Shown: piece after piece, positions 1 to 64,000 of the stretch
How positions within the stretch are numbered: the first letter of the stretch is position 1
Layout: the number at the start of each line of letters is the position of its first letter
Origin: Clostridiales bacterium
Lineage (GTDB): Bacteria > Bacillota > Clostridia > Christensenellales > CAG-138
Assembly: GCA_024691085.1 (NCBI GenBank)
Contig: JAILNX010000015.1
Coordinates: 1-64,000 of the forward strand
Direction of reading: 5' to 3'
DNA length: 64,000 bases
Program-made: the position numbers and the translations under genes
Notes under the pieces: model-generated
What the model was told of the DNA's origin: nothing
Seen by the model: the letters and a program-made list of their open reading frames with translations, nothing else
Databases searched by the model: none

Positions 1-1
1 G

Positions 2-886
2 AAAAGCAATAATAATGAAAAGTTAACTAAGGTCGGAATCAACTGGTATCCCGGCCACATGGCCAAAGCAAAGCGCATGCTTGAAGAGGATCTTAAGCTC
101 ATCGACGTCGTGGTTGAGATAGTCGACGCGAGGGCTCCTTCTGCATGCCGGAATCCCGATTTCGAGGCGCTTTTCAAAAACAAGATACGCGTGATGCTCC
201 TGAACAAGAGCGACCTTTCGGATAAAAGCGCGAACCGCGAATGGATCGAGCATTTCCGCAGGCAGGGCATCAGCGTTATGGAATACGTTTCCGTCAATTC
301 CTCCGCAAGAAAGAACGCCGTTTCGCTCATAGAAAAGGCGGGGGAGCCGGTTTTGAAGAAATATCGCGACAAAGGCGTTTCAAAGACTTTGAGGGCAATG
401 GTCGTCGGCATTCCCAATGTCGGAAAATCGACGTTTATCAACAAGCTCGCAGGGATAAATAAAGCGCTGACCGGAGACAAACCGGGAGTTACCAGGGGCA
501 AACAGTGGGTCAAGATATCGCCGTATCTCGAGCTTATGGATACTCCCGGCCTTCTCTGGGCCAAGCTTGACGATCAGATACTTGCCAGGCATCTTGCGTA
601 TCTCGGATCGATCAGAGACGATATAATGAACGTCGAAGAGATCGCAGGCGCTCTTCTTAAAGACCTTGCGTTGCTTTCGCACGATGCGCTGTATTCAAGG
701 TTCAAAAAGCTCCCCGATAACGAAACGGCGGCTCCCGAGGAGATGCTCGAAGGCGTTGCCCGAAGCCGCGGATTCATTCTGCAGGGGGGCGTTTACGATC
801 TGGAACGCGCCGCGAGGATAGTCCTTGACGAATACCGCGCCGGTAAGATAGCAAAGGTGACTTTTGAGCTTCCGGACAATGAGTAA
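2..886 (+). CDS. rbgA: Ribosome biogenesis GTPase RbgA/YlqF (5' end outside window)
   Basis: Circularly permuted GTPase that promotes a late step of 50S ribosomal subunit assembly in the cytoplasm. Counting from the ATG at 59, the permuted motif order is visible: G4 NKSD (residues 49-52), then the P-loop GIPNVGKST (about 117-125), then G3 DTPG (161-164). The ATG at 59 is not the real start. The family's N-terminal signature (I-x-W-Y/F-P-G-H-M-A-K-A) begins upstream of it, at 38-58, and the frame is open with no ATG, GTG or TTG back to the window edge, so the gene starts outside. It heads a run with rnhB and yraN, as in Bacillus, where ylqF precedes rnhB. The identity is secure; only the first few residues are missing. 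Confidence 0.95.
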   Translation, partial: KSNNNEKLTKVGINWYPGHMAKAKRMLEEDLKLIDVVVEIVDARAPSACRNPDFEALFKNKIRVMLLNKSDLSDKSANREWIEHFRRQGISVMEYVSVNSSARKNAVSLIEKAGEPVLKKYRDKGVSKTLRAMVVGIPNVGKSTFINKLAGINKALTGDKPGVTRGKQWVKISPYLELMDTPGLLWAKLDDQILARHLAYLGSIRDDIMNVEEIAGALLKDLALLSHDALYSRFKKLPDNETAAPEEMLEGVARSRGFILQGGVYDLERAARIVLDEYRAGKIAKVTFELPDNE

Positions 887-1505
887 GATCAACGAACAGG
901 AAAGGCTCTTTGAGCTTACAAAATACGAAAGAGAGCTCTGGGAACAGGGACTCACCGTCTGCGGAATGGACGAGGTGGGCCGCGGACCGCTTGCGGGGCC
1001 GGTCGTCACTTGCTGCGTCATTATGCCGAGGGAAGGGCTCATCGAGGGCGTCAACGACTCGAAGAAGCTGAGTGAGAAGAAAAGAGAGCTATTATACGAC
1101 CGTATTTTGGATGCTGCAATAGCGGTGGGCTTCGGCGTATGCGACGAGAAGGTGATCGACGAGATCAATATCCTCAACGCGACCAAGCGTGCTTTCAAAG
1201 AAGCATATTTCAATACGGTCGTATTGACTGATGCGGCGCTTATCGACGCAGTTCAGGGGCTTGAGATACCGTGCAGGAAGATCCCAATCATACACGGCGA
1301 CGCGCTTTCGTATTCCATCGCCTGCGCCTCGATCCTTGCGAAGGTTAAGAGAGACAGGTTCATGGCTGAGATGGACGAACTGTACCCCGAGTACGGTTTT
1401 GCGAAGAACAAGGGCTACGGTACAGCAGAGCATATCAAGGCCCTGCGCGAGTTCGGTCCCTGCCCGATCCACAGACGGAGTTTTATCGGAAACTTTGTAA
1501 AATGA
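879..1505 (+). CDS. rnhB: Ribonuclease HII
   Basis: Cleaves the RNA strand of RNA-DNA hybrids and removes single ribonucleotides from DNA. The family signature MDEVGRGPLAGPVV is present near residue 30, with the first two acidic active-site residues (D31, E32). The later acidic positions lie in the NDSKKLS, ALIDA and KVKRDRF segments. I chose the ATG at 879, which overlaps the rbgA stop by 8 bases and gives a typical N-terminus and 208 residues. A TTG at 864 would add five residues and has an AAGGTGA sequence just upstream, so the start is not certain. The gene ends by overlapping the yraN start as ATGA. Confidence 0.95.
   Translation: MSKINEQERLFELTKYERELWEQGLTVCGMDEVGRGPLAGPVVTCCVIMPREGLIEGVNDSKKLSEKKRELLYDRILDAAIAVGFGVCDEKVIDEINILNATKRAFKEAYFNTVVLTDAALIDAVQGLEIPCRKIPIIHGDALSYSIACASILAKVKRDRFMAEMDELYPEYGFAKNKGYGTAEHIKALREFGPCPIHRRSFIGNFVK
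1094..1105. repeat. 12-mer ATACGACCGTAT, copy 1
   Basis: First of five exact copies (either strand) of ATACGACCGTAT in the window. Here it lies inside rnhB, read in the Tyr-Asp-Arg frame. The other copies are at 1213-1224, 2612-2623, 49811-49822 and 51656-51667. See the findings for the argument that this is a DNA-level motif. Confidence 0.6.
1213..1224. repeat. 12-mer ATACGGTCGTAT, copy 2
   Basis: Second copy, inverted relative to copy 1 and 107 bases after it, also in rnhB but in a different reading frame (Thr-Val-Val). Two copies in one 627-base gene, in different frames, cannot come from one conserved peptide. Confidence 0.6.
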
Positions 1506-1861
1506 AAAAGCTGACCCGGAACAAAAAGATCGGTGACAGGGGAGAGCGAAGAACTGCTCTATACCTTTTTTTACGCGGTTATCGCATATTGGAGCGCAAT
1601 TATACCGCCGGTCACAAGGAGATAGATATAATTGCGTCCAAAGGAAGTCTGATTGCTTTTGTCGAGGTCAAAACGCGCAGCGACACGGTGAACGCGGCTC
1701 CGGCATCCGCGGTCACGAACCAAAAACGGAGAAATATTATAGCGGCGGCAAAGGCTTACTGCGCCTCACATGACGTCTCTGATAAGTCTATTCGCTTCGA
1801 TATTTCCGAGGTCCCGGTCAAGGGAAGGATCAACTACATCGCGAACGCTTTTACCGAATAA
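1502..1861 (+). CDS. yraN: YraN/UPF0102 family nuclease-like protein
   Basis: Small protein (119 residues) of the YraN family, which has a restriction-endonuclease-like fold. The family is thought to act on DNA, but its biological role is not established. The family pattern is clear: a basic N-terminus with GxxGE, then an L-x-x-x-G-Y-x-I-L-x-x-N-Y stretch, then the nuclease-like core G-x-K-E-I-D-I-I followed by F-V-E-V-K-T-R, which supplies the D and E-x-K catalytic-type residues. Its ATG overlaps the rnhB stop (ATGA), so the two are translationally coupled. The position after rbgA-rnhB is the usual one in Firmicutes. No gene follows on this strand until the promoter at 1896. Confidence 0.93.
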   Translation: MKKLTRNKKIGDRGERRTALYLFLRGYRILERNYTAGHKEIDIIASKGSLIAFVEVKTRSDTVNAAPASAVTNQKRRNIIAAAKAYCASHDVSDKSIRFDISEVPVKGRINYIANAFTE

Positions 1862-1884
1862 AAAAATATACCTATTAAAATAAA

Positions 1885-1901
1885 GGAATATGTGTTATAA
1901 T
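1885..1901 (+). promoter_or_regulatory. Extended -10 promoter for the glycosyltransferase genes
   Basis: A perfect TATAAT at 1896-1901 is preceded by TGT (TGn), giving an extended -10 element. No good -35 is visible at 17 bases. It lies 98 bases upstream of the first membrane glycosyltransferase and is the only promoter-like sequence in the 137-base gap after yraN. Confidence 0.6.
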
Positions 1902-1904
1902 TAC

Positions 1905-1954
1905 CCTGTGTGGGTATGCGCTTCTGCGCCATCTTCACAGGATAAGCTTTTTTT
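1905..1954 (+). promoter_or_regulatory. Leader hairpin followed by a T-tract
   Basis: An outer stem CCTGTG (1905-1910)/CACAGG (1936-1941) encloses a small inner stem GCGC-TTCT-GCGC (1918-1929). A run of seven Ts follows at 1948-1954. The element begins a few bases after the extended -10, so it would lie at the very 5' end of the transcript. It could be an attenuator or a stability hairpin. The stem is weak and the T-run is displaced by six bases, so a true terminator is uncertain. Confidence 0.35.
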
Positions 1955-1998
1955 CCATGCTTTTCCTATAAAAACCTTTTTCTCGGGGAGAATGCTTG

Positions 1999-4008
1999 AT
2001 GAGATTAAAAAGCGCTTTGATAATACTTCTCGCCGTATCGGCCCTCTTTATCTGCGGCTGTGCTCCGAAGACTCCCGCTGTAAACAACGGAGGGTTCGAC
2101 GACGGCCTGAACGGATGGTCTTTCAACGCCTATTATGACGGAGTAAGCTCAGCTTCGACCGTGAACGATCGCGTGCGCGGTATGACAGCTTTCATTTCAT
2201 CGGAGTCCGAAAACGACGCGAGGCTCATTCAGGAGTTTGAGGTCTCGGGCAATACTGCGTACCGCATAACCTGCGACGTGAGGACGGAGGACGTGGTCGG
2301 CGACGCGGGGGCTAATATCGGCATTTACGGCGTAGCGGTGACAGGCGGCTGCGTTACGGGCACGACCGAATGGTCCGCGATTGAACTCGTCGGAAAGACC
2401 GCGGCTGGGCAGACGGTTCTTTCCGTTTCGGTAGGCATCGGCGGTCACGGCTCTCTTGCAAGCGGAAAAGCGTGGTTTGACAACTTAAAGATCGAGCTTG
2501 CGGGCGATGTTCAGACGAGCACGTTTTTCGGCAATGCTTCGTCCGGTTCCAAGACTTCGTCAAGTGCTCCGACAGAGTTTCCGACAGGCAGGATCGTACT
2601 TACCGCTCTCTATACGACCGTATTTTTGCTGATACTTGTATTCTGGCACCGGACGAGCGCCTTGAAGCCCCTTAAAAAGACTACGAAGAACGGTTCGGGA
2701 TACGCGGCGCTGATACTCGTTCTTGCGTTCATTTTCAGAATTGTTCTTGCGATAATAGCTCTCGAAACGACCAAGCTCGGCGGACACAAGACCGATATCA
2801 ACTGCTTTACCGCATGGGGAATGCGCGTCGCGAAAGCCGGAGCTTCCCATTTCTACGAGCAATGGTGCGATTACCCGCCGGGATATATGCTCGTACTTGG
2901 AGCGATAGCGGGCATAAGCAACGCTTTCGGACTCGATTACAGCGTTTATATTGTCCTTGTAAAGCTGCCGAGCATCCTGTGCGACGTCGCGTGCGCGTGG
3001 ATCGTTTGGCGCTATTCGGCAAGGAACATGAGCAGATCTGCCGCTTTATCGCTTACTGCGGTCGTCGCGTTCACGCCTGTTATGGCTTACGTTTCGGCGT
3101 ATTGGGGACAGATCGATCAGCTTTTAGCGCTGCTTCTTATCGTTCCGATACTGCTTCTTTATAAACGCAGACCCATACTTGCCGGCCTCGTTTACGGTCT
3201 TGGCATCGCGATGAAGCCGCAGGCGCTGATGTGCGGGCCTATGTTCGTCGCTGCTTGCATCATTTACGTTGTTACAGGCGACCTTTACGGGAACGCATTC
3301 TCGTCAAGAAGCATCGTCAAGCTTCTTAAGATCAAAAAGGATACTGTCGGCTTAAGAATATTCGAGGTACTCGCCGCTATGATCGGCGCGCTGGTTCTTA
3401 TAATCTTGCTGTCGCTTCCGTTCAAGGGTGAACAGGAGACGTTCTGGCTGCTCGACAAATACGTCGGAACGGCCACCTCGTATAAGTTCGCGACCGTAAA
3501 CGGCTACAATTTCTGGGCTTTAATCGGAGCCAACTGGAAGTCGGTCGAAGAGCCGTTCTTAGGTTTGACCTACGGAAAGTGGGGAACGATCTTCATGGGC
3601 TTCTTCATTGCGGCCGGGATCGCTCTTTACGTTATCGCGGCTGTAAAGCACAAAAATCCCAAAGGCGCTCTGCCGCTCGCTATGGCATATTCGCTCGCGG
3701 GGATATTCACCTTCGGTCATTATATGCACGAAAGGTACATATTCCCGGTGCTTATGCTTATCATGATCGCTTATATCTTCTATAACGACAGGCGGCTCAT
3801 ATGGGCATACGTCGCTTACGCGGTCACGACAATGGTCAACTGCCTTGCGGCATTCTATTACAGCGAGCTGTTCGAGTACGGACTGTACTGGGACAAGAAC
3901 ATCATACGCTGGTGCTCGATCGCGAACGTCGTCATCTTTGCCCTCTTCACGGTGCTTGTGCTCGTTCTCATGATCGGGAACAATCCGAAGAAGGCATATA
4001 ACGGATGA
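1999..4008 (+). CDS. Membrane glycosyltransferase with an N-terminal carbohydrate-binding-like module
   Basis: Predicted polytopic integral-membrane sugar transferase of the GT-C type. A signal sequence (residues 1-21) ends in an ICGC box, suggesting a lipid-modified cysteine. Next comes an extracytoplasmic beta-rich module (about 28-170) with the landmarks NGGFDD-x-GW, GANIG and AWFD-x-L, as in galactose-binding-like modules. About ten hydrophobic helices follow. The loop after the second membrane segment carries the acidic TDIN motif and ends in a WCDYPPGY segment, resembling the catalytic loops of GT-C enzymes. I use the ATG at 1999, eight bases after GGGGAG; a TTG at 1996 is less likely. 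The neighbour at 4035 has a paralogous N-terminal module. Donor and acceptor are unknown; a polyprenyl-phosphate sugar is the usual donor for this fold. Confidence 0.75.
   Translation: MRLKSALIILLAVSALFICGCAPKTPAVNNGGFDDGLNGWSFNAYYDGVSSASTVNDRVRGMTAFISSESENDARLIQEFEVSGNTAYRITCDVRTEDVVGDAGANIGIYGVAVTGGCVTGTTEWSAIELVGKTAAGQTVLSVSVGIGGHGSLASGKAWFDNLKIELAGDVQTSTFFGNASSGSKTSSSAPTEFPTGRIVLTALYTTVFLLILVFWHRTSALKPLKKTTKNGSGYAALILVLAFIFRIVLAIIALETTKLGGHKTDINCFTAWGMRVAKAGASHFYEQWCDYPPGYMLVLGAIAGISNAFGLDYSVYIVLVKLPSILCDVACAWIVWRYSARNMSRSAALSLTAVVAFTPVMAYVSAYWGQIDQLLALLLIVPILLLYKRRPILAGLVYGLGIAMKPQALMCGPMFVAACIIYVVTGDLYGNAFSSRSIVKLLKIKKDTVGLRIFEVLAAMIGALVLIILLSLPFKGEQETFWLLDKYVGTATSYKFATVNGYNFWALIGANWKSVEEPFLGLTYGKWGTIFMGFFIAAGIALYVIAAVKHKNPKGALPLAMAYSLAGIFTFGHYMHERYIFPVLMLIMIAYIFYNDRRLIWAYVAYAVTTMVNCLAAFYYSELFEYGLYWDKNIIRWCSIANVVIFALFTVLVLVLMIGNNPKKAYNG
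2612..2623. repeat. 12-mer ATACGACCGTAT, copy 3
   Basis: Third exact copy, inside the first glycosyltransferase gene, in the Thr-Thr-Val reading frame. It has the same orientation as copy 1. Confidence 0.6.
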
Positions 4009-4034
4009 CTCAAACTCACCGAAAGGACTGAAAG

Positions 4035-6902
4035 ATGAAGAAGATCATTTCGCTGTTTGCGGTAATTTTGCTCCTTGCGGCCGTTACGGTTTATGCGGCC
4101 GACGGCCCCGTTTTGCTCAATGGCGGCTTTGAGGAGGTCAACGAGGCGAACGGGCTTCCCGTATCATGGGAGCTTCATTCCTACGAGACCGAGTACAACG
4201 GAAAGACCGGCAACGTCCTTGCGTACTGCGAGACCGATCCCGAAAGGGGCGAGGTCCTGTATCTGAACGCGCTTGACATCGACGACATAGCCGTTTTTCA
4301 GAGGATCAGCGTTGAGCCTTCGACCGTCTATAGGCTTTCCTGCTATATCAAAACCCACGGTGTTGAAGACGGCGCCGGAGCGAACATTGCGCTTAGGGAA
4401 ATTATCGCTTGTTCGGACGGGCTTTACGGCGATAATGACTGGACCAAGGTAGAACTTATTGGAAAGACGGGCCCGAACCAGGATTACATCGTTGTATCCT
4501 GCCGGGTAGGCGGATACAGCGCGGAAGCAAAGGGCGAAGCGTGGTTCGACGATTTTACTGTTGAAAAAGCGGACGACGCCGACGGCAACATAATACCGTT
4601 CTATTCCGGGACTTCAAACGGCGAGAATACTAAAAAAGGCAGCGCGGCATTGGTCATTATCATCGTGTTGCTTGCCGCCGCGGCTCTGACGGGAACTGTC
4701 ATCGTTCTTAAAAAAGTTTTCGGCAAGACAGAAAACAAGAAAGACCCGAAGACGATCCCGCCTCTCGGAAGCTATGCCGACGACAAGGCGCGCAAGCTTC
4801 CGGAGCTATCAGCGCTCCGCGACCGCTCGTTCTTCGATATGCGAAGCGATTCCGTTCCCGAACCTACGGATACCCGCCTTCATCTGACAAAACTCGACAG
4901 GATACTCGTTCTCGCACTTACCGGCGTGTACGGACTCATCGCTTTCATAAGGCTTGGCACTCTTAATTTCCCGACGAGCAGATTCAACGCCAACGTGGGA
5001 GATTCCGTAAGGATAGAGTTCTCAAAACCCATAAAGCTTAAGGATATCTGGCAGGTCTCGGGCATTTCTCACGTCAAGTACAATCTCGTTACCGACGACG
5101 GAACTGAGATCTATTTTGCAGATTCTTCCGATCCCAACAACAAAAACTCCAACCGCGAGTACGGACATATGTACCGCTGGGCGAGCATAAACCAGAGCGC
5201 GGTCTTCGACGCTGGCGAAACGTCGGGCGTTACGCTTACGGTATGGGGCGGCGATTACGGCAGACCGAACCAGCCGGCTCTCGTGCTCCTTGAACTCGGG
5301 TTCTTTGACGAGAACGGCGAGCTTGTCGAATGCACCGTGCCCGAGAGCGCCTCGGCTTTGTTTGACGAGCAGGATACCGTACCGAAGTCGCCGAGCTATT
5401 ATAACGGCATGTATTTCGACGAACTTTATCACGGGCGCACCGCGCTCGAGCATATCGAGAACCTGCCAGTTTACGAGTGGACGCATCCGCCTCTCGGCAA
5501 GCTCATAATCGCTCTCGGCATACTGATATTCGGCATGAAGCCGTTCGGATGGCGCGTGATGGGCGTTCTGTTCGGCATTTTCATGGTGCCGGTGCTTTAC
5601 TTTATGGCAAAGAGGCTGTTAAAGAGGACCGAGCTCGCCTTCTTCTCGACATTCCTCTTTACTTTCGATTTCATGCACTTTACGCAGACCCGCATAGCCA
5701 CGATCGACGTTTACGGCGTGTTCTTCATACTGCTGATGACTTACTATATGCTTCAGTTCATCAGCATGGATATAGGCGATGACGTTAAGAAAATGCTCAA
5801 GCCGCTCGCGCTTTCCGGCATATTCTTCGGCCTTGGCTGCGCGTCCAAATGGATCTGCATCTATACGGGAGCGGGCCTTGCGGTACTGTTCTTCGTAAAA
5901 GTTATACTTATGGGCGTAAAGAGCTATAAGCTCTCGAGGTTCAAGCGGAATATGGACAAAAAGCTTCCGTCGAAGTTCTGGAAACGTCTTGGGATACTCT
6001 GCGCGTGGTGCGTAGTATTCTTCATAATCGTTCCCGTGCTGATCTATTCCGCGGCTTATTTCCGTTACTACACAGCTCAGTGGCTGCCTGCAAGGCAGAC
6101 CGAGGTGTTCAATTCCGACCCGAACGCCTATGCTTCCGCCGATTCGGTCAAGCTCGGCTTCTCCGACGCGGTAACGACATACGTCAACGGAGTTATCAAG
6201 AATCAGAAGGATATCTTCAACTATCACAGCAAACTGAAGACCGAACACGCCGCATCGTCCACATGGTGGATGTGGCTTTTGGATCTCCGTCCTACCTGGT
6301 TCTACGTTGGAGAGAGAGACACCGTAGGCTCGGCAAGCTACGTCGGAACGATCTGCTCGTTCGGCAATCCGCTCGTATGGACCGCGTGCAACATTGCCGT
6401 CGTCGTACTGATCGTACTTCTTATCGTCCGTGTACGCAGGTTCCCACTTGAGCCGTGGTTCATGTTCGTCTGCTTCGGTTCGAGCTTCCTGCCGTGGGTA
6501 TTGGTGCCGAGGAGTACCTATGCCTATCATTTCTTCGCGTCGGTGCCGTTCATCTCGCTTGCTGCGGGTTATCTCATAGGTCTCGTCGAGGACCTTGAAT
6601 ATGAGAAACACGAGCTTAATAAACAGAAGGGTAAGCTGAAAAAACCCAAGCTTAAGTACATCTGGATGGCTATTGCGCTTTTATTGTTCTGCGTTTATTT
6701 CCCGGTGATTTCCGGCATCAAGGTAAATTCCAACTACGTAACCTGTCTTGAATGGGTTCCGTATCACAGGTGGGAGGTCCATTCGACTGACGAAAACGGC
6801 AACGAGACTGTCAAAAACTACCGTATAGGCTGGACGCTGACGTCGTACGAATGGTATGATGCGAACGATCCCGAAAGGTTCGTAACAAAGATCTATAAAT
6901 AG
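4035..6902 (+). CDS. PMT-family (GT39) protein mannosyltransferase-like membrane protein
   Basis: Large (955 residues) member of the dolichyl-phosphate-mannose:protein mannosyltransferase family. In bacteria such enzymes use polyprenyl-phosphate-mannose to O-mannosylate exported proteins. In order: signal peptide (1-21); beta-rich module (about 25-178) homologous to that of the preceding gene (NGGFEE, GANIA, AWFDDF); membrane anchor (about 203-225); charged linker; first PMT helix; a roughly 150-residue beta-rich insert in the first outer loop; then the PMT hallmarks FDELYHGRTA and WTHPPLGK with the catalytic-type Asp-Glu pair; then further helices. The SD is in GAAAGGACTGAAAG. It lies 26 bases after the upstream gene and is almost certainly co-transcribed. 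The family assignment is strong; the actual sugar and target are unknown. Confidence 0.88.
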   Translation: MKKIISLFAVILLLAAVTVYAADGPVLLNGGFEEVNEANGLPVSWELHSYETEYNGKTGNVLAYCETDPERGEVLYLNALDIDDIAVFQRISVEPSTVYRLSCYIKTHGVEDGAGANIALREIIACSDGLYGDNDWTKVELIGKTGPNQDYIVVSCRVGGYSAEAKGEAWFDDFTVEKADDADGNIIPFYSGTSNGENTKKGSAALVIIIVLLAAAALTGTVIVLKKVFGKTENKKDPKTIPPLGSYADDKARKLPELSALRDRSFFDMRSDSVPEPTDTRLHLTKLDRILVLALTGVYGLIAFIRLGTLNFPTSRFNANVGDSVRIEFSKPIKLKDIWQVSGISHVKYNLVTDDGTEIYFADSSDPNNKNSNREYGHMYRWASINQSAVFDAGETSGVTLTVWGGDYGRPNQPALVLLELGFFDENGELVECTVPESASALFDEQDTVPKSPSYYNGMYFDELYHGRTALEHIENLPVYEWTHPPLGKLIIALGILIFGMKPFGWRVMGVLFGIFMVPVLYFMAKRLLKRTELAFFSTFLFTFDFMHFTQTRIATIDVYGVFFILLMTYYMLQFISMDIGDDVKKMLKPLALSGIFFGLGCASKWICIYTGAGLAVLFFVKVILMGVKSYKLSRFKRNMDKKLPSKFWKRLGILCAWCVVFFIIVPVLIYSAAYFRYYTAQWLPARQTEVFNSDPNAYASADSVKLGFSDAVTTYVNGVIKNQKDIFNYHSKLKTEHAASSTWWMWLLDLRPTWFYVGERDTVGSASYVGTICSFGNPLVWTACNIAVVVLIVLLIVRVRRFPLEPWFMFVCFGSSFLPWVLVPRSTYAYHFFASVPFISLAAGYLIGLVEDLEYEKHELNKQKGKLKKPKLKYIWMAIALLLFCVYFPVISGIKVNSNYVTCLEWVPYHRWEVHSTDENGNETVKNYRIGWTLTSYEWYDANDPERFVTKIYK

Positions 6903-6909
6903 GTGAGAA

Positions 6910-7440
6910 ATGGAAACAAAGGATAAAGATATCATCAACAAAGAGGAAACGACCGCTCCCCAAAAGGGCAGGAGCCTTGTACAGCTGTTGAAATTCGCCC
7001 TTGTCGGAGCAAGCAACACGCTTGTCGATATGCTTGTCAATACGGGCGTATCGTTTTTGCTGAGGCTTCTGTTCAGCGGAAGCTGGATAACCTACGTCGC
7101 AAAGGGCATAGGCTACGCCTGCGGTATACTGAACAGTTATCTTCTTAACAGCGGATGGACGTTCAAAGAGGAAAGAAGCCGCGATAAGCGCGAGGTAATA
7201 AGCTTTATAGCAGTGAACCTTATCGTGCTCGGCATCTCGTTCGGACTGATCTTCCTGTTTAAGAACGTTTTCGGCTTGAATACATGGTGGGAAGGTCTCG
7301 CTCTTCCTGCATGGCTTAAGAAGATCGTCGGGGGCGATCTGTTCTGCTCGCTGCTTTCGACTGTCATCTGCCTGCCTGTAAACTTCATACTTAACAAGCT
7401 GTTCGTATTTGTGGGCAAGAAGGGAAAGGAAACGAAGTAA
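6910..7440 (+). CDS. GtrA-family membrane protein
   Basis: GtrA proteins are small four-helix membrane proteins often involved in moving polyprenyl-phosphate-linked sugars across the membrane. The family signature KFALVGASNTLVDMLVN lies near residues 30-46, followed by four hydrophobic segments and the mid-protein YxLNSxWTF motif. At 176 residues it is slightly long because of a charged N-terminal extension. It follows the PMT-like gene by 7 bases and ends 1 base before comM. The context suggests it supplies or flips the lipid-linked sugar donor for the two upstream transferases; that is an inference from gene order. Confidence 0.88.
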   Translation: METKDKDIINKEETTAPQKGRSLVQLLKFALVGASNTLVDMLVNTGVSFLLRLLFSGSWITYVAKGIGYACGILNSYLLNSGWTFKEERSRDKREVISFIAVNLIVLGISFGLIFLFKNVFGLNTWWEGLALPAWLKKIVGGDLFCSLLSTVICLPVNFILNKLFVFVGKKGKETK

Positions 7441-7441
7441 T

Positions 7442-8977
7442 ATGCTTGCGAAGATGATGAGCTACGGACTTGTCGGGATATACGGCATCCCGATTACTGT
7501 CGAGGTCGACATATCGCGCGGAGCGCAGACAGTCGACACTGTCGGCCTGCCCGATAACGCGGTGAAGGAATCGAAGGAAAGGATCAAGTCCGCGATAATA
7601 AACAGCGGATACGACTATCCTCAGATGCGCGTGCTCGTCAATCTTGCGCCTGCAGATATCAAGAAGGAAGGCACGGTCTACGACCTTCCGATAGCGCTTG
7701 GCATACTTGCGGCAAAGGGAGCTATTCCGCTTCACGCCGCGGACGACTGCGTCATAATAGGCGAGCTTGCTCTTGACGGACGCGTACGCTCTGTCACGGG
7801 CGTTCTGCCTATGGTCATCAACGCCTATGAACGCGGATACAGGAAGATCATGCTTCCTTACGATAATGCCGAAGAAGCCTCATTTTTCAGCGATATCAGC
7901 GTCTATCCCGTTCACGATCTTATCGAAGCGTGCGGTCATTTTAAGGAAACAAGTCCGATAGAACCGTATCCACAGCTTGACTGGCGCGAGCGTAAGACGC
8001 ATTACTCTTATGATTTCTCGGAGATAAAAGGTCAGCATGCGGCGAAGCGAGCGGCTGAGATCGCGTGCGCGGGGAACCATAACCTGCTTCTTATCGGAAG
8101 CCCCGGTTCCGGAAAAACCATGCTCGCGAGAAGCATACCGTCGATACTCCCCGAGATCACGATGGAGGAATCGCTCGAGATCACACGCATCCATTCCGTC
8201 GCAGGCGAGCTACGCGGACGAGGAGTTATTACGGAAAGACCGTTCAGGGCGCCGCATCACTCCGCGTCGATACCTTCTCTTGTTGGAGGCGGCTCCAAAG
8301 CGCTTCCGGGCGAGATCAGCCTCGCTCACTACGGCGTACTGTTCATGGACGAATTCCCGCTGTTTCCGCCGTCCGTGCTCGATGCTCTGCGTCAGCCGCT
8401 CGAGGATGGCACCGTGACCGTTACGAGAGCCGCGGCAAAGACGACTTATCCTGCGGAGATAATGCTCGTTGCGGCTATGAACCCGTGCCCGTGCGGGAAT
8501 TACGGCTCAAAGACCAAGGAATGTAGATGCACTCCCGCGCAGATAGAGCGCTACAGGAACCGTATCAGTTCGCCGCTTCTCGACAGGCTCGATATCCATA
8601 TCGAGATGAACGAGGTCAATTATTCGGACCTAACCGACAGAACGCCGGGAGAAAGCTCTGAAAGGATACGCGAGAGGGTTCTCGCGGCAAGGCTTAAGCA
8701 GAAGGAGCGCTATAAGGACGAGGGCGTGCTGTTCAACTCTCAGCTTTCGACGGCACTATTAAGAAAGTACTGCCGAATGTCCGCAGACGCAGAGGAGCTT
8801 CTGCATACTGCTTATGAAAGGCTTAAACTGTCCGCAAGGGGCTTCACAAGGGTCATAAAGGTCTCAAGGACGATCGCCGATCTTGACGGCTCAGACTCGA
8901 TCGAGAAGAAGCACGTGCTTGAAGCCGTGCAGTTCAGAGGCCTTGACGAAAAGTACTGGGGGAGCAGCAGGGGATAA
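7442..8977 (+). CDS. comM: ComM/YifB-like Mg-chelatase-family AAA+ ATPase
   Basis: AAA+ ATPase of the YifB/ComM family. ComM is a hexameric branch-migration helicase that helps integrate DNA in natural transformation; the role in clostridia is less well established. An N-terminal ChlI-like domain (VGLPDNAVKESKERI, residues about 32-46) precedes Walker A (GSPGSGKT), Walker B (FMDEFP), the Cys-rich NPCPCGNYG segment and the arginine-bearing SPLLDRLD motif. The start is the ATG at 7442, giving 511 residues and the canonical N-terminus. Frames opening further upstream overlap the GtrA gene and lack similarity. It precedes dprA by 4 bases, fitting a DNA-uptake or DNA-processing role. Confidence 0.92.
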   Translation: MLAKMMSYGLVGIYGIPITVEVDISRGAQTVDTVGLPDNAVKESKERIKSAIINSGYDYPQMRVLVNLAPADIKKEGTVYDLPIALGILAAKGAIPLHAADDCVIIGELALDGRVRSVTGVLPMVINAYERGYRKIMLPYDNAEEASFFSDISVYPVHDLIEACGHFKETSPIEPYPQLDWRERKTHYSYDFSEIKGQHAAKRAAEIACAGNHNLLLIGSPGSGKTMLARSIPSILPEITMEESLEITRIHSVAGELRGRGVITERPFRAPHHSASIPSLVGGGSKALPGEISLAHYGVLFMDEFPLFPPSVLDALRQPLEDGTVTVTRAAAKTTYPAEIMLVAAMNPCPCGNYGSKTKECRCTPAQIERYRNRISSPLLDRLDIHIEMNEVNYSDLTDRTPGESSERIRERVLAARLKQKERYKDEGVLFNSQLSTALLRKYCRMSADAEELLHTAYERLKLSARGFTRVIKVSRTIADLDGSDSIEKKHVLEAVQFRGLDEKYWGSSRG

Positions 8978-8981
8978 ACGG

Positions 8982-10100
8982 ATGGAATACGGAACAAGGG
9001 ACAGGGCTTGGATATGGCTGAATTCGGTCGTCGGCACTAACGTAAGGCTTGCCGACGAGCTGATATTTATTAACGACGGCTTGCTTCCTTTGTTTGAAGC
9101 TGCGCGTAACGGAAAGCCCATAAGGCTTCCGGAGTCTTCCGATGATACGCTTAAGGATAAACTTAGAAGTACCTCCGATGACAGAAATATCGACGCGGTC
9201 ATTCAAAAGCTCGACTCCATCGGCGTCGTTGCCGTAACGCGCGACAACCGCGACTACCCGAACCTTTTAAGGGAGATATTCGATCCTCCCACGCTTCTGT
9301 TTGTCAAGGGCAGGCTGAAAGGAAATTTGAGGCTTCCAATCGCCGTTATCGGATCGAGAAAATGCTCCGATTACGGCAGAAGCATGGCCGAGTATTTCGG
9401 CAAGGAGCTTGCCGCGAAAGGCGCGTGCGTTGTATCCGGTATGGCGGATGGCTGCGACTCCGCCGCGGCATGGGGTGCTTTATCGGTCTCAAACGCCGAT
9501 TATCCCACGGTCGCGGTGCTTGGAAGCGGTATAGACGTAGTGTATCCGTCGTCAAACCGCAGGCTTTACGATGCGATAGCAGAAAGAGGCGCGGTCGTAT
9601 CCGAGCTTCCTCCGGGAAGGTTCCCGTCGCGCGAAAGCTTTCCGCAGAGGAACCGCATAATAAGCGGAATGAGCAAGGGCGTGCTGGTCGCAGAAGCAGG
9701 CGTTAAGAGCGGGACGAGCATTACTGTCGGATTCGCTCACGATCAGGGAAGGGATGTATTCGCGGTTCCCGGCAGGATCACAGATATGATGAGCGCAGGA
9801 TCTAACCAGCTTATCAAATCCGGCTCCGCGAAAGCTGTTTTCGGAATAGACGATATCCTGTTTGAATACGGTATCTTTGTCATTCCCGAAGATCCTGTCA
9901 CTAAAAATGTGGATGTTCTAAAGCTTCCTTTAAAGCAGAAAAAGATCTATGACGAACTCGTGCTCGGAGAAAAAACGGCTGATCAGCTCTGCGAAAAACT
10001 TGAATTTGACGTTTCCGAGATAAATATATACTTGACAGAAATGGAATTATCGGGAATAATAAAAAGACTTCAAAACGGATCGTACTCGATCCAAAGCTGA
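8982..10100 (+). CDS. dprA: DNA processing protein DprA/Smf
   Basis: Single-stranded-DNA-binding protein that loads RecA onto incoming DNA in transformable bacteria and is conserved in many others. The Rossmann-like core is visible: AVIGSRKCSDYG (about residues 118-129), then SGMADGCDSAAAWGAL, then VSELPPG-x-P-x-x-x-FPQRNRIISGMS. A C-terminal winged-helix-like segment ends the protein. I use the ATG at 8982, just after the AGGGGA SD and four bases past the comM stop. The open frame extends 33 codons further upstream but those residues are the shadow of comM. Length 372 residues is normal for the family. Confidence 0.93.
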   Translation: MEYGTRDRAWIWLNSVVGTNVRLADELIFINDGLLPLFEAARNGKPIRLPESSDDTLKDKLRSTSDDRNIDAVIQKLDSIGVVAVTRDNRDYPNLLREIFDPPTLLFVKGRLKGNLRLPIAVIGSRKCSDYGRSMAEYFGKELAAKGACVVSGMADGCDSAAAWGALSVSNADYPTVAVLGSGIDVVYPSSNRRLYDAIAERGAVVSELPPGRFPSRESFPQRNRIISGMSKGVLVAEAGVKSGTSITVGFAHDQGRDVFAVPGRITDMMSAGSNQLIKSGSAKAVFGIDDILFEYGIFVIPEDPVTKNVDVLKLPLKQKKIYDELVLGEKTADQLCEKLEFDVSEINIYLTEMELSGIIKRLQNGSYSIQS

Positions 10101-10134
10101 ATTTATATGAAACTTGATCATTGAAAGGACCTAA

Positions 10135-12249
10135 TTGATTAAAATGACGGACACACTCGTAATCGTTGAGTCTCCCGCAAAGGCTAAGACCATCGCAAAG
10201 TACCTCGGCTCCAAGTACAAGGTCATCGCTTCGAACGGACACGTCAGGGATCTTCCCAAAAGTCAGCTCGGCGTAGATATAGAAAAGGATTTCGAACCCA
10301 AGTACATCACTTTAAGGGGACGCGGCGAAGTTCTCGAGAAGATAAAAAAAGAAGCTAAGCAGGCGAAAAAAGTCCTGCTCGCAACCGACCCTGACCGCGA
10401 AGGTGAGGCCATCAGCTGGCATCTTGCGAACGCTTTGAACATCGATCCGTCCGCAAGCTGCCGCGTCGTATTCAACGAGATCACGAAATCCGTTCTCCAG
10501 GCTTCCATAAAAAAGGCAAGACCCATTGACGAAAACCTTGTCGACGCTCAGCAGGCAAGGCGCGTTCTCGACAGGCTCGTAGGCTATAAGATCAGCCCGC
10601 TTCTTTGGGCAAAGGTCAGAAAGGGCCTTTCCGCAGGACGCGTACAGTCTGTCGCGACAAGGATCATCTGTGACCGCGAGCAGGAGATAATGGATTTTAT
10701 CCCCGAGGAATACTGGACGGTAACGGCAAGCCTCGCCGCCCCTCACGTTAAGAAGCCCATCGAGGCGAAGTTCTACGGCTATAATGGCGAAAAGAAGGAT
10801 CTTAAGAACGAAGACGAAGCGAAAGAAGCAGTTCGCCGCTCCGAGGGGAAGCCGTTTATACTTTCCGATACCAAGCGTTCCGAAAAGTTAAAAAACGCGC
10901 CCGCTCCCTTTACCACCAGCTCTATGCTGCAGGAGGCTTCGAGGAAGCTCGGCATCAATCCCAAGATCGCAATGTCGCTCGCTCAGCAGCTCTATGAGGG
11001 CGTTGATATCGATGGCAAGGGCTCTGTTGCGCTTATCACCTATATCCGTACCGACTCCGTAAGGATCTCTGCCGAGGCACAGACAATGGCGCTTGAGTTC
11101 ATCAAGAACGGCTACGGCGAGAAGTACGTTCCGAGGAGGCCGAACGTGTTCAAGGGCAGGTCCAACGCTCAGGACGCGCATGAAGCGATAAGGCCCACGA
11201 ACCTTCTTATCGAGCCGTCAATGATCAAGGATTCCGTCAAATCCGGTCTTTACAGGCTCTACAAGCTTATATACGAGCGTTTCCTAGCGAGCCAGATGAC
11301 TGCCGCCGTCTACGAAACGACGCATCTTACGTTCAATGCGGGCGAATGCACATATAAGGCTAACGGTGTGCGTACAGTGTTTGACGGCTACACCAAGCTC
11401 TATACCGAATCCTATGACGACGCCGAGGAGAAGGAGGGAACTCTTCCCGAGCTTCCCGAAAACGAGGAACTGAACGCAACGGAGATCAAACCTGTCCAGC
11501 ATTTCACTCAGCCGCTTCCCAGGTATACCGAAGCGTCGCTCGTTAAGACACTTGAAGAAAAGGGCATCGGCCGCCCGAGCACGTATTCCCCGACGATCTC
11601 CACCATCATCGAGAGGGGCTACGTATGCCGCGAAAAGAAGCAGCTGCTTCCCACCGAGCTCGGATTCGTCGTCACCCAGCTTATGAAGGATAATTTCAGC
11701 GATATAGTCGATATCGCCTTCACCGCCGACATGGAGAAGAAGCTTGACGACGTCGAGGAAGGCAAGAAGGAATGGCGTAAGGTCATCGGCGAGTTCTACG
11801 GTCCGTTCGAGGGTTCCGTCGAGGAAGCTTTCAAAAACGTTCAGCACGTAAAGATCGCCGACGAGGTTTCCGACGTTGTCTGCGATAAGTGCGGCGCAAT
11901 GATGGTCTATAAGGTCGGCAGATTCGGAAAGTTCCTTGCCTGTCCCAATTACCCCAAGTGCAGGAACACCAAGCGCATCGTCGAAAAGATCGGCGTAAAA
12001 TGCCCAGAATGCGGTTCGGATATCATCAAGCTGCACACGAAGAAGGGCAGGGCGTTCTACGGCTGCGAGCGTCATCCCCAGTGCGGATTCGTTTCCTGGC
12101 TCCGCCCGACCGGCGACAACTGCCCGAAGTGCGGTAAGTATATGGTTCAGAAGATAGGTAAGAACGGAAGCTATAAGCAGTGCTCCGATACGGAAGGCTG
12201 CGGCTACGTTATGAGGACTTCCTCAAAGAAGAACGACGAAGAAGAATGA
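10135..12249 (+). CDS. topA: DNA topoisomerase I (type IA)
   Basis: Relaxes negative supercoils through a 5'-phosphotyrosine intermediate. The Toprim domain opens with [12 protein letters not shown] and includes [13 protein letters not shown] (about residues 85-97). The active tyrosine is in YIRTDSVR (Tyr303). Three C-terminal topoisomerase zinc fingers follow (CDKCG, CPECG and CPKCG, each with a second Cys pair). A TTG at 10135 sits 5 bases after AGGA, while an ATG at 10144 is 14 bases away; I keep the TTG but either is possible. The gene overlaps trmFO as ATGA, reproducing the dprA-topA-trmFO order of Bacillus. Confidence 0.97.
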
Positions 12250-13550
12250 TCACGCCTTTCGTTAACGTAATAGGCGCCGGGCTTGCAGGCTGCGAGGCAG
12301 CGTACCAGATCGCGGTTCGCGGGATCAAGGTCAGGCTTTACGATATGAAGCCTACGAAGCTTTCGCCCGCTCATAAGCTCGGCACATTCTCCGAACTCGT
12401 CTGCTCAAATTCATTACGGTCGGATAATATCGAAAACGCCGTCGGCCTCCTCAAAGAGGAGCTGCGGCGTTTAAACTCTCTTATCATGAAGTGCGCCGAC
12501 AGGACGCGTATCCCCGCGGGCGGCGCGCTTGCAGTCGACCGCGACGGCTTTTCAAGACTCGTTACTGATGAGCTTTTAAATAACGAAAACATCGAGATCG
12601 TTTCAGACGAGATCGTGAAAATCCCCGACGGTTATACGATCGTCGCAACAGGCCCGCTTACGGACGGCGAGCTTCTTCAAGATATCGAATCCACAACAGG
12701 CGCCTGCCTGCACTTTCACGACGCCGCGGCGCCGATAGTGACACGCGATTCGCTCGACATGGATAAGGTATTCGTCCTGTCAAGGTATGACAGGGGCTCC
12801 GATTATCTTAACTGCCCGATGAACGCCGAGGAGTATTTCCGCTTTGTGCGGGAGCTTGTAAAAGCAGAGACGGCTCCGCTTCATGAATTCGAAACGCCTA
12901 AGGTTTTCGAGGGCTGTATGCCCGTTGAGGTCATGGCGAAGCGCGGTGACATGACGCTCGCGTACGGTCCGTTAAAGCCCGTGGGACTGACCGACCCCCG
13001 AACCGGCAAGCAGCCGTTTGCTGTAGTACAGCTCAGAAGGGACAATGAGGCCGGAACGCTTTATAATATCGTCGGATTCCAGACGAATCTTAAGTTCGGC
13101 GAACAGAAGCGCGTCTTCGGAATGATTCCCGGTCTTGAGAACGCTGAGTTCGTGAGATACGGAGTTATGCACCGCAATTCCTATATGGAATCTCCGGGCA
13201 AGCTTACGCCGTGGTTCGAGCTTAAGGCGAGAGAGGGCCTGTTCTTCGCAGGCCAGCTGACCGGAGTCGAAGGCTACGTCGAGAGCGCCGCTTCCGGTCT
13301 GACCGCCGGAATCAACATGGCGAGGAGAATCAAGGGCGAAGCCATGGTCGACTTCGGCGCGTGCACCGCGATAGGATCGCTCGGACATTACGTTTCGGGA
13401 TATAACGGTTCGGACTTCCAGCCGATGAACGTGACCTTCGGAATAATGGATCCGCCCGATAAGCGAATCAGATCAAAAAAGGAACGCTCAGCGTATCTTG
13501 CTGAGCGCGCACTTGCCCATATCGATGAAATAAAAGAAGGAGTGTTATGA
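12246..13550 (+). CDS. trmFO: Methylenetetrahydrofolate-tRNA (uracil-5-)-methyltransferase TrmFO
   Basis: Folate- and FAD-dependent enzyme that makes m5U54 in the T-loop of tRNA. The dinucleotide-binding motif [14 protein letters not shown] is at residues 9-22, followed by the family segments CSNSLRSD and, near the C-terminus, [19 protein letters not shown]. Length is 434 residues, usual for the family. The ATG at 12246 overlaps the topA stop (ATGA). In Bacillus the next gene is the recombinase codV (xerC), but here hslV follows directly. Confidence 0.95.
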
Positions 13551-14086
13551 TGGATCAATTCAAGGGAACAACCATTGTTGCCGTAAAGAGCGAAACCGGC
13601 TGCGCCATAGCGGGCGACGGTCAGGTCACTCTCGGCGAGACAACTATTATGAAGCATACCGCCAGAAAGGTCAGAAGGATCTACAACGACAAGGTCGTTG
13701 TAGGATTTGCCGGTACGGTCGCCGACGCCTTTGCACTCTGCGACAAATTCGAATCCAAACTCGAGCAGTTCGGCGGCGGACTTTCGCGCGCGGCGGTAGC
13801 TCTCGCGCAGGATTGGCGCAGCGACAAAGTTATGCGTCAGCTCCAGGCACTTCTTATCTGCGCGGATAAGGATGAGCTTCTGATAGTCTCCGGAACGGGC
13901 GAAGTCATTATTCCGGACGACGGTATCGCAGCGATAGGCTCAGGCGGCATGTACGCGCTTGCCGCGGCGAGGGCTTTAAAGAACAATACCTCGCTTTCCG
14001 CAAAGGAGATCGCGGAAAAGGCAATACTTATCGCGTCGGATATCTGCGTCTATACCAACAACAACGTTACTGTCGAGGAGGTTTAA
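13547..14086 (+). CDS. hslV: ATP-dependent protease proteolytic subunit HslV (ClpQ)
   Basis: Threonine peptidase that forms the double-ring core of the HslUV protease. The short propeptide precedes TTIVAV, so the mature enzyme should begin with threonine, unlike Bacillus ClpQ (CodW), which uses serine. The conserved [16 protein letters not shown] segment follows. Two adjacent ATGs exist, at 13547 and 13550. The second has better spacing (7 bases) from AAGGAG at 13537-13542, so the annotated start may be one codon long. It overlaps the trmFO stop and is followed by hslU after 2 bases. Confidence 0.95.
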
Positions 14087-14088
14087 AA

Positions 14089-15486
14089 ATGCTTACTCCC
14101 AAACAAATAGTCGAACAGCTCGACAGGTTTATTGTCGGCCAGGATGAGGCGAAACGCCAGGTCGCTATCGCGCTCCGAAACAGGTATCGCCGTTCCCGCC
14201 TTCCGCAGGAGATGAGGGATGAGATCACCCCGAAGAACATAATTATGATGGGCCCGACAGGCGTCGGCAAAACCGAGATCTCAAGAAGGCTCGCGAAACT
14301 CGTTGACGCGCCTTTTGTTAAGGTCGAGGCAACCAAGTTTACCGAGGTCGGCTACGTGGGCCGCGACGTTGATTCCATGATAAGGGATCTTGTCGAGGCT
14401 TCCATCAGGCTCTGCAAACAGTCCGCTTATGAGCGCGTTCGCTTGATGGCCGAAGCCGCGGCCGAGCAGAGGCTTGTCGATATCCTTTGCGAAGAACCGG
14501 GCGCAAAGAAGAAAAGGGGCAAAGCCGCAAACCTTTTCGGTCTGCAGATGCTTCTGACTCCCGGGTCGGAAACGAATAACGAACCCGAACCCACCGAGGA
14601 GGAAGTCAATTCGAGAAAGTCCAAGCGCGAAGCAACCCTTGAATCTTTAAGAAAGGGCGAGCTTGAGGAGAGTATCGTAACGGTTGAGGTGACTGAATCG
14701 AACAGCGGCTCCGACGCCATGCTTGCCATGGGCATCGATCTTAACCTTAACGAGATGTTCGGCGGCATGCTTCCCAAAAAGAAAAAGCAGAGGAAGGTCC
14801 CTGTCAAGGAGGCGAGGCGTATTCTCGTTGCCGAGGAATCCGATAAACTCATCGATATGGACGAGGTCATCGACCGCGCGATCGAGCGCGCCGAGCAGGA
14901 CGGAATAATCTTTATCGACGAGATTGACAAGATCGCGGCATCCGGTCACGTAAGCGGCGCCGACGTTTCAAGAGAGGGAGTCCAGAGGGACATCCTGCCC
15001 ATAGTCGAGGGTTCGACCGTCAATACCAAGTACGGCCCGGTCAAGACGGACTACATGCTCTTTATCGCCGCGGGCGCGTTCCACGTCTCGAAGGTCTCCG
15101 ATCTTATCCCCGAGCTTCAGGGCCGTTTTCCCATCAGGGTAAAGCTCAACGCCCTTACCGTAGAGGACTACGAGAATATTCTTACTCAGCCCGAAAACGC
15201 CGTCACGAAACAGTACGAAGCGCTTCTTCTTACCGATAATATCAGGCTCACTTTTAATGACGACGCAAAGCATGCGATTGCCGAGGCGGCATACATCGCA
15301 AATGAGACGAGCGAGAATATCGGCGCGCGCAGACTGCATACCATCATCGAAAACCTTCTGGAGGACATATCCTTCAACGCGTCGGGCGATCATCCCATGA
15401 TCGACGTCGAGATCAACAAAAACTATGTCGACAGTCATCTTAACATGTCTAAGTCTGCCGACGATCTGAATAAGTACATCGTGTAA
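14089..15486 (+). CDS. hslU: ATP-dependent protease ATPase subunit HslU (ClpY)
   Basis: AAA+ unfoldase that feeds substrates into HslV. Visible are the N-terminal TPKQIVEQLDRFIVGQDEAK motif, Walker A GPTGVGKTEISRRL (about residues 51-64), the intermediate I-domain (about 110-240, with a lysine-rich patch), Walker B FIDEIDKIA and the C-terminal sensor region GARRLHT. At 465 residues it is the normal size. It ends the conserved dprA-topA-trmFO-hslVU run; codY, its usual next neighbour in Bacillus, is not here. Confidence 0.97.
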   Translation: MLTPKQIVEQLDRFIVGQDEAKRQVAIALRNRYRRSRLPQEMRDEITPKNIIMMGPTGVGKTEISRRLAKLVDAPFVKVEATKFTEVGYVGRDVDSMIRDLVEASIRLCKQSAYERVRLMAEAAAEQRLVDILCEEPGAKKKRGKAANLFGLQMLLTPGSETNNEPEPTEEEVNSRKSKREATLESLRKGELEESIVTVEVTESNSGSDAMLAMGIDLNLNEMFGGMLPKKKKQRKVPVKEARRILVAEESDKLIDMDEVIDRAIERAEQDGIIFIDEIDKIAASGHVSGADVSREGVQRDILPIVEGSTVNTKYGPVKTDYMLFIAAGAFHVSKVSDLIPELQGRFPIRVKLNALTVEDYENILTQPENAVTKQYEALLLTDNIRLTFNDDAKHAIAEAAYIANETSENIGARRLHTIIENLLEDISFNASGDHPMIDVEINKNYVDSHLNMSKSADDLNKYIV

Positions 15487-15501
15487 CGGGTATTCTCTAA
15501 T

Positions 15502-15526
15502 ATAAGCCGGCTTTAGTAAGGCTTAT
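15502..15526 (+). other. Intergenic hairpin after hslU
   Basis: Seven-base perfect stem ATAAGCC/GGCTTAT with an 11-base loop and no T-tract, so not an intrinsic terminator. It abuts the AAGGAG SD (15528-15533) of the next gene. It may limit read-through or affect translation of the SleB-like gene. Confidence 0.4.
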
Positions 15527-15542
15527 AAAGGAGAAATATCCT

Positions 15543-16256
15543 ATGAGCAAAAGATTACTGTACTTATTATTGATAACTGTATTTACATTCATCGGCTGCG
15601 GGAAAGCGGCGGGAGAGGATCCCGGCCTTTCATCCGCGGCCGTTGTCGTGATACCGGAGAAGCACTATAAGAGCGCGATAACTACCGCTCCGCCCTGTCA
15701 AACGGACGCGGAAATACTCGAGCTTCCGACGCCGGTCCCGACGCCTAGACCTACCGAGATACCGCGTGAGCTCGTCGATAATCTGAAACCGACTCCTACT
15801 CCCACGCCGACTCCGACGCCGAAACCGACCCCGGTTACGACTCAAGCGTCGTCCTATTATACCGTCTATCCGGGAAGATTCACGGACGACGAGATCTATC
15901 TTGTTGCGAGATTCATAACCTGTGAGGCGAGATACGCAGGCGACGAAGGGCAGAGGTCTGTCGCGAGCGTAGTTCTGAACAGGGTATTCAATAATTCTGG
16001 ACGATTCCCCGACACCGTTGAAGGAGTGCTTTTTCAGCGAAATCAGTTCGTGAGAAGGGATAAGCTTTTGAGCACGGAACCCACGGAGAAAGCGCTGAGG
16101 AACGCAAGATATGTGTTTCGCGATCACGGGTCGACGCTGCCTAAAAAAGTTCTTTTCTATAAGGCAGCTTATCTCGGAACTACATGGGAAGACTATATGG
16201 AATACTATAAAACGATCGAAGGGAACTGTTTCTTTTACGGAAAATATTACTTCTGA
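15543..16256 (+). CDS. SleB-type cell-wall hydrolase (Hydrolase_2) with a signal sequence and Pro/Thr linker
   Basis: Probably a secreted, perhaps lipid-anchored, muralytic enzyme of the SleB/CwlJ family, which degrade spore-cortex or vegetative peptidoglycan. The signal sequence (1-20) contains a possible lipobox ending in C20 (FIGC). A low-complexity Pro/Thr linker (about residues 62-98) with a TP dipeptide array acts as a wall-spanning spacer. The catalytic domain (about 110-237) has the family pattern ARFITCEARYAGDEGQ, then AVVLNRV-like and RNQF segments. The SD is AAGGAG, 9 bases upstream of the ATG. SleB itself usually carries a peptidoglycan-binding domain, which is absent here, so the exact paralogue is undecided. 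Confidence 0.85.
   Translation: MSKRLLYLLLITVFTFIGCGKAAGEDPGLSSAAVVVIPEKHYKSAITTAPPCQTDAEILELPTPVPTPRPTEIPRELVDNLKPTPTPTPTPTPKPTPVTTQASSYYTVYPGRFTDDEIYLVARFITCEARYAGDEGQRSVASVVLNRVFNNSGRFPDTVEGVLFQRNQFVRRDKLLSTEPTEKALRNARYVFRDHGSTLPKKVLFYKAAYLGTTWEDYMEYYKTIEGNCFFYGKYYF
15789..15834 (+). repeat. Pro-Thr dipeptide coding repeat
   Basis: Imperfect hexanucleotide array (CCG/CCT/CCC alternating with ACN codons) encoding the Thr-Pro linker of the SleB-like protein. Codons vary from unit to unit, so it is a protein-level repeat rather than a recent DNA slippage array. Confidence 0.7.
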
Positions 16257-16281
16257 TACATAGTTTTTTTCAACAGATACT

Positions 16282-16316
16282 GATACCGTAATCATTAGAA
16301 AGGCGGTATCTTTTTT
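16282..16316 (+). terminator. Intrinsic terminator abutting the next start codon
   Basis: Stem GATACCG (16282-16288)/CGGTATC (16304-16310), 15-base loop, then six Ts (16311-16316). The ATG of the downstream gene is at 16319. It would stop transcription from the SleB-like gene, but it leaves almost no room for a separate promoter before the next gene. The only SD-like bases (AAAGGCGG) lie in the loop and 3' arm. Confidence 0.7.
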
Positions 16317-16318
16317 AT

Positions 16319-18694
16319 ATGAAGGCTGTTATCCTTGCGGGAGGCGACGGGAAAAGGCTCCGTCCGATAACCTGCACAATGCCGAAGCCGATGGTTCCTC
16401 TTCTTAATAAGCCGACGATCTTTTATACGCTCGATCTTCTGAAAAAGCACAATATCAATGAAGCCGTGATCACGCTCGGCTACATGGGAAACGCGATCCG
16501 TGAGGCCGTCGGAAACGGCGAAAGATGGGGACTGAACGTAACGTATTCCGATCCTCCCAAAAGACTCGGGACAGCGGGAAGCGTCAGGGAGGCGATCGAT
16601 AAAATCGACGGGGAAGTAATCGTTCTAAGCGGCGACGGCATAACTGACGCCGATCTTTCTTCCGCAATTGCTGCTCACAGGAAAGCTGAAGCATGCGTGA
16701 CCGTAATGCTGTATCACGTTTCCGAGCCGTCAGAATACGGAATAGCTGTTTCGGATAAAGACGGCTTCATTAGAAAGTTTATCGAGAAGCCCGAGAAGAG
16801 CGAGGTTTTCAGCGACAGGGCTAATACGGGGATCTATATTCTGTCGGAAAAAGCGATCTCGATGATCCCTGAGGATACGGAATACGACTTTTCGAAGGAT
16901 CTGTTCCCAAAACTTTTGTCAAACGGGGAGAAGCTTCTGGGTTTTGACCTTTCAGGATACTGGTGTGACGTCGGCGACATAAGCGAGCTTAAAAGAGCGC
17001 AGAGAGATATGCTTGACGGAAGGATCGCTTTTGAAACGAACGCTTTAAACAATTACGGAATATTCATCGAGGAAGGCGCTATCGTTTCACCCGAGGCGAT
17101 CGTCAGTTCCCCGTGTTATATCGGTAAAAACGCGGAGATAGGAAGCAGAGCGATAATTGAAGAATACTCTGTAATATCAGACGGCGCGAAGATAATGGAG
17201 GGCGCGAGCGTCAAACGTTCTGTCGTTATGAAGAACGCCATTGTCAGACGCTTTTCGGAGCTGCGCGGGACGGTCGTTTGCGAAGACGCCGATATTGACA
17301 CGAGAAATCTGCTTCTTGAGGGCTCAGTCATTGGAGCTGGAACCGTAACGGAGAAGAACGTCACGGTGGCTCAGAACGTGCTCGTATGGCCGGAAAAGAG
17401 GATACCGCAGGGCACTAACTGCATACACGACGTCGTATGGGGAGGCGGGCAAAGGCTCCGGATAGACGGTCCCGTGATATCGGGCTATGCCGATAAGGAG
17501 CTTACTCCGGAAACAGTTCTTAAACTCGCCGCGGCTTTCGCGCACGGTATGAAGATAAATTCCGCAGCGGGGATCGCGACCGACGGAAGCGCCGTATCCG
17601 TAATGCTGAAGCAGGCGGCGGTTTCGGGGATCATCTCTCAGGGCGTTGACGCAGTGACGACCGATAACATAAGCAGATCCGCTTTCGGCTATATGATCAG
17701 AAACTCGGGACTATCCGGCGGTATCTATTTTGAAAGCGACGCTTTAGAGCGTATGATCAGCATAAGGTTTTATGGCACAAACGGCGCTGAAGCCGATCCG
17801 TCTTTGGTAAGAAGTATTGAAAAGGCTCTTTCCTCGGGTGAGGTCAAGCCAACGACTTCGTCGGAGATCGGGATTATCAGAAATAATGCCGGTCTCGGTA
17901 TGGAGTACGAGGCGTTTTTGACGCGAATATCCGATACGGAATCAATGAGAGATCACTGCGGGAAGCTTATTATAAACGCGCCGAGAAGGATCTCCGATAC
18001 AGTAGCGAGAATAATGCTTAAGCTCGGATGGACTGTCGATACCGTGAGCGAGCTTAAGAAGCTGATCCCCACGCATAATTCGGACGCTATATCGGTACTC
18101 GTCGATAAGGACGAAAGGGTGAGTTTGTATGTTCAAGGCGTCGGCGCGGTCGAGCAGGAACACGTGCTTGCGGTAATTGTGAGCGCTCTTGGCATAAAAA
18201 AGGCATTCCTTCCGTCCGATATGGATGAAGAGCTGCTTCGTTATATTTCGGATAAAGGAGTCAAGACAGTATCTGCTCCGATCGATCCCGCAAAGCGCAG
18301 GTCAAAAGGCATGCAGGAAGGTCTTTACGAACCGAGGATACTCGAGCCGGAGGCAATGATTATCAGCCTCTGCGAGCTGTTTTCCAAAGGGAGCTTGAAG
18401 AAACGGCTTTCCGAGCTTCCTGCCTCATACAGAAGATCGAACGAGGTAAAAGTCGACAAATGTGATTTCGGAAGAATGCTTCGCTCTGTTATTGAGAATG
18501 AATTCGATCACGTCTCGGATATGGTCGACGGAGTAAGACTTAAGTTCGATTCCGGTTGGGTAACGGTAAGACCGAGCTCGAAAGGATCAACGATAAGGAT
18601 CGTCGCCGGGAGCCGCGACTCGGAATACTCGAAGGAACTGTGCGACGTTTATTCCGAAAAACTGAGGAAGATACAGAGGAATAATCGGACTTGA
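16319..18694 (+). CDS. Sugar-1-phosphate nucleotidyltransferase fused to a degenerate phosphomannomutase domain
   Basis: Bifunctional-looking protein of 791 residues. Domain 1 (1-230) is a nucleotidyltransferase with LAGGDGKRLRPIT and PKPMVP at the start, GTAG and a GDGITD metal site; by family it makes an NDP-sugar, likely GDP-mannose or a related compound. Domain 2 (about 240-370) is a left-handed beta-helix with hexapeptide-like repeats. Domain 3 (about 385-791) resembles phosphoglucomutase/phosphomannomutase but has no serine-containing TASHNP loop; the corresponding region reads GGIYFESD. A weakened metal loop VDKDERV remains, so mutase activity is doubtful. The context (trmL downstream) gives no hint. 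The PMT-like genes at 1999-6902 would need an activated mannose donor. Confidence 0.82.
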   Translation: MKAVILAGGDGKRLRPITCTMPKPMVPLLNKPTIFYTLDLLKKHNINEAVITLGYMGNAIREAVGNGERWGLNVTYSDPPKRLGTAGSVREAIDKIDGEVIVLSGDGITDADLSSAIAAHRKAEACVTVMLYHVSEPSEYGIAVSDKDGFIRKFIEKPEKSEVFSDRANTGIYILSEKAISMIPEDTEYDFSKDLFPKLLSNGEKLLGFDLSGYWCDVGDISELKRAQRDMLDGRIAFETNALNNYGIFIEEGAIVSPEAIVSSPCYIGKNAEIGSRAIIEEYSVISDGAKIMEGASVKRSVVMKNAIVRRFSELRGTVVCEDADIDTRNLLLEGSVIGAGTVTEKNVTVAQNVLVWPEKRIPQGTNCIHDVVWGGGQRLRIDGPVISGYADKELTPETVLKLAAAFAHGMKINSAAGIATDGSAVSVMLKQAAVSGIISQGVDAVTTDNISRSAFGYMIRNSGLSGGIYFESDALERMISIRFYGTNGAEADPSLVRSIEKALSSGEVKPTTSSEIGIIRNNAGLGMEYEAFLTRISDTESMRDHCGKLIINAPRRISDTVARIMLKLGWTVDTVSELKKLIPTHNSDAISVLVDKDERVSLYVQGVGAVEQEHVLAVIVSALGIKKAFLPSDMDEELLRYISDKGVKTVSAPIDPAKRRSKGMQEGLYEPRILEPEAMIISLCELFSKGSLKKRLSELPASYRRSNEVKVDKCDFGRMLRSVIENEFDHVSDMVDGVRLKFDSGWVTVRPSSKGSTIRIVAGSRDSEYSKELCDVYSEKLRKIQRNNRT

Positions 18695-18718
18695 AAAAAT
18701 GTAAAACGGTGGTAGAAT

Positions 18719-19186
18719 ATGAATATGTTCAACATCGTTTTGGTCGAGCCGGAAATACCTCAGAATACCGGTAATATTTCAAGAACCTGTGCGGTCACGG
18801 GATGCAGTCTGCATCTCGTCAGGCCGCTCGGCTTTACTATCGACGATAAGAAGCTCAAGCGCGCAGGGCTTGATTATTGGAACGATCTAAGCATTTATTA
18901 TTACGACAGCTTTGAGGAGGTGGAGGAGAAGCACCCGGACGCACGCTTCTTCCTCTTCTCAACTCACGCCGAAAGACCGTATTCCAATATTGAGTTCAAA
19001 GAAGGCGACTTCCTCGTGTTCGGTAAGGAGACCGCAGGTCTTGGCGAAAGGCTTCTCTCGTCGCACAGGGATATGACTGCGCGCATTCCCATGCGTCCCA
19101 ACGAGCGCTCGCTTAATCTTTCAAACTCGGCCGCGATCGTCGTATACGAGGCTTTCAGACAAATCGGCTTCAAAGGAATGATTTGA
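18719..19186 (+). CDS. trmL: tRNA (cytidine/uridine-34-2'-O)-methyltransferase TrmL
   Basis: SPOUT-class methyltransferase of the YibK/CspR family that 2'-O-methylates the wobble base of some leucine tRNAs. Family motifs are clear: NIVLVEPEIPQNTGNI-ART-like (here NISRTCAVTG), HLVRPLGF, KRAGLDYW, then FGKETAGL and the knotted SAM-binding C-terminal stretch MRPNERSLNLSNS. Length 155 residues is standard. It lies 24 bases after the nucleotidyltransferase gene and 1 base before the KDPG aldolase gene, so the three are probably one transcript. Confidence 0.94.
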   Translation: MNMFNIVLVEPEIPQNTGNISRTCAVTGCSLHLVRPLGFTIDDKKLKRAGLDYWNDLSIYYYDSFEEVEEKHPDARFFLFSTHAERPYSNIEFKEGDFLVFGKETAGLGERLLSSHRDMTARIPMRPNERSLNLSNSAAIVVYEAFRQIGFKGMI

Positions 19187-19187
19187 T

Positions 19188-19826
19188 ATGGATACACTTC
19201 AAATAATCAACGATTCAAAGATCATAGCCATTGCGAGGGGCATATACGGATCTGACTTGATCCTCGCGTCACGCGCTCTCTATGACGGCGGGATAAGGGC
19301 GATCGAAGTCACGTTTGAGCAGGACAAGCCTCTCGACGTGACCGCGAAGGCGATAGCCGAGCTTCGCTTTGCGCTTCCCGGCGACTGCGCTTTGGGAGCC
19401 GGCACGGTTATGAACACGGAGCAGGTACGAGCCGCTCACGGCGCCGGCGCATCGTTTATCATTTCTCCGAATACTTCGAGGGACGTTATAGCAGCGACTA
19501 AAGAGCTTTCGATGGTTTCGATCCCCGGCGCAATGACGCCCACGGAGATTGCCTTTGCATGGAGCTGCGGTGCCGATATTATCAAGCTGTTCCCCGCGGG
19601 CAATCTCGGATTAGAGTATTTCAAAGCCGTAAAAGCCCCGTTCAGACATATTCCAATTGCAGGGGTAGCCGGCATTACGACCGATAACATCAGAAGCTTC
19701 TGCGACGCCGGCGCGGTCGCTTTCGGCATTAGTTCTGGCCTGTTCAAAAAAGACCGCATCGCTGATCGGGATTTCGATTCTTTGAAATCTGCTGCCGAAC
19801 GCTACATAAGACTGCTTTCCGATTGA
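19188..19826 (+). CDS. eda: KDPG/KHG aldolase (bifunctional 2-keto-3-deoxy-6-phosphogluconate aldolase)
   Basis: Class I aldolase that splits 2-keto-3-deoxy-6-phosphogluconate to pyruvate and glyceraldehyde-3-phosphate; used for uronic-acid and related sugar-acid catabolism. Motifs seen: IRAIEVTF with the conserved Glu, GAGTVMN, FIISPN and the Schiff-base lysine in DIIKLFPAG. Where E. coli Eda has TLRT after the Glu, this protein has TFEQ, a variant I associate with Firmicute members. No kinase or uronate genes lie nearby, so it is a stand-alone step here. The ATG at 19188 follows the trmL stop by one base. Confidence 0.9.
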   Translation: MDTLQIINDSKIIAIARGIYGSDLILASRALYDGGIRAIEVTFEQDKPLDVTAKAIAELRFALPGDCALGAGTVMNTEQVRAAHGAGASFIISPNTSRDVIAATKELSMVSIPGAMTPTEIAFAWSCGADIIKLFPAGNLGLEYFKAVKAPFRHIPIAGVAGITTDNIRSFCDAGAVAFGISSGLFKKDRIADRDFDSLKSAAERYIRLLSD

Positions 19827-19855
19827 TACATAATTTTACGAATTCGAATAAGAAT

Positions 19856-19884
19856 AATCCTTATCAAACGATAAGGATTTTTTT
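19856..19884 (+). terminator. Intrinsic terminator whose 3' arm contains the spoVAD SD
   Basis: Perfect 10-base stem AATCCTTATC (19856-19865)/GATAAGGATT (19870-19879) with a four-base loop and a T-run to 19884. The spoVAD ATG follows at 19885. AAGGA, the only plausible SD of spoVAD, is inside the 3' arm at 19873-19877. The element therefore terminates the eda transcript and, in any RNA that includes it, would mask the spoVAD ribosome-binding site. Confidence 0.8.
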
Positions 19885-20919
19885 ATGAGCAAAAGGATCG
19901 GAAAGCAATCATTTATCCTTCCGTCAAAGCCGAGGATCGTATCGTCGGCCTCCTTTGTCGGAAGCAAGGAAGGGGAGGGCCCTCTCGGAAACCGTTTTGA
20001 TACTGTGCTGAAGGACGATACCCTTGGCCTTGACAGCTGGGAAGAGGCGGAGACGAGAATGCTCGAGAGCGCGGTAAGGCTCGCGCTGTTTAAATTAGAC
20101 TGCGATCCCGGCGGAATAGATTTTTTTATGGGAGGAGATCTGCTGAGTCAGATCATCGCTTCGGGATTTGCGGCAAGGGAGCTTATGTCGCCGTTCCTCG
20201 GAGTTTATGGCGCCTGCTCGACAATGGCCGAGGGGATCATTATAGCGTCAATGCTGACCGACGGCGGTTTCTCAAGGCTTGCGGTTTGCGGAGCAAGCAG
20301 TCATTTTTCTTCATCCGAAAGGGAGTTCCGCTATCCTCTTGAGATGGGCACTCAGTCGCCGCCTACGGCACAGAGGACCGTAACGGGAGCCGGAGCTGTC
20401 GCGATAGCTGGGACGGAGTACAACGGCAAAACGCTTTTCAACAACATCGCGGTTACAGGCGGAACTATCGGAAAGGTCTGCGATTACGGCATAACCGACG
20501 CTTCTAACATGGGGGCGGCTATGGCGCCTGCGGCGGCGTCGACGATATGCGCCTGCCTGAACGATCTAAATACGGACCCTTCATATTTCGATATGATCTT
20601 TACCGGAGATCTCGGTTCGTTCGGCAGCGAGCTTCTTTATGATCTGTGCATGAGCAAGGGATATGACATTAAAGAAAGGCACGACGACTGCGGAAAGATG
20701 ATATTCTCCGAAAATCAGAAGGTGATCTGCGGAGGCTCCGGATGCGGCTGCTGCGCGACCGTTTTGAGCGCGGAGATCTTAAGAAAGGTCGAATCGGGAG
20801 AGCTTAACAGGATCCTGTTTGCCGCGACAGGAGCGCTTTTAAGCCCGCTGTCAAGCCTGCAGGGTGAGAGTATCCCCGCGATATCCCACGCGGCTGTGAT
20901 CGAAAGGATAGGCGTATGA
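19885..20919 (+). CDS. spoVAD: Stage V sporulation protein AD
   Basis: Thiolase-fold protein of the SpoVA complex, which loads dipicolinic acid into the developing spore core and releases it at germination; SpoVAD binds dipicolinate. Family landmarks: GKQSFILPSKPRIVSSASFVGSKEGEGPLG at the N-terminus (residues 6-35), FGVYGACSTMAEG-like segment (here LGVYGACSTMAEG), RTVTGAGAVAIAG and a late GGSGCGCCATV. Length 344 is usual. It overlaps spoVAE by 4 bases. The usual upstream partner spoVAC is absent; a KDPG aldolase occupies that place. In Bacillus this operon is forespore-specific (sigma-G); I see no convincing sigma-G promoter here. Confidence 0.95.
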   Translation: MSKRIGKQSFILPSKPRIVSSASFVGSKEGEGPLGNRFDTVLKDDTLGLDSWEEAETRMLESAVRLALFKLDCDPGGIDFFMGGDLLSQIIASGFAARELMSPFLGVYGACSTMAEGIIIASMLTDGGFSRLAVCGASSHFSSSEREFRYPLEMGTQSPPTAQRTVTGAGAVAIAGTEYNGKTLFNNIAVTGGTIGKVCDYGITDASNMGAAMAPAAASTICACLNDLNTDPSYFDMIFTGDLGSFGSELLYDLCMSKGYDIKERHDDCGKMIFSENQKVICGGSGCGCCATVLSAEILRKVESGELNRILFAATGALLSPLSSLQGESIPAISHAAVIERIGV

Positions 20920-21284
20920 GCAGTTTGGTTCAGTATATCTGGGTGTTCCTGATCGGCGGGATCCTGTGCACGACAGGACAGCTTCTCATCAGCCTTACGA
21001 GGCTTACTCCAGCAAAGGTTCTGGTTATTTTTGTTACTGCCGGCGTTATACTTACCGCCGTAGGACTTTATGAACCGATAGTCAGGTTCGCAGGCGCGGG
21101 GGCGACGGTACCTCTTACGGGATTCGGATATTCGCTTGCTAAGGGCGCGATAAAAGGCGCGAATGAGGAAGGCCTTTTAGGCGCGCTTACAGGCGGAATA
21201 AAATCGACCGCCGCAGGTGTTGCCGCGGCGATCGTATTCGGATATTTATTCGCTTTGATATTCAGACCAAAGACCAAGCTTTGA
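20916..21284 (+). CDS. spoVAE: Stage V sporulation protein AE
   Basis: Small integral-membrane component (122 residues) of the SpoVA dipicolinate channel. It has four hydrophobic segments and the family stretches CTTGQLLI, GAGATVPLTGFG and AKGAIKGANEEGLLGALTGG. The start overlaps spoVAD, as expected for coupled translation. The stop codon TGA (21282-21284) touches the stop of the convergent VanW-family gene, so there is no spacer for a terminator. Confidence 0.95.
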   Translation: MSSLVQYIWVFLIGGILCTTGQLLISLTRLTPAKVLVIFVTAGVILTAVGLYEPIVRFAGAGATVPLTGFGYSLAKGAIKGANEEGLLGALTGGIKSTAAGVAAAIVFGYLFALIFRPKTKL

Positions 21285-22838
21285 TCAGGGCTTTTTGGGA
21301 GGCGGTACCTGATAAGCGGGATCAAGGTAGTTTACCGCAGGATCGAAGCCTCTCCAAACGTAGACGCGTTTCGGGTGCATCTTGTATTCAGACGTTGCAA
21401 CGGGTATCGGGGCTCCGATGGGCCTGCCGTTACGGTAATACTGCTTGTAGGACTGATACTTGTAACCGGTCTTCGCCTGGTTTCCGATGTACCAATGCGG
21501 AGCGGAGAGGTATCCGGTCTGGATGTACTGCGTGGAAGTGGGCGGGATCTCCTCGACAAGTTCGGCGTAGAAGTCGATATAATCGAACCTGGAGGGGAAG
21601 GGTTCGCCCCAGATCTCACAGCAGACAAGCTTCTTTGACTCGTCGACCCACATGAAGACGTAGATGTTGCTCGAAGTATTGTTCGAGAACTTGAAATCGG
21701 GACCGCGCGTATCGATCGTCGCGTCAAGTCCCCACGGCACGTAACCGACGTGAGAGGAATGATTTATGCGCGTAACGACTCTGAGATCCGCTCTCACAAC
21801 AGCGTTATAAAGAGTGCTCGATACGTGGCAGACGCCGCCGCCGGGGGAGTCGACGCTGTTTGCGCCGCCGTTTACGAATCCCGGAGCCATGAGCCAGCCG
21901 AGCTCTTCGGTCCTGGGGCCGAGAGTCGCGTTGATGGAGAAAATGTAGCTCTTGTCGTCGGGATTCTCGGGATCTTTGGGAGGCAGCATCGTTCCATTGA
22001 CCAATCCGCAAGCCTTGATGATGTTGGCAACGCGGTTGGGTTTTCCGTAAGAACCGCTCGCATAGCTTGAAGTAAACTTTGAGCGCATCACAACGGTATT
22101 CTCGATAGAATCCGCCTTGATCTCGGGCTCGATGATCGTGCCCTCAAGATAGACAAGGCCGTATCGCTGGGTTTCGATCCTTTCGCGGAGCTCTTCGATG
22201 ATCTCGTCGGTCTTGGCTACGAAACCGTTAATGCCCTCTTTATAGGTGAACCTTTCAAGCGTATCGTCGAAAACGCTTAAGGGATTGGGAACGATGCAGG
22301 CGTTTATCGGCTCGACGTAAAGCGAGTCGCCGAGTTTTTTAACGTCGTTGATGATTCGTTCCTCGTCCGCGATTACCTTGCTCGTTATCGTGTAAGAACG
22401 GCCGTTTTCACGGATATCGTCGATCTCCTGACGAATGGCCTCGTATTCGCCGTCGCTCGCGAGCATAATAGCTTCGCCGAGTATCTCGTCAGTATCGTAA
22501 ATAAATGTAAAATAGTCCTTTCTTATGTAGAATACGCCGTCTTTGCCGTAACGGACCGTAAAGCCCACGTTCTTTACGAGATCCTTCTCAACAGGAACGA
22601 GAGCAGCTTTGGCTTCTTCAAAGGTCATGCCGCCTATCGATACTCCGTTTACGGTTATTCCATCGTGGAATACACCGGTGGCAAGGAGCTCGCTTCTTTT
22701 CGCTTCGACGTCGGCGTTAATATTTTCGACGTATCTGTTCATACTGTCGGCGTAGACCTTGCCTATGAACTTCGATACAACGATTATCAGAGCGATACCC
22801 AGCACTGCTGATACGGCGTATTTAATGATCTTTCCCAT
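21285..22838 (-). CDS. VanW-family exported protein
   Basis: A 517-residue membrane-anchored protein. An uncleaved-looking N-terminal helix (5-24) is followed by a helical/beta region with a putative peptidoglycan-binding repeat (GVSIGGMTFEEAKAAL, then a second half) and a VanW domain (about 240-400). Motifs there include TLGPRTEELGW, APGFVNGG, GGGVCHVSSTLYNAV and HSSHVGYVPWGLDATI. VanW proteins occur in some glycopeptide-resistance clusters and widely in spore-formers; their activity is not settled. Nothing nearby suggests resistance, so this is most likely an envelope or peptidoglycan-related housekeeping paralogue. It has its own promoter (22878-22906). Confidence 0.85.
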   Translation of the reverse strand: MGKIIKYAVSAVLGIALIIVVSKFIGKVYADSMNRYVENINADVEAKRSELLATGVFHDGITVNGVSIGGMTFEEAKAALVPVEKDLVKNVGFTVRYGKDGVFYIRKDYFTFIYDTDEILGEAIMLASDGEYEAIRQEIDDIRENGRSYTITSKVIADEERIINDVKKLGDSLYVEPINACIVPNPLSVFDDTLERFTYKEGINGFVAKTDEIIEELRERIETQRYGLVYLEGTIIEPEIKADSIENTVVMRSKFTSSYASGSYGKPNRVANIIKACGLVNGTMLPPKDPENPDDKSYIFSINATLGPRTEELGWLMAPGFVNGGANSVDSPGGGVCHVSSTLYNAVVRADLRVVTRINHSSHVGYVPWGLDATIDTRGPDFKFSNNTSSNIYVFMWVDESKKLVCCEIWGEPFPSRFDYIDFYAELVEEIPPTSTQYIQTGYLSAPHWYIGNQAKTGYKYQSYKQYYRNGRPIGAPIPVATSEYKMHPKRVYVWRGFDPAVNYLDPAYQVPPPKKP

Positions 22839-22877
22839 TTCATTCTCCGATAAAAAAGAATAAATACATACAAAATA

Positions 22878-22906
22878 ATTATATCACACTTTTTTCAAAA
22901 AGTGAA
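22878..22906 (-). promoter_or_regulatory. Promoter of the VanW-family gene
   Basis: On the minus strand, TTCACT (22901-22906) and TATAAT (22878-22883) are separated by exactly 17 bases. The spacer includes a short hairpin-forming run (CACTTTTT/AAAAAGTG) that could also end the upstream pantothenate kinase transcript. Confidence 0.7.
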
Positions 22907-22933
22907 TCCCCGGATGAGATTATATGATAATAA

Positions 22934-23758
22934 TCAGCACCCGTGAAGCGCCGCGCCGATCGCGGTTGCAAATACCGCGTTAGGCGGAAGGATTATCTTG
23001 TTCGGGTAAAGCGCGCTGAACGCTTTCCTCGTCTCGTCGATCTGTTTAAGAACCGTAAGCGAACCGGTAAGAACGATAGGCCCGTCGGGGTTTTCAGAGC
23101 CGCGCGCGGCGAAGATGCCGAGCGTGAATACAGTCTGGAGCACCATATTGATAAGCCCGAGAGCGACGTCCTGCTCGGATGTCGAGCTGGACATCTTCGC
23201 AAGGTTCGCAGCGGTGATTTCCGAGTGCAGAGTTGAGATGCTCTGCTTAGAAATAGCGCCGATCGTAAGGTCGATCCTGTTAAGATCGCCGTTTTCGGCA
23301 AGAGAGCAGAGTGATTCGAAATCGTTCGCGGAGGTGATGCTGCAGCCGAGACCTATCAAAGTGCCGCCGCCGACGCCGCTGCCGCCCAAGTGCTTATACA
23401 CATTGCCGTCCGCGCTTACGATCGCGGTGCCCGTTCCCATGCTGATGACCGTAGCGTGCTCAAGATCGGAAAGCCAGAGCCCGCCTTTTCCGATAGCGGA
23501 GAATTCCTCGACGCGCACGGTCGGTATCCCGTAGATATCTCCCGAAAGGAACGAGCTTCCGACGCCCGTAATATAGATGCGTTCGACGGAGGAGAGGGGG
23601 AGCTTGTTCGTGTCCATGTAATTGCCCAAAGCTCCGTAGAGGGACGTAAGCTGATCGTACGCCTTTACCATCATTGTGGAGATGAGCGTCCGATCCTCCT
23701 TCATGCCGACGATTTTAGTCGTGGATCCTCCTACGTCGATACCTATTATAATACCCAT
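22934..23758 (-). CDS. coaW: Type II pantothenate kinase
   Basis: Phosphorylates pantothenate in the first step of coenzyme A synthesis; the type II enzymes belong to the ASKHA fold and are weakly feedback-inhibited. Visible: the phosphate-1 loop GIDVGGSTTK (residues 5-14), VGSSFL, the EFSAIGKGG region with the catalytic-type Glu (VEEF), SMGTGTAIV and GGSGVGGGTLIGLG, and the C-terminal VLTGSL adenosine motif. Length 274 is typical. It is transcribed from its own promoter (23793-23821). The CoA supply is relevant to the CoA-consuming ornithine pathway, but the loci are 15 kb apart. Confidence 0.92.
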   Translation of the reverse strand: MGIIIGIDVGGSTTKIVGMKEDRTLISTMMVKAYDQLTSLYGALGNYMDTNKLPLSSVERIYITGVGSSFLSGDIYGIPTVRVEEFSAIGKGGLWLSDLEHATVISMGTGTAIVSADGNVYKHLGGSGVGGGTLIGLGCSITSANDFESLCSLAENGDLNRIDLTIGAISKQSISTLHSEITAANLAKMSSSTSEQDVALGLINMVLQTVFTLGIFAARGSENPDGPIVLTGSLTVLKQIDETRKAFSALYPNKIILPPNAVFATAIGAALHGC

Positions 23759-23792
23759 GATCCTGTTCCTTTCACATATAAGCTCAAATCAT

Positions 23793-23821
23793 ATTATACC
23801 GTGTTAACACCGATATGTAAA
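23793..23821 (-). promoter_or_regulatory. Promoter of coaW with a palindrome in the spacer
   Basis: On the minus strand TTTACA (23816-23821), a 17-base spacer and TATAAT (23793-23798). The spacer contains the perfect 10-base palindrome GTGTTAACAC (23801-23810), between the two RNA-polymerase contact elements, which is a plausible repressor site. I do not recognise the regulator. Confidence 0.75.
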
Positions 23822-23836
23822 GTTAAACGGCCTCGG

Positions 23837-24535
23837 TCATAGTTCTTCGAGAACGATCGACCTGAATCGCTGAACGGTTTCGCCCGAAATACCAAGCGTT
23901 TCTTCAAGATAGTTCTTACCCATTTGCGTCCAAGCCGATTTAAGATAGCTTTCGTCAGCGATCATCGCCCGATAAACCTTATCGGCAAATTCCGGTCCGT
24001 ATATGCCTTTAAGCTGTTCTTTCAGATGCTCGGCCTTAGGAATATTTATCAGATTGGTCTTAAGATAATCTAATACGATCTCATCACGGCTAACGCCGAG
24101 CGCTTCAAGTATCAGAGCGGTCACGATTCCGCTGCGGTCTTTTCCCTCGGTGCAATGCCACAGGACTGCGCCTGATCTGAAATCATGTGTCATAATAATA
24201 GACATGATCCTTTTCAGCTGTTCGGTGCAGTTTTTGATGAGTGAGCCGTACAGCTCGTTAAGATCGGGAATGTCAGGCGTGTCGTCATCGCTTTCATGAC
24301 TGATCCCTGGCGTTGACTCAGTAAAAAACGGCATGGAACGATATTCGGCTCCATACGTAATATCGGGTTTTTCAGCGCTCTCATCGGGAGTACGAAGATC
24401 TATCACGACAGAAACACCAATGAGATCGTCCGGCTCGGCTTTAGACAGATCTCCAGAACGAATGAGCATGTTGTTTTTGACTCGACTATTGCCGGCAGCA
24501 GAAATACCGCCGAGATCCCTTTTGTTCAGAATCAT
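23837..24535 (-). CDS. Tyrosine-protein phosphatase (Y_phosphatase3 family)
   Basis: Predicted dual-specificity or tyrosine phosphatase. The signature loop HCTEGKDRSG (Cys and Arg of the C-x5-R motif) lies around residues 130-139, after an N-terminal RDLGG and RSGDLS stretch typical of this bacterial family, whose members can also act on phosphoinositides. I choose the ATG at 24535, preceded by GGAG with 6-base spacing; an ATG four codons earlier has no SD. Length is 232 residues. It is monocistronic between coaW and the divergent moxR gene. The substrate is unknown. Confidence 0.85.
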   Translation of the reverse strand: MILNKRDLGGISAAGNSRVKNNMLIRSGDLSKAEPDDLIGVSVVIDLRTPDESAEKPDITYGAEYRSMPFFTESTPGISHESDDDTPDIPDLNELYGSLIKNCTEQLKRIMSIIMTHDFRSGAVLWHCTEGKDRSGIVTALILEALGVSRDEIVLDYLKTNLINIPKAEHLKEQLKGIYGPEFADKVYRAMIADESYLKSAWTQMGKNYLEETLGISGETVQRFRSIVLEEL

Positions 24536-24559
24536 AGTTTTCTCCATACATTTTTGATA

Positions 24560-24568
24560 ATTATATCA
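24560..24568 (-). promoter_or_regulatory. Extended -10 promoter of the phosphatase gene
   Basis: On the minus strand TGA directly precedes TATAAT (24560-24565), an extended -10 element, 25 bases upstream of the chosen start. No strong -35 hexamer is seen. Confidence 0.5.
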
Positions 24569-24627
24569 TAAGAGCAATGATAAATAAACAACCAGCGAAA
24601 AAAAACGGCTATACGCTGCGAAGACTG

Positions 24628-24656
24628 TTGACAGCGATTCCGACTTTTACTATAAT
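24628..24656 (+). promoter_or_regulatory. Consensus sigma-A promoter of the moxR operon
   Basis: TTGACA (24628-24633), a 17-base spacer and TATAAT (24651-24656): a perfect match to the vegetative consensus in both hexamers and in spacing. This should be among the strongest promoters in the window and drives the three-gene MoxR/DUF58/TgpA-like operon. Confidence 0.9.
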
Positions 24657-24678
24657 GATCGGGTATAAACTATGTGTG

Positions 24679-24695
24679 CGGATAAGGTTTATCCG
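24679..24695 (+). other. Leader hairpin of the moxR operon
   Basis: Seven-base perfect stem CGGATAA/TTATCCG with a three-base loop, about 15 bases after the expected transcription start and 19 bases before the GGAGG SD. There is no T-tract immediately after it. It probably protects the 5' end or tunes translation. Confidence 0.45.
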
Positions 24696-24724
24696 TCGCG
24701 TTTTATTGTTATCGGAGGTTTAAT

Positions 24725-25675
24725 ATGTCTGTTCAGGATTACGTTTCATATCGTGACCGTCTGGTGAAAGCATGTTCCAAAGCTATCGTCGGAAAAGAGA
24801 AAGAGATAACGCTGATCGCCGTCTGTTATCTTTGCGGCGGACATATCCTTCTTGAGGACGTTCCGGGCACGGGCAAGACGATGCTTTTCCGCGCGTTCTC
24901 CAAGGCTTGCGGCGGCAGCTTTAAACGCATACAGTTCACACCTGACGTAATGCCGAGCGACGTTACGGGCATAAACTTCTATAATATGAAAGCCGGCGAG
25001 TTCGAGTTCCGCCCGGGTCCCGTCTTTGCCGATCTTGTGCTTGCCGATGAGATCAACCGCGCGACTCCTCGAACTCAGTCCAGCCTTCTCGAAGCGATGG
25101 CGGAGGGACAGGTCTCCGTCGACGGCGTTACCAGACCTATGAGCGAAACGTTCATGGTTGCCGCTACTCAGAACCCGATCGAGTCTTACGGCACGTTCCC
25201 GCTTCCCGAAGCGCAGATGGACCGCTTTATGATGCGTTTGAAGCTGGGATATATGAGCCGTGACGAGGAGATGGGCGTTGCTGTGCGCCGCGATACCAAT
25301 GACATCATAGCGGAGATCGATCCTGTCGTTACCGCCGAAGAGACGCTCCGTCTGAGGGGCGAGCTCGATTCGATCGAGATCAGCGAGACCGTACTCGGCT
25401 ACGTTATGGATATTATCGAGAAGACGAGAAACGACTCGAGATTCAATATCGGTTCATCCGTTCGCGGCACGATCGCACTCTGTAAAACCGCCAGAGCGTA
25501 TGCCGCATTTGACGGGCGCTCGTTCGTAACTCCGGACGACGTGAAGACGCTCGCGCCATACGTTATCGCGCATCGCCTGTATTACAGGACCGCAGTCGAA
25601 AGCTCGCAGGCTGAAGCCGATTTCGCTTCAATGCTTAACGAGGTCTCGGCTCCCACAGAAGAGATCGGCGAGTAA
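24725..25675 (+). CDS. MoxR-family AAA+ ATPase
   Basis: Chaperone-like AAA+ ATPase. MoxR proteins typically mature metal- or cofactor-dependent complexes together with a DUF58 (von Willebrand A-like) partner encoded next door. Walker A VPGTGKTML is at about residues 45-53, Walker B LVLADEINRA at about 105-114, with sensor motifs ATQNPIES and the arginine-containing EAQMDRFMMR. The start has a GGAGG SD at 24714-24718. Length 316 is normal. It is the first gene of an operon with the DUF58 and TgpA-like genes. Confidence 0.93.
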   Translation: MSVQDYVSYRDRLVKACSKAIVGKEKEITLIAVCYLCGGHILLEDVPGTGKTMLFRAFSKACGGSFKRIQFTPDVMPSDVTGINFYNMKAGEFEFRPGPVFADLVLADEINRATPRTQSSLLEAMAEGQVSVDGVTRPMSETFMVAATQNPIESYGTFPLPEAQMDRFMMRLKLGYMSRDEEMGVAVRRDTNDIIAEIDPVVTAEETLRLRGELDSIEISETVLGYVMDIIEKTRNDSRFNIGSSVRGTIALCKTARAYAAFDGRSFVTPDDVKTLAPYVIAHRLYYRTAVESSQAEADFASMLNEVSAPTEEIGE

Positions 25676-25686
25676 TAATCACTCCT

Positions 25687-26814
25687 ATGGTGGCTTTGCT
25701 TATAATTGTCATATTGGCTGCCATCGTGCTCCAGGCATACTTTGTTCGACGGGCTAAGGACACCCGTAACATAAAGTATGTCTGTAAACCGTCTGTCCGC
25801 TCCTGCGAGCCGGGTGAGGTTTTCCTCGTTCAGAGCAACATAATGAATACCGGGCGCCGCTCAACTGCGTCGATCTATATCGAAGAGCATTTTCCGTGGC
25901 AGCTTAACGTGCTTGAGGCCGATCAGTACAACATAAAAGTGCTGAAAAACGGTTACAGGCTCTATTTCAGCTCGGTCATCGTACGTCCCAAACAGCAGGT
26001 TAAGCGTTCTCTTCGCGCTTCTATTTCCGAGCGCGGTGAATACTGCTTCTCCTATGCTGACTTCCAGGCGGGCGATTTTCTCGGTCTACAGGAGTTCTCC
26101 TATACGATGGAGAACGACTCCCGCATCGTCATATATCCTGCAAGAATAGAAAACAGAGATTATTTCAGAGCTTTCTCCAGCGCTGCGGACGATATCGCAA
26201 GAAGGAAGGAACTTCTTGAAGATCCTATCAGCGTCTGCGGCTACGATCCTTATACGGGCAGAGAACCGCTGAAGAAGATAAGCTGGCAGCAGAGCGCCGT
26301 AAGAAACGAGCTTATCGTAAAGAAATACGATCCTATCTGGCAGAAGTCGGTGCTGATAGTGCTCGATATGCAGTATCACGGCGAACTTGATTACAATCGC
26401 GCAAGGCAGGAGATCTGCTTTTCTATCGCTAGAACGGTATGCGAGGATCTTGAGCTTAGGAATATTGGCTACAGACTTGTGACGAACGCCGTTCTGTCCG
26501 AACGTATCACGAGCTTTACAAGCGAAGGCGGTATGGGCGGTTCATTCCGCAAGATACTTTACGCTCTCGGCATGGCGAAAAACGGCTCGATCTGCTCTCT
26601 TGAAGAAACGATGAGATTCGCCTGCTCGCAGATCGGCAGATATGGGCTTATTGTGTTTATTTCTACGCGTCCTGACGCGGAGACTGCGGACGCGTTAAGA
26701 CTCACGCGTTCGATATGCGGTGCAAATATAGTCACGCTGTTTGCAAATGAACTGCTTCCGACCGAAAAAAATAAGAGCAAGAAAAAAGAACGGGAAGGGG
26801 GAACTGCCGCATGA
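25687..26814 (+). CDS. DUF58 domain protein (MoxR partner)
   Basis: Membrane-anchored DUF58 protein, the usual partner of MoxR ATPases. One hydrophobic helix (3-19) at the N-terminus is followed by a beta-rich region. The family motif (about 185-208) is DPISVCGYDPYTGREPLKKI, then the W-x-x-S-A segment. A von Willebrand A-like part follows, with DMQYHG where DxSxS metal-site residues are often found; the metal site is therefore incomplete. It lies 11 bases after moxR and overlaps the next gene by 4 bases. SD support is weak, and translation may be coupled. Confidence 0.85.
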   Translation: MVALLIIVILAAIVLQAYFVRRAKDTRNIKYVCKPSVRSCEPGEVFLVQSNIMNTGRRSTASIYIEEHFPWQLNVLEADQYNIKVLKNGYRLYFSSVIVRPKQQVKRSLRASISERGEYCFSYADFQAGDFLGLQEFSYTMENDSRIVIYPARIENRDYFRAFSSAADDIARRKELLEDPISVCGYDPYTGREPLKKISWQQSAVRNELIVKKYDPIWQKSVLIVLDMQYHGELDYNRARQEICFSIARTVCEDLELRNIGYRLVTNAVLSERITSFTSEGGMGGSFRKILYALGMAKNGSICSLEETMRFACSQIGRYGLIVFISTRPDAETADALRLTRSICGANIVTLFANELLPTEKNKSKKKEREGGTAA

Positions 26815-28133
26815 ACAGATTCCTCCGTTCTGCATATTCCGTTACTTACGTATTCCTGTATCTTACTATATTTAGCGTTGTAGCTACTGAGTCCGAGATG
26901 CCTTTGCCGGCATTTCTGTGCCTGTATTCAGGCGTATTGATCGCTCATCTACCCTCGATCCATGAGCCGAGCGCCGACAAACAGGCATTGTTCGGCGTGC
27001 TCGGGATAGTGATCGCTTTACTGGGATTCATTCCGCTTTTCATTTACGGATGCAATTTGGTACATATCATTATGTACCTTGTAGGTGTGGTCTCGGGAGT
27101 GCTGTTCTATTTCTTCGGACAAAGAGAGTTTTCCCGCGATCGCTTCCGCGGCGAATTCAGGAACACCATCATTATCGCTTTCATCGCCGCGTTCGTGGCA
27201 ACTCTGATAGTTATTCCCGTTCTGTGCGAGAACGATCCGAAGAAAAGCGCCGCTGACGATATCTCTATGGTGATAAAAAACGTCGTTCCTGTCGTGATCA
27301 TGCTTCTGGTTACCGGTATACTGCTTCTGCGCGGGCTCCGTTCCGAGCAGGGAGGTATCGATCCCAAGGTCATGGAACGCCGTCAGCTTCGCGATCTCGG
27401 AATATTCGCTGCGCTTGTCACCGTCGTATACGCAGTCAACCCGTTCAAATATCTTGCATCCGCGGCACTTTTCTTCTTTAACAGTATTCTTCGTCCTGCG
27501 GTGATCTGGCTTCTGAAGATCATTGCGAGTATAATTGAGTGGTTTTTCAAGGCTGACCCGAGAATGTTTGAAGAAGCGGCAGAGGAGATGCCCACTGCCG
27601 AGCCGTATCCCACGCAGAATATCCTGGAGAGTACTCCCGCTCCGACTCACGCATTCGAACTTAGCGAGATCAAGCTCAGGACGGAAGATTTCGTGTACAT
27701 CGCGATCGGCGTAGCTGTTATCATTGGCGTGATCATTCTCGCAGCATTACTCGGCAAACTGGCAAAAAGACGCAAGGTCAATCGCGGTTATCCCAATGAG
27801 ACGGTGGAGGATGTTGACGCCGAAGAGAAAAACGGGCCTGAGCGCAAGCCCAAAAAGCGCAGCTCTGACCCGCGCTTAAGGATCCGTTATCAGTATATGG
27901 AGTTTATGAAATACCTTAAGCGATCTTCTGTCAAGTTAAGGAAGTCCGACACCAGCGGAGAGATCGGACTCAAAGCAAAGGACGCTCTTGAGGCTGATAA
28001 TGCGGAGATCGATTCGTTCTCGGACGTTTACGGGAAAGCGCGTTATAATCTGAAGGAAGCGCCTTCCGCTTCTGACGCCGAAAGAATGAAAAACACTTTC
28101 GAAAGCATAAGAAGATCCGGCAGAAAAAGTTAA
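26811..28133 (+). CDS. TgpA-like membrane protein lacking the transglutaminase domain
   Basis: Third gene of the MoxR/DUF58 operon, where a transglutaminase-like TgpA protein usually sits. This 440-residue protein has about six N-terminal membrane segments, another at about 296-318, and a cytoplasmic C-terminal region (about 340-440). The latter resembles DUF4129, the tail of TgpA-type proteins: Y-x-x-F-M-x-x-L, a G-E-I-G-L-like step, then FSDVYGKARYN. The extracytoplasmic transglutaminase core with its Cys-His-Asp triad is absent; the gap between helices is a short Pro/Thr/Glu-rich stretch. It is the length of a core-deleted family member rather than a frameshifted gene, since the frame is intact throughout. 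Function is unknown. Confidence 0.7.
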   Translation: MNRFLRSAYSVTYVFLYLTIFSVVATESEMPLPAFLCLYSGVLIAHLPSIHEPSADKQALFGVLGIVIALLGFIPLFIYGCNLVHIIMYLVGVVSGVLFYFFGQREFSRDRFRGEFRNTIIIAFIAAFVATLIVIPVLCENDPKKSAADDISMVIKNVVPVVIMLLVTGILLLRGLRSEQGGIDPKVMERRQLRDLGIFAALVTVVYAVNPFKYLASAALFFFNSILRPAVIWLLKIIASIIEWFFKADPRMFEEAAEEMPTAEPYPTQNILESTPAPTHAFELSEIKLRTEDFVYIAIGVAVIIGVIILAALLGKLAKRRKVNRGYPNETVEDVDAEEKNGPERKPKKRSSDPRLRIRYQYMEFMKYLKRSSVKLRKSDTSGEIGLKAKDALEADNAEIDSFSDVYGKARYNLKEAPSASDAERMKNTFESIRRSGRKS

Positions 28134-28153
28134 AGATGCGACTTTAGAATAAT

Positions 28154-28187
28154 AAAAGATCCGAACCTTTAAGGCTTGGATCTTTTT
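28154..28187. terminator. Bidirectional terminator between the TgpA-like gene and tRNA-Asn
   Basis: Perfect stem AAAAGATCC (28154-28162)/GGATCTTTT (28178-28186), extended inward by partial pairing around a TTTAA loop. There are Ts on the plus side and, through the A-run of the left arm, on the minus side. It serves the convergent plus-strand operon and the minus-strand tRNA. Confidence 0.85.
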
Positions 28188-28189
28188 GC

Positions 28190-28265
28190 TGGCTCCCCCT
28201 GTTGGACTCGAACCAACGACACTGCGGTTAACAGCCGCATGCTCTACCGACTGAGCTAAGGAGGA
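28190..28265 (-). tRNA. tRNA-Asn (GTT)
   Basis: A 76-base cloverleaf reading on the minus strand. The acceptor TCCTCCT pairs with AGGGGGA (one G-U). The D-arm is GCTC/GAGC. The anticodon stem TGCGG/CCGCA encloses the loop CTGTTAA with anticodon GTT, and the T-loop is TTCGAGT. The 3' CCA is encoded (28190-28192). It is a single gene with its own promoter and terminator. It is the only tRNA I find in the window. Confidence 0.97.
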
Positions 28266-28287
28266 ATATTCATTTCCGACGAAAGCT

Positions 28288-28316
28288 ATTATACGACAGA
28301 GGCTTTTAAAATGCAA
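28288..28316 (-). promoter_or_regulatory. Promoter of tRNA-Asn
   Basis: On the minus strand TTGCAT (28311-28316), a 17-base spacer and TATAAT (28288-28293), ending 22 bases before the tRNA 5' end. It shares its -35 hexamer with the cation-efflux and lexA promoters. Confidence 0.85.
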
Positions 28317-28382
28317 CCCCTTTTATAAATATATTGTTGCCGTGATCATCTTGTTTTTCGACGTTACAATTATATTGCGTTC

Positions 28383-28411
28383 TTGCATAATTATGCATTC
28401 GGGACTATAAT
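28383..28411 (+). promoter_or_regulatory. Promoter of the cation-efflux gene with an overlapping palindrome
   Basis: TTGCAT (28383-28388), a 17-base spacer and TATAAT (28406-28411). The perfect 12-base palindrome GCATAATTATGC (28385-28396) covers the end of the -35 and the start of the spacer, where a metal-sensing repressor could block RNA polymerase. The SD GGAGG follows at 28421-28425. Confidence 0.8.
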
Positions 28412-28432
28412 ACATAAATCGGAGGAATTTGT

Positions 28433-29602
28433 ATGATCTCTTTGCTTTCAAGAATCTTTATTAAAGACAGAAAGAACTATACCGATCCCATAGTCCGCAG
28501 GAAATACGGCGTTCTTTGCGGCGGGCTCGGGATCTTTTTGAATATTCTGCTTTTCGCGGGCAAGTTTATCGCCGGTTCGCTTGCCGCTTCCGTTGCGATC
28601 ACCGCCGATGCTTTCAACAACCTTTCCGACGCGGGAAGCTCAATCGTATCTCTTATCGGCTTCAAGCTCTCGGGGCAGAAGCCCGATCCGCAGCACCCAT
28701 ACGGTCACGGTCGGCTCGAGTACATCTCGGGCCTTATCGTATCGATGGTCATAATACTGATGGGCTTTGAGCTTATGAAGTCGTCGTTCGAGAAGATCAT
28801 ACACCCCGAAGCGACGTCGTTCTCGTGGGTAAGCGTCGGGATACTTTTGGCTTCGATACTCGTAAAGCTCTATATGTTCGTCTATAACCGTCTGACGGCT
28901 AAAAAGATATCCTCCGTAGCGATGAAAGCGACCTCAGTAGATTCCCTTACGGACTGCATAGCGACTTTTGCAGCCCTCGTCGCTATGTTTGCCGGAAAGC
29001 TTTTCGACCTCCATATCGACGGCTGGTGCGGTATGGTCGTATCGCTGTTCGTTCTTTATTCCGGGTTCAGTTCCGCCAAAGAGACTATCAGCCCGCTTCT
29101 CGGCCAGCCTCCCGAAAAGGAGCTTGTTGAGGAGATAGAGAAGACCGTTTTGGCGCACGAAGAGATACTCGGCATTCACGATCTTGTCGTTCATGACTAC
29201 GGCCCCGGACGCATGATGATGTCGCTTCATGCGGAGGTGCCGTCCGACGGCGATATCCTTAAGATACATGATATTATAGACAATATCGAAAAGGAGCTCA
29301 ACGCGAAGTTCAACTGCGAGGCAGTAGTGCATATGGATCCGATAATGACCGAGGACGCCGAGACCAATATGCTAAAGGAACGGACTATCGGAATAATAGG
29401 TGAGATCGACCCGGAGCTTAAGACGCACGATTTCAGGATCGTTTCCGGTGAGACTCATACCAACTTGATCTTTGACGTGGTCGTTCCTTTCAATTTCAAA
29501 TTGAGCGACAGGGAGCTGATCAAAGTGATCGAAACAAAATTGAACGAGAACTCCGAAAAGAAATACTATACGGTAATAAACATCGACAGATCTTACATAT
29601 AA
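28433..29602 (+). CDS. Cation diffusion facilitator (CDF) family transporter
   Basis: Proton-coupled divalent metal exporter of the cytoplasmic membrane. Six helices lie in the first 230 residues. The helix-2 metal site appears as DAFNNLSDAGSS (about 62-73) followed by the family sequence PDPQHPYGHGRLEYISGL, and the helix-5 counterpart as TSVDSLTDC (D...D, about 168-176). A cytoplasmic zinc-transporter-dimer domain follows (about 235-300, with HDLVVHDYGPG), and there is a C-terminal extension to 389 residues. The metal cannot be deduced; DxxxD at both sites would suit Mn, Fe or Zn. It is monocistronic, with a strong promoter overlapped by a palindrome. Confidence 0.93.
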   Translation: MISLLSRIFIKDRKNYTDPIVRRKYGVLCGGLGIFLNILLFAGKFIAGSLAASVAITADAFNNLSDAGSSIVSLIGFKLSGQKPDPQHPYGHGRLEYISGLIVSMVIILMGFELMKSSFEKIIHPEATSFSWVSVGILLASILVKLYMFVYNRLTAKKISSVAMKATSVDSLTDCIATFAALVAMFAGKLFDLHIDGWCGMVVSLFVLYSGFSSAKETISPLLGQPPEKELVEEIEKTVLAHEEILGIHDLVVHDYGPGRMMMSLHAEVPSDGDILKIHDIIDNIEKELNAKFNCEAVVHMDPIMTEDAETNMLKERTIGIIGEIDPELKTHDFRIVSGETHTNLIFDVVVPFNFKLSDRELIKVIETKLNENSEKKYYTVINIDRSYI

Positions 29603-29638
29603 ATAATGATCCCCGGCAGAACGCCGGGGATTATTTAT
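29602..29638. terminator. Bidirectional terminator between the CDF gene and udg
   Basis: Perfect 9-base GC-rich stem ATCCCCGGC (29609-29617)/GCCGGGGAT (29623-29631) with a five-base loop, flanked by AT-rich arms that give T-rich tails both ways. It ends both the efflux transporter transcript and the long minus-strand ornithine operon. Confidence 0.88.
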
Positions 29639-30222
29639 ATCTCTATTACTTCATTTCTCTTGATCCTATCAAGAAGCTTTCTTGCAGTGCACAGATCGTA
29701 AACGAAATCGTTCGTGTATTCCTGTCTTCTTAACAATGCCGCAGGGTGATATGTGGGGATGATGAAAAACAGGCCCTTCTTCTTTACCTGTCCGCGCTGC
29801 TTCGAGATCTGGATCTCGCTGTCGTAAACGTACTTCGCGGCGATCCTGCCGAGGCATACGATCACCTTCGGGCGAACGAGAGCGATCTGCGCCCGAAGAT
29901 AGGGGAGACAGGCTTCGGCTTCATCGGGAAAGGGATCGCGGTTCTGCGGAGGACGGCATTTTACTATGTTGCAGATGTAAACGTCTTCTCTTTTTAAACC
30001 CGCTTCTTCAAGCAGCACGTTGAAAAGCCTTCCGGCGGCGCCGACGAAAGGTATTCCCTGTTCATCCTCTTCACGTCCCGGACCTTCGCCGATGAACATT
30101 ATCTCGGAATCGGGCTTTCCGTCGGAAATAACGACGTTTGTACGGTGCTCGCAAAGTCTGCACTTGCTGCATCCGTTCAGATCGCCGTAAAGCGTATTCC
30201 AGTCGAATCTGAGTACCGGCAT
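29635..30222 (-). CDS. Uracil-DNA glycosylase, family 4 type (Fe-S)
   Basis: Removes uracil from DNA in base-excision repair. Signature motifs of the iron-sulfur family: the N-terminal C-x2-C pair (GCSKCRLCEHRTNVV), GEGPGREEDEQGIPFVGAAG (residues 45-64), CNIVKCRPPQNRDP with a third ligand region, and the late HPAALLR motif. Length 195 is typical. It starts 1 base after alr stops and is the last gene of the ornithine operon. It has no evident metabolic link, so it is probably carried along by read-through. Confidence 0.93.
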   Translation of the reverse strand: MPVLRFDWNTLYGDLNGCSKCRLCEHRTNVVISDGKPDSEIMFIGEGPGREEDEQGIPFVGAAGRLFNVLLEEAGLKREDVYICNIVKCRPPQNRDPFPDEAEACLPYLRAQIALVRPKVIVCLGRIAAKYVYDSEIQISKQRGQVKKKGLFFIIPTYHPAALLRRQEYTNDFVYDLCTARKLLDRIKRNEVIEI

Positions 30223-30223
30223 A

Positions 30224-31387
30224 TCAACGGTTGAGGTAGAAGGTATGCGCGCGGCGGGAGATGTCGCAGGTGACCTCGTAGTTGATGGTGTTAACCATTA
30301 CGGAGACTTCCTCCGCGGAGATGCCGCCCTTGCCGAATATAATGACCTCATCGCCGCGTTTGACGTCGGAGCCGGTAACGTCGCACATACACATATCCAT
30401 GCAGACGCGGCCGATCTGGGGGAATCGCTGACCGTTTATGGTCATGATCGCCTGGTTTGTCAGCCTTCTGGGGAAGCCGTCGGCGTAACCTATGGAGATA
30501 ACGGCTACCTTCATATCGTGCTCTGCTTTATAAAGCCTGCCGTAGCTGATGGTGGAACCCTTCGGGATATCCCTTACGAGCGCTACGCGGGATTTAAGCG
30601 TCATGACGGGCTTCAATTCTCCCTCTTGCGGCTTGGAATCGGGATACATGCCGTAGAGTATGATACCCTCGCGGACGTAATCGAAGTGGAGCTCGGGGTA
30701 TTCCATGATAGTCGCGGAGTTGGAGACGTGGCATTTCTCAATGTGGATACCGCGAGCGATAAGGCCGTTTCTCACGTCGCAGTAATTCTTGTACTGCGCT
30801 TTTGTATAATCTAACTGCTCGGGAACGTCGGCAACGGCAAAGTGCGTATAAAGTCCGACGGCGTTAAGGTGGGGAAGATTATAGATGTGCTCGGCGTCGT
30901 CGATCGCTTTGTCTATGACTTTGCGACCGCCTATGTGACCGTGCGCGTAAAGGCCGATCCTGCCCATGCCGGTGTCTATCTTGATATGGACCTTTATCCT
31001 GACGTGAGCCTCCTCGGCGGCGGCGTTGAGCTCGTCAGCGTGCGATACGTCGACGACAGTCTGCTCGAGATCGTAATATGCAAGTTCCTTGACAAAGAGG
31101 GCAGGGGTGTAGCCGAGAATAAGGATGGGGATATGAATGCCGTTCTCACGAAGCTCGAGCGCCTCCTCGATGCACGCGACGGCGAACATATCGGCGCCGT
31201 TATCCTGCAGATATTTGCCGCACTCGACGGCTCCGTGACCGTATGCGTCGCCCTTTATGACGCAGATAACGGGCTTTCCGGAGATCCTCTTTGCATACTC
31301 GAGATTGGATTTCATCGCGGAAAGGTCGATTTCTGCCCAGGTGCGGTACCTTAAATTGTTCTGGAAAGTAACATTGTGAACGAACAT
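30224..31387 (-). CDS. alr: Alanine racemase
   Basis: PLP enzyme interconverting L- and D-alanine. The PLP lysine motif is CVIKGDAYGHG (Lys45; most relatives have Ala where Gly46 stands). Family segments include KIDTGMGRIG, SNSAT, DYVREGIILYG and the tyrosine-bearing ISIGYADGFPRR; CMDMCMCDV lies near the C-terminus. The SD is GAGG, spaced from the ATG at 31387. It follows orr by 10 bases in the ornithine operon. The upstream OrtAB thiolase releases D-alanine, so this racemase plausibly recovers it as L-alanine. It could also provide D-alanine for the cell wall; whether another alr exists is unknown. Confidence 0.93.
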   Translation of the reverse strand: MFVHNVTFQNNLRYRTWAEIDLSAMKSNLEYAKRISGKPVICVIKGDAYGHGAVECGKYLQDNGADMFAVACIEEALELRENGIHIPILILGYTPALFVKELAYYDLEQTVVDVSHADELNAAAEEAHVRIKVHIKIDTGMGRIGLYAHGHIGGRKVIDKAIDDAEHIYNLPHLNAVGLYTHFAVADVPEQLDYTKAQYKNYCDVRNGLIARGIHIEKCHVSNSATIMEYPELHFDYVREGIILYGMYPDSKPQEGELKPVMTLKSRVALVRDIPKGSTISYGRLYKAEHDMKVAVISIGYADGFPRRLTNQAIMTINGQRFPQIGRVCMDMCMCDVTGSDVKRGDEVIIFGKGGISAEEVSVMVNTINYEVTCDISRRAHTFYLNR

Positions 31388-31397
31388 ATTAAACCTC

Positions 31398-32471
31398 TTA
31401 TTTCAGGTCGATATAGGTCCTATCGACATATTTGCTTGTAAACAGGTGGAGCAGCGCTCCATAATCGGGAACGAATCGAACAACGTCGCCGACCTTGTAT
31501 TCCTTTTTCGCTTCGTTAAGGTTGATTATTAGATGATCGGAGCTTGCGCCGATGATCTCTATATCCTTATCCAAAGGAGTTAGTCCGTCGACGGACACGT
31601 CCTGCCGGCCAATCGCGAGGATAGCTCGCTTCATCATGCCTCTGTCGGGGTACTCGAGGTATTCGCCGAACGCGTTGGGACCGGACTTGCCTATGGGCTT
31701 CGACGGCTTTGTTTTGAGCTCGACGATCTCCGCTTCAAGAACGAAGCAATCTGTGTTAAGACCTTTGACGGGCTTTCCTATTGCGGTATCGTTTCCGAGA
31801 ACGAAGGACTCGCCGAGCCTTAAATGATTGACGCCCTCGGGTACGATTCGTTCCGTGAGCATTCCCATTGTCGACGAGTTGCCGCCAGAAACGATGGGGA
31901 TCGTAACGCCGAGATCGCGTTCAAGACGGTTTTTGATCTCAACAAGTCCGCCGAGGTTGTTCTCGTCGGGAAGTATTCCGCCGTAACAGGTGAGATTCAC
32001 GCCTATACCGTAAAGCTCAAGATGTTCCGAATCATTTATTGCACGAGCGGTATTGAGAATAACGTCGTAATGCTTGTTGAATATGCCCTCGCGAAGATCG
32101 CCCATATCGACCATAAGGATAATTCGGTGAGTTTTGTTGAGCTTCTTTGCGGCTTCGTTGAGCTTCATGATCGTTTCAAGCTCGCTCTGCATCGAGATCT
32201 CTGCGCAGGATACGATCTTCTCTGCTTCCGACTGCATGCCGATCCTGAGGAGAAGACGCGGCTTCTCGGTCTTCATTCCCGAGAGATTCTGCGTGCGGGA
32301 ATCCGCGAGCATATCGGCATCCGATGCGTTTATAAGCTCGACGATCCGTTCATCGGCGCAGAAAACCTTCGTGACGATGGCGGTTTTGATCCCCTGGCTG
32401 TGGCAGAGGTCGTTCAAAAAATCAAGGTTTTCATTAAGCTTATTAAGATCTACAACGATTCTTGGATACAT
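31398..32471 (-). CDS. orr: Ornithine racemase
   Basis: PLP-dependent fold-type III racemase that converts L-ornithine to D-ornithine, the entry step of oxidative ornithine degradation in clostridia. The PLP lysine is Lys35 in IVTKVFCADE. The segments MVDMGDLREGIF (replacing the alanine racemase DTGMGR) and VSGGNSSTMGML are as in clostridial Orr-type proteins. Length 357 residues. The operon context with oraSE, ortAB and ord makes the ornithine specificity very likely. It starts 10 bases after the reactivase gene. Confidence 0.92.
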   Translation of the reverse strand: MYPRIVVDLNKLNENLDFLNDLCHSQGIKTAIVTKVFCADERIVELINASDADMLADSRTQNLSGMKTEKPRLLLRIGMQSEAEKIVSCAEISMQSELETIMKLNEAAKKLNKTHRIILMVDMGDLREGIFNKHYDVILNTARAINDSEHLELYGIGVNLTCYGGILPDENNLGGLVEIKNRLERDLGVTIPIVSGGNSSTMGMLTERIVPEGVNHLRLGESFVLGNDTAIGKPVKGLNTDCFVLEAEIVELKTKPSKPIGKSGPNAFGEYLEYPDRGMMKRAILAIGRQDVSVDGLTPLDKDIEIIGASSDHLIINLNEAKKEYKVGDVVRFVPDYGALLHLFTSKYVDRTYIDLK

Positions 32472-32481
32472 AGTGATCTCC

Positions 32482-33843
32482 TTATATCCCGAGACTGTTT
32501 TTCATAAGCCTCAGCGCCGCTTCGGGATATTTTTTGCTCAATACTCCGAGCGAAGCCATGATATAGTCGTTATCGTAAAGCAGATTCAGAACGGAGGGTT
32601 TGGGGAAAAGCATCATTCCGCTGTCGTTTGAGTCGGCGATCCTGCGAAGGAGGTTTTCCCTGTCCGGGAGCCTTGTAAGAGCGCCGCCCGTCGCGACGAG
32701 GTATTTGAGTTTGGTAAGGTCCTTGCCTTCCGCAATGGTCTGCCTTCCGCGGGGAGTATAGATATACCTTAATGCGCCGGCGTGCCTTTCGACCGACGTG
32801 ATACCCGCGGCGAGGCAAAGCCTTTGAGTAAGCTTGAACTGCTCGGGAGTTTCGGGAATGGGCTTATATTCGCTTACGGTCTTATCCATATCGATACCGA
32901 GCTCCTGTTCGAGCTTATCCTTGCCGATCATATCGATAAGATTATGAGCGTTTACATAAAGACCTAAATCGCCCTCGACGGTCCTCTTGGCGAAGGGCTC
33001 GGGCGTTGTCTGTATGCTGGCGATCTCATCTGAACCGGGCGTCACGGAATGAACGTCGGTTGTCGCGCCGCCGATATCTATCACGGCAAGATCGCCTATC
33101 TCGTTATACAGAAGCTGAGCCGATTCCATAACGGCGCCGGGAGTGGGGATGATGTTGCCTGCGATCATTTCGCGGACGTGCTCCATACCAGCAGCCTTGA
33201 CGATATGTTCCTCGAAAACCGCATGAATGATCTTCCTTGCAGGCTCTATGTTAAGAAGATCGAGCTTCGGATAAACGTTTTCGGTTATGTAAAGCGGAAT
33301 ATCTGTGTCCGCAAAAATGTCTTTTATAATGTGGTGATTCTGAATGTTTCCCGCGTATATCACGGGGACTTTCATGCCGCTTTTCGCGATCTTCTTCGCG
33401 TTCTCGACGGCGGTTTCCCTCTCGCCGTAATCGGTACCTCCGGCAAGAAGAATAAGGTTGGGATCGATAGCCCTTACGTCCTCGATATCATAATCGGACA
33501 TTATACCCGCTGTCGCGTGCTTAATAATGGCTCCTGCGCCGAGAGCAGCCGCGCGGGCGGCCTTAACGGTCATATCGTAGACGAGGCCGTGAACGGTCAT
33601 CCTGAGACCGCCGGCGGCGCTTGATGTCGCGAAAGCGATGCCGTATTCAACGGAATCGACGCCGAGATTTTTGGCGAGGTCGGATATGGCGGCTTTGAGA
33701 CCGACGCGAACGTCGCCCTCAAGCACGGAGGTGGAAGCCTGTCCCTGCCCGAGGAATACGGGATCGTCCGTGTCTATGCCGTTAAACGCGTTGACAAGGG
33801 TGGTTGTGGAGCCGATTTCGTAAACGAGAACGTCGATTTTCAT
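32482..33843 (-). CDS. GlmL/MutL-like reactivating ATPase for the B12 aminomutase
   Basis: ASKHA-fold ATPase of the family typified by GlmL (MutL), linked to adenosylcobalamin-dependent mutases. The nucleotide-binding phosphate-1 region reads YEIGSTTTLVNAF (residues 8-20). Further motifs are LLAGGTDYGE and the phosphate-2 region VIDIGGATTDVHSV. At 453 residues it is the usual size. It lies directly after oraE with only a hairpin between, and its likely job is to exchange damaged cobalamin from OraSE. This is family knowledge plus context; the protein itself gives no direct sign of its partner. It is not the mismatch-repair MutL, which is at 52287. Confidence 0.88.
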   Translation of the reverse strand: MKIDVLVYEIGSTTTLVNAFNGIDTDDPVFLGQGQASTSVLEGDVRVGLKAAISDLAKNLGVDSVEYGIAFATSSAAGGLRMTVHGLVYDMTVKAARAAALGAGAIIKHATAGIMSDYDIEDVRAIDPNLILLAGGTDYGERETAVENAKKIAKSGMKVPVIYAGNIQNHHIIKDIFADTDIPLYITENVYPKLDLLNIEPARKIIHAVFEEHIVKAAGMEHVREMIAGNIIPTPGAVMESAQLLYNEIGDLAVIDIGGATTDVHSVTPGSDEIASIQTTPEPFAKRTVEGDLGLYVNAHNLIDMIGKDKLEQELGIDMDKTVSEYKPIPETPEQFKLTQRLCLAAGITSVERHAGALRYIYTPRGRQTIAEGKDLTKLKYLVATGGALTRLPDRENLLRRIADSNDSGMMLFPKPSVLNLLYDNDYIMASLGVLSKKYPEAALRLMKNSLGI

Positions 33844-33857
33844 GTTTTACCCGGAAA

Positions 33858-33889
33858 TGGAACCGCCGACCGTGCTGCCGGCGGTTCCA
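33858..33889 (-). other. Intercistronic hairpin between oraE and the reactivase
   Basis: Perfect 11-base stem TGGAACCGCCG (33858-33868)/CGGCGGTTCCA (33879-33889) with a 10-base loop. There is no T-tract on the minus strand, so it is not a standard terminator. It is more likely an RNA-processing or stability element that keeps the 3' end of the oraE message or reduces downstream expression. Confidence 0.7.
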
Positions 33890-33903
33890 TAATCAAAAAC
33901 TGA

Positions 33904-36129
33904 TTAGATCTTGCCTTCTTTTTCCATTTCCCATCTCTTTTTGATGAGGAAGGTCGCGTCGTGAACGCCGTGGCTGCCGCGGCCGAAGCCTTCGTCGGCG
34001 CCGGCTTTTCTCGCGAGCTCGGGTGTGACCTGAGTTCCGCCCGCGATGAATATGATCTTGTCGCGGATACCCATCTCGCGGCAGATCTGGTCGATCTTGG
34101 CGATGTTCTTATAGTGTATATCGTCGTGGCTGATGATGGTCGAAGCCATTATCGCGTCGGCGTGCGTCTCGATAGCCGCGTTGACGAGCTTCTCGGGCGA
34201 GCAGGAGGTACCGAGGTAGATGACCTCCATACCGTACTTCTCGATACCGCCGTGCTTGATATCGATGATCTCGCGGAGACCGACGGAGTGCTCGTCTTCA
34301 CCGACCGTCGCTGCGACGATCTTCATAGGACGGCGCTCGATATCTGCGCGGATCTCGGCGTCGGAGAGCACGTCGGGCTCTTTGGGGATAACGAGCGAGT
34401 CGACGTCGATCTCGAACGGGACCTTGCCCTTGACCTCGATTCGGGTGCCGTCCTGCGGATGCATGATCTCGCGGGAGATGACCTCGCACTCGACAAGGTT
34501 CATGCGCTTGGCGCACTCAAGAGCCGCTGCCTCGGCGATCTGCTTGGGGGCGGGGAAGAACATGGTGAGCATGACCGTACCGTCGGCGAGCCATTCCATC
34601 TCGGGACGGATCTTTTTGCCGCCCGGGGTGAAATCGCGGGTCTCGGACATACGGACGTTGACGTTATCGTTCTCGTCAAGCTCGTCGATATAAATTATCT
34701 TGTCGGGATCTTCAAGGGTGCATCCGCCGATAAGCGCGGAGGGGTTAGCGGGATCTCCGCCGTACTGCCCGACGTTGTTGTAGCCGTAGTGAGCGGTTAC
34801 GGGAGCCATGTACTGCTTGTCGCGCTTTACGATCGTGCCGGCTCCTATTCCGCCGTTGATCTTTCTCGCGATGCCGTCGCCGTTCCTTTCGGGGTAGATG
34901 CCGCTGTCAACGAAGAAGCCTTCTTCAACCGCCGCGTAATAGCCGCCGAGCTCGAGCATCTCCTCCATGAAGAGGACAGCCCTTTCCTTTAGCTCGCGTG
35001 CCTTCTCGCGTAGGTAGCCGTCTTTCTTGAGCTCCACCATATCCATAAGGCCGTCCATGCCGATCAGCGCCTGCTTCGCGGTGTCGCAAGCCTCGATGTT
35101 GTAGATATGCCAGGGAACGTTACGCCCCTCGTCCGGAGTGATGGTCGACTGGATATCGGCGCTGGTGAGCTTCGAGATGACCATGTTGAGGACGTGGGTA
35201 ACGGTAGCCTCGCGGGTGGACGACTCGATGTACTTCGTGTTCATCTGGGCCCTCATGCGGTATTCATGGAACAGATCGCGAAGAGCGACCGCATAGGGAA
35301 GATCCATGTGAATGCAGGGGGCGGGGGTAGCCGTCGGCGGGACCGTCGAGAGGCAGATGTTCTTCTTGGGAACGCCGACCCTTGCGGAGAATATCGCGTT
35401 GATGCCGTGCTGGACCATGAGCTCGGGCATGACCTTCCATGCCTCGCGCGCGGTGGCGTTGGCGTTATGCGCGCCGTCGATCTGCGCCATATTCGCCCAA
35501 GCGATGAGCTTCTTGGATTCGCAAGCGTCGACGAACGAACGCATCATGTTGATGTTGCGGTAGATAACGTTATACTGCGGATCCTGATGGACGCCGTTCA
35601 CGCCTTCCTCGGCGAACATTACGGCGATATCGGGACCTGCGACGCCGGAAACGTAGCTGTGATAATTGATGGGACGGCCGACTTCGTCCTCGATCATATC
35701 GAGGGCTTTACGCTGAGCCCTGACCTGCTTGCGGGTAATGGGAACGCCGCCCATGCCCTGGGGAGTGCCCTCTATAAGGCCGTCAAAGTGGCTCTGACCG
35801 GCGGTACGGATGACCATGATATGATCAGCGCCGTGGTGTGCCGCCATGCGCATACGGCGGATATCGTCCTCAAAACGTCCGGACGCGATCTCGGTCGTGA
35901 TAACGGGAGCGGGCTGGGGATCGATATCACCGAAATAATGAGCGGGGGGAAGGGGAACGGAGCGCTTCAGAGGCTCAGTCGCTTCCCGGTATTCGAACGG
36001 ACCCATGTGAAGGTTAGGAACGGGTTTGCGCCACGTCCAGCCCCTGCGGCGGGGACGGTAATGCTCGAGGTCTTTAAGTATCTCCGCTACATTGATCGGA
36101 GCATCGGGAGAAAGCTTATAGTCGCTCAT
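33904..36129 (-). CDS. oraE: D-ornithine 4,5-aminomutase, E (large, B12/PLP) subunit
   Basis: With OraS it moves the delta-amino group of D-ornithine to C4, giving (2R,4S)-2,4-diaminopentanoate, using adenosylcobalamin and PLP. The C-terminal B12-binding domain shows the base-off motif D-E-H-S-V-G near residues 613-618. A lysine eleven residues after the motif histidine matches the spacing I recall between the cobalamin histidine and the PLP lysine of the Clostridium sticklandii enzyme. GRGSHGVHDA lies at the end of this domain. Length 741 residues fits the known large subunit. The start overlaps oraS by 4 bases. Confidence 0.96.
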   Translation of the reverse strand: MSDYKLSPDAPINVAEILKDLEHYRPRRRGWTWRKPVPNLHMGPFEYREATEPLKRSVPLPPAHYFGDIDPQPAPVITTEIASGRFEDDIRRMRMAAHHGADHIMVIRTAGQSHFDGLIEGTPQGMGGVPITRKQVRAQRKALDMIEDEVGRPINYHSYVSGVAGPDIAVMFAEEGVNGVHQDPQYNVIYRNINMMRSFVDACESKKLIAWANMAQIDGAHNANATAREAWKVMPELMVQHGINAIFSARVGVPKKNICLSTVPPTATPAPCIHMDLPYAVALRDLFHEYRMRAQMNTKYIESSTREATVTHVLNMVISKLTSADIQSTITPDEGRNVPWHIYNIEACDTAKQALIGMDGLMDMVELKKDGYLREKARELKERAVLFMEEMLELGGYYAAVEEGFFVDSGIYPERNGDGIARKINGGIGAGTIVKRDKQYMAPVTAHYGYNNVGQYGGDPANPSALIGGCTLEDPDKIIYIDELDENDNVNVRMSETRDFTPGGKKIRPEMEWLADGTVMLTMFFPAPKQIAEAAALECAKRMNLVECEVISREIMHPQDGTRIEVKGKVPFEIDVDSLVIPKEPDVLSDAEIRADIERRPMKIVAATVGEDEHSVGLREIIDIKHGGIEKYGMEVIYLGTSCSPEKLVNAAIETHADAIMASTIISHDDIHYKNIAKIDQICREMGIRDKIIFIAGGTQVTPELARKAGADEGFGRGSHGVHDATFLIKKRWEMEKEGKI

Positions 36130-36494
36130 TGTTCATTACCTCCTTTGAAAAGCTTTTCGGCGTCATCCCAGAGCCTGCCCTCAACGAGTTCAAGACCTGC
36201 GGGACGGATCTCCATGTTCTTGGCCTTGGCGAGACGGTAAACGACGTTGCCCGCGCCGTAGCACATAAGGGAACGCTCTACGCATCCCTCAACGATGGCT
36301 TTCGCCTCGATAGAGGAGAATCCCATACGAAGAAGTACGGAACGCTCGATGGCGGGGGAGGTGTATTCCTTGCCCATCTCGAGAAGCGGATCGACGAGCT
36401 TGTTCGCAAGCTCCCAGAAGCGCTCTTCGAGCTGCTTATCGGTCAGATCCTTAAGGTGTTCACGGCGATCAAGATAATCGTCTTCACGTTTCAT
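36126..36494 (-). CDS. oraS: D-ornithine 4,5-aminomutase, S (small) subunit
   Basis: Small (122 residues), highly charged helical subunit needed for OraE activity; it associates with the large subunit but carries no cofactor motif. Recognised by size, position directly before oraE with a 4-base overlap, and the family stretches RREHLKDLTDKQLEERFW and GAGNVVYRLAK. The neighbour upstream is ortB, 19 bases away. I see no unusual features. Confidence 0.94.
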   Translation of the reverse strand: MKREDDYLDRREHLKDLTDKQLEERFWELANKLVDPLLEMGKEYTSPAIERSVLLRMGFSSIEAKAIVEGCVERSLMCYGAGNVVYRLAKAKNMEIRPAGLELVEGRLWDDAEKLFKGGNEQ

Positions 36495-36513
36495 ATTCTG
36501 ATTCCTCCAAGTC

Positions 36514-37908
36514 TTATAATGAAGCTATCGCGTTGCGAACGAATTCTTCGTTTGTATTGGTCTCCTCGATAAGGAACTTGATATCCTCGTCTGTGAGTTC
36601 GTCCTTATGTGAACCGACAGCCCTCTTGATCCTCGACTTGCGCATATGATCGAGATCGAGGTCGGTGACCTGAATAAGGGAAGGATGAGCGGGGAGAATG
36701 ATGTTTTTGCCCGGGATCTCGTCCTTAGGATCGCCGAAGTGAATGTCTATACCGTTCTGGCGGGCAAACGAGAGCTGCGGATTGATATGCTTGCCGGCGC
36801 CGGTATATTCTGTCTCCTGCACGACGATGCACTGATCGCGATCCATATCCTGGGCAAGACGGAACGCTGCGGCGAGCGAAGTGTTTCCAGCGGGACCCTT
36901 CTCGAGACCTTCGAGGGAGGCGAGACATTCAGTGATGTAGAATACGCTGCCCTGAGTTACCGTAACGTACCTGTCCATATATCTTAAAGGCCTGGCGGCG
37001 CTCCTCGGAACGTCGGAGTGGTCGGGGTTGACGGAATAGGGCACGCCGAAACCGGTATGACCGGTGGTAAAGCTCTTCTTATTGAACTGATTGTCGCTTG
37101 CCATATGAAGACCGGAAAGGTTTACGGAAGCGGCGATGACCTTGGCATCGCAGCCCGCTTTCCTTAAACCTCGCGCGGTACCGGTGAGGTTTCCGCCGCC
37201 TGCGTTGGTGCAGACGACCACGTCGGGATCCTTGCCGATCTTCGCCCTGAACTGCTCCGCGATCTCATAGCCAAGCGTCTCAACGCCGGCAATACCGAAC
37301 GGAGTATAGAGTGAGGCGTTGAAGTAACCCGTCTCCTCAAGGAGCTGAAGAACTGTGGAGAAGAGCTCGGGACCGACGGTAAGCTGAACGACCTCGGCGC
37401 CGAGGGCTTCGCACTTCCTTGCTTTTTCGATTATCTCGGGCTGGCCGATTCCCTTGGAGTCGTAGCACTCCTGGACGACGATACACTTAAGACCTGCCAT
37501 GGCGGCGCAGCAGGCGACGGCAGCGCCGTAGTTGCCGCTTGTCGCGGTTACTACGCCCTTATAGCCGAGTTTCTTTGCCTGATAAACGCTGGTGCATGCG
37601 CGGCGGGCCTTGAAGCTGCCGGAGGGGTTGGACGCCTCGTCCTTGATGAATATGCGGGCGCCTTTTCCTTCGGGAGCGCATTTCCTCGCAAGCTCGGTGA
37701 GGTTCTTGAGCTCGATAAGAGGAGTGTTGCCTATGGAGAACATGGACTGTACGCGCCTGATCTCATCGATGGTGTAGCCGGTCGCGGCCATCATCGCTTC
37801 GTAATCGAAACCTATGCCGGGCTTTTCGAACTTATCGAAATCCATGCCGACGGCATTCTTAATGATCTCGTTTTTGCGGGCCATTATCGCGTCATAGCTG
37901 TTATCCAT
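36514..37908 (-). CDS. ortB: 2-amino-4-ketopentanoate thiolase, beta (PLP) subunit
   Basis: PLP-dependent subunit of the two-component thiolase that splits (2R)-2-amino-4-oxopentanoate with CoA into acetyl-CoA and D-alanine. It belongs to the fold-type II (threonine synthase/cysteine synthase) group: the PLP lysine is in ASNPSGSFKARRA (about residues 91-103), followed by ATSGNYGAAVA and the phosphate-binding glycine loop NAGGGNLTG. Length 464. The start overlaps the ortA stop by one base. Identification rests on fold plus operon position between ortA and oraS, and is strong. Confidence 0.94.
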   Translation of the reverse strand: MDNSYDAIMARKNEIIKNAVGMDFDKFEKPGIGFDYEAMMAATGYTIDEIRRVQSMFSIGNTPLIELKNLTELARKCAPEGKGARIFIKDEASNPSGSFKARRACTSVYQAKKLGYKGVVTATSGNYGAAVACCAAMAGLKCIVVQECYDSKGIGQPEIIEKARKCEALGAEVVQLTVGPELFSTVLQLLEETGYFNASLYTPFGIAGVETLGYEIAEQFRAKIGKDPDVVVCTNAGGGNLTGTARGLRKAGCDAKVIAASVNLSGLHMASDNQFNKKSFTTGHTGFGVPYSVNPDHSDVPRSAARPLRYMDRYVTVTQGSVFYITECLASLEGLEKGPAGNTSLAAAFRLAQDMDRDQCIVVQETEYTGAGKHINPQLSFARQNGIDIHFGDPKDEIPGKNIILPAHPSLIQVTDLDLDHMRKSRIKRAVGSHKDELTDEDIKFLIEETNTNEEFVRNAIASL

Positions 37909-38207
37909 CAGTCTTCACCTCCGAACGTGATCTTGCGGACGGTATTGCCTATCTCGAGCACCTCGGGAATAAAGAAGCCGAAGTTGTGCTCAAAATACGG
38001 GTTGACCTTGACGACAACGCCTTTGGCGTGACGTCCGGTCCTAGTGATGACCTCGGCATTCTCGCCGATTTCTGCGTCGTTTACGAGGTAACCCTTTACC
38101 CACATCTCAAGAGGATTGCTCTTGGTATCCTCGGGGAGTGAGTTCGAACGTTCTTCTGGGGTAAGAACAACGTTGTGTATCTGTACCCAATCGCCTTTTT
38201 TTGCCAT
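37908..38207 (-). CDS. ortA: 2-amino-4-ketopentanoate thiolase, alpha subunit
   Basis: Small partner (99 residues) of OrtB. The start is the ATG at 38207 (Met-Ala-Lys-Lys-Gly-Asp-Trp-Val), with GGAGG 9 bases upstream; a TTG seven codons earlier has no SD. The KGDWVQIHNVVL N-terminus and the glycine/arginine-containing RTGRHAKG segment match the clostridial small subunit as I know it. There is no cofactor motif of its own. It sits between ord and ortB, in the order expected for the pathway. Confidence 0.92.
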   Translation of the reverse strand: MAKKGDWVQIHNVVLTPEERSNSLPEDTKSNPLEMWVKGYLVNDAEIGENAEVITRTGRHAKGVVVKVNPYFEHNFGFFIPEVLEIGNTVRKITFGGED

Positions 38208-38233
38208 TTCTGTTAGCCTCCGAATCAAATGAC

Positions 38234-38257
38234 GGGAAACGGTAAGATCCGTTTCCC
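38234..38257 (-). other. Intercistronic hairpin between ord and ortA
   Basis: Perfect 9-base stem GGGAAACGG (38234-38242)/CCGTTTCCC (38249-38257) around a six-base loop. On the operon's strand no T-run follows, so transcription should continue. It separates the first gene (ord) from the thiolase and aminomutase genes and may give different message stabilities. Confidence 0.65.
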
Positions 38258-38264
38258 ATTCTTT

Positions 38265-39311
38265 TTATTTCTCAATATAGTCGCGGAAGTCGCCCATTAT
38301 AGCATGGGGGACGGGAAGATCGATCATGGTCTTGAGACCGGGCTTCGCGTTGATGACGTGAGGGATCATGTTGACGCACATTGCGATAGTGCCGAGGCCG
38401 CCCTCAACTTCGGGGGTGTTGGCAACGTGGATGGCGGGAGTGCCTTCGATCACGACGTAATCGCCGGTATGAGTGCCCTCCATCTCGGGCTCGATCTGCT
38501 GGGGATGGATGAGGTCGATCTTCATCTTGCCGTCAACGTAAGCCTGAGCGGTCATATTGACGCCGGCAACGTTGCCCGCAGCCGCGAATCCGTAAGGAGC
38601 CTTGCGGTCGACCTTGGTCACGATGGGAGCCATCTGCTTTTCAAACTTGTCGATCTTCCAGCCGAGCGCTTCGGCTATCATGCCGGCGGACTCTTCGAAT
38701 CCGACGTGACCGGCAAGAGTGCCGTCCTCGACGCCCTTGTTGAATTCGTCAACGGTGATTCCGATGCCCTGCTCCTTCATAACGGCGGGGCCGAAGGGGG
38801 AGAGGGAGTTAACGCGTTTGCACATGACGCTCTCAACGTCGATCATGCAGCCGGAGAGGCATATCGCGAGGAGGTCCATCATGAGACCCGGATTGATGCC
38901 GGTGCCGAGTACGGTAACGCCGTTCTCCTTGGCGATGCGGTCAAGCTCTGCGGCGAGATCGGGATGCTGAGCCTTCGGATAGCTCATCTCCTCTGCGGTG
39001 GTGACGACGTTGATGCCGTTCTCGAGAACGAACTTGATCTTGGGGAATACGGCGGGAACGAACGAATCGGTCGCTACTATTGCGACGTCAGCCGCTCCTT
39101 TATAAATAACGGAATTGATGTCGTTTGAAATGAGGACGTCCTTGCGGCCGGCTCTGTCGATGCCGAGACGCTCAAAAATGCTTACGCCGTTCAGTTTGTC
39201 CCAAAGATCGCATACGCCTGTAATCTCAACGCCCTTCTTACCGAGGAGCATCTTGGCAATACCCGAACCCATGGCGCCGAAGCCCCAAATCGCAACTCTA
39301 ACGTTTCCCAT
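38265..39311 (-). CDS. ord: 2,4-diaminopentanoate dehydrogenase
   Basis: Oxidatively deaminates (2R,4S)-2,4-diaminopentanoate at C4 to 2-amino-4-oxopentanoate plus ammonia, with NAD(P)+. The N-terminal Rossmann fold has VAIWGFGAMGSGIAKMLL (residues 5-22); the family segments TAEEMSYP and GTGINPGLMMD follow, as in dihydrodipicolinate-reductase-like oxidoreductases. The start is the ATG at 39311, five bases after GGAGG; a TTG four codons earlier would run through the SD. Length 348. It is the first gene of the operon, directly behind the promoter at 39359-39387. Confidence 0.95.
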   Translation of the reverse strand: MGNVRVAIWGFGAMGSGIAKMLLGKKGVEITGVCDLWDKLNGVSIFERLGIDRAGRKDVLISNDINSVIYKGAADVAIVATDSFVPAVFPKIKFVLENGINVVTTAEEMSYPKAQHPDLAAELDRIAKENGVTVLGTGINPGLMMDLLAICLSGCMIDVESVMCKRVNSLSPFGPAVMKEQGIGITVDEFNKGVEDGTLAGHVGFEESAGMIAEALGWKIDKFEKQMAPIVTKVDRKAPYGFAAAGNVAGVNMTAQAYVDGKMKIDLIHPQQIEPEMEGTHTGDYVVIEGTPAIHVANTPEVEGGLGTIAMCVNMIPHVINAKPGLKTMIDLPVPHAIMGDFRDYIEK

Positions 39312-39328
39312 AAAAACCTCCAAAAAGA

Positions 39329-39352
39329 TTAGTTTTGTTTATAAAACTCTAA
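39329..39352 (-). other. Leader hairpin of the ornithine operon
   Basis: AT-rich stem TTAG-TTTT/AAAA-CT-CTAA with a two-base bulge, between the promoter and the ord SD. It is weak and without a T-tract. It may have no function beyond 5' protection. I see no riboswitch-like fold in this 45-base leader. Confidence 0.25.
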
Positions 39353-39358
39353 TTATAA

Positions 39359-39387
39359 ATTATACCATATCATGCCTCATACTGCAA
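39359..39387 (-). promoter_or_regulatory. Promoter of the ornithine catabolic operon
   Basis: On the minus strand TTGCAG (39382-39387), a 17-base spacer and TATAAT (39359-39364), with TGG directly before the -10 (extended -10). The weak -35 with an extended -10 is compatible with activator control. It is the only clear promoter before ord and should drive all nine genes to 29635. Confidence 0.8.
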
Positions 39388-39430
39388 ACGCAAAACGGTA
39401 TATCCAAAGATTATATTTTCCTGAAACAGT

Positions 39431-39462
39431 AAAAGCAGCCGAAATATAATTCAGCTGCTTTT
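39431..39462 (-). terminator. Terminator after the DUF6935-like gene
   Basis: Nine-base perfect stem AAAAGCAGC (39431-39439)/GCTGCTTTT (39454-39462) with a 14-base loop. On the minus strand it ends in four Ts, and it insulates the ornithine operon from the upstream gene. Confidence 0.75.
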
Positions 39463-39481
39463 ATGAAATGCTAATCGATGA

Positions 39482-39997
39482 TTATGCCCAGGGATCCGAG
39501 GATTTCGGCTGCCTTATGCCAACAAGCAGACCTTCGAACTGCCATACGAACCACTGATCCGTGGAGGGCTTATGACGCAGAACTATATACCTGTCGGAAT
39601 CGGCGCCGGAGGACCTTAAGAAGATCTTGAGATAGCCTTCATTGAACTGGTCGCGGCTGTGTGCGCCTTCGAAGACAGTTATGGAACAGGGCATTGAAGG
39701 AGTATAGTTGTTGTCGGGCGAAGTACCGGCAAAATAGGAACGGGGAACGTAATCATTTCCGTCCATGAATCTGTCCTTGATAAAGGAGATATCGAAGTTA
39801 GTAAGAGGACGGGGCCCCTTAAGATAATTCAGCATCTCGAAGCACGCTTCACGATTCTTTGGAAACTCGTTGAATGCAAGCACGCAAAGGGCTGTCACGG
39901 CATAGGGATCGTTGAGCCCGGCGCCTTCGAGTTTCATCATTTCTTCAAGCGATCCGGGGATCGACTCGAATTCAAAAGTCTTTTTTAAAGTATCCAT
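39482..39997 (-). CDS. Conserved protein of unknown function (DUF6935-like)
   Basis: A 171-residue cytoplasmic protein without signal peptide or membrane segment. I recognise the pattern of a small conserved Firmicute family (I believe DUF6935): DPYAVTALCVLAF near residue 30, MLNYLKGPRPLT, then SYFAG-x-SPDNNYTPSMP, then SSGADSDRYIVLRHKPSTDQW, and a C-terminal LL-x-x-IR-P-x-x-x-DPWA. The family number is from memory and may be wrong. The conserved polar motifs suggest a binding or enzymatic role, but none is known. It has its own promoter and terminator. Confidence 0.7.
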   Translation of the reverse strand: MDTLKKTFEFESIPGSLEEMMKLEGAGLNDPYAVTALCVLAFNEFPKNREACFEMLNYLKGPRPLTNFDISFIKDRFMDGNDYVPRSYFAGTSPDNNYTPSMPCSITVFEGAHSRDQFNEGYLKIFLRSSGADSDRYIVLRHKPSTDQWFVWQFEGLLVGIRQPKSSDPWA

Positions 39998-40027
39998 TCT
40001 GCTTTTCCTTTCGTTTGATTGTTTAAT

Positions 40028-40056
40028 ATATTACCATATTATCGTGAGTATTTCAA
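40028..40056 (-). promoter_or_regulatory. Promoter of the DUF6935-like gene
   Basis: On the minus strand TTGAAA (40051-40056), a 17-base spacer and TAATAT (40028-40033) preceded by TGG. The -10 matches four of six positions. It overlaps nothing but the spacer after the upstream gene's stop. Confidence 0.55.
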
Positions 40057-40059
40057 GCA

Positions 40060-40923
40060 TTAAAGAGGCGGGGGAAAGCCGGAGCCTTTGATTATAGAAT
40101 ACAGATCATTCAGCCATTGCTGTTCATAGTTTGCGTTCGCTTCATTCGATACGGGAATAAGGCCGATCGATGAGAGAGTTTCCTGCGCTTTTTTATCTGT
40201 TAAATAATCAATAAAAGCCGCGGCGTACGGGATCTTTTCGGGTGCTATGGATCTGAACAATCCTATGTATTGAACGAGTTCATCCATCCCGCCGAGCGCT
40301 TTAATCTCGAAATAAGGGCATTTCCCTACAAGCTGCGCCCTTGTAAGATCTCCTGCGCCTCTTATATCCGTTACGCAGGAAATGGCTTTTCCGGCTTTAT
40401 ATTCCTGCTCGGAGCCTGCCGATCCTATTATTTCTTCTTCGCTTTGCGAATCGGTTTTGTTGGGATCAAAGATAATGACCTGTCCCGAAGCGCAGTAAGG
40501 ATAAGCCAGCGCAGAAAGGTTCTCGTTACTTAACAGATCGTCAGCCTGCAAAGTTCCGTATGCGAAGCTGATTATATCGGGCGTGATCCCGCGCTCGAGT
40601 TCGGCTTTTGCGTCCTCCGGAGAAAACGATTTAACTTCAAAGTAAAGATTGTTATAGGAAGAAACGAAATCCTTCGCCCGCTGATTGAGCCAGATTCCGA
40701 GGCTCCCGACGTAAGGTTTAAAAGACACTATGTGCCAAACAGTGATTATTCCCACGGTAGGCTCGGTTTTAGAACTGAAAAAATCTTCAAACGGATCTCT
40801 TTCAAATCCCGATCTGAACGAGACCGGAAGGATAATAACAGCTGCAGCTGATAAAACAAGCAGGACCGTTGATACGATCCTGCGTTTAAAGTTTGATTCG
40901 CGGGCATTATCTTTCTTTTTCAT
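40060..40923 (-). CDS. Orphan extracellular solute-binding-like protein
   Basis: A 287-residue membrane-anchored protein: a basic N-terminus and one hydrophobic helix (about 17-36), then an exported domain. Parts of that domain resemble family 1 extracellular solute-binding proteins: an early TVWHIVSFKPYVG strand-helix, a TPDIISFAYG hinge-type segment, and YAAAFIDYLTDKKAQETLSSIGLIPVS near the end, which is the classical closing helix. It is shorter than usual for sugar-binding proteins (about 400). No permease or ATPase gene is nearby and there is no lipobox, so it is not obviously part of an importer. Function unknown. Confidence 0.65.
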   Translation of the reverse strand: MKKKDNARESNFKRRIVSTVLLVLSAAAVIILPVSFRSGFERDPFEDFFSSKTEPTVGIITVWHIVSFKPYVGSLGIWLNQRAKDFVSSYNNLYFEVKSFSPEDAKAELERGITPDIISFAYGTLQADDLLSNENLSALAYPYCASGQVIIFDPNKTDSQSEEEIIGSAGSEQEYKAGKAISCVTDIRGAGDLTRAQLVGKCPYFEIKALGGMDELVQYIGLFRSIAPEKIPYAAAFIDYLTDKKAQETLSSIGLIPVSNEANANYEQQWLNDLYSIIKGSGFPPPL

Positions 40924-40951
40924 ATTGGATAATACGACGCGGAAAACGGTT

Positions 40952-42061
40952 TTATTCTGTCTTGTCCTTATTCTTATCCGAAACGGCGGGGGAGACGGGC
41001 TCCGCGTTATCTTCTGACGGGTGAAGCTTTATCACCTCGGCGGCAAATCTGCGCCTGTCTTCGCTCATCGCGGCGTAGTGCTTTCTTGTCGTGTTGACGT
41101 CCTTGTGACCGAGAACGTCGGCAACAAGATAAATATCACCCGTCTCGCGGTAAAGCATCGTGCCGTACGTGCTTCTGAGTTTATGCGGGGAGATCTTCTT
41201 AAGAGGAGCGGCGATCTGCGCGTATTTTTTAACAAGAAGCTCGACCGAGCGAACCGTCATGCGCTTTTTCTGCATCGAAAGGAACAAAGCCTTCTCGTGA
41301 CCTTCCGCGGGTACAACGGATTCGCGGTAGACCATGTATTCCAAAAGCGCCTTCCTAACGTCCGAACCGAACACGAGCTGTTCCTCGTTTCCGCCTTTGC
41401 GCGTTACGCGGACCTCATTTGACATGAAGTTCAAATCGTCAACGTCGATCCCTACAAGCTCGCTGATTCGCATTCCCGTCCCCAAAAATAATGTAATAAT
41501 TGCGGTATCTCGGACCGCGTTCTGCTGATGGAACTCCTTTTGCTTTTTTGTAAGTCCCGAGCCGCTTGCGACAGTTGAGAGCAGTCTGTCCATTTCGTCC
41601 GGCTCGAGCCTTATGATAGGCTTTTCATGAAGCTTGGGCGTGTCGACGAGGGCGGGGGCGTTGTTCTTGATGCGTTCTTTTTTATATAGATACTTGAAGA
41701 GCGCACGAATCGCGGAGAGCTTTCTGGCCTTAGCGCGTTCGCCGTTTATCTTCATATCCGAATCTTCGTCAGGCTGATAAAGCGAAACGTATTCGAGGTA
41801 ACATTCGATAAGAACAGAATCGACCTTTTCAAGAACGGAATAATCGATATCGCGCATCGAATCGGCGCCTTTGCAGATATCCGTGTCGAGCAGATACGTG
41901 AAGAAGGTTTTAAGATCGACCGCGTAACCGTAACGCGTCATAATACCGGTCGTCAATTCGATCCCGCGGAAGAAATCAGCGCAGCACGGAGGAAGCACCT
42001 TGATAAGCTCACGGAGCTTAAGAGTGTATTTTTTGGTCTTTTCAACAGAATATTCGCTCAT
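40952..42061 (-). CDS. Tyrosine recombinase (Xer/phage-integrase family)
   Basis: Site-specific recombinase of 369 residues with an N-terminal SAM-like DNA-binding domain and a C-terminal catalytic domain. The catalytic residues are visible: Arg in GTGMRISEL, Lys in VTRKGGNEEQL, H-x-x-R in SPHKLRSTYG, the second His in LGHKDVNTTRKHY and the nucleophilic Tyr of that motif. It is flanked by housekeeping genes, with no phage or conjugative genes, so it may be a Xer-type enzyme for chromosome dimer resolution; the conserved xerC (codV) place after trmFO is empty. The longer N-terminus distinguishes it from short XerC/D. Its promoter contains a 9-6-9 inverted repeat. Confidence 0.88.
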   Translation of the reverse strand: MSEYSVEKTKKYTLKLRELIKVLPPCCADFFRGIELTTGIMTRYGYAVDLKTFFTYLLDTDICKGADSMRDIDYSVLEKVDSVLIECYLEYVSLYQPDEDSDMKINGERAKARKLSAIRALFKYLYKKERIKNNAPALVDTPKLHEKPIIRLEPDEMDRLLSTVASGSGLTKKQKEFHQQNAVRDTAIITLFLGTGMRISELVGIDVDDLNFMSNEVRVTRKGGNEEQLVFGSDVRKALLEYMVYRESVVPAEGHEKALFLSMQKKRMTVRSVELLVKKYAQIAAPLKKISPHKLRSTYGTMLYRETGDIYLVADVLGHKDVNTTRKHYAAMSEDRRRFAAEVIKLHPSEDNAEPVSPAVSDKNKDKTE

Positions 42062-42087
42062 AGGGAAGTAATCCTCCTTATGACATC

Positions 42088-42116
42088 ATTATAACGCAAC
42101 TCTTCGTTAAAGACAA
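42088..42116 (-). promoter_or_regulatory. Promoter of the tyrosine recombinase gene
   Basis: On the minus strand TTGTCT (42111-42116), a 17-base spacer and TATAAT (42088-42093). The -35 lies almost exactly in the six-base centre of the inverted repeat at 42103-42126. The SD AGGAGG follows before the ATG at 42061. Confidence 0.8.
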
Positions 42117-42126
42117 GTTTAACGAA
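42103..42126. repeat. Perfect 9-6-9 inverted repeat at the recombinase promoter
   Basis: TTCGTTAAA (42103-42111), six-base centre GACAAG, TTTAACGAA (42118-42126). The arms are perfect. The architecture (arms plus a 6-base centre) resembles both a dimeric repressor operator and a core site for tyrosine recombinases. A half-site-like TTCGTTAAA also occurs in the lexA leader (49099-49107). Confidence 0.85.
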
Positions 42127-42160
42127 ACGTTATTACGGCAAAATCGCGAAATATATTATT

Positions 42161-42625
42161 TTAAGCGTCGGAGGCGCTCTCGGCGTTCTCCCGGAGCTTT
42201 TTGATCTCGAGCCTCGCAAGCTCGTCGCATCGGTTGTTCAGCTCGTTATCCGAATGACCTTTGACTTTATTCCATTTGATAACGTGCGATCTTGCGACGG
42301 ATAAAAGTTTTTCCCAGAGATCCTGATTCTCTACGGGTTTTTTATCTGCTTTCTTCCAATTGTTTTTCGACCAGTTGAAAAGCCATCCCTTGTCAAACGC
42401 GTTGAACAGATATGAACTGTCCGTATAGATATTCACCTTGCACGGCTGATTGAGCGCTTCAAGACCGCGTATCGCCGCCAAGACCTCCATACGGTTATTC
42501 GTTGTATGCGCCTCGCCGCCGGAAAGCTCCTTCTTAACGTCCTTGTAGATCAACACGGCCGCCCAGCCGCCCGGACCGGGATTTCCCGAGCACGCTCCGT
42601 CCGTGTAAAGCGTTACAGTCTTCAT
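42161..42625 (-). CDS. rnhA: Ribonuclease HI
   Basis: Degrades the RNA strand of RNA-DNA hybrids. The four active-site residues are in YTDGACSGNPGPGG (Asp), NRMEV (Glu), YTDSSYL (Asp) and SDNELNNRCDELA (late Asp), and the KVKGH motif is present. The start is the ATG at 42625, after a GGAG SD; it overlaps the stop of the nitroreductase gene as ATGA. Upstream in-frame codons belong to that gene. Length 154 residues is standard. It is the last gene of a uvrB-uvrA-nitroreductase-rnhA run. The window thus has both type 1 and type 2 RNase H. Confidence 0.95.
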   Translation of the reverse strand: MKTVTLYTDGACSGNPGPGGWAAVLIYKDVKKELSGGEAHTTNNRMEVLAAIRGLEALNQPCKVNIYTDSSYLFNAFDKGWLFNWSKNNWKKADKKPVENQDLWEKLLSVARSHVIKWNKVKGHSDNELNNRCDELARLEIKKLRENAESASDA

Positions 42626-43365
42626 TCTTCGATCTCCGCTTTGAACAACGGCAGCCTGTCCTTGATCTCCCAGCTGCCGTAGACGCCGCAATGCGCCGCG
42701 CCGAGCTCAAGATGCAGCATCGCTATGCCGCAGTCGAGCGCTCCGTAGCCGAAATTGGCGGATATGCAGGCGACCTGCAGGGAATCTTTCAAAATGTCAA
42801 ATTCCCACGGTTGGGCGTTTCGAGCCGACGGCGCGAGCCTGCCCGCCTCAACCGCGCGTCTCTGCCATTCGGGGAGCTTTTTATAAACGCTTTCCTCCAT
42901 CCCCGTAAGATTATATATTGTTTTTCTTGTCCTGCCTTTTGAAGGAGTTTCAGAGAAATGACCGATGGAAATGACGCATCTGATCTTTTCGTTCCTACTT
43001 TTCAGTTTTACGCCGGAATTGACGACTCCGCGGTTATAGGATAGTCCCAGCCAGCACGTTCCGAGTCCCATAGCGGTACACTCGAGCACGAAAGCTTCGC
43101 CGACCGTTCCGGCCATATAATCCTCGTCATCGCCGCCGCCTGTTATAATGACGGCAAAAGTGCTTGTGCCCGATACGGTTTTTCCGATAAGCGGATCGAA
43201 GACGCCGGACTTTCTTCTTACTACGATCCTTGCCTGAGGACAGCTTAAATACTTCGCCGTCTCTTTTAAAGCCTCAAATTCTTCCTTTGTGGGATCGCCC
43301 GTATACTTGCGGATCGAAACCCTCTTTTTGATGGCGTTATACCATCTTTCCATCGTATTGTCCAT
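42622..43365 (-). CDS. Nitroreductase-family flavoprotein (TM1586-like)
   Basis: FMN-dependent oxidoreductase of the nitroreductase superfamily. N-terminal RVSIRKY (residues 15-21) is the usual flavin phosphate-binding start; GLGTCWLG and the second-half APSARNAQPWEF motif follow. The arrangement with two such half-domains in one chain resembles the TM1586-type group. Length 247. SD GGGGGAG sits 4 bases before the ATG at 43365. It lies 20 bases behind uvrA and overlaps rnhA, so it belongs to the uvrBA transcript. Physiological substrate unknown. Confidence 0.85.
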   Translation of the reverse strand: MDNTMERWYNAIKKRVSIRKYTGDPTKEEFEALKETAKYLSCPQARIVVRRKSGVFDPLIGKTVSGTSTFAVIITGGGDDEDYMAGTVGEAFVLECTAMGLGTCWLGLSYNRGVVNSGVKLKSRNEKIRCVISIGHFSETPSKGRTRKTIYNLTGMEESVYKKLPEWQRRAVEAGRLAPSARNAQPWEFDILKDSLQVACISANFGYGALDCGIAMLHLELGAAHCGVYGSWEIKDRLPLFKAEIEE

Positions 43366-43385
43366 TGCTCTCCCCCGCCTGTAGT

Positions 43386-46211
43386 TTACTTGTTAAGTAT
43401 TTCAGAAAGAAATTGTCCAGTGTAGCTCTCGGCGCATTTTGCGACTTCTTCCGGAGTGCCGCACGCAACGAGCGTACCGCCCGCGTCGCCGCCCTCGGGT
43501 CCAAGATCGACTATGTAGTCGGCGGTCTTTATTACGTCGAGATTGTGCTCGATAACGATCACGGAGTTTCCGCCTTCGCAAAGCCTCTGAAGTATCTCGA
43601 GGAGCTTCTTTACATCCGACGAATGAAGACCTGTCGTAGGCTCATCGAGGACATAGAGCGTCCTGCCCGTGTTCTTCCTCGCAAGCTCCGTCGCAAGCTT
43701 CACGCGCTGCGCTTCGCCGCCCGAGAGCGTCGTGGAAGGCTGACCGAGCTTTATGTAACCGAGTCCGACGTCGCAAAGGGTTTCGAGCTTCTTTGCGATC
43801 TTAGGAAGAGGCTTAAAGAAATTATAAGCTTCCTCGGCGGTCATTTCAAGAACGTCGGAGATCGATTTCCCTTTATAGCGAACCTCGAGCGTTTCCCGAT
43901 TATAACGTTTGCCCTTGCAGACCTCGCACGGAACGTAAACGTCCGAAAGGAAATGCATTTCGATTTTAATGATACCGTCGCCGGAACAGGCTTCGCAGCG
44001 GCCGCCTTTGACGTTAAAGCTGAAACGGCCGGAGTTGTAGCCTCTGAGCTTCGCGTCCGGAGTCTGTGCGAACACGTCCCTTATAAGATCGAACACGCCC
44101 GTATACGTCGCGGGATTGCTCCTCGGCGTTCTGCCGATCGGAGATTGGTCGATGTCGATTATCTTGTCAAGGTTTTCGATGCCGTCGATGCCGTCGTGAT
44201 CGCCCGATCTGATCCTTGCGCGGTTAAGATTGCGAAGAAGCGACTTCTTGATAATCTCGTTAACAAGGCTCGATTTACCCGATCCGGAAACGCCGGTCAC
44301 GCATACGAACACGCCCAAGGGAATGCTCACGTCGATGTTCTTTAAATTGTTTACGCGCGCGCCGCGGACAGTGAGCCGTTTATCGCCGATAGGTCTGCGC
44401 TTTTTAGGGATATCGATGCGCTGTTTTCCCGTAAGGAACTGACCTGTTACGGAGTCCTCGGAAGCCATGATATCCTCGAGCGTACCTGCGGCGATGACTT
44501 TGCCGCCGTGTTCTCCGGCGCCTATACCGATATCTACAATATAGTCCGCGCTCCTAATCGTTTCTTCGTCATGTTCGACGACGATAAGCGTGTTGCCGAG
44601 GTCTCTTAAGCCGCAAAGCGCGTCAAGCAGCTTTCTGTTATCCCTCTGATGAAGACCTATGCTCGGCTCGTCAAGTATGTAGAGAACGCCAACAAGACCG
44701 GAGCCGATCTGAGTTGCGAGCCTGATCCTTTGGGCTTCGCCGCCCGAGAGCGACGAAGACGCCCTCGAGAGTGTCAGATAATCAAGACCCACGTCGATAA
44801 GGAATCTTAGCCTAGAATCAAGCTCTTTCACTATCTGCGACGCGATGATCTTCTCGGAGCTTGAAAGCTCAAGGGAGGCTATAAACTCCTTTGCCTTTCT
44901 GATGGACATATCACTGAGTTCAGCGATAGAAATGCCGCCTACGGTCACGGCCAGGGATTCGGGCCTTAAACGCTTTCCTCCGCAGCTCGGGCAGGGCGTC
45001 GAGTGCATATACGCCTCGATCTCCTGCTTCGACCAGTCAGACTGAGTCTCGCGGTAGCGCCTGTTAAGATTCGGTATGACGCCCTCAAACGGAGTATCGA
45101 ACGTACCGCTGCCGTATTCTTTCTGATACTGAACGTGTAGACGCTTGTCGCCTGTGCCGTAAAGAAGCGCGTCGCGGCCCTCTTTCGGGATATCGCGCCA
45201 CGGAGTATCGCCGGAGAATCCGTACTCTTCTTCGATGGCGCTGAAATACATATTCGCTATCGTGTTTTTCGAATTGCTCTGCCAGCCTGTAACGGATATC
45301 GCGCCTTCGTTCAGCGAAAGGCTCGTATCGGGAACTATCAGCTGCTCGTCGATCGTGAGCATGAACCCTAGGCCGGTGCATTCAGGGCAGGCGCCGAACG
45401 GACTGTTGAACGAGAACATCCTCGGAGTAAGCTCTTCGATGCTAATGCCGCAGTCAGGGCAGGCGTATTTTTGAGAAAACAGCAGCTCCTCTCCGTCGAG
45501 TTTATAAACCTTGGCAAGGCCTTCGCCGAAAGAAAAAGCGGTCTCAAGGGATTCGGAAAGCCTCGATTCGATCCCCTCGTGAACGACAAGCCTGTCGACG
45601 ACGGCGTCGATGGTATGCTTTTTCTTTTTATCGAGGTCGGGTACTTCGTTGACGTCGTAGACCGTCCCGTCGACCTTGACCCTTACGTAACCCTCTTTGC
45701 GGATGCGCTCGAGTACGTTCTTATGCTCGCCCTTTCTTGCGCGGACGACCGGAGCGATAATTAGTATTTTCGATCCGTCTTCAAGCTCCATCACGCGGTC
45801 TACGACCTGGTCGATGCTCTGCTTCTCAATGGGCTTTCCGCAGTTCGGACAGTGAGGATGGCCGATCCTGGCGTACAGAAGACGAAGATAATCGCTTATC
45901 TCCGTAACTGTTCCGACTGTCGAGCGGGGATTGTTGGATGTGCTTTTCTGATCGATCGAGATCGCGGGCGAAAGACCCTCGATATGATCGACGTCGGGCT
46001 TATCCATCTGTCCCAAAAACTGCCTAGCGTATGCGGAAAGGGATTCAACGTATCTCCTCTGTCCCTCTGCGTAGATCGTGTCGAACGCGAGCGAAGACTT
46101 TCCCGATCCGGAAACGCCCGTAAAAACGATGAACTTATCGCGCGGGAGCTCCAGCGAGACGTTCTTAAGGTTGTTTTCTCTTGCGCCTTTTATGTAAATA
46201 CTGTTCTTCAT
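43386..46211 (-). CDS. uvrA: Excinuclease ABC subunit A
   Basis: Damage-sensing ABC ATPase of nucleotide excision repair. The two Walker A motifs ([19 protein letters not shown] near the N-terminus; [15 protein letters not shown] in the second half), two ABC signatures ([24 protein letters not shown]) and the zinc-finger cysteine pairs (CPDCG...[14 protein letters not shown]...CEVCKGKRY) are all present. The start is the ATG at 46211 (Met-Lys-Asn-Ser-Ile-Tyr-Ile-Lys-Gly), after AAGGA; the frame upstream is uvrB shadow. It overlaps uvrB by the ATGA arrangement. Length 941 residues is normal. Confidence 0.98.
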
Positions 46212-48232
46212 TTTCTGGTCCTTTGCCGTGCTTTTTTCTTTGATCCGACCGTGCCGGGAGCGGGCTTTTCGTGCCACTCTTCATCCGTTCCGCGGAGTCT
46301 GAAAAGCTCGTCACGAAGCTTGGCTGCCTCCTCGAACTCGAGCTCCATGGCTGCCTGCTTCATTTGCTCGGTCAGAAGAGCGATCTTTTCCTCGCGCTCC
46401 TTATCGGTCATTCCGCTGCGGTCAGATCTTGCGCGGGAACTGATCTCAATGACGTCGAGGACCGCTTTCTTGATCGACTGAGGCGTGATCCCATGTTCGA
46501 GATTATAACGCCTCTGGATCTCGCGCCGGCGGTTGGTTTCGCTGATCGCGCGCTCCATCGAATCGGTAATCGTGTCGGCGTACATGATCACCCTTCCGTC
46601 GACGTTTCGTGCGGCTCTGCCTACCGTCTGAACAAGAGAAGTCGTCGAACGGAGGAAGCCCTCCTTATCCGCGTCGAGAATCGCTACAAGACCGACTTCG
46701 GGAAGGTCGAGGCCCTCCCTTAAAAGATTGATACCCACAAGCACGTCGAATTCGCCGAGACGGAGATCGCGTATTATCTCCATGCGCTCGATCGTCTGTA
46801 TGTCGGAATGCATATATCTGACCCTTACGCCCATTCCGTCGAGGTACTCGGTAAGCATCTCCGCCATGCGCTTGGTTAGCGTTGTTACGAGCGTCCTGTA
46901 ACCCTTTTCGGCGGTTAGCCTTACTTCGCCAAGCAGGTCGTCGATCTGTCCCGTGACGGGACGGATCGTGATCTCGGGATCTACAAGCCCTGTCGGCCTG
47001 ATAATCTGTTCGGCGACCTGCGAAGCCTTGCCCAGTTCGTAGTCTCCGGGAGTTGCGCTTACGCATATCATCTGCCCTACGCGGGATTCGAATTCGTCAA
47101 ACGTCAAAGGGCGGTTATCGTAAGCGCTCGGAATGCGGAAGCCGTACTCGACGAGCTCCGTCTTTCTTGAAAGATCTCCGCGGTACATTGCTCTGAGCTG
47201 AGGCAGAGTCACGTGCGATTCGTCGATGATCGTCAGGAATCCCTTGGGGAAATAATCCATCAGCGTGAAAGGCGGCTCGCCTGGCTTTCTGCCGTCAAAA
47301 TAGCGCGAATAGTTCTCAATGCCCTGGCAGTAGCCGATCTCCCGTATCATTTCCATATCATATGTCGTGCGCTGCTCGATCCTCTGCGCCTCGATCAGTT
47401 TGTTTTCGGCTTTGAAATTTTCAGCGGAGACAATCATATCGCGCTTTATCTCGGCAAGCACCTGTTCCGTCTTTTCCTTGTCGACCGCGTAGTGCGTCGC
47501 GGGAAAAACGATGACGTGCGCGAGCGAGCGTATGGGTACGCCTGTAACGACGGTGATCTCGGAAATGTTTTCGATCTCGTCGCCGAAGAGCTCTATGCGG
47601 ATAGCCTTCTCGTTCTCGCTCATCGGGAAGACTTCGATCACGTCGCCCTTTACGCGGAACGTGCCTCGCGAAAAATCAAGGTCGTTGCGCTGATACTGCA
47701 TATCGACGAGCTTGTGGAGTATGGCGTCCCTTTCGATCTTCATGCCGACGCGCAGAGAGATGCTCATACGCTCGTACTCTTCGGGGCTGCCGAGTCCGTA
47801 TATGCATGATACGGAAGCGACGATAATAACGTCCTTTCGCTCGTTCAGGGCGCAGGTCGCGCTGTGGCGAAGCCTGTCGATCTCCTCGTTTATGGAAGCG
47901 TCTTTTTCGATATAAGTGTCGGAAGAAGCGATATAGGCTTCGGGCTGATAATAGTCGTAGTACGAAACAAAATACTCCACTGCGCTGTCCGGAAAGAACT
48001 CCTTTAGCTCGGAGCAGAGCTGCGCGGCGAGAGTCTTGTTGTGAGCGATAACGAGCGTCGGCATCTGGACCTTTTCTATGACTTTCGCCATTGTAAAGGT
48101 TTTTCCGGAACCCGTTACGCCCAGCAAAACCTGCAGTCTGTCGCCTCTTTTGACGCCTTCGGCGAGCTTGTCTATCGCCTGAGGCTGATCGCCTGTCGGC
48201 TCAAATTTTGATACGGCTTTAAAGACATTCAT
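46208..48232 (-). CDS. uvrB: Excinuclease ABC subunit B
   Basis: Helicase-like subunit that verifies damage and loads UvrC. Walker [13 protein letters not shown], the beta-hairpin [11 protein letters not shown], the helicase DESHVTL motif and the late RxxGRAARN motif ([12 protein letters not shown]) are visible. The C-terminal UVR domain [20 protein letters not shown] is intact. Two ATGs are possible: 48241, only one base after GGAG, and 48232, ten bases after it; I take the latter. Promoter: extended -10 at 48269-48274. I find no canonical Bacillus-type LexA box in front of it. Confidence 0.98.
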
Positions 48233-48268
48233 CGACTGCATTCTCCATGTGTTTTATCGAATCAAATA

Positions 48269-48297
48269 ATTATAACACGAATAAACGGGCATTGAAA
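48269..48297 (-). promoter_or_regulatory. Extended -10 promoter of uvrBA
   Basis: On the minus strand TATAAT (48269-48274) preceded by TGT. The -35 position (48292-48297) reads TTTCAA, three of six matches. The -35 falls just inside the right-hand side of the hairpin at 48283-48331. Confidence 0.6.
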
Positions 48298-48335
48298 GAC
48301 CGAAAAGATCTTTTCAATAATATGCCCGTTTTTCC
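48283..48335. terminator. Long hairpin between uvrB and the small membrane-protein gene
   Basis: Ten-base arms AAACGGGCAT (48283-48292)/ATGCCCGTTT (48322-48331), with further partial pairing (TGAAA.../TTTTCA) inside. Five Ts follow on the plus strand and TTTATT on the minus strand. On the minus strand it ends the Cys-rich gene's transcript just before the uvrB promoter; its left arm overlaps the uvrB -35. Confidence 0.6.
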
Positions 48336-48395
48336 ATACTTCCACGATTGTGAACCGTTATTGATGAATGTTATCATATTCCGCGAGGTGATAAT

Positions 48396-48572
48396 ATGAT
48401 CAAAACTATACTTTTTGTTGCTTATACGGCAATGATACCGGCTGTTCCTCTTTACGGCGTGGTTCATTACACGAAGAATAACGACCGCATCAGAAAAACC
48501 GTATGCATAGGGCTGTTCGCCCTGCAGTGCCTTATCTCGATCGGAGCGATCGTCAGTAGGCTCGGAAGCTGA
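48396..48572 (+). CDS. Small membrane protein, 58 residues, unknown
   Basis: Short open frame with a very good SD (GAGGTG at 48385-48390, five bases before the ATG). Two hydrophobic segments (residues 4-23 and 36-53) flank a short charged loop with KNNDRIRK, giving a plausible hairpin membrane protein with the loop in the cytoplasm. It ends at the TGA at 48570-48572, 5 bases from the convergent stop of the Cys-rich gene. I do not recognise a family. The codon choice is like that of the neighbours. A weak promoter (TTGTGA/TATCAT) may lie at 48348-48377. Confidence 0.6.
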   Translation: MIKTILFVAYTAMIPAVPLYGVVHYTKNNDRIRKTVCIGLFALQCLISIGAIVSRLGS

Positions 48573-48577
48573 AGACT

Positions 48578-49003
48578 TCAGTCTTCGCCGCGCCTGCGTT
48601 TTGCCGGCCTTTTCCCGTAAACAGGGTTCTTCACGCTGACGTCGATCTCTCCGAATCCGTCGTCAGCGGGAGCTTCTCCGTATTCCAGAAGCTTCTTTTC
48701 CCAATAGTCAACAAGCTCTGGAGTCAGCTCCGAAGGTTCGTTATCAAGTTCTTCGCACTTATCATCTTCGTCCGGCTTCTTTGCTAAGGGATGTTTTTTA
48801 ACGCTTTTATCCTTCGGACGAACAAGGCCGGATCCGTCGGACGGGATAATTCTTGAACGGAACTCGTTGCCTTCGTCCTCCATCGCAATGCACCTGCAGC
48901 AATTATCGCAGATCTTGTTGGGATCGAGATCGCAGCGGTTGCATTCGCCGCAGTCGTCGCAAACTTTTTTATCGTCAAGGACGCACATTCTTATAACTTT
49001 CAT
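48578..49003 (-). CDS. Cys-rich N-terminal protein of unknown function, divergent from lexA
   Basis: A 141-residue soluble protein. The first 40 residues carry eight cysteines, six of them in a C-x2-C...C-x2-C-x2-C-like spacing: CVLDDKKVCDDCGECNRC, then a CDNCCRC cluster, suggesting two zinc or one Fe-S site. A conserved-looking D-L-D-P-N-K-I-C-D-N-C stretch lies between. The rest is charged and probably flexible, with a Pro-Leu-rich helix (about 92-112) and a basic C-terminus RPAKRRR. The SD is GAGGAAAG. Its start is 24 bases from the palindrome in the lexA promoter. I recall similar unnamed proteins in clostridia but no function. Confidence 0.75.
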   Translation of the reverse strand: MKVIRMCVLDDKKVCDDCGECNRCDLDPNKICDNCCRCIAMEDEGNEFRSRIIPSDGSGLVRPKDKSVKKHPLAKKPDEDDKCEELDNEPSELTPELVDYWEKKLLEYGEAPADDGFGEIDVSVKNPVYGKRPAKRRRGED

Positions 49004-49026
49004 AAAAACTTTCCTCTTTTACAGTA

Positions 49027-49036
49027 CAAACGTTTG
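49027..49036. promoter_or_regulatory. Palindromic operator candidate between lexA and the Cys-rich gene
   Basis: Perfect 10-base palindrome CAAACGTTTG, touching the -35 hexamer of lexA (49034-49039) and lying 24 bases before the divergent start codon at 49003. It resembles a compact LexA-type site but not the classical CGAAC-N4-GTTCG box. Confidence 0.55.
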
Positions 49037-49062
49037 CATTTTCGCATTTGATGTGCTATAAT
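49034..49062 (+). promoter_or_regulatory. Promoter of lexA
   Basis: TTGCAT (49034-49039), a 17-base spacer and TATAAT (49057-49062). The -35 shares three bases with the palindrome at 49027-49036, the expected geometry for repression by its own product. A leader of about 70 bases contains TTCGTTAAA at 49099-49107. The SD GGAGG is at 49127-49131. Confidence 0.8.
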
Positions 49063-49136
49063 GCTTTCATATTAACAAGTATACCACAGTTTTTATTTTC
49101 GTTAAAGCTGTCAAAAATCTTTTTTCGGAGGGAAGC

Positions 49137-49811
49137 ATGAGCAAAAAAGGCGAAACCAGAATGGAAGTCTACGATTTCATCTACGACAGGATTAAAAGCG
49201 GATATCCGGCTCCCACTGTTCGTGAGATCTGTGCCGAGCTGAAACTGAAATCAACTTCTACCGCGCATCTCCATCTTCTGAATCTGCAGAAAGAAGGTTA
49301 TATCGACTTTGATAAGAACCTTCAGCGCACCGTCAGGCTTACCTCGCTCATCCCCGAAAAGACCAAGGCTTTCAGAAAGAACGCCGCGGCAGAAAAAGAA
49401 ATGAAAAAGGCCGCCGGTGCAAACGTAAAGGTTCCCGTCATAGGGACTGTCGCAGCAGGCTCCCCCATCCTTGCGTTCGATGATTACCGCCAGAGCTACA
49501 ATCTTCCGAAGGAAATGATCAGGAGCGCCGATCCTACGGAAACGTTCATACTTACTGTAGACGGCGAAAGCATGATCGAAGCCGGTATCTACACCGGGGA
49601 TATGCTGATAGTTACCAAATCGTTCGAAATGCGCGACGGGGATATCGTCGTGGCGAGGATCGGCGGGGATTCTGCGACCGTAAAACGTTATTTCCGTGAA
49701 AACGGGCACATCAGACTTCAGCCGGAAAACTCCGAGATGGAGCCCATCATCGTCGACTATAAAGACGTCGAGCTGATCGGCAAGGTAATAGGTTTAATAC
49801 GATCGTATTAA
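49137..49811 (+). CDS. lexA: LexA repressor
   Basis: SOS-response repressor that cleaves itself when RecA filaments form. The N-terminal winged helix (6-65) includes PTVREICAELKLKSTSTAHLHL; the linker is lysine/alanine-rich. The self-cleavage Ala-Gly bond is A107-G108 in GTVAAGSP, the catalytic serine is S145 in DGESM, and the lysine is K183 in SATVKRYF. Length 224 residues. The histidine-rich recognition helix (AHLHLLNL) differs slightly from the Bacillus form, which may fit the non-canonical operator. It has its own promoter; a terminator follows at 49827. Confidence 0.95.
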   Translation: MSKKGETRMEVYDFIYDRIKSGYPAPTVREICAELKLKSTSTAHLHLLNLQKEGYIDFDKNLQRTVRLTSLIPEKTKAFRKNAAAEKEMKKAAGANVKVPVIGTVAAGSPILAFDDYRQSYNLPKEMIRSADPTETFILTVDGESMIEAGIYTGDMLIVTKSFEMRDGDIVVARIGGDSATVKRYFRENGHIRLQPENSEMEPIIVDYKDVELIGKVIGLIRSY

Positions 49812-49822
49812 TACGGTCGTAT
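49811..49822. repeat. 12-mer ATACGGTCGTAT, copy 4, beside a palindromic variant
   Basis: Begins at the last base of the lexA stop codon. A self-palindromic variant, ATACGATCGTAT, lies at 49797-49808 in the last codons of lexA, two bases away. The two form a near-tandem pair just before the terminator. Confidence 0.6.
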
Positions 49823-49826
49823 AATT

Positions 49827-49857
49827 CAAAGGAGCTCAACTTGAGCTCCTTTGTTTT
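49827..49857. terminator. Terminator between lexA and ynbB
   Basis: Perfect 13-base arms CAAAGGAGCTCAA/TTGAGCTCCTTTG around a single base at 49840. Ts follow on the plus strand (49854-49857). In vivo the loop would open to three or more bases. It serves both convergent genes, with the better T-tract for lexA. Confidence 0.88.
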
Positions 49858-49869
49858 GTATGAAACAGC

Positions 49870-51102
49870 TTACTTGTTTATCTTTTCGAGAACCGATTCG
49901 GCGGCGATGCGTCCGTGAGAATATGTAAGCGCGCCCTGGATGTACGCAGTGTACGGAGCCCTTATCGGTGCGTCTGCTGTAAGCTCGATAGACGCGCCTT
50001 GGATGAACGTTCCCGCGGCCATGATGACCTCGTCAATGTATCCCGGCATTGCCCAGGGCACGGGGACGACAAAGCTGTCAACAGGAGAAACCGACTGTAT
50101 AACCTGACAGAAATCGATAAGCTGCTCCTTCATTTCGAACCTGAGAGCCTGAACGATGTCGGATCTCTCGGCCTTCGAAGACGGCATTGATTCAAGCCCG
50201 AGCTTTTCGAACACTCCGGCAAAGAGCGCAGCAGTCTTTAAAGCCTGGCAAACAGTGTGCGGCGCCATAAAGATACCCTGATAATAAGGCAGGTATCCCC
50301 CTGGATAACAGCCTGCTTCACGGCCGATACCGGGAACGGTTATCCTGCTCGCGACAAGATCGATCGCCTTCTGTTTTCCGGCTATGTATCCGCCGGTGTG
50401 CGCAATACCGCCTCCGGGATTCTTGATGAGCGAGCCCATAATAACGTCCGCGCCGTAGGCGGTAGGCTCGTCGGGCTGAGTGAATTCGCCGTAGCAGTTG
50501 TCGACTACGATGAAGCTTTCGGGAGAAAGCTCCTTAACAAGATCGAAAGCGTGCTTCATCTCGACGGGAAGAAGCGAATTACGCCACGCATATCCCCTCG
50601 ATCTCTGGAAATAAACGATCTTCGGCTTGTCTTTAAGCGCAGTGCTTAATGCGCCGAGATCAATCTTTCCATCATCCGTAAGCTCGATCTGCTTGTATTC
50701 AACTCCGAATTCCTTTAACGACCCCTGCGCCTCGCCTTCGATTCCTATAGCCTCTACGAGCGTATCGTAGGGTCGTCCCGCGGCTGAAAGCATTGTATCG
50801 CCGGGACGAAGCAGAGACGCGAGCACCGTGAAGATCGTATGCGTACCCGAGGAAAGCTGAGGCACAACAAGCGCTGCTTCCGTCTGCATCACCTCGGCGA
50901 AAACCCTGTCGAGCGCGTCACGGCCTTCGTCGTCATAGCCGTAACCTGTGGTAAAGTTAAAGTGTCTCGCCGCGATCCTGTTGTTTCTGAAAGCGGAAAG
51001 CACGCGCTGCATGCACACGTTTTCAACGCTCTCCATCCTTTTGAACACGGGCGCGAGCTCGTTTTCGGCTTCAATGATAAGTTCTTTATTGGAAAAGTTC
51101 AT
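49870..51102 (-). CDS. ynbB: Methionine gamma-lyase family PLP protein YnbB
   Basis: PLP-dependent fold-type I enzyme of the PF06838 group (once called aluminium resistance protein), related to cystathionine-cleaving lyases; substrate uncertain. The PLP lysine lies in GSLIKNPGGGIAHTGGYIAG. Other motifs: FNFTTGYGYDDEGRD (residues 48-62), SSGTHTIF and DNCYGEF. Length 410 residues. The start overlaps the hfq stop by 4 bases. The order miaA-hfq-ynbB is conserved in Bacillus and clostridia. Confidence 0.92.
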   Translation of the reverse strand: MNFSNKELIIEAENELAPVFKRMESVENVCMQRVLSAFRNNRIAARHFNFTTGYGYDDEGRDALDRVFAEVMQTEAALVVPQLSSGTHTIFTVLASLLRPGDTMLSAAGRPYDTLVEAIGIEGEAQGSLKEFGVEYKQIELTDDGKIDLGALSTALKDKPKIVYFQRSRGYAWRNSLLPVEMKHAFDLVKELSPESFIVVDNCYGEFTQPDEPTAYGADVIMGSLIKNPGGGIAHTGGYIAGKQKAIDLVASRITVPGIGREAGCYPGGYLPYYQGIFMAPHTVCQALKTAALFAGVFEKLGLESMPSSKAERSDIVQALRFEMKEQLIDFCQVIQSVSPVDSFVVPVPWAMPGYIDEVIMAAGTFIQGASIELTADAPIRAPYTAYIQGALTYSHGRIAAESVLEKINK

Positions 51103-51338
51103 TTTTCCTCCTTTAATACGGCAAGATCCTTCTCGGGAGTGATAGTTGAGATCGCGTGCTTATAGATCAGCATCTGCTTTCCGTCAGCTTCGGCTATAAC
51201 GGCATAGCTGTCAAACCCGATGATCTTTGCTTTGTTGATATGAAATCCGTTTGTGACGAAAATCGAGACCGGGCACTCCGTCTTCTTTGCCGCGCTAAGG
51301 AACCTGTCCTGAATGCTTTTGTTATTGTTGTCCGCCAT
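51099..51338 (-). CDS. hfq: RNA chaperone Hfq
   Basis: Small hexameric Sm-like RNA-binding protein (79 residues). Sm1 motif (about 25-50) with VSIFVTNGFHINKAKIIGFD and Sm2 motif YKHAIST are intact; the distal-face residues and the lateral arginine region are less conserved, as usual in Firmicutes. The start lies inside the end of miaA (17-base overlap), with AGGAG inside the miaA coding sequence as SD, so the two are translationally coupled. Confidence 0.95.
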   Translation of the reverse strand: MADNNNKSIQDRFLSAAKKTECPVSIFVTNGFHINKAKIIGFDSYAVIAEADGKQMLIYKHAISTITPEKDLAVLKEEK

Positions 51339-52290
51339 GTTTTACTCTTTCTCCTATAAAGTAATCGGCAACGGCTTTATTGAGTTCTTCGGACGACGCG
51401 TATTCGCCTCGATCGAACCATCTGATCCTTTTATCCCTTTTGAACCATGCGATCTGCCGCTTTGCGTATCGCCTTGTATCGCGCTTTATCAGTTCGACCG
51501 CCTCATCAAAAGTGCATTCGCCCTCAAAATAGCTTATGAACTGCTTATACCCGATCCCCTGCAGAGAGAGTACGCGCCTCTTCCCCGCTTCCTCATAAAG
51601 CCTTCTCGCTTCATCGCACAGATCTCTTTCGATCATTTTGTCGACGCGTCTGTTTATACGGTCGTATAATACTGTGCGATCCATGTTGATGCCCGCTATT
51701 ACGGGCTCGAAAGGTATCTCTTCTCCGCGGGAATTGAGGAAGTCCCCTCCCTGCTCGGTCATTGTCTTTCCGGTGACCTCAAGGATCTCAAGTGCGCGGA
51801 TAATGCGCTTGATGTCGCCGCGGTTTATCCTTCCGGCAGCGGCAGGATCATTCTCTGAAAGCCTCTTATAAAGGGTGCCGGGCTCCTCCTCTTCCTCTTT
51901 GCCGAGTTTTGCGCGGAGCTCTTCATCGGGTTTTACGCTAGTAAAATCAAGGGGATAAAGAAGCGAATTTACATAAAGGCCGGTGCCTCCGGCGATTACA
52001 GGAGCCATTCCCCTTTCCGTGATCTTGGAAATAAGCGCCGAGGCATCCGACGCGAACCTTGCGGCGTTGTAGCTTTCATCGAGATAATCGACGACGTCGA
52101 TCATGTGATGCGGAACGCCGCCTTTTTCCGCCTCGTCGGGTTTAGCAGTGCCTATGTCCATCCCGCGATAGATCTGGATCGAATCAGCCGAGATGATCTC
52201 TCCGCCGAGCTTTTTTGCGGCATAGACAGCGGCATCGGTTTTGCCGCTTGCCGTTGGCCCTACTATAAAGAATACGAGCGGCTTTTTCAT
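51322..52290 (-). CDS. miaA: tRNA dimethylallyltransferase MiaA
   Basis: Adds a dimethylallyl group to N6 of A37 in tRNAs reading UNN codons; MiaB, encoded at 56789, then adds the methylthio group. The P-loop GPTASGKTDAAV is at residues 9-20, followed by ISADSIQIYRGMDIGTAKP and the PHHMIDV segment. Length 322 residues. The start overlaps the mutL stop (ATGA). The gene also carries a copy of the ATACGGTCGTAT motif (51656-51667) in a Tyr-Asp-Arg frame. Confidence 0.96.
   Translation of the reverse strand: MKKPLVFFIVGPTASGKTDAAVYAAKKLGGEIISADSIQIYRGMDIGTAKPDEAEKGGVPHHMIDVVDYLDESYNAARFASDASALISKITERGMAPVIAGGTGLYVNSLLYPLDFTSVKPDEELRAKLGKEEEEEPGTLYKRLSENDPAAAGRINRGDIKRIIRALEILEVTGKTMTEQGGDFLNSRGEEIPFEPVIAGINMDRTVLYDRINRRVDKMIERDLCDEARRLYEEAGKRRVLSLQGIGYKQFISYFEGECTFDEAVELIKRDTRRYAKRQIAWFKRDKRIRWFDRGEYASSEELNKAVADYFIGERVKHGGQQ
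51656..51667. repeat. 12-mer ATACGGTCGTAT, copy 5
   Basis: Fifth exact copy, within miaA on the plus orientation given; on the coding strand it reads Tyr-Asp-Arg-Ile, in the same frame as copy 1. Confidence 0.6.
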
Positions 52291-54170
52291 TGGATCCTCT
52301 TGAACATCTTCTCGAAATCACGCTTGGACACGCGCACCATAACCGGCCTTCCGTGAGGGCATGTGAGCGGCGTAGAGCCGTCGGCGTAATGGCTTAGTAT
52401 TTCCTCTATTCCTCTCAACGAAAGCGTCTGGCCGGCCTTTACGGCGTGTTTACAGGAATGCTGGATGAGCGAGCTCCTTACAAGGTCGAGTTCCTCTACC
52501 CCGCCATTTTTTCTGATAATGCCTATCATATCGGAGACAAGTCTTTCGACCGATTCCTGTTTTATCCCGTTGGGTACGGCGTGGATGCTGACGGAAAGCG
52601 CACCGAATTCTTCAATGTCGAATCCGAGCTCCGTAAACCTCTCGATATTGTCCATAAGACAGGCGTAGTCCGTCGGGGAAAGCGTAAGGACCTTAGCGGT
52701 AAGAAGTATCTGCGACTCGAATTTCAGCTCGCCTTTGATCAGCTTTTCGTAGTTGATCCTCTCATGCGCCGCGTGCTGATCGATATAGAATACCGAATCG
52801 CCCTGCTCGACAATTATGTACGTGTCAAAAACCGTTCCTATAATCGTATAGGGACTTATCCCGAAGGTGATCGCTTCTGATTCTTCCGGGACAAATGAAG
52901 GCCTTTCAATGAAAGAATAACGAACGACACCGTTCACGTCCGCAGTACTGACAGCGGGCTCGGAGGCGGCGACGTCGCGTACGTATACGGGAGGCTTTTT
53001 GGCAGGAGCCGCAGGTTTTACCGGAGGTGTTTCCTTGACCTCGGATATTACTTCGTTCAAAGAGTCGGCTAAAGACTGATCCTGCGGCGTGGCCTTCTTC
53101 CCGAGCGCCTCGTATACGTCGACGGCGGTCAGTTTAGGAGATTCTATCATGGGTTCGGCCGTTTCCGGAAACTCGTTATTTCCGTTCAAAGCGTCACGGA
53201 CTGCGAACAGTACGGCGGAAGACACCCTTTCCTCGTCTCGGAAGCGAACTGTCAGCTTGTTGGGGTGCACGTTGACGTCCACCTCGCGCGGGGAGATTTT
53301 TATGTTCAGGACAAAGAACGGGAAACGTCCGACCATCAGCCTTGTTTCGTATGCTCTCTGCGCGGCAAAGCTAAGCTGCTGGGATCTTATGTACCTTCCG
53401 TTTATGAAGATGCTCTGCTGCATTCTGTTGCTTCTCGAAAGGAATTCGTCGCCGCAATAGCCGTCGATAAGGATGTATCCGTCGTCATAACGAACCTTTT
53501 TCAGATGCTCCGACACGTCGGGGCCGTAAACGCAAACGATAGCGTTAGCGAGAGAACCGTCGCCAGCGCTGTGATAAACGGGCTTTCCTCCGCTTATGAA
53601 TTTGAAGGACACGTTCGTGCTGCCCAGAATGAGCCTTTGCAGATAATCGCCGACCGCTGCGGCCTCGGAACGCGGGTTCTTTAAGAACTTAAGCCTTGCC
53701 GGAACGTTATAGAATAATTCCCTTACCTCGAAGTTAGTTCCGACAGGACAGCCGCAGGGAAGGCAGTCCCTGATTACGCCTCCGTCAATATTGATCGCGG
53801 TTCCGGCGTCCTCGTCCTCCGTGCGCGTTCTGACTGAAACATGAGAAACGGACGCGATCGACGCAAGCGCCTCGCCGCGGAATCCCAGAGTTTCGATCTC
53901 GTCAAGTCCTTCGACCGAATGAAGCTTGCTTGTGGCGTGCCGTAAAAAAGCCGTCTTTACGTCCTCAGCTGGAATGCCGCAGCCGTTGTCGGTAACGCGG
54001 ATATACTCGGCGCCGCCCTCCTTTATTTCGACGGTCACGGATGTCGCGCCGGCGTCGAGCGAATTCTCGACGAGCTCCTTAACGACCGAAGCGGGTCTTT
54101 CAACGACCTCTCCCGCAGCGATCTTATTCGCAAGCTGAGGGTCGAGGACCTCTATCCTTCTTATTGTCAT
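52287..54170 (-). CDS. mutL: DNA mismatch repair protein MutL
   Basis: GHKL ATPase that couples MutS to strand incision. N-terminal motifs: ELVENSLDAGA, DNGCGIP and GFRGEALASI. The C-terminal dimerisation domain has the endonuclease metal-binding motif DQHAAHERINYE, plus SCKHAVKAG and the last CPHGRP motif, so this is the nicking type found in bacteria without MutH. A Pro-rich linker lies about 375-410. Length 627 residues. It overlaps mutS by 4 bases. Confidence 0.97.
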   Translation of the reverse strand: MTIRRIEVLDPQLANKIAAGEVVERPASVVKELVENSLDAGATSVTVEIKEGGAEYIRVTDNGCGIPAEDVKTAFLRHATSKLHSVEGLDEIETLGFRGEALASIASVSHVSVRTRTEDEDAGTAINIDGGVIRDCLPCGCPVGTNFEVRELFYNVPARLKFLKNPRSEAAAVGDYLQRLILGSTNVSFKFISGGKPVYHSAGDGSLANAIVCVYGPDVSEHLKKVRYDDGYILIDGYCGDEFLSRSNRMQQSIFINGRYIRSQQLSFAAQRAYETRLMVGRFPFFVLNIKISPREVDVNVHPNKLTVRFRDEERVSSAVLFAVRDALNGNNEFPETAEPMIESPKLTAVDVYEALGKKATPQDQSLADSLNEVISEVKETPPVKPAAPAKKPPVYVRDVAASEPAVSTADVNGVVRYSFIERPSFVPEESEAITFGISPYTIIGTVFDTYIIVEQGDSVFYIDQHAAHERINYEKLIKGELKFESQILLTAKVLTLSPTDYACLMDNIERFTELGFDIEEFGALSVSIHAVPNGIKQESVERLVSDMIGIIRKNGGVEELDLVRSSLIQHSCKHAVKAGQTLSLRGIEEILSHYADGSTPLTCPHGRPVMVRVSKRDFEKMFKRIQ

Positions 54171-56770
54171 ATCTTTGCCCTCGTGCTTAGTTCATACAGT
54201 TTGCTAAGCGCCTCCATAGGCGTAAGCCTGTTAACGTCAAGCTCGCGAAGCTCTCTCAAGATGTCTCCGTCGTCGGAAGAACCCAAAAGATTCATCTGCT
54301 CCGCAAGGCTGTTTTTGACTCTTGACGCGGCGTTGTTGATGTCGGAGTCCTCGAGCTGTCCGAGTATCTCTTTCGCGCGCTCGATAAGGCTGTAAGGAAG
54401 TCCGGCAAGCCTCGCGACCTGTATGCCGAAGCTCTTGTCGGCTCCGCCGCGCATTATCCTTCTTAAGAAGATGATGTCGTCGCCGTGCTCCTTAACGGTG
54501 ATCCTGTAATTCTTAACGCCGTCAAGCTTGCCCTCAAGCTCGGTCAGCTCATGATAATGCGTCGCAAAAAGCGCCTTCGCGCCGCATTTGCGCTTGTCGG
54601 AGATATGTTCAACGACCGCCCAGGCAATGCTCAGTCCGTCAAACGTGCTTGTGCCGCGGCCTATTTCGTCTATGATCAAAAGGCTTTTATTCGTTGCGTT
54701 GTTCAGGATATTTGCCATTTCGCTCATCTCGACCATAAACGTGCTCTGACCGGTTGAGAGGCTGTCGGATGCGCCGACCCTTGTAAAGATCTTATCGGTC
54801 AAAGGAATGCTTGCGGATGCCGCGGGTACGAACGACCCCATGTGCGCCATCAGCGTTATGAGAGCGACCTGACGCATATACGTGCTCTTGCCGGCCATGT
54901 TGGGACCGGTAAGAATAATGATGCGGTCGTCCTTGTCGTCAAGCTCGGTCGAGTTGGGCACGAACGTGTCCTTAACACTCTTCTCGACGATAGGATGACG
55001 CCCGTCGACGATCTTCAGCTTGCCGCTCTTTGTAAGCCTCGGCCTGCAGTATCTGTTCGACGCCGCGACAGAAGCAAGCGACTGAAGGCAGTCGAGAGTC
55101 GATATCACGAAGGAATCGCCCTTCAGCCTGTCTATGCAGTTGAGGAGCGTCGTGCGGATCTCGGTGAAGAGATTGTACTCGAGGGTAATGATCCTGTCCT
55201 CTGCTCCGAGTATCTTCTCCTCAAGCTCCTTAAGCTCCTGCGTAACATACCTTTCAGCGTTGGCTAAAGTCTGCTTTCTCTGATAATCGAGCGGAACGAG
55301 CTGCTTATTCGAATTGCTGACCTCAATGTAATAGCCGAATACGCGGTTGTAGCCGATCTTAAGATTCTTTATGCCTGTGCGCTCTTTTTCGCTGTTTTCG
55401 AGCTGAGCGAGCATCGACCTTCCGCCGTGCGAAAGCTCGCGTAGCTCGTCTACTTCGCTTGAATAGCCGTTCCTTATGATGCCACCGTCCTTTACGGATA
55501 CGGGCGGCTCGTCAACGATCGCGCTGTAGAGGAGGAGCTTAATGTCCTCCATAAGATCGAGCTTTTCGGAGAGAGCACGCAGGCTCTCGCAGCCTGGGAA
55601 TGAATTAAGTATCGATTGAACGAAAGGCAGTTTTGAGAGAGATTTTCTTAAAGAGTCGCAGTCCCTTGCGTTTACGGTTCCGTAGGCGATCCTGCTGACG
55701 AGCCTCTCGATATCGTAAACGCCGTCAAGCGCGTCGCGGAGCCTTCCGCGTTCCGACGGATGGTCGAATAGGCACTGGACCGAATCAAGCCTTCCGTTTA
55801 TCGCTTCGATATCCTGAAGGGGCTGATCGATCCATCTTCTTAATAGCCTCGCGCCCATAGAAGTCTTGGTGCTGTCGAGCACGCCGAGGAGGGTGCTCTT
55901 TTTGCCGGCGTCGACGCGCATTGGCGCGCAGAGCTCAAGATTACGCCTGGTCGCTGCGTCGATCCCCATGTACTCTCCGGACTGCTGAAGGACGATCCTG
56001 GTTATATGCGAGAGCGCGTTTTTCTGAGTATCGTCAAGATATTTAAGGAGCGCGCCGGCTGCTGCGACCGCCATGGAGCGGTCGTTAAGACCGAACCCGG
56101 CAAGGCTTGTCACGTTGAAATGCTCGAGGAGGATCCTCTGGCACTTCTCAGTCTCGAAGAACCTGTCCTCTTTCTTCTCAAGATAAAAATGTGAGGAGAT
56201 CCATTTATAAACGAATTCCCTCGTGAACAGGTACTCGTTAGCTATGATCTCGCGCGGTTCGATCCTCGCGAGCTGGTCGATCAATTCTGTCTGCGCCTTA
56301 TCTCCGGCGAGCTCATACGAATAGAAATCGCCGGTGGAAACGTCGCAGTAAGCCAGCTCAAATACTCCGTTTGAAGCAAAGATCGAAAGGATATAGTTGT
56401 TCGCGTTCTCGGGAAGCATCTGCTCCTCGATAACGGTTCCGGGGGTGATAACGCGTATGACGTCACGCTCGACAAGCCCTTTCGCAAGCGAGGGGTCCTC
56501 TAGCTGCTCGCAGATCGCGACCTTATAGCCCTTCTCGATCAGCTTATTGATATAACTGTTTACGGAATGATACGGCACTCCGCACATCGGCGCGCGTTCC
56601 TTCATTCCGCAGTCCCTTCCCGTCAGCACGATCTCGAGCTCTCTCGATGCGGTCAGAGCGTCGTCAAAGAACATCTCGTAGAAATCGCCGAGTCTGAAAA
56701 AAAGCAAACAGTCGTTGTATTTTTCCTTAAGCTCAAGGTATTGCTGCATCATCGGAGTTAATGAAGCCAT
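54167..56770 (-). CDS. mutS: DNA mismatch repair protein MutS
   Basis: Mismatch-recognition ATPase. The N-terminal TPMMQQYLELKEKYNDCLLFFRLGDFYEMF contains the phenylalanine-wedge F-x-E (FYEMF; the Phe-x-Glu here is at residues 33-37). C-terminal Walker A is GPNMAGKSTYMRQ, with Walker B LLIDEIGRGTST. Length 867 is standard for MutS1. It is the second gene of the miaB-mutS-mutL-miaA-hfq-ynbB operon, 18 bases after miaB. Confidence 0.98.
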   Translation of the reverse strand: MASLTPMMQQYLELKEKYNDCLLFFRLGDFYEMFFDDALTASRELEIVLTGRDCGMKERAPMCGVPYHSVNSYINKLIEKGYKVAICEQLEDPSLAKGLVERDVIRVITPGTVIEEQMLPENANNYILSIFASNGVFELAYCDVSTGDFYSYELAGDKAQTELIDQLARIEPREIIANEYLFTREFVYKWISSHFYLEKKEDRFFETEKCQRILLEHFNVTSLAGFGLNDRSMAVAAAGALLKYLDDTQKNALSHITRIVLQQSGEYMGIDAATRRNLELCAPMRVDAGKKSTLLGVLDSTKTSMGARLLRRWIDQPLQDIEAINGRLDSVQCLFDHPSERGRLRDALDGVYDIERLVSRIAYGTVNARDCDSLRKSLSKLPFVQSILNSFPGCESLRALSEKLDLMEDIKLLLYSAIVDEPPVSVKDGGIIRNGYSSEVDELRELSHGGRSMLAQLENSEKERTGIKNLKIGYNRVFGYYIEVSNSNKQLVPLDYQRKQTLANAERYVTQELKELEEKILGAEDRIITLEYNLFTEIRTTLLNCIDRLKGDSFVISTLDCLQSLASVAASNRYCRPRLTKSGKLKIVDGRHPIVEKSVKDTFVPNSTELDDKDDRIIILTGPNMAGKSTYMRQVALITLMAHMGSFVPAASASIPLTDKIFTRVGASDSLSTGQSTFMVEMSEMANILNNATNKSLLIIDEIGRGTSTFDGLSIAWAVVEHISDKRKCGAKALFATHYHELTELEGKLDGVKNYRITVKEHGDDIIFLRRIMRGGADKSFGIQVARLAGLPYSLIERAKEILGQLEDSDINNAASRVKNSLAEQMNLLGSSDDGDILRELRELDVNRLTPMEALSKLYELSTRAKI

Positions 56771-56788
56771 ACTGTATCTCCCGTTAAA

Positions 56789-58183
56789 TCAGTCGATTAT
56801 CTCGCCGCTGAGCGAATTGAAGCGCGTGCCGGTGATCTTTGCGTTATAGTACTTTCCGATCATAGACTCGTCGCCCTTGACGTAAACCATCTTCAGGCTT
56901 CCGAGCTTTCCGAACATCATGGGTTCGCCGCGCGTATCCTTTCCCTCGATAAGGATCTCGTCGATGGTGCCAATGTATTTATCGTTGGCTTTTACGACGG
57001 TCTCTGCTATAACGTCGTTGAGCCTTTTGAGCCTTTCCTTCTTGACGGGTTCGGGGATCTGCCCGTCCATTACGGCCGCTTTCGTGCCGGGACGAACGGA
57101 ATAGGCGAATGAATACGCGGATGAATACCCGATTTTTCTTACAAGCTCAAGCGTGTCCTCAAGGTCTTCGTCCGTTTCGGTCGGGAAACCGACGATAATA
57201 TCGGTGGTGAGCTCGATCCCCTTGACGTTCTCGCGAAGATCCTGAACGAGATCGAAATAATGCTCACGCGTATAGCGGCGGTTCATAAGCTCGAGTATGC
57301 GGTTGCTGCCCGATTGAACGGGCAGATGGATGTGTTCGCAGACCTTGTCGCATTCGGCCATAGCCATAACGAGCTCGTGCGAAAGATCCTTGGGATGCGA
57401 GGTCATGAAACGGAGTCTTTTAAGGCCTTCGACCTCGTTGACCATGCGGAGAAGCTCCGGGAACTTAAGTCCGTTATCGTTATATGAATTGACGTTCTGC
57501 CCCAAAAGCGTGACCTCTGTAAAGCCTTCGTCACGAACTACGCGGCGGACCTCTTCAATAATATCGCCGGAGCGTCTCGATCTCTCCCTGCCGCGGACAT
57601 ACGGCACTATGCAGTAGGAGCAGAAATTGTTGCATCCATACATGATGTTTACGAACGTGGAGAAGCCTTCATTGCGCTTGATGGGAAGACCTTCCGCAAT
57701 TTCCTCGTTAGGCTCTTTTATGCTGATAACTCTGTTTCCGTTCATAACTTTCTCAAGCATGACCGGGAACAGATGGAGCTCGTTCGTACCGAATATCATA
57801 TCGACGAACGGGAAACGCGAAGCAAGAGTCCTCGCTACTTCAGGCTGCTGCATCATGCAGCCGCATACCGCGGTGATCAGCGAAGGATTGTTTTCCTTGA
57901 TCTCCTTAACAAAACCCACGTTCCCGAAGGTCCTTTTTTCGGCATGATCGCGAATGCAGCAGGTATTGAAAAGGATGAGATCGGAGGAGCTTTTTTCAAG
58001 AGCTTTCTCATACCCCATCGCCTCGAGCATTCCGGCGATCTTTTCCGAATCGTGCTCGTTCATCTGACAGCCGTATGTTTCTATATAATAGCGCGGACTT
58101 ACTCCGTTTAGCATTTCCCTGATCCTGCGTATGGCGGCAAAACTTTCGTCAAGAACGGTTTTGTCAACGAATACCTGTTTCAT
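56789..58183 (-). CDS. miaB: tRNA-2-methylthio-N6-dimethylallyladenosine synthase MiaB
   Basis: Radical-SAM methylthiotransferase with two Fe-S clusters. The N-terminal cluster cysteines are in TYGCQMNEHDSE, NTCCIRDHA and VCGCMMQQ; the radical-SAM triad is in YGCNNFCSYCIVPYVRGRE; a TRAM RNA-binding domain ends the protein. Length 464 residues. It completes the modification begun by MiaA in the same operon. Its promoter (58215-58243) is the first in this operon. Confidence 0.97.
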   Translation of the reverse strand: MKQVFVDKTVLDESFAAIRRIREMLNGVSPRYYIETYGCQMNEHDSEKIAGMLEAMGYEKALEKSSSDLILFNTCCIRDHAEKRTFGNVGFVKEIKENNPSLITAVCGCMMQQPEVARTLASRFPFVDMIFGTNELHLFPVMLEKVMNGNRVISIKEPNEEIAEGLPIKRNEGFSTFVNIMYGCNNFCSYCIVPYVRGRERSRRSGDIIEEVRRVVRDEGFTEVTLLGQNVNSYNDNGLKFPELLRMVNEVEGLKRLRFMTSHPKDLSHELVMAMAECDKVCEHIHLPVQSGSNRILELMNRRYTREHYFDLVQDLRENVKGIELTTDIIVGFPTETDEDLEDTLELVRKIGYSSAYSFAYSVRPGTKAAVMDGQIPEPVKKERLKRLNDVIAETVVKANDKYIGTIDEILIEGKDTRGEPMMFGKLGSLKMVYVKGDESMIGKYYNAKITGTRFNSLSGEIID

Positions 58184-58214
58184 TCTTTCCTCCGTACATA
58201 TTTATACAAATGTA

Positions 58215-58243
58215 ATTATACATCAAATGACGCTCACATTCAA
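58215..58243 (-). promoter_or_regulatory. Promoter of the miaB-mutSL-miaA-hfq-ynbB operon
   Basis: On the minus strand TTGAAT (58238-58243), a 17-base spacer and TATAAT (58215-58220). It is 20 bases from the divergent promoter of the PrsA-like gene, so one protein could control both. Confidence 0.75.
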
Positions 58244-58263
58244 GTTTTCAGTATAAAAAGCGC

Positions 58264-58291
58264 TTGATTTGAATTCGTGAATTGGTATAAT
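58264..58291 (+). promoter_or_regulatory. Promoter of the PrsA/SurA-like gene
   Basis: TTGATT (58264-58269), a 16-base spacer and TATAAT (58286-58291) with TGG before it (extended -10). The SD AAAGGAG is at 58307-58313. Confidence 0.75.
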
Positions 58292-58319
58292 AAAACTATG
58301 CTGAATAAAGGAGCATGAT

Positions 58320-59636
58320 ATGAAAAGAAACACTTTAAAACTGTTTGCGTTGATTTTGTGCGTCGTGATCGTCTCTTCCCTGTTTTCGGCGTGCAAACTG
58401 ACGGATCCTTCGGAGGAGAATCTTGCCGATAAGCTGTTCGGACTGAAGATTGTCATGAGTTCCAAGAACGTGGATATTACGATGTACGATTTTCTTCAGT
58501 CGTTCAATAATAATGATTACTATCAGTATTATATGTACGGACTGATCTCGCAGGACGATTATCTCAATATGATAGTAAACGATATGTCGACGTTTATGTA
58601 TCTTGTAAACGCCGCGTATGACGAGGGCTTCGAACTTACCGCCGAGGAGAACGAGGAGATAAACAAGTCTGTTTCAGATCAGTTCGAAAGGCTTTTGGCA
58701 AGATACGAAACGCAGGTCACGGATACTTCCGCAGATAAACGCGCTGAAGCGCTCAAACTTTTCGAAGCGGATATTGCTTCATACGGCGTAGATTACAACT
58801 CCGCTGTCGAGCTGACCGTCAAGAGCATGTGCATGTACAAAATCGCCGAAAAGTATTATAACTCGATCACAGAAAGCATAGAAGTCTGCGATGAGGAAGT
58901 CGAACAGTATTATAAGGACAGATTCACGGATGAAAAGAAAAACACCGTTTCCGATTTTTCGGAGCTCTTGAGGGCGTACTATTCCGGCAACTCCCCCTAC
59001 CCCGTTCACGTTCCCGAGGACTGTTTCTCCGTAAATCATCTGTATCTCGAGCTTGAGAATGAAGCCGAAGACGAACAGAACCCCGTTTACAACAAGGACA
59101 GCCGAAAGGACGTCGAGGAGCAGATCGAAGCGAAGCTTCCCGAAACGGACGGTTTTGACGGCTTTATGGAGCTTGTTGCCGAATTCGGCGAGGATCCCGG
59201 AATGACGTATGACGGTTATCGCGAAAACGGTTACGTCATTCATCCTTCTATGGACGATTACTACTTCCCCGGATTCGTCTATGCCGCTATGAATCTGCAC
59301 GACGGCGAATGGACTCCCGCCGAGGACGCCGATTACGAGATACCGGAACTTAACTATTTCGAGCTTAAGGACGGCACGAAGGTCGTCAAGGTCTACACGA
59401 AGTCCGGCGTTCACTATATCATTCTGAATAAGGAGTACACAAAGGGCAAAGTCGAATACGAAAAGGGCGACGAGAAATGGCTTTCCTGGAAGAACGCAGC
59501 GATAAGCAGCGTATCGGAAAAGCGTTTCGAGGAGTTGTTTGATTCGTGGAAGGAGAAGTATGAGATCAATACAGATCTTGACGCTATAAAGGCTATAATT
59601 TTCAAGGATGACGGCGGCGAACCCGCTGTCGGATAA
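58320..59636 (+). CDS. PrsA/SurA-like lipoprotein (peptidyl-prolyl isomerase family)
   Basis: Exported lipoprotein of 438 residues, probably an extracytoplasmic folding factor. The signal peptide ends in the lipobox SLFSAC (Cys25). A helical SurA_N-type region follows (about 50-200, with the YxxxxxxYYxxR/F pattern). The region about 240-400 is parvulin-like, containing VNHLYLELENEAED and LHDGEWTPA, as in PpiC/PrsA (sensing the conserved HIL and G-x-V segments only loosely). The domain is enlarged and acidic, so isomerase activity is uncertain. It is monocistronic, divergent from miaB, with a terminator at 59651. Confidence 0.75.
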   Translation: MKRNTLKLFALILCVVIVSSLFSACKLTDPSEENLADKLFGLKIVMSSKNVDITMYDFLQSFNNNDYYQYYMYGLISQDDYLNMIVNDMSTFMYLVNAAYDEGFELTAEENEEINKSVSDQFERLLARYETQVTDTSADKRAEALKLFEADIASYGVDYNSAVELTVKSMCMYKIAEKYYNSITESIEVCDEEVEQYYKDRFTDEKKNTVSDFSELLRAYYSGNSPYPVHVPEDCFSVNHLYLELENEAEDEQNPVYNKDSRKDVEEQIEAKLPETDGFDGFMELVAEFGEDPGMTYDGYRENGYVIHPSMDDYYFPGFVYAAMNLHDGEWTPAEDADYEIPELNYFELKDGTKVVKVYTKSGVHYIILNKEYTKGKVEYEKGDEKWLSWKNAAISSVSEKRFEELFDSWKEKYEINTDLDAIKAIIFKDDGGEPAVG

Positions 59637-59650
59637 TACAAAGCAACAAG

Positions 59651-59681
59651 AAAACCGGGCCCGATCACGGACCCGGTTTTT
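59651..59681. terminator. Bidirectional terminator between the PrsA-like gene and ispH
   Basis: Nine-base stem AAAACCGGG (59651-59659)/CCCGGTTTT (59672-59680) with two further inner G-C pairs after one mismatch, six-base loop and T-tracts on both strands. It ends two convergent transcripts. Confidence 0.9.
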
Positions 59682-59691
59682 GATCATCTAA

Positions 59692-61986
59692 TCAGTTGTT
59701 CTCTTCTTCGGTGCTTACGTTGATAGCGCCGAACAGGTTGGCAAGAGAAGTGGTGGAAGCCTGTACGGGAGGAAGCTCGTAATCGGCGTCCTCACGACGG
59801 CGCCTCTCGGGACGGGGCTCGCCGGAGCGGTCAGTGCGCTCACGACGCTTATCGTCGCGCTGCTGAGCCTGCTGCTGGCGGTTCTGCTCTTCCTGGGCAC
59901 GCTTCTCGGCGCGCTCTGCGCGCTCGCGCTCGCGCTCCTGCTTCTCCTTGGCGATCTCCTCAGCGATCTCGGGGTTTTCCTCAAGGATAACCTCTTTGCG
60001 GCTGAGGCTGATGCGGCGCTGCTCGGGATTGACCTCAAGGACTTTGCAGCGAACAATGTCGCCGACCTTGAGCTCGTCCTCGACCTTGGTGATGCGCCTG
60101 GGACCCACCTGAGAGATGTGGATCAGACCGTCGATCGTAGGCTCGAGAGCTACGAAAGCGCCGAAGGTCACGATGCGTACGACCTTACCCTCAACAACGG
60201 AGCCGACAGGATACTTCTCGGCAGCCATGGTCCAGGGCTTGGGCTGGAGCTGCTTATAACCGAGGGAGATCCTCTGCTTCTCAACGTCAACGTTGAGGAT
60301 AACAACTTCGATGTTCTGACCTACTTTGAAGACCTCGTTGATGTTCTTTACGCGGCCCCAAGCAGCGTCGGTGATATGAACGAGACCGTCAATACCGCCG
60401 ATGTCAACAAAGGCACCGAAATCGGTGAGGCGGCGAACGATACCGTTTACCTTGGAACCGACTTCGAGCTCAGCCCACTTCTGACGCTTGGCTTCCTCAG
60501 CCTCGGCGAGAAGAACGGCCTTGCGGGAAGCAACGACGCGCTTCCTCTGCTTGTCGACCTCGATGATCTTGACCTTCATCGGCTGACCGACGAACTCGTC
60601 TAGCTTTTCAATGTACTTGGTAGCGATCTGGGAAGCGGGGATGAAAGCCCTGATGCCGTTGATCGTCGCGATAAGGCCGCCCTTAACGACTTCCTTACCA
60701 ACAGCGTCCACGACCTTGCCTTCGGACTCGGCTTCCGTAGAGAACTGCTCCCATACCTTCTTGCTCTCGACATTCTTGCGGGAGAGAAGTACATTGCCTT
60801 CACCGTCGTTGACCTTGAGAACCTCGACCTCGATGGTATCGCCTACTGATACAACGGCTACAGGATCAACATCGGGATCATCGGAAAACTCGTCGCGGGG
60901 AATAAAGCCGTCGGACTTATATCCAATGTTGACACAAACTTCGCCATCGACAATCTGAACGACGGAACCGGTAAGTATCTGACCGTTATGGATGCGTCTC
61001 AGCGTCTTCTCTATGGCCTCCTCAAAGGTGGTCTCGCCCTCCTCAACGACGGGCTCTTCCTTCACAGCTTCCACAACGGGAGCCGCGGTTTCTGTGACCT
61101 CGTTGGTCACGGTCTCAGTGTTTTCGGCTACAGTTTCCACATTAGCCTTATCCATTTCGCTCATTCTTGTAATAACCTCCCTAATCAGCGAATCCGGTGT
61201 TGAAGCACCGGCAACAACTCCTACTATTATATCATTTATATCGAAAATATCAATAGGAAAATCATTAATATTTGCAATTCTTTTAACAATTTTGCACTGT
61301 TTTTCGCATATGGAGGCAAGTTTTTGAGTGTTAGAGCTGTGTATATCTCCCAAAACAAGCACGGCGTCACACTTTTCGCTTATCTCCTTCGCTTCCTTCT
61401 GCCTTTGCTCGGTCGTTATGCAGACGGTATTGAAGACCTCTCCGTCCGGGAAAAGTTCTTTAAATCTGTCTCTTATCCTCAAAAACTCGTTCAGATCGAA
61501 AGTCGTCTGCGAAACCAGGCAAAGCTTCCCGCCGCCTTCTATATTATCAAGATCCTCCTCCTTCGAAATGAAATGAGCGGAGTTTTCGCAGCAGCCGTTT
61601 ATGCCGATCGTCTCTGGATGTTCGGGATTGCCGGATATAAGAATGGAATAACCTTTTCGGTAGTGCTCCTTGACTATCTCATGGATCTTGATAACGAACG
61701 GACAGGTGCAGTCGATGACGTCGATCCCTCGGTTCTTACACTCGTCGCTGATCGCAGGCGGAACGCCGTGAGAACGGATGACGAGAGATCCTCCTTCCGG
61801 AAGCTCGTCGAGAGAATTGATCGGGACGATCCCTTTTGTTTCAAGCTCCCTGACGACGTTTCGGTTGTGTATGAGCTCGCCGAGGGAATAAACCTTTCCC
61901 TTCTCCCCCGCCTTCTTTAAAGCAAGGTCGACAGCCCGCCTTACTCCGAAGCAGAAGCCCATATTCTTTGCAGTGATTATTTGCAT
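59692..61986 (-). CDS. ispH: IspH-ribosomal protein S1 fusion
   Basis: Two proteins in one chain of 764 residues. The first (1-280) is 4-hydroxy-3-methylbut-2-enyl diphosphate reductase, the last step of the MEP isoprenoid pathway: GFCFGVRRAV (Fe-S Cys12), SHGVPP, CTCPFV, the PEHPE glutamate region and NTVCITTEQRQ. The second (about 330-690) has four S1 RNA-binding repeats like ribosomal protein S1; repeats 3 and 4 are canonical (FGAFVDIGGIDGLVHI; FGAFVALEPTIDGLIHI). An acidic linker and a long charged Arg/Glu/Gln-rich tail frame the S1 part. The fusion is known in clostridia. Its start overlaps plsC by 10 bases. Confidence 0.95.
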   Translation of the reverse strand: MQIITAKNMGFCFGVRRAVDLALKKAGEKGKVYSLGELIHNRNVVRELETKGIVPINSLDELPEGGSLVIRSHGVPPAISDECKNRGIDVIDCTCPFVIKIHEIVKEHYRKGYSILISGNPEHPETIGINGCCENSAHFISKEEDLDNIEGGGKLCLVSQTTFDLNEFLRIRDRFKELFPDGEVFNTVCITTEQRQKEAKEISEKCDAVLVLGDIHSSNTQKLASICEKQCKIVKRIANINDFPIDIFDINDIIVGVVAGASTPDSLIREVITRMSEMDKANVETVAENTETVTNEVTETAAPVVEAVKEEPVVEEGETTFEEAIEKTLRRIHNGQILTGSVVQIVDGEVCVNIGYKSDGFIPRDEFSDDPDVDPVAVVSVGDTIEVEVLKVNDGEGNVLLSRKNVESKKVWEQFSTEAESEGKVVDAVGKEVVKGGLIATINGIRAFIPASQIATKYIEKLDEFVGQPMKVKIIEVDKQRKRVVASRKAVLLAEAEEAKRQKWAELEVGSKVNGIVRRLTDFGAFVDIGGIDGLVHITDAAWGRVKNINEVFKVGQNIEVVILNVDVEKQRISLGYKQLQPKPWTMAAEKYPVGSVVEGKVVRIVTFGAFVALEPTIDGLIHISQVGPRRITKVEDELKVGDIVRCKVLEVNPEQRRISLSRKEVILEENPEIAEEIAKEKQERERERAERAEKRAQEEQNRQQQAQQRDDKRRERTDRSGEPRPERRRREDADYELPPVQASTTSLANLFGAINVSTEEENN

Positions 61987-62582
61987 TTTTTCTCGAGTTC
62001 CTTTTTCAGCGATTCAAGGGTGTTGCGGAGCCTCTGCATGAAAATGACTTCGTTCTCGCGCCTCGAAAAATTCAGCTTCGTCTCACTTGCGTAAATGGGA
62101 TCGCCTACAATGATCTTCGGTCTCGTGTACCACTTTTTATAGGAATCGTTATGAAGATACATCGGGATGACGGGCGCATTGGAACGCATCGCAATGAATG
62201 CGGTGCCTAGCTCGAACTCGTCCATTCGATAGGCTACCATCCTTCTTCCCTCGGGGAAAATACCGAAGGCTTTGCCCTTCTCCAAAAGATTAAGCGCGTT
62301 CCTGAGCGACTTGAGATCGGCGGTTCCCCTGTCGACGGGGAAAACGAACATTGAGCTGAAGAACAGCTTGCCGAGCTTGGTGTCGAACACCTCTTTCTTT
62401 GCCATGAAATGGATTATCCTCGGCGAGATTATCGCGAGCATAAGAGGATCCTCCATCGAAACGTGGTTGCATATAAATATCGCTTTTCCCTTTGTTCCGA
62501 GGGCTTTTTTGTTACCGTAGACCTTGGGCCTGAACATGAGCCAAAGCAACGGCTTGAAAAAATAAAGGATGATGTAAAGCAT
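61977..62582 (-). CDS. plsC: 1-acyl-sn-glycerol-3-phosphate acyltransferase
   Basis: Membrane-associated enzyme that makes phosphatidic acid from lysophosphatidic acid and an acyl donor. The catalytic NHVSMED (H-x4-D, residues 38-44) and the FPEGRR motif (about 107-112) are present; an N-terminal hydrophobic stretch anchors it. Length 201 residues is short but usual for this Firmicute group. It lies 8 bases after cmk and overlaps ispH. The cmk-plsC-ispH/rpsA order is conserved in Clostridia. Confidence 0.93.
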   Translation of the reverse strand: MLYIILYFFKPLLWLMFRPKVYGNKKALGTKGKAIFICNHVSMEDPLMLAIISPRIIHFMAKKEVFDTKLGKLFFSSMFVFPVDRGTADLKSLRNALNLLEKGKAFGIFPEGRRMVAYRMDEFELGTAFIAMRSNAPVIPMYLHNDSYKKWYTRPKIIVGDPIYASETKLNFSRRENEVIFMQRLRNTLESLKKELEKKCK

Positions 62583-62590
62583 AGTAAAAC

Positions 62591-63271
62591 TTAACCTCCG
62601 ACCTTTATGTACTTCATTACGGCGTCAATGGACTCCTCTATGGAAAGATACGTCGTATCGATCAGTATAGCGTCCGGCGCTTTCTTTAACGGCATACAGT
62701 CTCTGCCGGAATCCCTCTTGTCGCGTTCGGCCATTTCAAGAAGGAGCTCGTTGAAATTCATACCGAAGAGCTTGCCTTTTTCTTCAAGCTCTCTATAACG
62801 GCGGATAGTCCTTGCTTCGGGAGACGCCGTGACATAGAACTTGTATTTCGACCCGGGAAGAACGTAGGTGCCGATATCCCTGCCGTCCATAGTGACGGAG
62901 GTATCCTCAGCGAGCTTCTTCTGAAGCTCGACGAGCTTGAATCTTACCTCGGGTATCGCGCTCACCTTTGAAGCGGCGTTCGATACCTCCTGCGTACGGA
63001 TAAGCCCGCTGACGTCTTCGCCGTCAAGGAATATGTGCTGAACGCCGTCGATGAACTTAAGACTGATCTCCGCCGTCGGAAGAACGCCTATGACGAAAGA
63101 ACTGTCGTCGGGAGAGCCGCCCATCCTAAGCACCTTAAGACCGATCGCGCGGTACATGGCTCCGGTATCGACGTATACGATGCCGAGTCTTTTTGCGAGG
63201 CCTTTTGCGATCGTGCTCTTTCCCGCGCCGGAGGGGCCGTCAATGGCAATTGAATAGATCTGTTCGTTCAT
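62591..63271 (-). CDS. cmk: Cytidylate kinase
   Basis: Phosphorylates CMP/dCMP with ATP. P-loop IDGPSGAGKSTIAKGLA (residues 10-26), YVDTGAMYRA just after, and the NMP-binding VTMDGRDIGTYVLP are present, followed by KFYVTASPEARTIRRY. Length 226 residues is standard. It starts 3 bases after the flavoprotein gene. No unusual features. Confidence 0.97.
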   Translation of the reverse strand: MNEQIYSIAIDGPSGAGKSTIAKGLAKRLGIVYVDTGAMYRAIGLKVLRMGGSPDDSSFVIGVLPTAEISLKFIDGVQHIFLDGEDVSGLIRTQEVSNAASKVSAIPEVRFKLVELQKKLAEDTSVTMDGRDIGTYVLPGSKYKFYVTASPEARTIRRYRELEEKGKLFGMNFNELLLEMAERDKRDSGRDCMPLKKAPDAILIDTTYLSIEESIDAVMKYIKVGG

Positions 63272-63274
63272 AAC

Positions 63275-64000
63275 TTACACCTCATCGTTTATTATGGCCG
63301 CCGATCTTCCGGCAGCAACGCCTGTCGAATATGCTATCTGAAGATTGAAGCCGCCCGTAAAACCGTCAACGTCGATTATTTCTCCTGCGAAATACAGACC
63401 TTTTTTCAGCTTCGACTCCATTGTTTTAGGGTCGATCTCCTTAACGCTCACGCCGCCCCTTGTGATGATAGCCTCGTCTATCGGCGAAGTCCCGCTTACG
63501 GTAAGGGGTATCGCTTTCAATACGTTTACAAGATTCCTTCGTTCAGTCTTTGAGAAATTATCCGTGGTTTTCTCGGGATCGATGCCGGCTAAACCAAGGA
63601 CGATGGGCAAAAGCCTCGAGGGCATAAGCCCGAGCAGCGCGTTCTTAAGCTGTTTGTGACTGTTCGCCGCAAGATCCCGTAATATCCTCGCGTCCAGAGT
63701 GCTTTGGTCGAGAGCGGGTTTTAAATCGATAAACAGTTTTGTCCCGGGCGGATCGTCCGCTATCCTTGCGCTTAAACTCAATACGAGCGGGCCGGATACT
63801 CCGAAATGGGTAAACAGCATTTCTCCGAGCTCGGAATAGACAATCTTGCCGCCTTTTACCGCCTTTAACGTAACGTTTTTGAGCGATAGTCCTGTAAGCT
63901 CTCCCGGCCATTTTTCCTCTGTAATTAGTGAGATCAGCGAAGGCACGGTTTTGGTCACGGTATGCCCGAACGCTTCAGCGAATCTGTAGCCGTCGCCGGT
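63275..64000 (-). CDS. BaiN/HI0933-type flavoprotein (5' part outside window)
   Basis: C-terminal 242 residues or so of a NAD(P)/FAD-dependent oxidoreductase of the HI0933/BaiN (RdsA) family. Visible parts: the GDGYRFAEAFGHTV segment at the very right edge, LFTHFGVSGPLVLSLSA, TRGGVSVKEIDPKTMESK and the closing GLYFAGEIIDVDGFTGGFNLQIAYSTG, which binds FAD. The frame is open to the edge, so the true start lies beyond it; a GTG at 63958 is an internal valine. It is directly upstream of cmk, as in other clostridia. Substrate unknown; BaiN itself acts on bile-acid intermediates, but most family members are housekeeping. Confidence 0.88.
   Translation of the reverse strand, partial: TGDGYRFAEAFGHTVTKTVPSLISLITEEKWPGELTGLSLKNVTLKAVKGGKIVYSELGEMLFTHFGVSGPLVLSLSARIADDPPGTKLFIDLKPALDQSTLDARILRDLAANSHKQLKNALLGLMPSRLLPIVLGLAGIDPEKTTDNFSKTERRNLVNVLKAIPLTVSGTSPIDEAIITRGGVSVKEIDPKTMESKLKKGLYFAGEIIDVDGFTGGFNLQIAYSTGVAAGRSAAIINDEV

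Follow-up and report, generated by a model that had tools for sequence, protein, structure and literature searches.

The oxidative ornithine operon described here holds the cell's one known alanine racemase (Alr) close to its end, and we think it rather probable that the D-alanine pool is common to fermentation and peptidoglycan. The window is the whole analysed stretch of 64,000 nucleotides, from a Clostridiales bacterium of the gut (genome G000). On its minus strand, from 39311 to 29635, nine co-directional genes are arranged in the order ord-ortA-ortB-oraS-oraE-orX(GlmL-like)-orr-alr-udg. All nine genes named in the preliminary description were found in their places; the span it gave for them, 30224..39311, leaves out udg (29635-30222). 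The genes are as follows.

38265..39311, minus strand: ord, 2,4-diaminopentanoate dehydrogenase (NF040740, 509.5 bits, cut-off 400; DAP_DH_C)
37908..38207, minus strand: ortA, 2-amino-4-ketopentanoate thiolase small subunit (NF040739, 130.4 bits, cut-off 70)
36514..37908, minus strand: ortB, 2-amino-4-ketopentanoate thiolase PLP subunit (NF040741, 833.7 bits, cut-off 550)
36126..36494, minus strand: oraS, D-ornithine 4,5-aminomutase small subunit (Pfam PF16552, OAM_alpha, E 6e-54)
33904..36129, minus strand: oraE, D-ornithine 4,5-aminomutase large subunit, B12- and PLP-dependent (NF040743, 1359.4 bits, cut-off 800)
32482..33843, minus strand: orX, GlmL/MutL-like accessory protein, GlmL-related ornithine protein (NF040744, 668.3 bits, cut-off 600; PF13941)
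31398..32471, minus strand: orr, ornithine racemase (NF040742, 468.4 bits, "exception" cut-off 480; gene context)
30224..31387, minus strand: alr, alanine racemase (TIGR00492, 368.5 bits, cut-off 168; PF01168 and PF00842)
29635..30222, minus strand: udg, family 4 uracil-DNA glycosylase, end of the run (TIGR00758, 201.2 bits, cut-off 125.3)

The products of ord, ortA, ortB and oraE score above curated cut-offs and OraS, which matched none of the NCBIfam models, was identified through Pfam alone, which together mark an oxidative ornithine cluster. The completeness claimed earlier for the ornithine pathway is borne out by these NCBIfam and Pfam family matches, with Orr falling below its cut-off in a genomic context that fits an ornithine racemase. 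The Orr-like family is probably wider than the oxidative ornithine pathway, since ortB lies near only 36 of 80 Orr-like loci of the phylum (some of these loci are clipped at contig ends). The product of orX is taken here to be the proposed reactivase. Orr, OraSE, Ord and OrtAB convert L-ornithine to acetyl-CoA and D-alanine, a conversion to which their counterparts in the window may be assigned through family membership.

The genes are separated by 57 bp (ord-ortA), -1 bp (ortA-ortB), 19 bp (ortB-oraS), -4 bp (oraS-oraE), 60 bp (oraE-orX), 10 bp (orX-orr), 10 bp (orr-alr, exactly the distance reported before) and 1 bp (alr-udg). A scan for promoter consensus sequences returned 15 promoter-like sites, against 8.3 expected from shuffles. 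The following sites flank or interrupt the run.

39359..39388, minus strand: promoter-like site with an extended -10, 10/12, upstream of ord (consensus scan alone)
38232..38259, minus strand: ord|ortA intergenic hairpin, terminator-like in the scan (z -3.3; hairpin at the equivalent junction in relatives)
33844..33903, minus strand: oraE|orX intergenic stretch with a strong hairpin (z -5.2; hairpin at the equivalent junction in relatives)
29609..29631, minus strand: terminator-like hairpin past udg (consensus scan)

At the orr-alr junction the consensus scan found no promoter-like site; 9/12 minus-strand sites were returned within orX (33516-33487 and 33254-33227) and within alr (30734-30705). 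It is plausible from the sequence that all nine genes lie behind one promoter, and we infer a putative common transcript for the operon; the promoter-like sites inside orX and the two junction hairpins may also permit separate expression of orr-alr-udg.

The Alr encoded in the window carries both its N- and C-terminal domains above cut-off (PF01168, 206.6 bits; PF00842, 154.7 bits), and its motifs include K45 within VIKGDAYGHG and Y282 within ISYGRLY, presumably the PLP lysine and the second-base tyrosine, respectively. Searches with PF01168 and PF00842 revealed it as the single Alr in the 94% complete G000 assembly, the third PF01168 place being YggS; the second alr that was to be looked for in this genome was thus not found in the assembly. 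The genome also encodes a D-Ala-D-Ala ligase (NF002378, 277.4 bits, cut-off 243), the NCBIfam check of the ligase protein having covered G000; PF07478 was rejected as proof of this enzyme, as it is unspecific and matches 14 of 14 control genomes including archaea. Because it is the sole Alr found and a D-Ala-D-Ala ligase is present, the window's Alr presumably serves the cell wall as well. Across 12 genomes, a search for another source of D-alanine gave no D-amino acid transaminase above the TIGR01121 cut-off, with sub-threshold matches at 194-227 bits (versus 277) in G056, G064 and G078.

We propose that Alr would equilibrate the D-alanine made by OrtAB, the wall pool and L-alanine. During ornithine fermentation it would run mainly from D to L, averting a build-up of D-alanine, and the L-alanine formed would be built into protein, transaminated or exported; under ornithine scarcity Alr would run from L to D and supply the wall. 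That D-alanine is a product of ornithine oxidation, as the preliminary description held, is supported by a study of C. sticklandii, in which D-alanine is the oxidative product of ornithine and both L- and D-alanine are excreted by an organism without alanine dehydrogenase (PMC3091704). The direction of flux through Alr and the fate of L-alanine are what we infer for the window's bacterium. No match to alanine dehydrogenase (PF05222) was obtained in 9 of the 13 genomes searched, G000 included, and the enzyme was rejected as the next step; with no match in G000 or its sister G084, a harvest of pyruvate would need a transaminase, and the lack of a match in G000 makes it doubtful that the cell gains energy from alanine.

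A tenable though less probable explanation confines the role of Alr to product relief, in which excess D-alanine is harmful and L-alanine is excreted with no use of its carbon or energy. It is favoured by the lack of PF05222 matches in G000, G084, G003, G033, G005, G036 and G099, and by the excretion just cited for C. sticklandii; against it, the alr-linked genomes G230 and G380 do have an alanine dehydrogenase match, and relief leaves the missing linkage in most of the ornithine oxidisers examined unexplained. Relief is a narrower form of the shared-pool explanation, and both can hold.

The orr-alr-udg run is kept in all 10 genomes of the window's genus (g1) with an Orr match, G000 counted, and in G003, which belongs to a second genus, with orr-alr gaps of 10-24 bp across these 11 genomes. 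Relatives with alr beside orr therefore exist, the absence of which had been named as a refutation. An ornithine carbamoyltransferase (OTC) gene stands between orr and alr in four other genera of this family (G004, G005, G033, G036 and G099); in G032 orX is followed by an Alr that shares 34% identity with that of the window, and in G018 alr lies near ord but on the opposite strand. In eight genomes from three genera, an M55 peptidase gene comes after an Alr belonging to the window's lineage (G099, one of the eight, was left out of the Alr tree), neighbour genes being taken from reference-guided gene calling. Linkage of orr and alr is nevertheless the minority state, present in 16 of the 67 orr-bearing family genomes; in the other 51, orr and alr are not found within 1.5 kb of each other, and since only 25 of the 67 carry both genes on one contig, absence of linkage is not always provable.

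In two other families alr is found upstream of ord, in the orders alr-arginine deiminase-ord (G230) and alr-unknown-ord (G380); L262 has alr-MerR(opposite strand)-ord, and in all three alr is co-directional with ord. Of the non-g1 loci among 171 examined, four (L262, L304, L305 and L364) place alr no more than 1.3 kb from orr or ord. An alr occurred within the stretch examined at none of the 36 ortB-bearing phylum loci, ruling it out as a general part of ornithine clusters. The cluster-linked Alrs fall in several different lineages of the Alr tree, and the linkage therefore probably arose more than once.

These distributions bear on neutral placement, in which a housekeeping alr, together with udg, landed behind orr in the ancestor of the two genera and serves the wall only, independently of ornithine. 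The retention of udg, unrelated to ornithine, in this run by both g1 and G003, the need for the only Alr regardless of ornithine, and the absence of linkage from most relatives examined are in its favour. The sole Alr is required for the wall anyway, and its operon position therefore need not imply catabolism. Neutral placement is nonetheless unlikely in our estimate: the linkage recurs with OTC between the genes, with a distant Alr in G032, and on the ord side of the cluster (G230, G380 and L262), and alr is co-directional with orr or ord at all four non-g1 loci. A sole wall Alr would persist wherever it was located, a consideration that counts against a functional tie. The coupling of ornithine fermentation with wall alanine claimed in the preliminary description accordingly stands in part: the complete pathway, the retention of alr across the genus and its linkage elsewhere speak for it, and the lack of linkage in most orr-bearing family genomes speaks against it.

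It is improbable, if conceivable, that ornithine fermentation is a genuine supplier of D-alanine to the wall, that OrtAB feeds the D-Ala-D-Ala ligase directly, with a wall-needed Alr in the fermentation operon running from D to L on ornithine, and that at least one relative (G015) has lost Alr as OrtAB supplies D-alanine. That the alr product is a broad racemase acting, alongside Orr, on ornithine or some other amino acid is hardly credible: serine, lysine, histidine and broad-specificity racemases are also among its PDB matches, but TIGR00492 is its best model, VanT, DadX and other models stay below their cut-offs, and it is the only Alr of a genome with a D-Ala-D-Ala ligase.

Returning to the shared pool, the position of the sole Alr in the ornithine cluster and the distant racemases beside the cluster in some relatives suggest that fermentation and wall building draw on one alanine pool. 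That separate lineages of Alr are linked to a single cluster gives comparative grounds for expecting a functional tie over chance. Gut bacteria, C. difficile among them, use ornithine oxidation, and if this fermentation is coupled to an enzyme that the wall needs, the supply of ornithine, the building of the wall and the response to Alr and Ddl inhibitors would be connected. The portions available of the open-licence PMC literature (PMC8803604, PMC3958899, PMC10536192, PMC3091704, PMC6146663, PMC9815643, PMC11633334 and PMC3364942) contained no alr joined to an ornithine oxidation cluster and little on the fate of ornithine-derived D-alanine.

By its sequence the alr-bearing cluster appears to be a variant of a known one, with a presumptive function. 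In C. sticklandii and C. difficile the cluster for anaerobic oxidative degradation of L-ornithine (orr, ord, ortAB and oraSE) has the same enzymes in near-identical gene order, and the loci L275 and L277, labelled C. difficile, share ord-ortA-ortB-oraS-oraE-orX-orr with the window. Whereas alr and udg follow orr in the window, an NhaC-type antiporter gene does so in L277, and the gene after orr in L275 equals it in length; an alr fragment lies at the edge of the L277 locus, 7.2 kb away from its cluster, and L275 has none in the stretch. The enterobacterial DadX/DadA system is alike in placing a racemase in a catabolic, alanine-handling context; the window's Alr differs in being the single Alr match in its genome, in scoring 189.7 bits with the DadX model (cut-off 600), which rules out a DadX-type assignment, and in that a thiolase would be the source of its D-alanine. 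The arginine deiminase (ADI) route to ornithine, which includes OTC, has parallels in the OTC gene after orr in several relatives, in ADI between alr and ord in G230 and in an ADI match of G000 on a different contig; in the window's operon neither gene occurs.

Oxidative ornithine degradation is predicted to be encoded in the window within a run of nine minus-strand genes, in which the alanine racemase gene alr lies directly behind orr:

39311 to 29635, minus strand: ord-ortA-ortB-oraS-oraE-orX-orr-alr-udg, orX encoding a GlmL/MutL-like accessory protein and udg a family 4 uracil-DNA glycosylase
31398-32471, minus strand: orr
30224-31387, minus strand: alr

All nine products were matched by Pfam or NCBIfam models in a profile search, Orr scoring slightly below its NCBIfam cut-off (468.4 against 480). 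Intergenic gaps range from -4 to 60 bp, and that between orr and alr measures 10 bp, the spacing given in the preliminary description. The nine-gene run reported there, alr included, is real and conserved. Within the window's genus (g1), orr is 76-83% identical to the window's copy, much more variable than alr (93-96%) or ortB (96-98%). A DUF6935 gene (39482-39997) lies directly upstream of the promoter-like site of ord and is found near the operon in several other g1 genomes.

The proposal that a single promoter serves the run is plausible. In a consensus scan, ord is preceded by a promoter-like site and udg is followed by a terminator-like hairpin, and nothing resembling a promoter was detected where orr meets alr. 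The scan also placed weaker minus-strand promoter-like sites inside orX (two) and alr (one), however, and scored the ord|ortA hairpin as terminator-like. Chance alone would give 8.3 promoter-like sites where the scan returned 15, so that individual sites carry little weight. RNA hairpins of differing sequence occur at ord|ortA (38232-38259) and oraE|orX (33844-33903) in 10 of the 10 operons with readable junctions (nine of g1 and that of genome G003; the stretch read for G090, L151, covers neither). Folding of ten of the 20 junction stretches against shuffles gave z values of -2.1 to -5.5. The hairpins may lead to differing expression of the operon's three segments.

The window's own assembly (G000, 1.98 Mb, 94% complete), in which the window belongs to contig C22, holds no second alr: PF00842 matches the operon's alr alone, and PF01168 matches in three places, which besides alr and orr include a protein encoded on contig C8 and named YggS by NCBIfam. 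A D-alanine-D-alanine ligase is encoded on contig C20 (PF07478; NF002378, 277.4 bits, cut-off 243; TIGR01205, 242.5, marginally below its cut-off of 245.65), and no D-amino acid transaminase scores above the model cut-off in this genome. Judged from this gene content, the operon's alr very probably doubles as the racemase of the wall. The assembly has no PF05222 (alanine dehydrogenase) match, and its arginine deiminase match lies on a contig other than the operon's.

Searches of the 103 genomes of the window's family matched Orr in 67 and Alr in 94; the two match tables were compared by eye with a threshold of 1.5 kb, orr and alr sharing a contig in 25 of the 67. Relatives do carry alr next to orr: the gap is within the threshold in 16/67, comprising g1 (10/10, the window's genome included), G003, G004, G005, G033, G036 and G099. 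In g1 and G003 orr directly adjoins alr, followed by udg; in the other five an ornithine carbamoyltransferase family gene (Pfam check for the G004 copy) separates them, and the alr of G099 (67% complete) is broken across two frames. Three further g1 assemblies, 53-70% complete (G079, G082, G089), have neither match, the G089 contig stopping within orX. In G032 an Alr just 34% identical to the window's comes after orX, with orr located elsewhere, and in G017, G018 (alr on the opposite strand) and G022 the distance between alr and ord is 2.0, 3.0 and 3.7 kb, respectively. In the remaining family genomes alr is far off, on a different contig or, in G011 and G015, unmatched.

We infer that, at a genome size of 2 Mb, a single gene would come to lie on the strand of orr and no more than 1.5 kb from it in about one per thousand genomes, and 16/67 is thus far above chance. 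The 16 genomes are mostly related by shared descent, and the variety of linkage is the better argument against chance: alr stands at the tail of the cluster, at the tail behind the carbamoyltransferase gene, or upstream of ord. In a 55-row Alr tree the linked proteins occupy several places, with the window's lineage, a separate lineage containing G032 (support 100/99), and G230, G380 and the locus L262 apart on long branches of unsure placement. Neutral placement of alr is still a serious rival. Alrs of the window's lineage also occur in genomes without an Orr match (e.g. G028, G034, G050), so that the lineage as such is not bound to the pathway.

Beyond the family, an Orr search of 396 genomes of the order (family members partly included) gave 11 non-family genomes with a strong match (over 300 bits), all flanks of which were read; ortB is present in six, and alr lies within 1.5 kb of ord in two, G380 and, with an arginine deiminase gene in between, G230. 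Across the phylum Orr was matched in 96/398 genomes, and one locus each was read in 80 of them (L314-L393; omitting G000, G561, G630, 13 among the lowest scoring and second Orr copies). None of the 36 with ortB has alr in the stretch read (flanks of up to about 8.5 kb, shorter where a contig ends). The other 44 of these loci miss ortB, some owing to nearby contig ends, and the Orr-like family therefore probably includes other racemases. At one locus, in G763 (L364:7637-9872), Orr-like and alr genes lie 17 bp apart in a stretch free of ort genes, just downstream of a pyruvate/2-oxoacid ferredoxin oxidoreductase family gene. In the titled collection, 80 of at least 552 confirmed loci were examined and 73 have ortB; six among the matches listed have alr within 1.5 kb, five from g1 genomes already counted and L262, titled Clostridiales bacterium isolate Nc350_bin65. 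A locus titled C. difficile (L277) has an alr fragment 7.2 kb from the cluster, at the locus edge. Titles of three g1 records (L223, L226, L228) give buffalo rumen or sheep omasum.

Relatives of the window's Alr also occur in another setting. M55 enzymes are able to release D-alanine, and in genera g15, g22 and g25 an Alr 52-62% identical to the window's is followed by genes for an alpha/beta hydrolase and M55 peptidases (G030, G031, G051, G052, G055, G099, G100) or by the peptidase without the hydrolase (G054); the hydrolase lies between in seven of the eight loci (L128, L132, L133, L155, L156, L157, L159, L160). The assignment was checked against Pfam Peptidase_M55 for the G052 copy. These Alrs lie close to the window's in the Alr tree, where all except that of G099 were placed. 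The arrangement fits an Alr positioned next to sources of D-alanine.

G015 (96% complete, 4% contamination) has ord-ortA-ortB-oraS-oraE-orX-orr (L426, G015:C117:33000-52000), an alanine dehydrogenase match and matches to the unspecific PF07478; it has no Alr match with the window protein or PF00842 and no D-amino acid transaminase above cut-off. OrtAB, the thiolase predicted to yield D-alanine, could be the D-alanine source there; an assembly gap could equally well account for the missing Alr. G037 likewise has no Alr (PF00842) and no transaminase above cut-off and is not among the listed Orr matches, so an Alr-free assembly need not implicate OrtAB.

The likeliest role of the operon's alr is twofold: it would equilibrate D-alanine made by OrtAB with L-alanine, and serve the wall as well. 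For C. sticklandii, D-alanine is described as the product of oxidative ornithine breakdown, and both L- and D-alanine as excreted (PMC3091704). L-alanine is given as the predicted product in C. difficile (PMC8803604), and the product is stated simply as alanine in PMC9815643; the open-licence PMC papers searched yielded none linking alr to the ornithine cluster. The pathway itself is already known; what is new is the variant seen here, with an alanine racemase built into the cluster that is apparently the only one of the genome.
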